From a virus, in the IMG/VR virus record IMGVR_UViG_3300021962_000552, positions 1 through 26,506 of that record: DNA of 26,506 nt, one strand, 5' to 3'. Shown here in pieces: positions 1 through 26,506 of the stretch. The notes under the pieces were generated by a model. That model did not search any database. It was not told the origin of the DNA and was given only the letters and a program-made list of their open reading frames with translations. Positions within the stretch are counted from its first letter, which is position 1. The number at the start of each line of letters is the position of its first letter. Made by a program: the position numbers and the translations under genes.

Positions 1-2
1 AT

Positions 3-416
3 GATGTTGCCTCGCTTGGGCCGATGATTGGGAAGTATTTTGAAGCAAAACATACCGCTACCGCTGCTGTTGCTCAAGCCAAAAGAAAAGGCGGCTCATC
101 AATGGGCAAGGCGATTGAGATTGAACTGGCACTCAAGGCTCAACGGGACTTTGAACAGGAACTCCAGAACTTGTTTTTCTCCACAAACAACATGGATGTC
201 TGGCAAGCAATCAAGAAACGAGCCTCAGATATGGATGCCGCTAATGCTGACCAGATGCAAAAGGATGCGGTTGCCGAGGCAAGGCGCAAGCGGCGTGAGC
301 AGGAACTCAATGAGATCATCCTTGGCGTTGGCATAGCGATTGTGGCTGGCATCTTCTTGGCATGGGCGGCGTATGAGGCGATTACCTTTTGCTCTGCTGC
401 GGTGTGTGGAAGATGA
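3..416 (+). CDS. membrane-anchored hypothetical protein, 5' end probably outside the window
   Basis: I do not recognise the family. The frame is open from the window edge, so the protein probably starts upstream. The first internal ATG is at 24 and would give 130 residues. Counted from that ATG, a charged helical region (about 30-95) rich in Lys, Arg, Glu and Ala is followed by one hydrophobic segment at about 98-121 (IILGVGIAIVAGIFLAWAAY) and a short Cys-containing tail. This suggests a single-pass membrane protein with a helical domain on one side. Its stop overlaps the next start (ATGA at 413-416), so it belongs to the same operon as the lysis genes. It may be a virion or lysis-associated membrane protein. 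The coding call is firm; the function is unknown. Confidence 0.7.
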   Translation, partial: DVASLGPMIGKYFEAKHTATAAVAQAKRKGGSSMGKAIEIELALKAQRDFEQELQNLFFSTNNMDVWQAIKKRASDMDAANADQMQKDAVAEARRKRREQELNEIILGVGIAIVAGIFLAWAAYEAITFCSAAVCGR

Positions 417-514
417 ATAAGATCATTATTGCCTTTGGTGTGGTTGTGATGGCAACCTTGCTCATCATCATTGGTGTGGTTGATTCAATCATTTACCGAT
501 TTACGGGGCGATGA
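413..514 (+). CDS. 33-residue single-span membrane peptide
   Basis: A tiny gene beginning MNKIIIAFGVVVMATLL and ending YRFTGR. Almost the whole peptide (about 4-28) is hydrophobic and would form one membrane helix with a basic N-terminus and a basic tail. It overlaps the upstream gene by ATGA (413-416) and the downstream gene by ATGA (511-514), which argues for translational coupling and for being a real gene. It lies three genes before a holin, so an accessory lysis role such as antiholin or pinholin-like peptide is possible. That is inference from position and size only. Confidence 0.55.
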   Translation: MNKIIIAFGVVVMATLLIIIGVVDSIIYRFTGR

Positions 515-669
515 GCAAATGGCTTTGCAAAGAGATTACAGACGGCTTTGCCAAGTGGTTCAAGCTGTTCTGCTATGGGTGCGCCCTTATCTGGTTGCTG
601 GATTTGCTACCCAAACTGCCAGAGGAAATGGCTAGACCGATTGCCAACTATTTAACTGGAGTCAAATAA
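511..669 (+). CDS. 52-residue membrane or amphipathic protein next to the holin
   Basis: Small protein beginning MSKWLCKEITDG and ending NYLTGVK. A Trp/Phe/Cys-rich hydrophobic stretch at about 16-33 (WFKLFCYGCALIWLLDLL) could span or lie on the membrane and is followed by an acidic, Pro-containing tail. The start overlaps the preceding stop (ATGA at 511-514), and its TAA overlaps the holin ATG (TAATG at 667-671). Such tight packing on both sides supports expression as part of the lysis cassette. I do not recognise a family. A holin partner or antiholin is possible but unproven. Confidence 0.55.
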   Translation: MSKWLCKEITDGFAKWFKLFCYGCALIWLLDLLPKLPEEMARPIANYLTGVK

Positions 670-1184
670 TGCTGACACTTCTCTCCACTTTAATATCGTT
701 TCTAATGGGCGGCTTGCCAAAGCTACTTGATTTTTTCCAAGATCGGTCAGACAAAAGACATGAGATGGAACTTGCCCAACTTCAGGTTCAGCGGGAGATG
801 GAGTTGCGAAAGCTGGGGTTTGAGGCGCAGGAGCGAGTTGAGAACATACATACTCAGCAGCTTGAGATCGAGACAAAATCCGCAGAGAAGCAGTCATTGA
901 TTGCAGCCCAGACCGCCGAGATGCAGGCGGTATATGCACATGATACATCCCTGAATGAGGGAACAAGCCAATGGATGAAGAACCTCCGGGCAAGTGTGCG
1001 TCCGGTCATTACCTACGGATTCTTCTTTCTTTTGGTAGGGATTGACCTTGCCCTGATTATTCACGGCTTCCGCTACGACATATCTTTTGAGCAGATGGCA
1101 GAACACCTGTGGGACAACGAAACCCAAGCCCTGTTTGCCAGCATCATCGCTTTTCATTTTGGTGGTAGGGCGTTTGGCAAATGA
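669..1184 (+). CDS. holin, GTA-type 3TM family
   Basis: Putative holin that would permeabilise the inner membrane at the end of infection and release the signal-less lysozyme encoded just downstream. The 171-residue protein has a hydrophobic N-terminus (about 1-23), a long charged coiled-coil region (about 24-100), and then the signature RASVRP (107-112) before two hydrophobic segments (about 114-133 and 152-168). It ends in FGGRAFGK. A central R-x-x-RP before the membrane helices and a terminal GGR-x-x-x-K are features I associate with the GTA 3TM holin family. The coiled coil is longer than I would expect for a minimal member. Position before a GH24 lysozyme supports the call. Stop and next start overlap by ATGA. 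Confidence 0.75.
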   Translation: MLTLLSTLISFLMGGLPKLLDFFQDRSDKRHEMELAQLQVQREMELRKLGFEAQERVENIHTQQLEIETKSAEKQSLIAAQTAEMQAVYAHDTSLNEGTSQWMKNLRASVRPVITYGFFFLLVGIDLALIIHGFRYDISFEQMAEHLWDNETQALFASIIAFHFGGRAFGK

Positions 1185-1378
1185 AGGTAGATGCCAGCAA
1201 CCTGATCCACGCTCACCGGGTGAGTGAACAGGCATATCTGCGCCATGCGGAGAACCTGAAGCGGATGCAGGCTCTGGTGGATGAGGAAGCAAAACAGATC
1301 AAGGCGACAGAAGCCAAGTGTAAAGCGCAGGAGCATGATGCCAACCTGACAACCGGGCGGGTGGATGTAAGTGTATGA
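1181..1378 (+). CDS. small helical protein between holin and lysozyme
   Basis: A 65-residue hydrophilic protein (MKVDASNLIHAHRVSEQ...) predicted by eye to be one long helix rich in Ala, Glu, Lys and Gln. It has no membrane segment, signal peptide or lipobox, so it does not look like a spanin despite its position. It is linked to both neighbours by ATGA overlaps (1181-1184 and 1375-1378). It could be a cytoplasmic modulator of lysis. The function is unknown. Confidence 0.6.
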   Translation: MKVDASNLIHAHRVSEQAYLRHAENLKRMQALVDEEAKQIKATEAKCKAQEHDANLTTGRVDVSV

Positions 1379-1851
1379 AGGTCAGCGACAAGGCAATTAA
1401 GATGATCCGTCACCATGAGGGTGTGAGGAACAAGCCTTACCGCTGTCCAGCCAAGTTATGGACGATAGGAGTCGGTCATGTTCTTTACCCAGATCAAGGC
1501 AAAATGCCAATCGATCAAAGAGACAGTTATCAACTACGCCCGGAAGATAATCGGGTTTTTTCGCCGGAAGAAGTAGATGGAATCCTACGCGCAGACTTAT
1601 CTCGCTTTGAATCAGGTGTTGATAAACTTATCACTGCCCAGCTTAGCCAAGGGATGTTTGATGCTCTTGTGTCTTTTAGTTTTAACGTCGGGCTTGGGAC
1701 GCTCCAGCGCAGTACGCTCCGGCAAAAGCTCAACCGGGGCGACAAAGAAGGCGCAGCCGAAGAGTTATTGAAATACTGTATGGCTGGGGGTAAAATTCTC
1801 AAAGGCTTACAGAACCGCCGAATTGACGAGCGGGCTGTGTTTTTGTCATAG
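1375..1851 (+). CDS. endolysin, GH24 lysozyme (muramidase)
   Basis: Hydrolyses the MurNAc-GlcNAc bond of peptidoglycan to lyse the host. The 158-residue length is normal for phage T4/P21-type lysozymes. The catalytic triad pattern Glu-8 residues-Cys/Asp-5 residues-Thr is visible as E15 (HHEG), C24 and T30 (WTIGVGH). The third-helix signature FDALVSFSFNVG lies near 97-108, and a GLQNRR-ID-ER segment near the C-terminus matches the family. There is no N-terminal signal or signal-anchor helix, so export should depend on the upstream holin rather than on Sec. The start overlaps the previous stop (ATGA). A second residue of the triad being Cys rather than Asp is a known variant of this family. Confidence 0.93.
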   Translation: MKVSDKAIKMIRHHEGVRNKPYRCPAKLWTIGVGHVLYPDQGKMPIDQRDSYQLRPEDNRVFSPEEVDGILRADLSRFESGVDKLITAQLSQGMFDALVSFSFNVGLGTLQRSTLRQKLNRGDKEGAAEELLKYCMAGGKILKGLQNRRIDERAVFLS

Positions 1852-1859
1852 GATTAGTT

Positions 1860-3785
1860 ATGCCGCTCAAGAAAATTCTATTTAGACCCGGCGTTAACAG
1901 AGAAAACACACGCTATGCGTCAGAATCCCTTGGTTCTGTAAATGCCGGAACCAACGTGGTAGGTGGCTGGTACGAGTCTGAAAAAGTCCGTTTTCGTCAA
2001 GGTACGCCAGAGAAAATTGGTGGTTGGGGGCCACTTTCCACAAATAAATTTCTAGGTGTCTGCCGGTCTTTGTGGAATTGGATTACATTGTCCGGCCAAA
2101 ATTTGATGGGTGTGGGCACTAACTTAAAGTTTTATATTGAGTATGGCGGTGCTTACTACGACATTACCCCCATACGCCAAACAGATACACTTCCAACAGA
2201 CCCCTTTACAGCAAACGGCACATCTACAATTACCGTAAATGCGCCGGGAAATGATGCGCTGCCGGGCGATTTTGTGACTTTTAGTGGGGCAACCGCTTTT
2301 AACGGCGTAACAATTAGCGGCGAGTTTCAAATTACTGAAGTAATAACAAACGGATTTAGGTTTACATACACCTCTTCAGTAACTGCCGGATCAGGTGGCG
2401 GCGCATCTGTACAAGCGGAATATCAAATAAATACCGGCGCACCTTTTGAAATCCCAATAACTGGATGGGGCGCTGGAGCATGGGGTGAAGGAGATTTTGG
2501 TGTTGGGGAGCCGTCTGACACTACGCTTAGACTGTGGAGCCAACAGAATTTTGGAGAGGATTTAGTCTTTGGACCCAAAGGTGGTCCGTTGTATTACTGG
2601 GATGCCACTCCGGGGTTAACTACTCGCGCTGTTCTTGTATCCAGCTTAGCGGGCGCAACGGACGTACCAACAGTACAGAATATAGTTTTTGTGTCAGACA
2701 TTAGCCGTTTTGTATTATGTTTTGGTTGCAATGACTACGGGTCTGTAAGCCTAGATGCCATGCTTATTCGTTGGTCAGACCAAGAATCTGTTACTGACTG
2801 GACACCTACAGCTACAAATCAGGCAGGCAGTATAAGGTTATCGCACGGATCAAATATAGTTAGCATTGTTCAAACTCGTCAGGAGATCGTCGTTATTACC
2901 GACTCCAGTGTTTATTCCTTGCAATACCAAGGTCCTCCTGTTGTTTGGGGGGCGCAGCTACTTGGTGACAACATATCCATCGTTAGCCAGAATGCCGCTG
3001 TTATGGCGTCTGGCAGAGTGTTCTGGATGGGGGTAGATAAATTTTATGTATATGATGGTAGAGTTCAAACGCTACGCTGTGACTTGCGTCAGTACATTTA
3101 TTCAAACATTAACCTAACCCAGCAAGAGCAATTTTTTAGTGGGTCTAATGAAGGTTTTAACGAGGTATGGTGGTTTTATTGTTCCAGTAATAGTTCTGTT
3201 ATAGATAAATATGTCGTTTACAACTATTCAGAAGACATTTGGTACTATGGCACCATGGAACGTACAGCGTGGCTGGATTCTGGGCTACGCTCTAACCCTA
3301 GTGCTGTTAGCTACATAGATAGCGTTACTGTTGGAAATACAACTACATACGGCGGGCGAATTCTTTTCCATGAATATGGGACTGACGACAATGTGGATGG
3401 TGAACCCCAGCCAATGGCTACGTCTATAGCTTCTTCTGAATTTGACTTAGAAGACGGACATCAGTTTGGTTTTGTTTATCGTATCCTGCCTGACATTACT
3501 TTCCGGGGGTCTTCTGCGGAAACGCCACAAGTTACTATGACGTTGATCCCACTGGCTAATTCTGGTTCTGGGTATAACGACCCACAATCCGAGGGTGGTG
3601 TCAGCTATGCTGCTGTTCAGCGCACTACAACCGTACCGGTAGAAAAGTTTACGGGCCAAGTATTTGTTAGGGTTCGTGGGCGACAAATGGTGTTTAAAGT
3701 AGATAACGAACAGCTAGGTAGTCAGTGGCAGTTGGGTGCTCCCCGTATCGACATCAAACAAGATGGCAGAAGAGGTAATTCGTGA
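1860..3785 (+). CDS. tail hub / DNA-stabilisation protein, P22 gp10 or T7 gp12-like
   Basis: Large beta-rich virion protein of 641 residues. The opening (MPLKKILFRPGVNREN..., then VRFRQGTPEKIGGWGPL and SLWNWITL) is a pattern I recall from many aquatic phage structural proteins. A small beta domain (about 115-190, GDFVTFSGA...FQITEV) seems inserted. The rest (about 200-500) has repeated beta blades with elements such as FVLCFGCNDYG, EIVVITDSSVYSLQY and FWMGVDKFYVYDG. These resemble the layout of P22 gp10 / T7 gp12 beta-propeller proteins that close the head and form the tail nozzle. The C-terminus VRVRGRQMVFKVDN is typical of such proteins. AGGA precedes the ATG by 6 nt. The fold assignment is from memory of motifs; the virion role is more secure than the exact name. 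Confidence 0.6.
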   Translation: MPLKKILFRPGVNRENTRYASESLGSVNAGTNVVGGWYESEKVRFRQGTPEKIGGWGPLSTNKFLGVCRSLWNWITLSGQNLMGVGTNLKFYIEYGGAYYDITPIRQTDTLPTDPFTANGTSTITVNAPGNDALPGDFVTFSGATAFNGVTISGEFQITEVITNGFRFTYTSSVTAGSGGGASVQAEYQINTGAPFEIPITGWGAGAWGEGDFGVGEPSDTTLRLWSQQNFGEDLVFGPKGGPLYYWDATPGLTTRAVLVSSLAGATDVPTVQNIVFVSDISRFVLCFGCNDYGSVSLDAMLIRWSDQESVTDWTPTATNQAGSIRLSHGSNIVSIVQTRQEIVVITDSSVYSLQYQGPPVVWGAQLLGDNISIVSQNAAVMASGRVFWMGVDKFYVYDGRVQTLRCDLRQYIYSNINLTQQEQFFSGSNEGFNEVWWFYCSSNSSVIDKYVVYNYSEDIWYYGTMERTAWLDSGLRSNPSAVSYIDSVTVGNTTTYGGRILFHEYGTDDNVDGEPQPMATSIASSEFDLEDGHQFGFVYRILPDITFRGSSAETPQVTMTLIPLANSGSGYNDPQSEGGVSYAAVQRTTTVPVEKFTGQVFVRVRGRQMVFKVDNEQLGSQWQLGAPRIDIKQDGRRGNS

Positions 3786-4447
3786 GCAACCAGCCATTAG
3801 GTCGCCTTACCGCGCCAAGTTTGCCACTGGCCCCAGAGCGGTATGATGTTCAGCAACAGACCGCGTTTTCTAACGTATTGCGTTTGTACTTTAACGGAAT
3901 CAATAACACCGTAAATAACTTACTAGGTGATCTTAGTACAGGCACAAATTTTAGACCGGGCGGCGGGTATCTGGCGTTCCCTTACGCTGCTATCCAACGG
4001 ACAACTGATTTAACATTTACTGCAAATACTGCTACTGAAGTTACATTTGATACTAATGATTACATAAACTACTGCGAAAACGACGGAACAAACGGCATTA
4101 CCGTTAATATGGCGGGTATATACAATTACCAATATAGTGTCCAGTGGGCTAATACAGATACCCAGATTCATACGGGGTATATCTGGCTTAGGGTTAACGG
4201 GGTAGATGTGCCGGGAACATCCAGTAGGTTTGACGTTATTTCATCACATGGAGGGGCGGACGGGCACATGATTGCAGCGGCCAACTTTTATGTTAGTTTA
4301 AATGCCGGAGATTACGTGTCTTTATTTGCCGCAGTTACTGATGCTGATCTTTACATGGAAGCCTACGCTGCCCAAGTTTCCCCATTCCCTATGCCATCCA
4401 TCCCCTCTGTGGTGGCTACACTTACGTTTGTATCTAGGTTGCCATGA
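3782..4447 (+). CDS. minor tail fibre protein with C1q/TNF-like jelly-roll head
   Basis: A 221-residue protein starting at GTG (AGAGG six nt upstream, GTGA overlap with the tail hub gene). Residues 1-50 (PLGRLTAPSLPLAP..., NVLRLYFNGINNTVN) resemble a short particle-attachment segment. Residues about 65-221 look like a C1q/TNF-type jelly roll: an opening strand FPYAAIQRTTDL, the central MAGIYNYQYSVQW, IWLRVNGVDVPGTSS, VSLNAGDYVSLFAAV, and a closing MPSIPSVVATLTFVSRLP. Such trimeric heads occur in phage receptor-binding or decoration proteins. It may bind the host surface. Its position directly after the tail hub gene fits. The specific receptor role is inference. Confidence 0.6.
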   Translation: MSNQPLGRLTAPSLPLAPERYDVQQQTAFSNVLRLYFNGINNTVNNLLGDLSTGTNFRPGGGYLAFPYAAIQRTTDLTFTANTATEVTFDTNDYINYCENDGTNGITVNMAGIYNYQYSVQWANTDTQIHTGYIWLRVNGVDVPGTSSRFDVISSHGGADGHMIAAANFYVSLNAGDYVSLFAAVTDADLYMEAYAAQVSPFPMPSIPSVVATLTFVSRLP

Positions 4448-4914
4448 AACTGCACCACGTTGATAGTAAGCAAACCATGCTCAGTGTGCAGGACATATTG
4501 ATGGTGACTGCGCACGACTTAAAATATGCGGCACAAGATGCATATAAAAAAGCTGGTAGTCCAGAGGGAGTGTCACCGGAACGAGTGTTGTACGCTGTTT
4601 TTATGAGTATGCTACAACAGCCTAGCTTTATCCGCGTGCGAGAAGGCAATACTATAGCGCTTTTGGTTCCGCAGACAGAAACGTCGGCTATGCTGTTAAT
4701 GTATAACGCGGATAAGCTATTTAGACTAGAAAATAACTTAACTAGTATTCTTAAAGCCGCGTACAAAATGGGTTATCGCAAAGTCTGGGGGCCACTAGCT
4801 CGAAAAGAACACGGCAACGACCAAATACGTAAAATATATAAAGAAGGAGCTAAAAAGCTTGGCGTAAAAGTTACTATGGATGATAGAAAAGTAGTAGCGG
4901 AGTTCACAAAATGA
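4444..4914 (+). CDS. hypothetical virion-region protein
   Basis: A 156-residue mixed alpha/beta soluble protein with no membrane segment. I see an N-terminal helical part (LMVTAHDLKYAAQDAYKKAG), a strand pair FIRVREGNTIALLVPQTETSAMLL, and a basic C-terminal half ending in GVKVTMDDRKVVAEFTK. The pattern 'helix-GYRKVWG ... helix-lgvkv' is reminiscent of a GNAT-like fold such as T7 gp13, but no acetyl-CoA loop is visible, so I leave it unnamed. The start overlaps the fibre gene stop (ATGA), and its stop overlaps the next start. The position between fibre and ejection-type genes suggests a minor virion protein. Confidence 0.6.
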   Translation: MKLHHVDSKQTMLSVQDILMVTAHDLKYAAQDAYKKAGSPEGVSPERVLYAVFMSMLQQPSFIRVREGNTIALLVPQTETSAMLLMYNADKLFRLENNLTSILKAAYKMGYRKVWGPLARKEHGNDQIRKIYKEGAKKLGVKVTMDDRKVVAEFTK

Positions 4915-6821
4915 GCGGCGCAATAGAAGCTATTTTAGACAAAGGTATTAATGTTGTTACTGATCCCATTGAAGATTTGGGGCAGAAAGTCTATAAAATA
5001 GCAGAAGTAACTATTGAAGCTATCAAAAGAGACCCGATTGGTACTTTGCTGCCTACCGCCTTAGCGTTTGCAGGAGTACCGCCTGTTTTATCTAGTTCTC
5101 TTATCGGTCTTTCCCGTGGTCAGAACATAGGTCAGATAGCCACACAAGCGCTTATTTCAACTGGAGTAAAAAACTTTTCCGGTTATACATGGGGCGGTGA
5201 TACATCATTAAATGATATTACGTCCTCTATAGCAGAATCAATAGGCGGATATGACGCAATTCAATCTGCGGTAACTTCTGGATTAAACAATGCCGCGTTT
5301 AACGGCGTGCTGGCTTTAGCGCAAGGTAAATCAGCGGCTGATATTCGTGATGCTATTACTTCTGGGTTTGGGGCTGGAGCGCTAACTTCTGGTGCTAATT
5401 CGCTTACTACCGAGGCATTAAGTTACTTTAAAGACGCTCAAGATGGAATGTGGGGGTTTAGCGGAAAACAGCTAGAACTTATTAAAGGTGGTGTTAATAC
5501 TGCGCTTATTGCTGGTGTATCTGGGCAGGATATTGGCAAGGCGATTAGTGCTTACGCAGCTAACGCTGCATATCAAGCCGCTAAAGGAAAAACTACGGAG
5601 TTTCTAAAAACCGCAGTAAACGATGCTAATGAAGCAATTAAAAATTACAACATAGCTCAAAACGAATTTAACACTGCGCTTGACAAAGCTAAAGCGCAAG
5701 ACGTACTGGCAAAAACAACATTACTAAACGTTAACGTTGATGGTACTACCGGGCAATCGCTTTTAAGTAATATGGAGGTTGAAGCGGCTAATTTTCAGTC
5801 TTATAAAGAACAAGCTGATGCTGCCGAAGCTGCTGGAGATTATGCAAAACAAAATGAATATGCTAAATTAGCCAACGCTAGCGCTGAAAACTACCAAAAA
5901 TATTCTGCTCAGCTAGAGCAGGTTATGCAAATCGCGCAGCAAGACCCAAATGCAGTTGCACAAAGAAACGTTGGAGAAGCGCTGTCTCAAAGAGCAGAAC
6001 AAAAGTACGCGGCACTACAAGATAAAGACCCAACAGAACTTGTAAATTTAGCTAACGAAGCGCAAAAAGAATACGATACAGCAGTATCAGAAGCTGCTAC
6101 AAAACAATTTTTAATTGACCAAATTAATACAGGTAATTTGGCTCCGCTTAACTATGACCAAGATTCTGGCATATATGATTTTGGTAATGGTTTAACCTAT
6201 AACGGGCAAGATTTTTATCAAAACGGCGAAAAGATATTTACTAACACTTCTGACTTTGAGTTTGCACCCGTTAATATTCAGGGCACGCCGGATATACCCG
6301 CCACAGAAGAAACAGGCGGGACGTTTGTGCAAATGGAGCCTGCGCAGCCCCAAGCTGTCTATGTCCCCGCAGATGATGGCGCAGAGGACGAGCCTCAAAC
6401 TGTAGAGTTTACAGAGGAAGATGCACCAGTTGAGGAAGAGATAGATTGGATGAATGTAGGGGATGAAGGCGGGGTAGAAGACGTTGAGGGCGAAGAGGGT
6501 AGTTGGGTTGATGGCATATTCATACCAAAAATACCCAGAATCCCCGTTTCTACAACCCCCAAACCTGCCCCAGCCCCGGCCCCGGCTCCGGCTCCGAAGC
6601 CCGCTGCTACCCCGGCGCCTACTGCTAATACTCCATCCCCCCAAAATTTAGCAGCACTTTTGGCTTTGTTAGACCAACCACAGCAGGTACAGCAGGAGCC
6701 TGTACAGGACCCCTACGCCCATATACAATCACCTATGGGTGATCTTTTTGGCTCTACCTTAAACGTGAACGCCGCTCAAGGTGGGTCTATTAACGATTTA
6801 CTACGCATACTGCGAGGCTAA
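4911..6821 (+). CDS. large virion (ejection-type) protein with coiled coil and Pro-Ala linker
   Basis: A 636-residue protein, unrecognised by family. In order: an amphipathic to hydrophobic N-terminal region (about 1-80, TLLPTALAFAGVPPVL), a Gly/Ala/Ser-rich helical region to about 200, a long Ala/Glu/Gln/Lys coiled coil (about 215-405), an aromatic beta-like insert (NGLTYNGQDFYQNGEKIF), a strongly acidic stretch (about 480-540), a Pro-Ala linker (about 550-571), and a conserved-looking tail with MGDLFG (609-614) and AAQGGSINDLLRILRG at the end. GGAG lies 8 nt before the ATG. The composition and position resemble internal or ejected virion proteins of short-tailed phages. The linker suggests the C-terminal tail is a separate docking peptide. 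Confidence 0.65.
   Translation: MSGAIEAILDKGINVVTDPIEDLGQKVYKIAEVTIEAIKRDPIGTLLPTALAFAGVPPVLSSSLIGLSRGQNIGQIATQALISTGVKNFSGYTWGGDTSLNDITSSIAESIGGYDAIQSAVTSGLNNAAFNGVLALAQGKSAADIRDAITSGFGAGALTSGANSLTTEALSYFKDAQDGMWGFSGKQLELIKGGVNTALIAGVSGQDIGKAISAYAANAAYQAAKGKTTEFLKTAVNDANEAIKNYNIAQNEFNTALDKAKAQDVLAKTTLLNVNVDGTTGQSLLSNMEVEAANFQSYKEQADAAEAAGDYAKQNEYAKLANASAENYQKYSAQLEQVMQIAQQDPNAVAQRNVGEALSQRAEQKYAALQDKDPTELVNLANEAQKEYDTAVSEAATKQFLIDQINTGNLAPLNYDQDSGIYDFGNGLTYNGQDFYQNGEKIFTNTSDFEFAPVNIQGTPDIPATEETGGTFVQMEPAQPQAVYVPADDGAEDEPQTVEFTEEDAPVEEEIDWMNVGDEGGVEDVEGEEGSWVDGIFIPKIPRIPVSTTPKPAPAPAPAPAPKPAATPAPTANTPSPQNLAALLALLDQPQQVQQEPVQDPYAHIQSPMGDLFGSTLNVNAAQGGSINDLLRILRG
6558..6623 (+). repeat. in-frame Pro-Ala codon repeat (PAPAPA linker)
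   Basis: A low-complexity run of alternating CC(N) and GC(N) codons encodes a PKPAPAPAPAPAPK-type linker in the preceding virion protein. It is probably an extended, stiff spacer between the acidic region and the C-terminal tail. The repeat is prone to replication slippage in units of six bases, which would keep the frame. Confidence 0.8.
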
Positions 6822-6823
6822 CT

Positions 6824-8665
6824 ATGGATGATATTAACGACTCTAGCTGGACTGATGCTATTACTAGCACTCCATCTGCTGGTGGTTCAGAGTATGATTT
6901 TGGAACTCTATATGCGGATCAAGACCAAGCTGGTGTTGGCGGCACGGATGCGTATGGTACTGTAATAGATGGTACTTACTACACATGGGATCAAATAGCT
7001 GAAAAGGCTGGAGATGTTACTGTTACTGATCAAGATAGAAATACCGCAGCAGGTGACTGGTTTGGAAGTACTGTAACTGATACAACAGCAGCAATTGACA
7101 CTGCCCTGCGTAAAATGGGGTATACCGGCAAGCCAATAACGGATAAAGATGTAGCACTTGCAGGTCTTGGTCTGGGGGGTCTAGCGGGATATCTTGGCGC
7201 GAATACACCCAACCGCAATCCTAGTGGCTACCAAGGTGGTATTCCTCAGCTTGCTGTGGCGAGGGCGCAAGTTCCTCAACCTACAGCCCCACGCGAATAC
7301 GGCGCCCCTGCTATGGGGCGTAGATTCTTTACTGACACTCAGTTTGTAGCCCCTAGTGGTTTAGCGGCGGCACAAACGGCGGCGGATCAGCAGGCTCAAC
7401 AAATCGCAGCGCAGCAACAGCAGCCAGTTCAAGCTGCCCATGGAGGTCTTATGCATGCGGCAAGAGGGCGTTACTTACAAGGCGCATCCGATGGGATGGC
7501 AGATCAACTCCGTACATCTATCGACGGTAAACAACCTGCGGCTCTAAGCCACGGTGAGTTTGTGGTGCCTGCTGATGTGGTGTCACATCTGGGTAATGGC
7601 AACTCAGATGCCGGTGCAAAGAAACTGTATCAGATGATGGATAGGGTAAGACAGGCTCGAACCGGTACAAAGAAACAAGGCAAGCAGATCAACCCCAATA
7701 AGTTCATGCCCGGTGGCGCTGTACAGAAATACGCAGAAGGTGGGGGAATTTCTTCCGGAACAGCCGCAGCTATTAATTCGGGTTTAACTGGTACAGAGTC
7801 CAATCTGTCTAATTGGGCAGGCCCCTACGTTACTAATATGCTGGGTCAAGGCGCAGCGCTGGCTAATGCTCCGTACCAAGCCTACACAGGACAACTGACC
7901 GCTGGCACCGCGCCCTTGCAGCAGCAGGCGTTTAATCAGGCAGCTAATCTACAAGTACCGGCAGGTATGACGGGCTCTTACACACCTGTTACTTCTGATT
8001 TCAGTTCGCAAGCCGCCTCGCAGTACATGAACCCGTACCTGCAAATGTCACTTGCACCCCAGTTGGCGGAACTGCAACGGCAGAACCAAATTGCCAACAT
8101 GGGCGTTAACGCCAAATTGACCCAAGCAGGCGGGTTTGGCGGAGGTCGTCAGGCCGTTTACAACGCTGAAAATCAGCGCAACATGATGTCCCAAATGGCT
8201 AACACACTGGGCCAAGGGTATAACACCGCCTTTAACAACGCGCAGCAACAGTTCAATGCAGACCAAGCCCGTAAGATGCAAGAGGCACAGTTCGGTTCTA
8301 CCTTTGGGTTGCAATCTGGACAGGCGCAGCAGCAGGCGCAGTTGGCTAACCTCAACGCTATGGCTGGGCTCGGTTCCCAGCAGCGTGCCATTGAGCAAGA
8401 AGGGCTTACTGCTCTCCAAAACGAGTTCAATGTCCAGCGAGAAAATCCATACAAGATGGTGCAGTTTCAGCAGTCGCTGCTTAACGGTCTCCCGCTTGCG
8501 GCTCAGAACTACAATGTGGCGCAGCCTAATGCGCTGCAAAGCATTTTGGGTGGCGCCAGTGGTATAGCTGGTTTGTTACAAGCATTTGGTTATACCGTAC
8601 CGGGATTAACCACTGCTAACAAGACAGCCACGACTACTACAACTCCTACTACCGCAGCTACTTAA
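6824..8665 (+). CDS. Gly/Gln-rich virion protein with DGxxAxL...GEFVVPADVV domain
   Basis: A 613-residue protein. Residues about 205-305 carry a motif series common in uncharacterised phage virion proteins: AAHGGLM, GASDGMADQ, IDGKQPAALSHGEFVVPADVV, then GAKKLYQMMDRVRQARTGT, INPNKFMPGG and KYAEGG. A second region (about 390-560) has YMNPYLQ, GGFGGGRQAVYNAEN and Gln/Ala-rich helices that look like coiled coils. The tail is Thr-rich (TATTTTTPTTAAT). There is no signal peptide; one short hydrophobic Gly/Leu stretch (ALAGLGLGGLAGYLGA) sits near 108-123. GAGG lies 6 nt before the ATG, three bases after the upstream stop. It is likely a structural or ejected internal protein. I recognise the motifs but know no proven function for them. 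Confidence 0.65.
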   Translation: MDDINDSSWTDAITSTPSAGGSEYDFGTLYADQDQAGVGGTDAYGTVIDGTYYTWDQIAEKAGDVTVTDQDRNTAAGDWFGSTVTDTTAAIDTALRKMGYTGKPITDKDVALAGLGLGGLAGYLGANTPNRNPSGYQGGIPQLAVARAQVPQPTAPREYGAPAMGRRFFTDTQFVAPSGLAAAQTAADQQAQQIAAQQQQPVQAAHGGLMHAARGRYLQGASDGMADQLRTSIDGKQPAALSHGEFVVPADVVSHLGNGNSDAGAKKLYQMMDRVRQARTGTKKQGKQINPNKFMPGGAVQKYAEGGGISSGTAAAINSGLTGTESNLSNWAGPYVTNMLGQGAALANAPYQAYTGQLTAGTAPLQQQAFNQAANLQVPAGMTGSYTPVTSDFSSQAASQYMNPYLQMSLAPQLAELQRQNQIANMGVNAKLTQAGGFGGGRQAVYNAENQRNMMSQMANTLGQGYNTAFNNAQQQFNADQARKMQEAQFGSTFGLQSGQAQQQAQLANLNAMAGLGSQQRAIEQEGLTALQNEFNVQRENPYKMVQFQQSLLNGLPLAAQNYNVAQPNALQSILGGASGIAGLLQAFGYTVPGLTTANKTATTTTTPTTAAT

Positions 8666-8674
8666 GGAATAATT

Positions 8675-10456
8675 ATGTCGATTCCAGCTGGACCCAATCA
8701 AATTGCCCAAACATATATGGGCAACCCCGGTGCGCTGCAAGATAACATTGAAAAAGAGCAGCAGCAAAAAGCGGCCATCATGCCGGACTTTGCAAAACTT
8801 TTAGCTTTAGGAACGGTCACTAGTCGAAAAAATGACGCTGAAAAAGCTATGGCGCTTCAGCAGCTAGCGCAACTCCAAGCACAAAGCCCTACTGGTAAGC
8901 CACCGACTATTTTTGAGCAAATCCAACAAAAAGCCGCACAGATGGCTGGTATGCGAAATCAACAGGCTCAGCCACGGCTCCAAGGCTTACCGGGTATTGC
9001 CCCTGATGAGACTGAGACTGTACAAGCTGCGCAAGGCGGGCATATCCGCCGTGGTATTGATCATCTACCCGCTAACTTTAAGTTTGGCGGCGGTGGAATT
9101 GTGGCGTTCCAAGAAGGCGGTACGCCGCCGGACGAGTATGCCCCTAGTACTGATTTAGATGAAGTAATAGCAAAAGCAGCACAACAACTTAATGCTGCCG
9201 AAAAAAGTGGTGATCAAAAAGCCGTTGATTTCTATACACGAAAAATACAGAATCTACAAACTTATAAGCCTAAGTTACGCGAAGCTCCAGAAAAACCAAG
9301 TTTGTTAACCGCTGAAAAAGCGCCGCCACTTGGAGCTTATAGAACTATTACAAGTAATGCTCCTATTTCTGGTCAAGATCTTGGTATCATGTTCAAAGAC
9401 ATGCAAAGCCAAGGGCTTGATAATGTTAAGTATACTCGTAACCCCGATGCGGATTTAGAAGCCACCGCCGCCGGTATGCCATCTGCGCCCGCCCGCGTTG
9501 CTCCTGTTTCGTTGCCGGATGAAAAACCACATCCGCTTGAAGCAGACGTACAGAAATATGTCAAAGCAGCGCTTGCTAAAGACCCGCTAGCCGAAGGTCA
9601 AGCCGCGATAAAACGACAACAAGAATTGGTCGGCCTAGACCAACTGCTTGCGCCACAACAAAAGCGTATTTCTGATTTAGAAACGCTGCATAAGGAACAA
9701 GCTGCAAATAGACCCGCTGGTTGGCGTAAATGGGCGGAATCGTTTTCCGCCGCAAATCCTCGAATGGGGCTTGGTTATGCGCTTGGTAAAGCTGGTGAAG
9801 GCTACGAAAAAGCACGTGCCGGGTATGATGCGGAAGACGTGGCCAACGCTGAGAAAATCCAGACACTTGAAGCCGCTGTTATAAAAGCCAAGATTGAAGG
9901 TCGATATAAAGACGCTGCTGTTGGCGAAGCCGCTATTAAACAAATCCTTTCTGAGCAACAACACGCGGCTCAATCCGGTGCTTCTTTAATTAACACTCGC
10001 GAACAAGCTAATGCACGGAAGCAGCAAGCTGCTGACGCTCTTGCCGGTAGATTACAACAAGCCCAAATTGGTGCGGATGCTAGACGGGATGCCGCTAGAT
10101 TAGCGGCGGAACAGAAAAAAGCAGATAGAGAATCTAAAAATCGCCAATTTGACGAAAGGATGTTTCTTGCGAGGCAAAAACAGATGCAAGAAATGGAAGC
10201 TAAATGGGCTCAAATACTTAGTAAAGATGAAGAGTATAAGAAGCTATCAGGCATGTCGGCGTTGGCACAAATGCGGTTAGCCCGTGCAAAAACTCCAGAA
10301 GCTATGGAAAAACTTGCGAAGGAAATTGATAGCTACAACATTAGAAAACTTGAGATTCAGGAAAGAATCATAGGCGGCAGAGGCGCTGTTGGTGGGTCAA
10401 ATACTGAAGACACCGCTGGAGCAAAGAAAACAATTAAGTTTAATGAAATTAAATAG
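8675..10456 (+). CDS. helical virion protein with AQGGHI / FGGGGIVAFQEGG motif
   Basis: A 593-residue protein, mostly helical and Gln/Ala/Lys-rich. The N-terminal part (about 1-110) is helical. The Gly motif AAQGGHIRRGIDHLP followed by KFGGGGIVAFQEGG (about 117-150) echoes motifs in the two preceding proteins. A Trp-containing segment near 345-385 (GWRKWAESFSAANPRMGLGYALGKAGEGY) may be membrane-active or a helical hairpin. The remainder (about 385-560) is a long charged coiled coil. AAGGA precedes the ATG. It sits between a Gly-rich virion protein and the giant ejection-type protein, and is plausibly part of the same internal-core complex. No enzymatic motif is seen. Confidence 0.65.
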   Translation: MSIPAGPNQIAQTYMGNPGALQDNIEKEQQQKAAIMPDFAKLLALGTVTSRKNDAEKAMALQQLAQLQAQSPTGKPPTIFEQIQQKAAQMAGMRNQQAQPRLQGLPGIAPDETETVQAAQGGHIRRGIDHLPANFKFGGGGIVAFQEGGTPPDEYAPSTDLDEVIAKAAQQLNAAEKSGDQKAVDFYTRKIQNLQTYKPKLREAPEKPSLLTAEKAPPLGAYRTITSNAPISGQDLGIMFKDMQSQGLDNVKYTRNPDADLEATAAGMPSAPARVAPVSLPDEKPHPLEADVQKYVKAALAKDPLAEGQAAIKRQQELVGLDQLLAPQQKRISDLETLHKEQAANRPAGWRKWAESFSAANPRMGLGYALGKAGEGYEKARAGYDAEDVANAEKIQTLEAAVIKAKIEGRYKDAAVGEAAIKQILSEQQHAAQSGASLINTREQANARKQQAADALAGRLQQAQIGADARRDAARLAAEQKKADRESKNRQFDERMFLARQKQMQEMEAKWAQILSKDEEYKKLSGMSALAQMRLARAKTPEAMEKLAKEIDSYNIRKLEIQERIIGGRGAVGGSNTEDTAGAKKTIKFNEIK

Positions 10457-10467
10457 GGCTTCTTGTT

Positions 10468-13400
10468 ATGGCCTATTCCATTGAGTTACCTGACGGTACT
10501 TTGGTTGAAGACATTCCGGACGGAGTAACTCCGGAACAAGCTAAGGCCAAAATTCTAGCGTGGCGACCAGAGCTAGGCTCTAAAGAACGCACATGGGGCG
10601 AAGCGCTAACTGATGTGCCAGCATCTATATTAAGCGGCGGTGCAAAAGTTTTACAAGCGCCCGGCCAAATCTACGGGCAAATCACAGGTGATTTTTCTGA
10701 GACTGGACTTTATGGCGCTGCTAAACGCGCAGAAAAATACCTTGACGAAAATGTAAAGTCTAAGGGGCTAAAAGCGCGTGAAGCTGCCAGAGACAAAGCG
10801 GTTGGGGAAGCGGAAAAGAAGGGGCAGTGGCAAGCGTTTAAAACCGCCTTCGCAGAGTCGGTAACTGATCCGGCACTGCTAACTTCATTCATTGCCGAAC
10901 AAATCCCGACGGTGATACCGGGGGGATTAGCTGCGCGGGGTGCGGCGTTAGGTGCAAAAGCTCTTGGCGCTGGTACTAAAGCCGCTATCGGAGCGGGCAC
11001 GGCTGGCGCTATTGGTACTGGCGCTGTTATGCAAGGCGCGGATGTCGGCGCTGACACATACGACACTATTTATAAAGCGCTTCTGGAAAAGGGCTTGTCT
11101 CAAGAAGAAGCCGCTGCTGGAGCAATCAACAGGGCTCGCGCAGCTGGCTTATCTGCCGCTGCTTTATCAGTAATAGCTAATAGATATCTACCGGGCGGGC
11201 AAGCTATGGAGCGCTTGCTTGCCGGAGAAAAACTTGGTAAAGGGCGAATCCTTGCTGGGCTCACTACTGGCGCCAAAGAAATCCCAAGTGAAAACGTAGA
11301 GGAAGTTGGCGGTCAGATTGCCAAGAATATCGCTGCCCGCTCTGCCGGATTGGACACCGATCTCTTATCCGGTGTTGGGCAAACTGCTGCGATGGCAACA
11401 ATCGGAGCCGCTGGTGTAGGCGGTGTAACAGGCGCATTAGCTGGGGGGAATAGGCCCCCTGCATTTACAGAAGGTAAATTTTCAACAGAGATAAATAAGG
11501 GCTCAGTACTAGACGAGCTTAGTAAGGAGTTTCTAAATGCTGGAAAAACTTTCGATAAAACAGGTGGAGATGGCACTAGAGTGGTTAGCGAGCCCGGTGC
11601 AAGAATCCCCACCGAAGAACTTGCTGACGCTGAGTCAACTGGAGTGGTATTTGCTGGACCAGATGCTGACAAGTCTGCTGGAGGAGAAGGAGAGCGGGCC
11701 AGTTCACTAGCTGAACTTGCACGGCAACGCGAGGATTTACGAAATGAGTATCAAGCCTTAGCTAGCAACCCGCGCCCAACAGAAGTAGACATGAGGCAGA
11801 TGCGCCTCATTCAGCGCGATATGGCTGAAATAGTGGATGCCAACGCAGAAATAATTGGCGATCCCGAGCTAATTAAGCAGCTAAAAAATCCCATGTTTGA
11901 TGGGACAAGGGAAATATCCGCGCTTGCAGGAGAAACCGCGCAGCGTCGCGCAATGCAAGGCGACATGTTTGGTGATTCCAAACTAGCCTACATAATGGCA
12001 AGAAACGCGTTAGCTATGGCGGGCGGTGATCCCGTAGCTGCTGCGGAGCTTATTAAAAAATCTAAAGAAAGATACCAAAACAATCTTGCTGCTGGTAAAT
12101 ACGACGATAACTGGGCGATTAGTGAATCTAACAAGCTAGGAATCCCAGCGGGTCAGGCAATTAAAGACCGGGGCACATTAGCGGAGCAACACGTTACCCG
12201 CATGACCCATCAAGCAGATCAAGCTCTTGACTTTCTAGAGCGTGCGCCCCTTCGCCGCCGTGGTATGCAGGAAGACATGTTTGCTGGTGAACGGCGGCAA
12301 CGAGACCCTTTCGCTAAAGATGTTGGCGGTACATCCAATGAGCAGTTAGAGGGAGTGCTACAGAACAAAGTAAATACGCTAAGCACAAAACTACAATCGG
12401 CTCAGCAACAGTTAGATGATTTGACTAAAGCTCAAGCCGAACAAACAGCTAATTTTCAGAAGAACCCAAAAGCTAAAGTATCTATAACAGCGCCCCAACT
12501 TGATAGTGCAAGAGCAGAAGTAGCCTATCTGCAACGTGAACTATCGGGCGCCACACAACAGTTAAACGATGTTAAGCAGCGTATAGCAGCCGGGGAAACC
12601 ACAACGGGTGCTGGTTGGGAAGCTGGTCAACCCCCCGCTAAGCCTAAGCCGCCGCGTAAACGTCCGGAAGCTACAACAGGCGCACCCGTTCAAACTAGTA
12701 TGTTTGAACAAGAGGAAGAGACGGAAGCAGATAAACTTTTATCCGCAGTTTCAACTAAGCAAAAACAAGAATCAACTGCTGCCCCAGCCGCAGATTTAGA
12801 TTTCTTTGGTGAGGACACTGACGTAGGCACATCTCAAGAAGCAGCCAAGCCAGAGGCTCCTGCGCGAGATCAAAAAGGTCAGCCAATTCTGGCTCCTATT
12901 GTGTCTGTTGAGCACGTTAGCAAAACAGAAGAAGGCGCCCAAATCAAAGACTTCTTTGATGCTGTTCAGTCTGCTGGAAAAACACCCACTGAACAAGAAC
13001 GTCATGGAAATTCAAAAAATGTAGCGGCTAAAACTCTACTGGAATACGATATTGCAGCGCCGGGGGAAGCAGGTGGCGTGGGCATTAAATCTATGCTCAA
13101 GTACTTAGCGGCTAGGGTGGGAGGAAAAGATGCGTTACGCAATTTAACTAATGCCCTAAAGCTAGCTTCCCCCGATGAGCAATCAAGGTTGTTTAAAGAA
13201 GCTGATCTACCGGACTTAACTTCAAGGAAAGGAATAGAACAGTTTAGTGACGAAATAAGAGAACATGTAAGCCAACTATCTGGTAAAGAAACTGGGGTCG
13301 AAACACCCACGTCTCCAGTTTACGCAGAGCGCGTAAAAACAGGCACAACTGTTACAACGATTCACGGTAGAAGTCCGGAAGGCAAGCCCCGTCTCCCAAG

Positions 13401-16400
13401 TCAAGGTACGCGAGAGAACGAACATGTAGTCGCGGATAGCAAAATTCGTGATGCGATACGCGTTCTTAGGCAAGCGTTTGATCGGGGTGAAAAACTTACG
13501 CCAAACCAACAAGCGGCTATCAATTATTTAAACAACATAAACCGCAAATCATTTGGCGAAGCGCTATCTGCCTTAGCATTTGACTTGGCGTACTTTGAAA
13601 TTGACCCAAAATATTACAACGCTAATTCAACATATTTCGGTGAGGGTGGTAGATACGCCGAACAATTCCGTGCTTGGATAAAAGACAATCTGTCCCCCAA
13701 TACACTAGAAGTGCTTAACGAGATGGTCGAAGAGCACAAACAGACTGCTGCCGCTAATGAGCAGTACAGAAAAGCCATTACTCAATACTATGAGGCTTTA
13801 GATAGATATAACGCTCAACTTGCAAAAGATAGGAAAAAACAAAAGTCAATTTCTAAATCAACGCCTAAGATAAAGAACATATCTGAAGCAGTTGACGAAA
13901 CTGAAGCTACAGAAAAAGCAGAAACACCAGATGTAGAAGTCTCCACCAAAAACTTACCAACTGTACAGATGCTCACTGAGGTGCATCCTGATATCGTCCG
14001 TAAGTTAAATGCTGGTGATCTAAATGGTGCGCTAGAAATAATAGCGCAGCAAACCAAAACAAACCCTTATTACGCTGCTCTGGCGCAACGTATCTTAGAC
14101 ACTGGGATTAACGCTAAGGTTCGGATGGTAGACGCCAACAAGATGGAGTCTTTGTCAGATGATCCTAAAGTTGAAGAATCTCTCAAGGCTAGGCTAGCCA
14201 CCGTAAACAATATTGTTCAAGCTTCATATCCAGCCGATGTAGCTAAAGTAATTCAGGCTAGCCTAAATTCAAATAAACTACCCGATGTTATATCTGCCTT
14301 GTATGAGATAGATGCAACTATCGGTAACACAAGCGCGATTGAGTCTGAGAAGCAAGCAATCGAAAGCCTAAAAGAGCTTATAAATACACAGTACTCTTGG
14401 GCTGGGATGTACGATCCGCGTACAAATTCCGTTGTATTGCGTCAAGGCGCCGGGCGGCTAACCAATCATTTGCTACTGCATGAGTCGCTTCATGCCGCAG
14501 CGTCGTACTTGATTGATAATTCGGACAAACTTAGCGGCATACAAAAAGAAGGATATAACCGCCTAAAAGAACTATATGAGTATTCCAAAGCTCAGCTGTC
14601 CGGGGACGGCACTCCCAAAATCTACGGCCTCCAAGACCTACACGAGTTTGTTTCAGAAGCCCTGACCAATCCGCAGTTCCAAGTACAACTACGCGGGCTT
14701 CGCTACAAAGAAGCAAGTTATTCGCTGTACAACAGATTTACTGACGCTATACGTAGGCTGTTCAAGATCAAGCCGGGGCGTGAAAGCAATGTGCTTAATG
14801 AAGCTATTTTTGCCGCAGATGCAATGATGGCTGGCACCATGAATCTGGAAGGTCTGAATGTAACATCAGGCCCGAAAGCCATGGCAACGGCTGCTTTGCC
14901 CGCCCCAAAAAGAGCTAAGCCGCGTAATTTTGTCCCTACCGGGATGCCAAATCAGCCTTCTGCCCTTAACAGGTTTATGAAAGCCCCGACTTGGCCCGGT
15001 AAAGGTTCGCAACTGTTACGCATGTACCGCAGCATGAAGGCTTCAGCTAGGCCATCGTTGCTTGGGACACTTACGCTTCGCCAGCTTGACGATCTGGTGG
15101 GGGGCCGCATCCCACAAGTTGGTAATTTTATCAAGGTTGTAGATCGGCTTTTAGCCAATAAAAATAAAATTATTAATGAAGCAGGTCAGATACAAACCAA
15201 GTGGGAGCGGATGCAATCCGCTGATTTAACCATGTCAATAAACATGGGTAAAGTCATGCATGCAGCTACCATTCTTGAAGTTGACCCAGACAAACCCACC
15301 GCTGCCCAAAGAGCGGCTAATCCAAAACTGATGCGGGATTGGAATAGGCTAAGCCCAGAAGCCAAAAAAGTGTACCGCGAAGCGCGTGACTTTTTTGAGC
15401 GGCGCTATGCTGAGTATAAGCGTACGATGGTGCAGCGCATTATGATGCTAAATCAGTACGGCGTATCCAATAAAACTATTCTTCAGATACGGAATGAGTT
15501 TGAACAGGGGTTGATGAAGGGGCCGTATTTCCCACTTATGCGGCATGGCCGGTTCTGGTACCAAGTTGGACGTGGTACTAGCCGAGAGTACTACATGTTT
15601 GAGTCTGCCGAAGCCCGCGATGCTCATATAGAGGAACGATTAGCAAAAGACCCACATCTAGCGGGTACATTAAAAGGCCCCGGCAATGACTACGCGGGAC
15701 AGATGGATGCGCAAGCTAGCAAAGCTGGGTTTGTAAAGGACATATTTGAAGCTGTTGACAATGCTAATTTTGCGGGTTTGACACCATCGGCAGCTGATGC
15801 GCGTAAGCAAGAACTAAAAGATAATTTTTACCAAGCGTACTTGCATAATCAGCCAGATCGTAGCTTCCGTAACCAGTTCATCCACCGTAATAATGTGGAG
15901 GGCTTTTCGCAGGATGCCTTGCGTAACTTTGCAAGCATGTCTAGTAATCTAGCCAACCAGCTATCGCGGCTAAAGTATTCTCCTGAATTGTTCTCCCAGT
16001 TGGATGCAGCCAGAGAACAAATAAAACGTCGCACCACACCGGGCGCACCATACAGCGAAAAACTTACCGCCGAGAACGATGAACTACGGGATTTAGTTAA
16101 AGAGGTTGAATTGCGGCGTAGCGCCATGCTTAGCCCAGCCGATGATGGCCCTTGGGTATCGCAGTTCTCTAATGTTGGCTTTATCTACTACCTAACATCT
16201 GTAGCCTCAGCGATAACCAACGTGCTGGGCGGCGCAATGATAGGCGTACCTACGCTAGTCGGTCAGCAAGTTCGTGCCAACCCCGGCATGGGGTATACAA
16301 AAGCCGTGGCTAATGTGATGAATCAAGTGGCTAAGACTGTTTCCGACATATTCCGTACCGGATTTAATGTCGAAACAGGCAAGCGTATCCAAGATTTCCG

Positions 16401-17775
16401 GCTCTTAACTCCGTCTTTTGAGCGGTCTAAAAATCTGTCAAGGATGGAACAAGCCGCGTACAAAAAGTTTGTGGCTGACGGGCTAATTGATATTACTGCC
16501 GCCTATGACATGTCGGGCTTGGCGTCTAAGCCAACAGAAAAATACTCTAGCATCCCAAATAAAGCCATGCAGGTAGTGGCGTTTCTATTTCACCACGCTG
16601 AGCGCTTTAACCGGGAAGTTGTTGCCATGTCGTCTTTCCGCGCTGCCATGGAAAAACGCGCTGGGTATACAAATAAAAGCCAAGCTTTTGCTGAGTCGAT
16701 TGCCGAGGCTAAAGATGCTACCAATCGCTCCATGTTTGATTACTCAGCTGCCAATAAACCACGGTACATGCAGCATCCGGTGGCTCGTGTGATACTGCAA
16801 TTTAAACAGTTTCCACAGCAGATGACGTTCTTCCTTGCCCGCAATGCTTATAACAGCATCGTCCGTGGCAATCTGACAAAAGCTGAGCAACGTGAAGCGC
16901 GGGCTAGGTTTGTTGGAACCATGGGCTTGGCGGCTATGTTCTCTGGTGTAACTGGATTATGGGGGTTTTCTACGGTTGCCGCCATCGTAGAGGCTGTGTT
17001 TAACTGGGATAAAGATCCAGATGATGAAGAACGGATGGACTTTGAGCTAGAGTTTATGAACTGGCTAGTAGGCACCTTTGGGGAAAACATGGGTATGGTG
17101 CTTGGTCGAGGTGTTGGCTCCGCAGTAGGCGTGGATTTGCATAGCCGGTTGAAGTTGGATGGTATGTGGTTCCAAGATGTTCGAGACAATTTGGATGCAG
17201 AAGCCGCGCTATATGAGCGTATTGTCATGTCATTAGGCCCAATTCCGGGGATAGCGGTTCAGACAGCACGGGCTATGGATGCTTATAAACAAGGCCATAC
17301 AGCTAGAGCGATTGAACAGATATCGCCAGCATTCGTTAGGCAACCACTGATTGCATACAGATATAGCAAGGAAGGCGCTACCACTAGAGCCGGTGATCCA
17401 ATCGTCGAAGACTTTACCCCCTTCCAGCTAGCCATGCAGTCTATGGGTATACGTACGTCTAAGTTGGCGGAAATACAGTTCCGTAACATGGCGATTAAAT
17501 CAAAAGAGCAAGGTATTCTGAAGAAAAAAGAAGCTCTTATGAACACGTTTGGCTTGGCCTTTATGACCAACGACGATGAACTATTGGACAAAACTTTAGA
17601 CGAAATTATGAAGTACGGTGATAAACATCCGACACTTTTTATAGAAGTGGACAGCCTACTAAAATCCCTCGAAAATAAAATGCAACGGTCAGCAGAAACA
17701 GAATATGGTCTGTACATTGACCCGAAGCTGCGGCATATACTGAGTGAACACGACTACATCCAATCTCTGAAGTGA
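10468..17775 (+). CDS. giant polyvalent ejection-type protein with HExxH metallopeptidase motif and LPD38-like C-terminal region
   Basis: At 2435 residues this is the largest gene. The N-terminus (4-30, ELPDGTLVEDIPDGVTPEQA) matches an opening common to large phage virion proteins. Residues about 140-330 are Gly/Ala-rich helices resembling membrane-inserting parts of ejected proteins. A linker (about 490-790) holds QGDMF (497-501), QEDMF (601-605) and QTSMF (742-746), which fit the bacterial beta-clamp-binding pentapeptide. A zincin-like centre follows: H1338-E1339-x-x-H1342, with LHEFVSEALTNPQFQ supplying E1393 or E1397 as third ligand. The C-terminal third contains HHAERFNREVVAMSSFR (about 2040-2056) and DYSAANKPRYM...ILQFKQFPQQM (about 2091-2119), as in LPD38-type large polyvalent proteins. 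Hydrophobic segments lie near 1900-1925 and 2145-2175. No lytic transglycosylase is visible, unlike T7 gp16. It probably enters the cell with DNA. Confidence 0.8.
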   Translation: MAYSIELPDGTLVEDIPDGVTPEQAKAKILAWRPELGSKERTWGEALTDVPASILSGGAKVLQAPGQIYGQITGDFSETGLYGAAKRAEKYLDENVKSKGLKAREAARDKAVGEAEKKGQWQAFKTAFAESVTDPALLTSFIAEQIPTVIPGGLAARGAALGAKALGAGTKAAIGAGTAGAIGTGAVMQGADVGADTYDTIYKALLEKGLSQEEAAAGAINRARAAGLSAAALSVIANRYLPGGQAMERLLAGEKLGKGRILAGLTTGAKEIPSENVEEVGGQIAKNIAARSAGLDTDLLSGVGQTAAMATIGAAGVGGVTGALAGGNRPPAFTEGKFSTEINKGSVLDELSKEFLNAGKTFDKTGGDGTRVVSEPGARIPTEELADAESTGVVFAGPDADKSAGGEGERASSLAELARQREDLRNEYQALASNPRPTEVDMRQMRLIQRDMAEIVDANAEIIGDPELIKQLKNPMFDGTREISALAGETAQRRAMQGDMFGDSKLAYIMARNALAMAGGDPVAAAELIKKSKERYQNNLAAGKYDDNWAISESNKLGIPAGQAIKDRGTLAEQHVTRMTHQADQALDFLERAPLRRRGMQEDMFAGERRQRDPFAKDVGGTSNEQLEGVLQNKVNTLSTKLQSAQQQLDDLTKAQAEQTANFQKNPKAKVSITAPQLDSARAEVAYLQRELSGATQQLNDVKQRIAAGETTTGAGWEAGQPPAKPKPPRKRPEATTGAPVQTSMFEQEEETEADKLLSAVSTKQKQESTAAPAADLDFFGEDTDVGTSQEAAKPEAPARDQKGQPILAPIVSVEHVSKTEEGAQIKDFFDAVQSAGKTPTEQERHGNSKNVAAKTLLEYDIAAPGEAGGVGIKSMLKYLAARVGGKDALRNLTNALKLASPDEQSRLFKEADLPDLTSRKGIEQFSDEIREHVSQLSGKETGVETPTSPVYAERVKTGTTVTTIHGRSPEGKPRLPSQGTRENEHVVADSKIRDAIRVLRQAFDRGEKLTPNQQAAINYLNNINRKSFGEALSALAFDLAYFEIDPKYYNANSTYFGEGGRYAEQFRAWIKDNLSPNTLEVLNEMVEEHKQTAAANEQYRKAITQYYEALDRYNAQLAKDRKKQKSISKSTPKIKNISEAVDETEATEKAETPDVEVSTKNLPTVQMLTEVHPDIVRKLNAGDLNGALEIIAQQTKTNPYYAALAQRILDTGINAKVRMVDANKMESLSDDPKVEESLKARLATVNNIVQASYPADVAKVIQASLNSNKLPDVISALYEIDATIGNTSAIESEKQAIESLKELINTQYSWAGMYDPRTNSVVLRQGAGRLTNHLLLHESLHAAASYLIDNSDKLSGIQKEGYNRLKELYEYSKAQLSGDGTPKIYGLQDLHEFVSEALTNPQFQVQLRGLRYKEASYSLYNRFTDAIRRLFKIKPGRESNVLNEAIFAADAMMAGTMNLEGLNVTSGPKAMATAALPAPKRAKPRNFVPTGMPNQPSALNRFMKAPTWPGKGSQLLRMYRSMKASARPSLLGTLTLRQLDDLVGGRIPQVGNFIKVVDRLLANKNKIINEAGQIQTKWERMQSADLTMSINMGKVMHAATILEVDPDKPTAAQRAANPKLMRDWNRLSPEAKKVYREARDFFERRYAEYKRTMVQRIMMLNQYGVSNKTILQIRNEFEQGLMKGPYFPLMRHGRFWYQVGRGTSREYYMFESAEARDAHIEERLAKDPHLAGTLKGPGNDYAGQMDAQASKAGFVKDIFEAVDNANFAGLTPSAADARKQELKDNFYQAYLHNQPDRSFRNQFIHRNNVEGFSQDALRNFASMSSNLANQLSRLKYSPELFSQLDAAREQIKRRTTPGAPYSEKLTAENDELRDLVKEVELRRSAMLSPADDGPWVSQFSNVGFIYYLTSVASAITNVLGGAMIGVPTLVGQQVRANPGMGYTKAVANVMNQVAKTVSDIFRTGFNVETGKRIQDFRLLTPSFERSKNLSRMEQAAYKKFVADGLIDITAAYDMSGLASKPTEKYSSIPNKAMQVVAFLFHHAERFNREVVAMSSFRAAMEKRAGYTNKSQAFAESIAEAKDATNRSMFDYSAANKPRYMQHPVARVILQFKQFPQQMTFFLARNAYNSIVRGNLTKAEQREARARFVGTMGLAAMFSGVTGLWGFSTVAAIVEAVFNWDKDPDDEERMDFELEFMNWLVGTFGENMGMVLGRGVGSAVGVDLHSRLKLDGMWFQDVRDNLDAEAALYERIVMSLGPIPGIAVQTARAMDAYKQGHTARAIEQISPAFVRQPLIAYRYSKEGATTRAGDPIVEDFTPFQLAMQSMGIRTSKLAEIQFRNMAIKSKEQGILKKKEALMNTFGLAFMTNDDELLDKTLDEIMKYGDKHPTLFIEVDSLLKSLENKMQRSAETEYGLYIDPKLRHILSEHDYIQSLK

Positions 17776-17803
17776 AAAAAAGCCCCGCTGTTTAGGCGGG
17801 GCT
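17775..17803 (-). terminator. intrinsic terminator for the leftward arm
   Basis: GCCCCGC (17782-17788) pairs with GCGGGGC (17796-17802) across a 7-nt loop, extended by one A-T pair. Read leftward, the stem is followed directly by seven T (A-run 17775-17781 on the given strand), the classic factor-independent form. Read rightward there is no T-run, so it would stop the early arm but should be weak for the late arm. It abuts the stop of the giant late gene. Confidence 0.9.
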
Positions 17804-17825
17804 AAGTTCCTTCAAGGGAGAGAGA

Positions 17826-17841
17826 GCAACTGCATAGTTGC
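17826..17841. other. small inverted repeat between the convergent arms
   Basis: GCAACT (17826-17831) and AGTTGC (17836-17841) form a 6-bp stem with a GCAT loop. Rightward it is followed by CGTCTATATT, which is T-containing but not a T-run. It could be a weak rightward terminator or a protein site in the 68-bp gap between the convergent genes. Confidence 0.35.
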
Positions 17842-17843
17842 GT

Positions 17844-18050
17844 CTATATTGTACGTCTAACCCTCCAGATACGCAACCCACGTATCCCATCTTCTGTTAC
17901 TAGCTTAATGATTACCACAAACCCTAAGCGGTCCATTTTGGCTTCTATACGCTTTTTTGCTTTATCGGCGTTTAAGCAGGGTACAAAAAATGAACTGCCA
18001 ACCGTGAAATGTTGCCAGTCCAATTCATAAGTTAGCCCCTCAATCCGCAT
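17844..18050 (-). CDS. small GSSFFVP...RIWR-type phage protein
   Basis: A 68-residue protein starting MRIEGLTYELDW. The ATG at 18050 overlaps the end of the primase gene by 11 bases; a longer reading to 18095 would lie deeper in the primase and is less likely. The pattern DWQHFTVGSSFFVPC, then a helix (KAKKRIEAKMDRLG), then GIRGLRIWRV matches a layout I recall from many small phage proteins (W-x-x-[M/F]-x-V-G-x-S-F-F-V-P ... G-[V/L]-R-[V/I]-W-R). Its role is unknown; a compact nucleic-acid-binding or regulatory protein is plausible. It is the last gene of the leftward arm, just before its terminator. Confidence 0.65.
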   Translation of the reverse strand: MRIEGLTYELDWQHFTVGSSFFVPCLNADKAKKRIEAKMDRLGFVVIIKLVTEDGIRGLRIWRVRRTI

Positions 18051-20874
18051 CTTCCGCTGGTGCACTAAGGTCAACGCCAAGTAAATCGGCGTCAAACTCT
18101 AAGGCCACGACGGGCGGTGTCTGCAACTCAGTGCCAATATCTAGCCTAGTACGTACCTCTGCCACAAAAGCGCCCGTATTGTTCAGACCAGACAACAGGT
18201 CGGAAAACGTGATCTGCCGAGACACACAGAAGTTACGTAGTTCTTGACGGACAATGTAAAGCTTTTTAGTATCTGGCTCGTACCGTACGATCAGGGGGCC
18301 GCGAGGTACGACCAGTGGCGCCGCCGCTATGCCCGCCTTGGAAGTACTGTATTTATTTACAACCAAGGTATTGGTGTTGTGCTTCAATAAAAACTCACCT
18401 ACTACAGTGGCATAGTCGTTAAAGGTTGGGCGTACGGCTGTCTGCATACGCTTGATTTCTTCCACAAGCCAGTCAAAAACATGCTTGTAGTTAATATCGT
18501 GGAGACCCAGCTTGTGTGCAAACATACCCCCAGCTATATTTCCCGCCCCCATAGCAGACCAAAACCGCTCACGAGTTTCAATGTTCACCGCCTTGTCTAG
18601 CTTTACCTGTAGTTTTAAGGCTGTTTCTATGCACTCCTCCAGATTTTGGACAAGAAACTGGGCGTACGGGCCACCCGCATGCCCGTAATTACTTTGTAAT
18701 CTGCCAAAGATTTGTTTGGCTGTAGCCTTGTCAAGGTTGTTGGTAGGGTCAATACGGAACTGCATAAGCCGCATCAACTCACCCTCAGTAACTGATTTTA
18801 GCGATTCAAGCTTGTCGATCATATCTGCGTTAGAGGTGGACACCATCATAGTTGCCCAGAACCCCTGTGACGCACGTTCTTCGTTACTGTTAGCCTTCAT
18901 CCTACGACGAGGTGCGCCCTGAGTAACACTGTATGCCAAGTCAGAAAAGTCATCCGCGTTCATCTTGGTAACTTCATCAACCCCTAGCGGCAAATTACAC
19001 ATAACTGCCATACGATGCAGCTTAACATTCATGGTGTCTTTCCACTGAAGCATTAGCTCATCGGGGTGTCCCCATACGCTGTTCATAACCTGAAGGATAG
19101 TGGATTTACCAGTACCAGATTTATTGTTCAGCAAATTAATAATGCCGCCCTTGATCCCCAAAAACTTAACCAGCGGTGCGCCAAATGCTGTAAAAACTGC
19201 AAACGCATGCGGCTCAAAACCCGGCATGTTATAGACGTTAATGATATCTTTCCATTCTTCAAACGAGCCCATCGGCTTCATAGCAGGAGATAGCTCTCTG
19301 GTGCTTTTTGAAGGGGGGCTGTATCGAATGTAATTGGCGCCTATCTCGCGGTCTCCAAGAATAAACTTCTGATCATTGTCTGCCCAACCAAACTGAATAC
19401 GCATAGTTTCAACCTCCTGTGATATTTGTAACTCCTTAGCACATTGCACCAGATAGTCCAGAATCAAGGCCATCTGTGGTGGTAAGGCAATCACCCCATT
19501 AAATGCAAGAACTTCCCGCAGCTTTTCCTTGCTCAGGGCATCCATTACTGATAAGGGGAATTCTTTGACACCGTCACGAGGTAGCGTCATCCGGATTAGC
19601 ATGGTCTCTCCGGAGCTTGGATCCCACATGCGTTTTGTAACAAACAGATCGTACTCATACACAAGCGCAGTCTGCATGTCGCCGTCTTCATCTTCCTTTA
19701 AGTACTTATAGATACCGCCGTTCTTTCCACGGAAATACCTGCTTGGCATCTTTGGAACCGTGAACGCAGGGACGGGAGCTTTGTCTTCCGCTACTGGCGC
19801 GGTAAATTCCACTACGGTACCCTCTTCAGACTTGGCAATCTCGTTCCCAAGTACGATTGGTGACTTTATTTTGCCTTTATGAATACACGTATTGCAAATA
19901 TTGGGCGCTGCTGCATTAAACTTATCACATGTATAAGGGCCTTTTGTGTTGTTTGCCTTGGTTTCTGTAGCCTGTGGGTCATACTTTGGGTGCTTATTAG
20001 ATATAAAGTGGATCGCTTTGTCCCCATCGACACAGTGTCTAGCGATGGATAGCCCCGCCCGCCATAGCGGTTCTTCTATATCTGTCTGATTCTCTATGAT
20101 GTTGCGTAATTGTTCACAACCAAAACCAGCGACAGTCTTTTCTACAATGGTCTTAAACCTAGATTGCTTGTTCCCCATCAGCGCTTTGGTTAGCTCATCA
20201 AGCTCCACTGGCTTACGCGCTGGTTTGGGCGGGGCGATTGGCCCCATGAGTTTTGCAAAGTCGTCAAAAGCCATGGGCTCAGACGTATTCATTTGCACAA
20301 CATCTAGGCTCCCACCATCCTTAAAGTTTTTGGTGCCGGGTATCCGCAGAACACGGGCGGCATCAGACGGCACGGCGGGATCCCCGATGAACTTATGCTT
20401 AACGCACAGATTCTTAAACGCTTCGGCAACGGGTACCCACTTGTCTTTTTCCACCGCCTCAGTTAGCGGCCAGTACACATGCCAACCCCGCCCAGAATTA
20501 ACTATAGTTGGCTGTGGCAAACCTGTGTCTTTACACAAGTCTTTCAGAGCCTGCATCCCAGTGGCTTGGTCTATGTAGCCTTTTATGCGCCCGTTTTTAT
20601 CTGGCTTGGCTTTGTCTTCCCCGCAGTCTATGTCGAGGAAAAAAGCCTGCATCCAACCGCAGTTGTCCGCTTCTCTACTCTTGTCTGTCAGGAATTTACC
20701 TAAGCTGAAGTAGGCACAACGGCCCTCTGCAACCAAGCTGTCTGCTTTAGCTTCTACTTCTTCTAGTGTTTTGTAGTGCCATTGCTTCGGCCTCTTGCCG
20801 TCCAACAGCGAAAATACACAGTACCAACCTTCATTAGAAGCTACTACCCGCCGTAGCAATTCGATATCCGCCAT
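18040..20874 (-). CDS. primase-helicase: AEP-like primase fused to DUF927/RecA-like helicase
   Basis: A 944-residue replication protein. The N-terminal half looks like an archaeo-eukaryotic-type primase/polymerase: FFLDIDCG with metal-binding D81 and D83, NSGRGWHVYWPL with H132, and PSDAARVLRIPGTKNF (about 169-184). A PriCT-like middle (about 255-345) ends in a small Cys cluster (ICNTCIHKGK, near 323-332). The C-terminal half is an ATPase with Walker A SGTGKST (586-592) and Walker B LPLGVDEV (D633, E634), as in DUF927 primase-helicases. It would unwind and prime the phage DNA. AGGA lies 5 nt before the ATG. Upstream, after an 87-base gap with a strong hairpin, is the HTH gene, which together with the ssDNA-binding gene forms a replication operon. 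The domain order is clear; exact family membership rests on motifs. Confidence 0.88.
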   Translation of the reverse strand: MADIELLRRVVASNEGWYCVFSLLDGKRPKQWHYKTLEEVEAKADSLVAEGRCAYFSLGKFLTDKSREADNCGWMQAFFLDIDCGEDKAKPDKNGRIKGYIDQATGMQALKDLCKDTGLPQPTIVNSGRGWHVYWPLTEAVEKDKWVPVAEAFKNLCVKHKFIGDPAVPSDAARVLRIPGTKNFKDGGSLDVVQMNTSEPMAFDDFAKLMGPIAPPKPARKPVELDELTKALMGNKQSRFKTIVEKTVAGFGCEQLRNIIENQTDIEEPLWRAGLSIARHCVDGDKAIHFISNKHPKYDPQATETKANNTKGPYTCDKFNAAAPNICNTCIHKGKIKSPIVLGNEIAKSEEGTVVEFTAPVAEDKAPVPAFTVPKMPSRYFRGKNGGIYKYLKEDEDGDMQTALVYEYDLFVTKRMWDPSSGETMLIRMTLPRDGVKEFPLSVMDALSKEKLREVLAFNGVIALPPQMALILDYLVQCAKELQISQEVETMRIQFGWADNDQKFILGDREIGANYIRYSPPSKSTRELSPAMKPMGSFEEWKDIINVYNMPGFEPHAFAVFTAFGAPLVKFLGIKGGIINLLNNKSGTGKSTILQVMNSVWGHPDELMLQWKDTMNVKLHRMAVMCNLPLGVDEVTKMNADDFSDLAYSVTQGAPRRRMKANSNEERASQGFWATMMVSTSNADMIDKLESLKSVTEGELMRLMQFRIDPTNNLDKATAKQIFGRLQSNYGHAGGPYAQFLVQNLEECIETALKLQVKLDKAVNIETRERFWSAMGAGNIAGGMFAHKLGLHDINYKHVFDWLVEEIKRMQTAVRPTFNDYATVVGEFLLKHNTNTLVVNKYSTSKAGIAAAPLVVPRGPLIVRYEPDTKKLYIVRQELRNFCVSRQITFSDLLSGLNNTGAFVAEVRTRLDIGTELQTPPVVALEFDADLLGVDLSAPAEDAD

Positions 20875-20899
20875 GATATTCCTAGCACGTCAAATAAAT

Positions 20900-20955
20900 G
20901 GGGGGTAACGGGGGCTGACGGACACCCCGTTCGCTCCGTCGAGCTAGTTACCCCC
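20900..20955 (-). promoter_or_regulatory. large nested hairpin upstream of the primase gene
   Basis: The 87-base gap between the HTH and primase genes is filled by a nested inverted repeat. The outer arms are GGGGGTAAC (20901-20909) and GTTACCCCC (20947-20955), 9 bp and perfect. The inner arms are GACGGA (20917-20922) and TCCGTC (20935-20940), extended by GCT/AGC across one bulge, with a 12-base C-rich loop. The loop ACCCC could alternatively pair with the G-run. No T-run follows, so it does not look like a simple terminator. A leader-RNA control element, processing site or origin structure is possible. Confidence 0.7.
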
Positions 20956-20961
20956 AAACCT

Positions 20962-21183
20962 TTACGTCAACAATATGGCCTGCATTTGAGGCGCGTAGCT
21001 TTGGTGAGGCTCGTGTACACCGGTGAACCAGTTGTACACAGTCTGCTTACTTACACCCATCACATCTACGATATGGGAGACTGGGATGTTTTTCTCTATG
21101 CAGTGCTTACCAAGCTGAACGCCAAGGCTTTTCTTGTTAGCCTTGCGATTTAGCTCACGTATTCTTACACTGTACCCAATCAC
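20962..21183 (-). CDS. small helix-turn-helix DNA-binding protein (Cro/XRE-like)
   Basis: About 73 residues. Starting at the GTG at 21183 it overlaps the preceding stop as GTGA and has GGGGAG 7 nt upstream; an in-frame GTG at 21198 is the alternative start. After a basic N-terminus (RIRELNRKANKK), the protein has LGKHCIEKNIPVSHIVDVMGVSKQTVYNWFTG. This is a clear HTH in which VSKQTVYNWFTG is the recognition region. The size suits a phage repressor or Cro-type regulator with only a DNA-binding domain. The obvious candidate site is the dyad at the promoter near 22508-22533, which would make the operon autoregulated; this is inference. It could instead bind replication sites. Confidence 0.75.
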   Translation of the reverse strand: MIGYSVRIRELNRKANKKSLGVQLGKHCIEKNIPVSHIVDVMGVSKQTVYNWFTGVHEPHQSYAPQMQAILLT

Positions 21184-22058
21184 GCGTCGTCTCCCCACTC
21201 ATCCACCATAGAAGCCAAGTTTTGATTTGGCTTCGGTGCTGCGGCTTGGGCTTTCTTACGGACTACGGGCTCTACCAATTTCTCTTCTTCCTTAATAGAT
21301 GCTGCTGCGGAACCTGCCGGTGCTACCAGCTTAGGCAGCTGCGGATCAGATTTCTTGGTGAAGTTTAACTTACTGGCGTTAACCGCAGTTAGGGATTTAC
21401 CCTGCTCTAGGCAGACATCGTAGGTCTCTCTGTCCAAAAATCCTGCGTTAGCAAACACTAACTTAGGGAAATCGCTATCGGTATCGAAAGACAGCCGGGT
21501 AGTAAGCATGTTCAGGTTATAGCCTGACTGCCCAACATACTTGGCGTACTGAAGGAACGGCATACTGTCAACGCTACCTTGACCAAAAATAGATTTCTGG
21601 GGGAGGATAAGTTGGAACACGTCCCCACGGGGGTTGTTGCTCAGTACGACAGCCAAGCGCATACTGAACCGACATGCCGCCCTGCCCGCCCCGCCCGAAC
21701 CTTTGATAGCCTTGGGGCACTCCTTACAGTTAGAGCCCTGTGGTTGTTCTACGTCAGCATCTGGACGCTCCCCGTTGCTAGACCAGCAATCCGGTACAGA
21801 AGTCTCATCGGGGTTGTACTCGCCAGAGTAAAAAGCCTTCTGCACGGTCTTGGTGCCATTGACAATCACCACATCCATGTGGGGGTCTGTATTCTTGGCG
21901 ATCTCCTTACCGCCATCCACCATCCTAAACACGCGCCCACGCAGAGTAATGCGTTTGACGCTGCCACCCGATTTGGTAAAGGACTTGGTAAAGTCGTCGA
22001 GTTCCACACTCTGAAGATGTGCGGGAAGTGATTCACGAAAAGTTGTAATGTTACTCAT
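21180..22058 (-). CDS. probable single-stranded DNA-binding protein with four-cysteine motif
   Basis: A 292-residue protein. I chose the ATG at 22058 because AAGGAG lies 9 nt upstream; a TTG 18 bases earlier is unlikely. The N-terminal half is beta-rich (SVKRITLRGRVFRMVDGG, MDVVIVNG, KAFYSGEY), as in OB-fold proteins. Cys91, Cys111, Cys114 and Cys129 (CWSSNG, CKECPK, AACRF) form a candidate zinc site. The C-terminal third is disordered, Ala/Pro/Lys/Glu-rich, and ends in VDEWGDDA, an acidic tail of the kind SSB proteins use to contact replication partners. Its place in an operon with primase-helicase and near an SNF2 helicase supports an ssDNA-binding role. The call is by composition and context, not by a firm family match. 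Confidence 0.6.
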   Translation of the reverse strand: MSNITTFRESLPAHLQSVELDDFTKSFTKSGGSVKRITLRGRVFRMVDGGKEIAKNTDPHMDVVIVNGTKTVQKAFYSGEYNPDETSVPDCWSSNGERPDADVEQPQGSNCKECPKAIKGSGGAGRAACRFSMRLAVVLSNNPRGDVFQLILPQKSIFGQGSVDSMPFLQYAKYVGQSGYNLNMLTTRLSFDTDSDFPKLVFANAGFLDRETYDVCLEQGKSLTAVNASKLNFTKKSDPQLPKLVAPAGSAAASIKEEEKLVEPVVRKKAQAAAPKPNQNLASMVDEWGDDA

Positions 22059-22072
22059 GTTAATTCTCTCCT

Positions 22073-22474
22073 TCAAGTTGATGATTGGCGGCGAACAGTC
22101 ACCGCATACCTACTATCCACATTCAGACTAGCTGGGTACTCTTCTGGATGCTGATCTAAAAAATCTTTCATGTTAGTGTCATGAATCCGTTTGTGCAACA
22201 AACCGTACGCTTCGTACTTGGCAACCAGCTTGTATATGTCATCCCAATTTGTTGGGTTGTATCTACGACTTACACGACGCATGACAACAGCGACGTCAGT
22301 TGAAATGCTATTTGCGTTAGCCGCGTTCAGTACATCCAGCATAGTTGACTCTATAGATAGCATCTTGTCTTCTAAGAGCTTGTCTTCTGCTTCGTAGGTG
22401 TGCCGCAGCTTGTCTCGTAGAGCGCGTAGCTCTAAGTATTCTGTGGACAATGTGTCCATTGCTTTTTCTTCCAT
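22073..22474 (-). CDS. small coiled-coil protein at the head of the replication operon
   Basis: A 133-residue protein, first gene after the consensus promoter. AAGGAG lies 5 nt before the ATG. Residues about 8-55 form a charged coiled coil (TEYLELRALRDKLRHTYEAED...). The rest has beta/alpha character with NWDDIYKLVAKYEAYGLLHKR and a terminal YAVTVRRQ. I associate the 'W-D-x-[IL]-Y-x-[LY]-[IV]-x-x-x-x-A-[YF]-x-L-[LQ]-x-[KR]-R' pattern with uncharacterised phage early proteins beside ssDNA-binding genes. A recombination or nuclease-inhibitor-like accessory role is possible but not shown. The gene ends 14 bases before the ssDNA-binding gene, whose ribosome site overlaps its stop. Confidence 0.6.
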   Translation of the reverse strand: MEEKAMDTLSTEYLELRALRDKLRHTYEAEDKLLEDKMLSIESTMLDVLNAANANSISTDVAVVMRRVSRRYNPTNWDDIYKLVAKYEAYGLLHKRIHDTNMKDFLDQHPEEYPASLNVDSRYAVTVRRQSST

Positions 22475-22494
22475 AGTCTCTCCTTGTTGAACAA

Positions 22495-22523
22495 ATTATA
22501 CGGGCTGTACTAGACTTTGTCAA
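22495..22523 (-). promoter_or_regulatory. perfect-consensus sigma70 promoter for the replication operon
   Basis: Read leftward: TTGACA (22523-22518), a 17-base spacer, then TATAAT (22500-22495). Both hexamers and the spacing match the sigma70 consensus exactly. Transcription would start near 22488 and give a short leader with AAGGAG before the ATG at 22474. The -35 overlaps the stop of the helicase gene. Confidence 0.92.
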
Positions 22524-22533
22524 GCGTCTAGTA
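22508..22533. promoter_or_regulatory. candidate operator: 8-bp perfect dyad centred on the -35 box
   Basis: TACTAGAC (22508-22515) and GTCTAGTA (22526-22533) are perfect inverted copies separated by 10 bases that contain most of the -35 hexamer. A dimeric repressor bound here would block RNA polymerase. One arm lies in the last codons of the helicase gene. The HTH protein in the same operon is the natural candidate; binding is inferred. Confidence 0.65.
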
Positions 22534-23899
22534 GCTCTTTTTTGTATAAATCCACGATTTTTTCATGGTTGCTTATGTTGCTCTGAAGCATTGTGTACAG
22601 CCTACGCTCAATCGGGCTACCCTGAATGTGCACGACAGTCATGGGGTGCCGTTGCCCCGGCCTGTTTATGCGGGCGTTAGCCTGCAAATAAGTTTCGGTG
22701 GACGTGACTGGGGCGTACCATATTATGGTATCCGCAGCGGTTAAGGTTACTCCGTGGGAAGCAGCTTGTGGCTGGATAACAAGCGCTTTAATCGTTGGCT
22801 TCTCTTGAAAGTCTTTGAAGATAGCTGCTCGTTTGTGTGCTGGAACTTCGCCATTGATAACTTCGCACGTTACGCCGTTTTTTGTTAGGTGCTCCTTGAG
22901 TAGTTCAATGGCATGGCGGAACGGAGCAAATATAAGAACTTTATGGTTTGCCTCGTCTATCACCTCCTGCACAACATTCATCCTAGATGACACATCAAAT
23001 TCAATCGTTGCACCGCTATCTGAATACACAGCCCCACAAGCTATTTGAAGCAGCTTGTTCATTTTTGCAGCAGCATTGACAGTACTGACTTCCTCGCCCG
23101 CTAGCTCAAGAAGCATTTCCTTTTTTAGCTCTTTGTAATACTTAGCCTGCGATGGGGTCAATGGAGCCATACGACTCGTGTATGTAACGTCAGGCAAGTC
23201 TAGGCATTGAGCTTTTTCGTACCGAATGGCAGGCTGCAACATGTCAAACACAATCTGGTTTGCGTGTGGACGCGGAATCCAGCGATACATGTCTAGCTTT
23301 TGCATGACAGACTCGCGGTAGTCACCAAAGAAGCGAGGGGCTCGCTGGGGTACGCATAGTCGGCCTAAACCGTACGCATCCACCGGGGATTGAGCGGCGG
23401 GCGTTCCGGTAAGCATCCACAGACGGGTGCTAGGAGACACAAGCTTGTTCATGATTTTCCAGCGTTTTGTCTGTACGTTTTTGTACGCGTTGGCTTCATC
23501 AATGACAATCAAATCAAACTTACCGTACTCCAGTATGTTGCTAGCTACGGTGTTGACCCCATCGTAGTTAATGATGACAAACTCCGCTGGGCCACTGATG
23601 ATCTTAGCCCGCTTAGCAGCATCGCCGTAAGCTACGTCTACCGTGCGGTGCACCGCAAACTTAAACAAGTCAGTCTGCCATGCAGATTGCATGATAGATA
23701 GCGGGCATATGACAAGCACTCTTTTCACCAACCCCAAAGACATCAGGTAATCCGCCGCCCATATAACAGACGCTGTCTTACCAGTGCCTTGCTCGTTAAA
23801 GCAAAAAGCCCGTTGGCGCAAAGCCAAGAATTTAGCAGTGTCTTTCTGGTGGCTAAACGGTTCAAACCCCAGAGGGCGCGGCCACTTATAGTTGTCCAT
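22520..23899 (-). CDS. SNF2-type superfamily 2 DNA helicase/translocase
   Basis: A 459-residue ATP-dependent DNA translocase. Motifs in order: a Q-motif-like FEPFSHQKDTAKF (12-24), Walker A NEQGTGKTA (35-43), motif Ia VLVICPLSIM (61-70), the DEAH-box equivalent VIDEANAYKN (132-141), motif III LTGTP (163-167), a second RecA lobe with INGEVPAHKR, motif V QAASHGVTLTAADTIIWYAP and motif VI QANARINRPGQR (about 400-411). RINRPGQ is typical of SNF2 rather than DEAD-box enzymes. I chose the ATG at 23899, one base after the HNH stop. An extension to 24031 would run through the HNH gene in another frame and looks like shadow sequence. It probably remodels DNA during replication or recombination. Confidence 0.88.
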   Translation of the reverse strand: MDNYKWPRPLGFEPFSHQKDTAKFLALRQRAFCFNEQGTGKTASVIWAADYLMSLGLVKRVLVICPLSIMQSAWQTDLFKFAVHRTVDVAYGDAAKRAKIISGPAEFVIINYDGVNTVASNILEYGKFDLIVIDEANAYKNVQTKRWKIMNKLVSPSTRLWMLTGTPAAQSPVDAYGLGRLCVPQRAPRFFGDYRESVMQKLDMYRWIPRPHANQIVFDMLQPAIRYEKAQCLDLPDVTYTSRMAPLTPSQAKYYKELKKEMLLELAGEEVSTVNAAAKMNKLLQIACGAVYSDSGATIEFDVSSRMNVVQEVIDEANHKVLIFAPFRHAIELLKEHLTKNGVTCEVINGEVPAHKRAAIFKDFQEKPTIKALVIQPQAASHGVTLTAADTIIWYAPVTSTETYLQANARINRPGQRHPMTVVHIQGSPIERRLYTMLQSNISNHEKIVDLYKKELLDA

Positions 23900-23900
23900 G

Positions 23901-24167
23901 CTACTTAGGGGTGTGGTCGCTGTTCCTTTTGTAAGACCTGTTGTTTGACGCGGACTGGACGCGGAGGTTACTACGGGCGGTACTCCCGCCCTTGCTGAGG
24001 GGTCGTTTGTGATCAACATCTTTTCCGTCACCTTTATGAACTAGTCCTTCTCGTTCTAATTCGCGCCTAGCTTTATTGCGTAAGGCGCGTTTTTTCTTCA
24101 CCGCCGGAGTCCCATCGTACATCTCATACTCGTGCTTGTACGGGCGTGGTTTGTTTACGTACGGCAT
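23901..24167 (-). CDS. small HNH endonuclease
   Basis: An 88-residue basic protein. AAGGAG lies 7 nt before the ATG. After a Lys/Arg-rich helix (KKKRALRNKARRELERE), the core GKDVDHKRPLSKGGSTARSNLRV plus SASNNRSYKR gives the HNH pattern: DH for metal and catalysis, then N in SNL, then N in NNRS. The usual zinc-binding CxxC pairs are absent, as in other minimal phage HNH proteins. It is fused by position, not sequence, to the SNF2 helicase gene one base downstream, so the two may act together in DNA processing or packaging-related cleavage. A homing endonuclease is less likely because the gene sits cleanly within the operon. Confidence 0.8.
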   Translation of the reverse strand: MPYVNKPRPYKHEYEMYDGTPAVKKKRALRNKARRELEREGLVHKGDGKDVDHKRPLSKGGSTARSNLRVQSASNNRSYKRNSDHTPK

Positions 24168-24342
24168 CTGACTGCTCCTTCATGTAGTTGACAGAATTGA
24201 TAGCCATTTTAATTTCTACGGACGCTTTTAGCAACTCTTCCAGCGCCGAGTCAAACTGCTGTAGTAGTAGCTTATCGTGCGCTAGCCTTAGCTGTTTTTC
24301 TGCCATCATCATTGGATACGCATAATCAATTATTTCATCCAT
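24124..24342 (-). CDS. small helical early protein
   Basis: A 72-residue protein beginning MDEIIDYAYPMMMAEKQLR, nearly all helix, with alternating hydrophobic and charged residues (LQQFDSALEELLKASVEIKMAIN). AGGAG lies 6 nt before the ATG at 24342. It overlaps the upstream gene by 13 bases and the HNH gene by 44 bases, the latter overlap being unusually long for this arm. No known domain; it may be a small protein-protein adaptor. Confidence 0.65.
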   Translation of the reverse strand: MDEIIDYAYPMMMAEKQLRLAHDKLLLQQFDSALEELLKASVEIKMAINSVNYMKEQSDAVRKQTTPVQARV

Positions 24343-24584
24343 TCTTTTCTCCTATCTTCAAGTGACCTGATAAACCCAGCCCGTGGGCATCCTTTAGCAG
24401 GGGTGTTCGGCTCATCCCAAAAAACCCGCGTCATAAGGGTATCCAACGAATGGAACTTGTTTGGTAAGGCTTGTTGTATGGTTTGTGTGTATTTGTCTAT
24501 TGCTGCTAACCCACCATCTTGTTGTGCTTGTCTAAGCCCATCTTGTACATAATTTGGTAGTAGTGTGTGATAAATAATGTCCAT
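24330..24584 (-). CDS. hypothetical early protein
   Basis: An 84-residue protein (MDIIYHTLLPNYVQDGLRQ...RRKEWMK). AGGAG lies 8 nt before the ATG. It has an N-terminal helix with Gln/Ala/Asp, a Pro/Gly turn and a C-terminal segment PAKGCPRAGFIRSLEDRRKE with one Cys. No membrane segment. I do not recognise a family. The start lies 12 bases after the preceding stop, as expected within an operon. Confidence 0.65.
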   Translation of the reverse strand: MDIIYHTLLPNYVQDGLRQAQQDGGLAAIDKYTQTIQQALPNKFHSLDTLMTRVFWDEPNTPAKGCPRAGFIRSLEDRRKEWMK

Positions 24585-24595
24585 TTGTGTCTCTC

Positions 24596-24799
24596 CTAAA
24601 AAAGTGCGTCATCAAAATCGTCTAAGCACACTGTTGGTTGGCGCTTGTTGAGTTGTTTAAGTGCGTTGCCAGTGGCTCGTTCAAAGGGCCACCATGTGTT
24701 CCAATCAATCGGATACGCTTTCGCAGAGCTTTCAGTACGTCTCGTACTCGTAGATCGTACTCGTGCTTCTTTATCAGATTGTCGATCAATTTTAGGCAT
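24596..24799 (-). CDS. hypothetical protein overlapping another reading frame
   Basis: A 67-residue reading frame beginning MPKIDRQSDKEARV and ending CLDDFDDALF. A GGAG lies 8 nt before its ATG. The N-terminal third is Ser/Thr/Arg-rich and looks unlike a folded protein. The C-terminal part (PIDWNTWWPFERATGNALKQLN) looks like real protein, and the frame ends just before the ribosome site of the next gene. It overlaps the 64-residue frame at 24622-24816 over 178 bases. One of the two, both, or a fusion of the two may be real. Confidence 0.5.
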   Translation of the reverse strand: MPKIDRQSDKEARVRSTSTRRTESSAKAYPIDWNTWWPFERATGNALKQLNKRQPTVCLDDFDDALF

Positions 24800-24816
24800 T
24801 GTTCTTTCTCCGTCAT
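24622..24816 (-). CDS. hypothetical helical protein overlapping another reading frame
   Basis: A 64-residue reading frame beginning MTEKEQCLKLIDNLIKK. The first 40 residues form a convincing amphipathic helix pair (VRDVLKALRKRIRLI), whereas the C-terminal 20 (HLNNSTSANQQCA) look non-conserved. Its ATG overlaps the previous stop as ATGA (24813-24816), which favours coupled translation. It shares 178 bases with the 67-residue frame. N-terminal quality here and C-terminal quality in the other frame raise the possibility of a frameshifted single gene. Confidence 0.5.
   Translation of the reverse strand: MTEKEQCLKLIDNLIKKHEYDLRVRDVLKALRKRIRLIGTHGGPLNEPLATHLNNSTSANQQCA
24742..24764. repeat. 13-bp tandem repeat in the dual-coding region
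   Basis: TCGTACTCGT occurs at 24742-24751 and again at 24755-24764 with AGA between, a period of 13 bases. Because 13 is not a multiple of three, gain or loss of one unit would switch the reading frame of the overlapping small genes here. Confidence 0.8.
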
Positions 24817-25046
24817 TTCTTCTTACCCCTTGCTTTCATGTATAGCTGGATTGGGGCGTTGTGCGGCGTATTTAAAACTATTTCTCCTTTCTTGAACTGC
24901 TTGCCTTTCTTGGCGTTCTCAATCCCTTGGACAACCCTGCCCATATGCCGAACCATTTCCTCGGACACGCCGAACCGAACCTGCCGCCAGTTAAAGGCGT
25001 TGTTGGTTGACTTAATAATGTTTGAACCGGGCCAATAATTACTCAT
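24813..25046 (-). CDS. hypothetical basic early protein
   Basis: A 77-residue protein starting MSNYWPGSNIIKSTNNAFNW. I chose the ATG at 25046 because GGAG lies 9 nt upstream and the start overlaps the preceding stop by 8 bases; a longer frame to 25145 would run through the neighbour. The C-terminal half is very basic (KKGKQFKKGEIVL, KARGKKK), suggesting nucleic-acid contact. An FKKGEIV...N element followed by PIQLYMK could be a small beta barrel. Family not recognised. Confidence 0.65.
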   Translation of the reverse strand: MSNYWPGSNIIKSTNNAFNWRQVRFGVSEEMVRHMGRVVQGIENAKKGKQFKKGEIVLNTPHNAPIQLYMKARGKKK

Positions 25047-25281
25047 GTTTTTTAACTCCAGATATGGCTTTTCCCATGTTATGGAAACTACTTTTATCTT
25101 TCCTAGCTTGCAGACCATCGACAAAACCGCGCTCATATTCGGCACTGGGCTTATCCAATGCTGCCTTAATCGCTTTGATTGCTCGTGGGCGCAGAATCTT
25201 CATAGCGTGAGTGGGGTCGGTATCATACCCCTCCAAAGCTTCAAGTGATATGCGCAAGGCTTCGTACCTATTGTTTATCAT
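25039..25281 (-). CDS. hypothetical early protein with EYERGFVDG motif
   Basis: An 80-residue protein (MINNRYEALRISLEALEGYD...). GGAG lies 7 nt before the ATG. Two helices rich in Ala and Lys (PRAIKAIKAALDKP) are followed by the motif EYERGFVDGLQ and a C-terminal SSFHNMGKAISGVKKHE. A similar EYERGYMDAM occurs in another small protein upstream (25707-25889), so the two may be distantly related or share a partner. It overlaps the GNAT gene by 14 bases. Function unknown. Confidence 0.65.
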   Translation of the reverse strand: MINNRYEALRISLEALEGYDTDPTHAMKILRPRAIKAIKAALDKPSAEYERGFVDGLQARKDKSSFHNMGKAISGVKKHE

Positions 25282-25723
25282 CTTTTTTCTCCATCATGTA
25301 CTCGTAGTTCACAGTATTCTCGTTCTCCCTAAAAACAACTGCGCCGTTCTTTAGATGGAACTGTTCAGCCATAGAAGTTTTTGGGGATAGGGTAACGAAC
25401 CGTGTGATCTCAGGTCTGCTGTTCTTTATGGACTGTACCGCCTCAAGAATCAGTTCTCGTCCTGCGCCCTTGCGGTACGACCAGATGGTGTAAAAGACAG
25501 CTATGGTTGGTGATTCAGCAGGTGCAAACAGCTTTGATTCTGAAGCTGGCACAACATCCATGTATGCCACGCAGGTGATAGCGGATGGTCTGTCTTCTCC
25601 GGGCAGAATAAAGATTTCCGCGTTGTCGCTGATGCGGCTAGTAAATGGCACCTCGGGGCGTACAGGGTCATCCTTCAACCACGCAAGCACCTGCTCTGTC
25701 AGTTGTTTAAGTATGCTGATCAT
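25268..25723 (-). CDS. GNAT-fold N-acetyltransferase-like protein
   Basis: A 151-residue protein starting MISILKQLTEQVLAW; the ATG at 25723 has GGGGA 6 nt upstream and overlaps the preceding gene by 17 bases. It shows a GNAT layout: a beta-rich N-terminal part (AEIFILPG, AITCVAYMDVV), strand 4 AVFYTIWSY, the acetyl-CoA pyrophosphate loop-like RKGAGRELILEAV, strand RFVTLSPKT, a helix AEQFHLKNG, and the final FRENENTVNYEY. The Q/R-x-x-G-x-G loop is imperfect (Tyr at the first position), so activity is not certain. It might acetylate a host protein or small molecule early in infection. Related GNAT-like proteins occur in many phages. Confidence 0.7.
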   Translation of the reverse strand: MISILKQLTEQVLAWLKDDPVRPEVPFTSRISDNAEIFILPGEDRPSAITCVAYMDVVPASESKLFAPAESPTIAVFYTIWSYRKGAGRELILEAVQSIKNSRPEITRFVTLSPKTSMAEQFHLKNGAVVFRENENTVNYEYMMEKKDDKQ

Positions 25724-25889
25724 GTTTGTTCCCCAACATCTTTTCCATCGCATCCATGTATCCACGCTCGTACTCTTTGCGTAGTAGTTCTTCAGGCTCC
25801 CACGGCAGGGGTGTGCCAGCTAACTCATAGGCTTTATTGCGCCACATAGATGCGCTTAGTTTATAGCGCTCGCAGTCTGGACAACTCAT
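25707..25889 (-). CDS. small protein with CPDC and EYERGY motifs
   Basis: About 60 residues, starting MSCPDCERYKLSASMWRNKAYELAG. The ATG at 25889 overlaps the previous stop as ATGA; an in-frame ATG at 25904 would add five residues and is the alternative start. One CxxC near the N-terminus could bind metal together with a partner or in a dimer. A Trp/Pro loop (PLPWEPEELL) is followed by a helix with EYERGYMDAMEKM. No known function; early small protein. Confidence 0.6.
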   Translation of the reverse strand: MSCPDCERYKLSASMWRNKAYELAGTPLPWEPEELLRKEYERGYMDAMEKMLGNKHDQHT

Positions 25890-26098
25890 TTGAGTGTCAT
25901 CCATAGAATCAACATAATCACCCCAGCCACTGCTCCCATGAGGTAGCAGATACGCAGGAGGTATTGCTCTATCTGGCGCTCACCGAGGATGATGGACTGC
26001 CAGAACTCCTCTTCGTGAGACATGTAATTTTTCTTTGGGGGCTCATAGTGCAGCCCAATGGCTACCTTGCCTGTGTGATACGGTAAAGATTTCTTCAT
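25886..26098 (-). CDS. small membrane protein of the early arm
   Basis: A 70-residue protein starting MKKSLPYHTGKVAIGLHYEPP. I chose the ATG at 26098 because GGAG lies 8 nt upstream and the start overlaps the preceding stop as ATGA; a longer frame to 26146 enters the neighbour. The C-terminal 25 residues (LLRICYLMGAVAGVIMLILWMTLK) form one membrane helix, giving a cytoplasmic N-terminal domain with a membrane anchor. It might alter host membrane functions early in infection; unproven. Confidence 0.65.
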   Translation of the reverse strand: MKKSLPYHTGKVAIGLHYEPPKKNYMSHEEEFWQSIILGERQIEQYLLRICYLMGAVAGVIMLILWMTLK

Positions 26099-26334
26099 GT
26101 ATTTTTCTCCTTGAGTTTGGCTTCGATGGCAGCAAACAAGTCGCACATGTAGAAGAGTTTTTGCATCCCGTCCACAGTTGCCTTTCTTTCTTCCTTGGTT
26201 AGACTTTTCCAGTTGTCTCGTGGGTTACGCTCTCGTACCGCTTGCTCATGCGGCTCGTATGAATCCACGACGTATGGTCCAGCTTTGAACGCTATTTTGT
26301 TCCGTAAGTCGTTTGTCAGGAATACCCAAGTCAT
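26095..26334 (-). CDS. hypothetical early protein, related at its C-terminus to the next gene upstream
   Basis: A 79-residue protein (MTWVFLTNDLRNKIAFKAGPYVV...). GGAG lies 8 nt before the ATG, and the start overlaps the preceding stop as ATGA. It has an N-terminal beta part and a helical part SLTKEERKATVDGMQKLFYMCDLF, and ends in IEAKLKEKNT. The partial gene upstream ends in the same ten residues and has a comparable [S/G]LT-x-EE segment, so the two look like diverged tandem copies. Function unknown. Confidence 0.65.
   Translation of the reverse strand: MTWVFLTNDLRNKIAFKAGPYVVDSYEPHEQAVRERNPRDNWKSLTKEERKATVDGMQKLFYMCDLFAAIEAKLKEKNT
26096..26127 (-). repeat. direct repeat copy 1 (gene end plus ribosome site)
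   Basis: A 32-base stretch matches 26332-26363 with two mismatches, including 23 identical bases (26105-26127). It encodes the shared C-terminus IEAKLKEKNT and at the same time carries the GGAG ribosome site and start of the next gene. Confidence 0.85.
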
Positions 26335-26506
26335 GTGTTCTTCTCCTTGAGTTTGGCTTCGATCAGGGTATAGAAGCTACCCCATCCATCGCCTATTTTT
26401 ATCCAAGCGTCATACAACTCTTGTTGCTCCTCATCCGTCAGACCAATCCAAGGCTGGCGTGGTGGTGGGGCGGTTTTTATATCAAAGTCAACGCCAGACC
26501 ATGCCA
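26331..26506 (-). CDS. partial hypothetical early protein, 5' end outside the window
   Basis: An open frame from the right window edge to a TGA at 26331, giving the last 58 or so residues. It contains PPPRQPWIGLTDEEQQELYDAW, then IGDGWGSFYTLIEAKLKEKNT at the end. The W-x-G-L-T-D-E-E pattern is common in small phage early proteins. It overlaps the next gene as ATGA (26331-26334). Its C-terminus duplicates that of the neighbour at 26095-26334. Confidence 0.65.
   Translation of the reverse strand, partial: AWSGVDFDIKTAPPPRQPWIGLTDEEQQELYDAWIKIGDGWGSFYTLIEAKLKEKNT
26332..26363 (-). repeat. direct repeat copy 2
   Basis: Second copy of the 32-base repeat at 26096-26127, 236 bases away, with the same function at the junction of two genes. 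It supports a tandem duplication of gene ends together with their translation signal. Confidence 0.85.

Follow-up and report, generated by a model that had tools for sequence, protein, structure and literature searches.

A host-type promoter of full consensus, sitting across the end of a helicase gene in an uncultured phage, raises the question of what holds it in check. The original prediction placed this promoter in a perfect dyad and proposed that a small helix-turn-helix (HTH) protein, encoded in the operon that it drives, would bind there and repress its own transcription. We examined both parts of this idea in the window, by which we mean the whole 26,506-base stretch analysed; the source record consists of this window only, which ends before other early promoters, and the comparative results below therefore come from related records. 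Features of the locus are collected in Table 1.

Table 1. Features of the helicase-end promoter and of the operon downstream of it, with positions in the window
Feature	Position	Strand	Remarks
-35 hexamer TTGACA	22518..22523	-	Holds the SNF2 helicase TGA stop and most of the left operator half-site
-10 hexamer TATAAT	22495..22500	-	Spacer of 17 bp to the -35 hexamer
Originally predicted dyad, TACTAGAC-N10-GTCTAGTA	22508..22533	+	Present, unconserved, at chance level
Operator-like dyad CTTGAC-AAA-GTCTAG, 15 bp	22510..22524	-	Family consensus CTTGAC-N3-GTCNAG
SNF2/DEAD-like helicase gene	22520..24031	-	End lies inside the -35 box
First gene past the promoter, 133 aa	22073..22474	-	phrog_13900 ('minor head protein')
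292-aa protein	21180..22058	-	phrog_27714, function unassigned; same place throughout the family
Small HTH, 78-aa ORF	20962..21198	-	Proposed repressor; predicted XRE/Cro-C1 fold
DUF927 primase/helicase, 944 aa	18040..20874	-	Part of the replication operon
Small downstream ORF	17844..18095	-	83 aa as listed in the ORF list; later start likely
Intrinsic-terminator-like hairpin	17781..17803	-	8 pairs, 7 of them G-C, T6; early operon end, between convergent modules

The promoter itself was confirmed. TTGACA-17-TATAAT on the minus strand (22523..22495) is the sole 12/12 sigma70-type match in the window, and no such match arose in 100 shuffles. It lies between the SNF2-type helicase gene on one side and the gene for the 133-aa protein on the other, with the helicase stop codon TGA (22522..22520) falling within the -35 box. 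The 133-aa, 292-aa, HTH and DUF927 genes all follow downstream on the same strand, indicating that the promoter drives a replication operon and that the HTH protein is one of its products, encoded by the third gene. The terminator-like hairpin at the far end of the operon faces the convergent structural genes. The 'minor head protein' name of phrog_13900, which is also found in Xanthomonas phage Xp15, is doubtful for the 133-aa gene because that gene sits among replication genes. A DUF927 primase/helicase relative in Rhizobium phage RHph_TM3_14A (L169) is annotated as 'putative integrase protein', probably a misannotation. Two further repeats were noted near these genes. An inverted repeat with 15-nt arms, 80 % complementary and 8 nt apart, spans 21204-21241, within the final part of the 292-aa gene and immediately ahead of the HTH gene; a palindrome directly after the -10 box (TTGTT-C-AACAA, TTGTTGAACAA, 22485-22495) was set aside, as it is not kept in relatives.

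The dyad that had been picked out at this promoter did not withstand comparison. Its letters are present on the plus strand, TACTAGAC at 22508-22515 and GTCTAGTA at 22526-22533, and the 10 bp gap contains the -35 box; only this box can be said to be embedded, because the -10 box falls outside the dyad. The window contains 10 perfect 8+8 dyads whose arms are 3-20 bp apart; sequence simulated with its dinucleotide make-up gives 7.65 (sd 2.6), so that the observed number is at the level of chance. Across 30 non-redundant loci with TTGAC at the helicase stop, all eight positions pair in the window alone, and typically 2-4 of 8 do so elsewhere. The left arm encodes Leu-Leu-Asp, the last codons of the helicase, and drifts freely among relatives. 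It is missing altogether from divergent relatives that retain the promoter, and by this test, proposed in the original prediction itself, the 8+8 dyad is therefore refuted. The idea that the operator is TACTAGAC-N10-GTCTAGTA, or that this dyad folds as an RNA hairpin where the helicase message ends, draws on its perfection in the window and on an RNA fold of -10.8 kcal/mol. Its chance-level frequency and the loss of the left arm speak against this idea, as do one-arm changes that go uncompensated in the other arm, and therefore show that base pairing is not maintained; an RNA hairpin or a terminator closing the helicase gene was rejected on the same lack of maintained pairing and on the absence of a T-run. 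We regard this explanation as exceedingly improbable. Judged by comparison among relatives, the originally named dyad is a coincidence of the last codons of the helicase, overlying a real dyad.

That dyad is shorter, overlaps the first and had gone unnamed. IMG/VR was queried with two proteins, the helicase and the 292-aa one, which yielded 112 loci, and dozens of relatives displayed a promoter at the same helicase-stop position with the conserved sequence CTTGACANNGTCNAG. In the consensus CTTGAC-N3-GTCNAG, the left half is the -35 box and the right half lies in the spacer, so that the centre falls at the -35/spacer junction. The right half-site carries 1.5-1.9 bits of information at G, T and A (positions 8, 9 and 12) and approximately 0.9 bits at C and in the last position (G/A) in the 30 non-redundant loci, with just 0-0.4 bits at spacer positions 14-21; one row of this alignment (L167, Effie) contributes TTGAC without a promoter. 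At least four of the six dyad pairs are retained in 27/30 loci. The site in the window has one mismatched pair of six, and the dyad is fully symmetric in several lineages (L009, L015, L053, L073, L081, L095 and L097), extending to 9-3-9 in L015 and L053. Its centre is more changeable than its halves: AAA is flipped to TTT in L053 and L081 (TTGACTTTGTCAA), and other central changes occur in L097 (TTGACTAAGTCAA) and L074 (TTGACC). The half-sites are intact in all four, whereas the -35 hexamer loses its match at the sixth position. As far as aligned sequences can tell, this is the behaviour of a site for a symmetric dimer and not of a pure promoter motif. No comparable promoter and dyad were found after the helicase in the cultured relatives Acinetobacter Effie/HHU4, Xanthomonas Xp15 and Rhizobium TM3_14A, and a literature search for the operator sequence found no paper.

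The site is not confined to the helicase end. The pattern TTGACNNNGTCNA was found in 17/20 longer related records, usually on the early strand and ~7-8 kb apart, and a reversed-pattern control was rare in the same 20 records. In relatives it is carried by three classes of promoter: one heads the early region, a second serves the VRR-NUC/DNA polymerase operon and the third is the replication-operon promoter. The sites occupy unrelated sequence contexts. GTCNA at this spacing was present in 36 of the 47 strong early promoters of 15 related records; these promoters are related to one another and do not count as independent observations. Strong promoters free of the dyad occur in the same phages (G004, G007, G011, G013 and G018), where they are probably those heading the early region; the motif is therefore not needed for promoter strength. 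When IMG/VR was scanned with the DNA pattern and no protein query, this phage family accounted for 28 of ~118 new loci, whilst the remaining loci look like background or other phages. In bacterial genomes, the matches listed for the operator-promoter pattern were scattered over unrelated phyla and were taken as background. TTGACANNGTCAA was also seen at TATAAT promoters in phage contigs without family gene matches (L186, L187, L189, L191, L204 and others).

A second perfect dyad was observed at the early-region head promoter of relatives, outside the window. It begins within the -10 box and runs across the start site, for example as CAATGTATCT-TT-AGATACATTG, TAATATACC-TT-GGTATATTA or TACTCTAC-TAT-GTAGAGTA, and was noted at L171, L174, L179, L130, L133, L135, L138, L141, L147, L150, L152 and L243. 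Its right arm covaries with the -10 box (TATAAT, TACAAT, TATACT), which amounts to paired changes in both arms. This -10-based dyad might be another operator, or an element that works through its structure.

We then considered which protein might bind the -35-based site. The start of the small HTH gene is suggested by relatives to be a GTG at 21183 (VIGYS...), giving a protein of 73 aa. Its AlphaFold model (pLDDT 92.7) has five helices (6-14, 20-30, 35-42, 46-53 and 61-72) in a predicted XRE/Cro-C1 fold, and its structural matches (VIA-align, Z 5.8-7.2) are mostly XRE-type proteins, e.g. P22 c2, SinR, DdrO, CylR2 and HigA, with 434 Cro also among them. Against Pfam HTH_3 (PF01381) the protein scored 14.9 bits, for a cut-off of 23; 24/40 family members matched at E<=0.01, four relatives exceeded the cut-off in the genome search, and each related record had at most one match. 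Nearly all family members encode the small HTH, including ones that lack the dyad, and the recognition helix of this protein appears to be linked with the site. In the window this helix reads SKQTVYNWF. All 76 HTHs with Gln at its third position ([ST][KR]Q..YNWF and near variants) come with TTGAC-N3-GTNNA at the promoter (59 GTC, 17 GTA/GTT), whilst among the 28 with another residue there none comes with GTC and 24 are without any site. Conversely, every one of the 59 loci with TTGAC-N3-GTCNA carries Gln at this position. Mapping these states onto the helicase tree gave three independent changes for Gln and four for GTC, making 2-3 independent pairs, and a sign test was not significant. With only three or four changes on the tree, the correlation between helix and site is thus consistent but not statistically independent. 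Across the sequences compared, the recognition helix tracks the presence of the operator; because about three independent changes support this covariation, we infer rather than observe that the HTH is the binder.

Taken together, the arrangement that we favour, and hold to be somewhat probable, is a replication promoter with an operator built on its -35 box, bound by a dimer of the HTH from its own operon, in a Cro-like autoregulation that would extend to shared control of early genes. The promoter would be read by host RNA polymerase as sigma70-type and would act at full strength on infection. An HTH dimer from the same operon would most likely bind CTTGAC-N3-GTCNAG (CTTGACAAAGTCTAG in the window), and once bound at the -35 box would exclude RNA polymerase. 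As the protein accumulated, the promoter would be turned down. In relatives, the same operator lies on the VRR-NUC/DNA polymerase promoter and often on the early head promoter, and one protein would therefore be expected to shut down early genes together. We infer here the identity of the binder, repression rather than activation, and the timing. Several observations count against this arrangement: the small number of independent changes behind the link between helix and site, the mismatched pair in the window's own site, the strong promoters of G004, G007, G011, G013 and G018 that lack the dyad, and a possible alternative binder in close relatives, considered below. The wider idea of a full-strength promoter restrained by a dyad-binding repressor, with autoregulation by the HTH, is nevertheless well supported by the shared operator and by the tracking of the helix, the HTH being a candidate binder, but the candidate operator is CTTGAC-N3-GTCNAG, which at 22510-22524 overlaps the promoter of the operon encoding the HTH, and not the 8+8 dyad first proposed.

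The absence of an integrase, first remarked on for the window, was also seen in 16 related records, none of which had a match to tyrosine integrase PF00589, a family detected in 14/14 control genomes; the search covers PF00589, serine recombinases fall outside it, and the records may be incomplete. No candidate for a divergent CI-type repressor was noticed in the early region of G001. Given that none of the 16 related records has a tyrosine integrase, an early shut-off during lytic growth looks likelier than a lysogeny switch, and the family is probably lytic.

Other explanations of the conserved dyad were weighed against the same observations. GTCNA might be a spacer motif preferred by host RNA polymerase, its conservation reflecting promoter strength alone, and it does occur mostly at strong TTGACA promoters. 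It is, however, missing from the strong promoters of G004, G007, G011, G013 and G018 and from the equivalent promoter of Pseudomonas phage Rollin, and the half-sites persist in TTGACT and TTGACC variants that weaken the -35 box, which makes this explanation very unlikely. We also find it quite improbable that the HTH is an activator, or a replication or segregation protein with iteron-like anchors. The spacing of the sites, with intervals of ~7-8 kb in the early region, and the presence of the HTH in one operon with the primase/helicase would suit such a role. A protein centred at about -30 occupies the classical position for repression, and as the site extends over the -35 box and into the spacer, a protein bound there would keep RNA polymerase off; moreover, most sites are at promoters, and a consensus promoter such as this one needs no activator.

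A different binder altogether, such as a second phage regulator of the HTH-DUF3310 type or a host repressor which the phage either uses to its advantage or has yet to evade, is unlikely but carries more weight. Many relatives encode, upstream of the helicase gene, an HTH-DUF3310-like protein (e.g. L159:1553-2077), so assigned by sequence reading from an N-terminal HTH-like stretch and a DUF3310-like C-terminal part, and the small HTH also occurs in family members that lack the dyad. On the other hand, where the dyad is lost or altered, the small HTH also has a changed recognition helix, and the HTH-DUF3310-like protein had no match in the window and aligned only partly in several relatives. 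A host repressor would have to be one and the same in many hosts, since the site is kept across many divergent phage lineages. The small HTH therefore remains our preferred candidate for the binder.

The proposed circuit has counterparts in known systems. In the Cro circuit, the regulator is encoded in the operon that it controls. Lambdoid Cro, P22 c2 and 434 repressors are likewise small HTH proteins of XRE fold, with a symmetric operator of ~15 bp over an early promoter and half-sites about one helical turn apart. In contrast to lambdoid Cro/CI, no opposing CI gene, tripartite operator or integrase was found here, the HTH of the window falls below Pfam cut-offs, the -35 box is itself a half-site and the operator is repeated 7-8 kb apart. 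The repressor of mycobacteriophages L5 and TipsytheTRex similarly acts at several sites across the genome, including early promoters (PMC9283540). Those sites are asymmetric 13-mers, with more than 20 per genome and many in short intergenic spaces, and the L5-type repressor is a two-domain protein of 183 residues that binds as a monomer (PMC9283540), whereas here the site is a dyad, usually with 2-4 sites per record, located at promoters, and the protein has fewer than 80 residues. Pseudomonas phage Rollin (OR577172), which is cultured and only distantly related, shares with the window a syntenic helicase, relatives of the 133-aa-type and 292-aa-type proteins, a small HTH-like gene and a DUF927-type primase/helicase, and it too has a promoter at the stop codon of the helicase gene. 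It differs in that protein identity is only ~29-37 %, the dyad is absent (1/6 pairs) and the small protein in the position of the HTH is unrelated, with the helix NLMPNTAARWL. By analogy, the circuit would work like Cro/CI autoregulation and faintly like the operators and stoperators of L5; we do not claim membership in either class.

These results also indicate that a dyad picked by eye may be a coincidence atop a real one, a matter that comparison resolved in this case. If the -35 box does form part of the operator, the same bases would serve both host polymerase and phage repressor. More tentatively, one tiny HTH repressor with a -35-built operator might govern the whole early programme of a widespread, strictly lytic, uncultured family, with the second, covarying -10 dyad adding a structurally different control at the head promoter; we consider this possible but doubtful. 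In sum, the locus would represent a new, uncultured example of an already known type of circuit. It provides a candidate regulator, operator and small regulon for a phage lineage of fresh and marine waters that is represented almost exclusively by metagenomes, and a prediction of when and how early transcription may be switched off in phages without signs of lysogeny.
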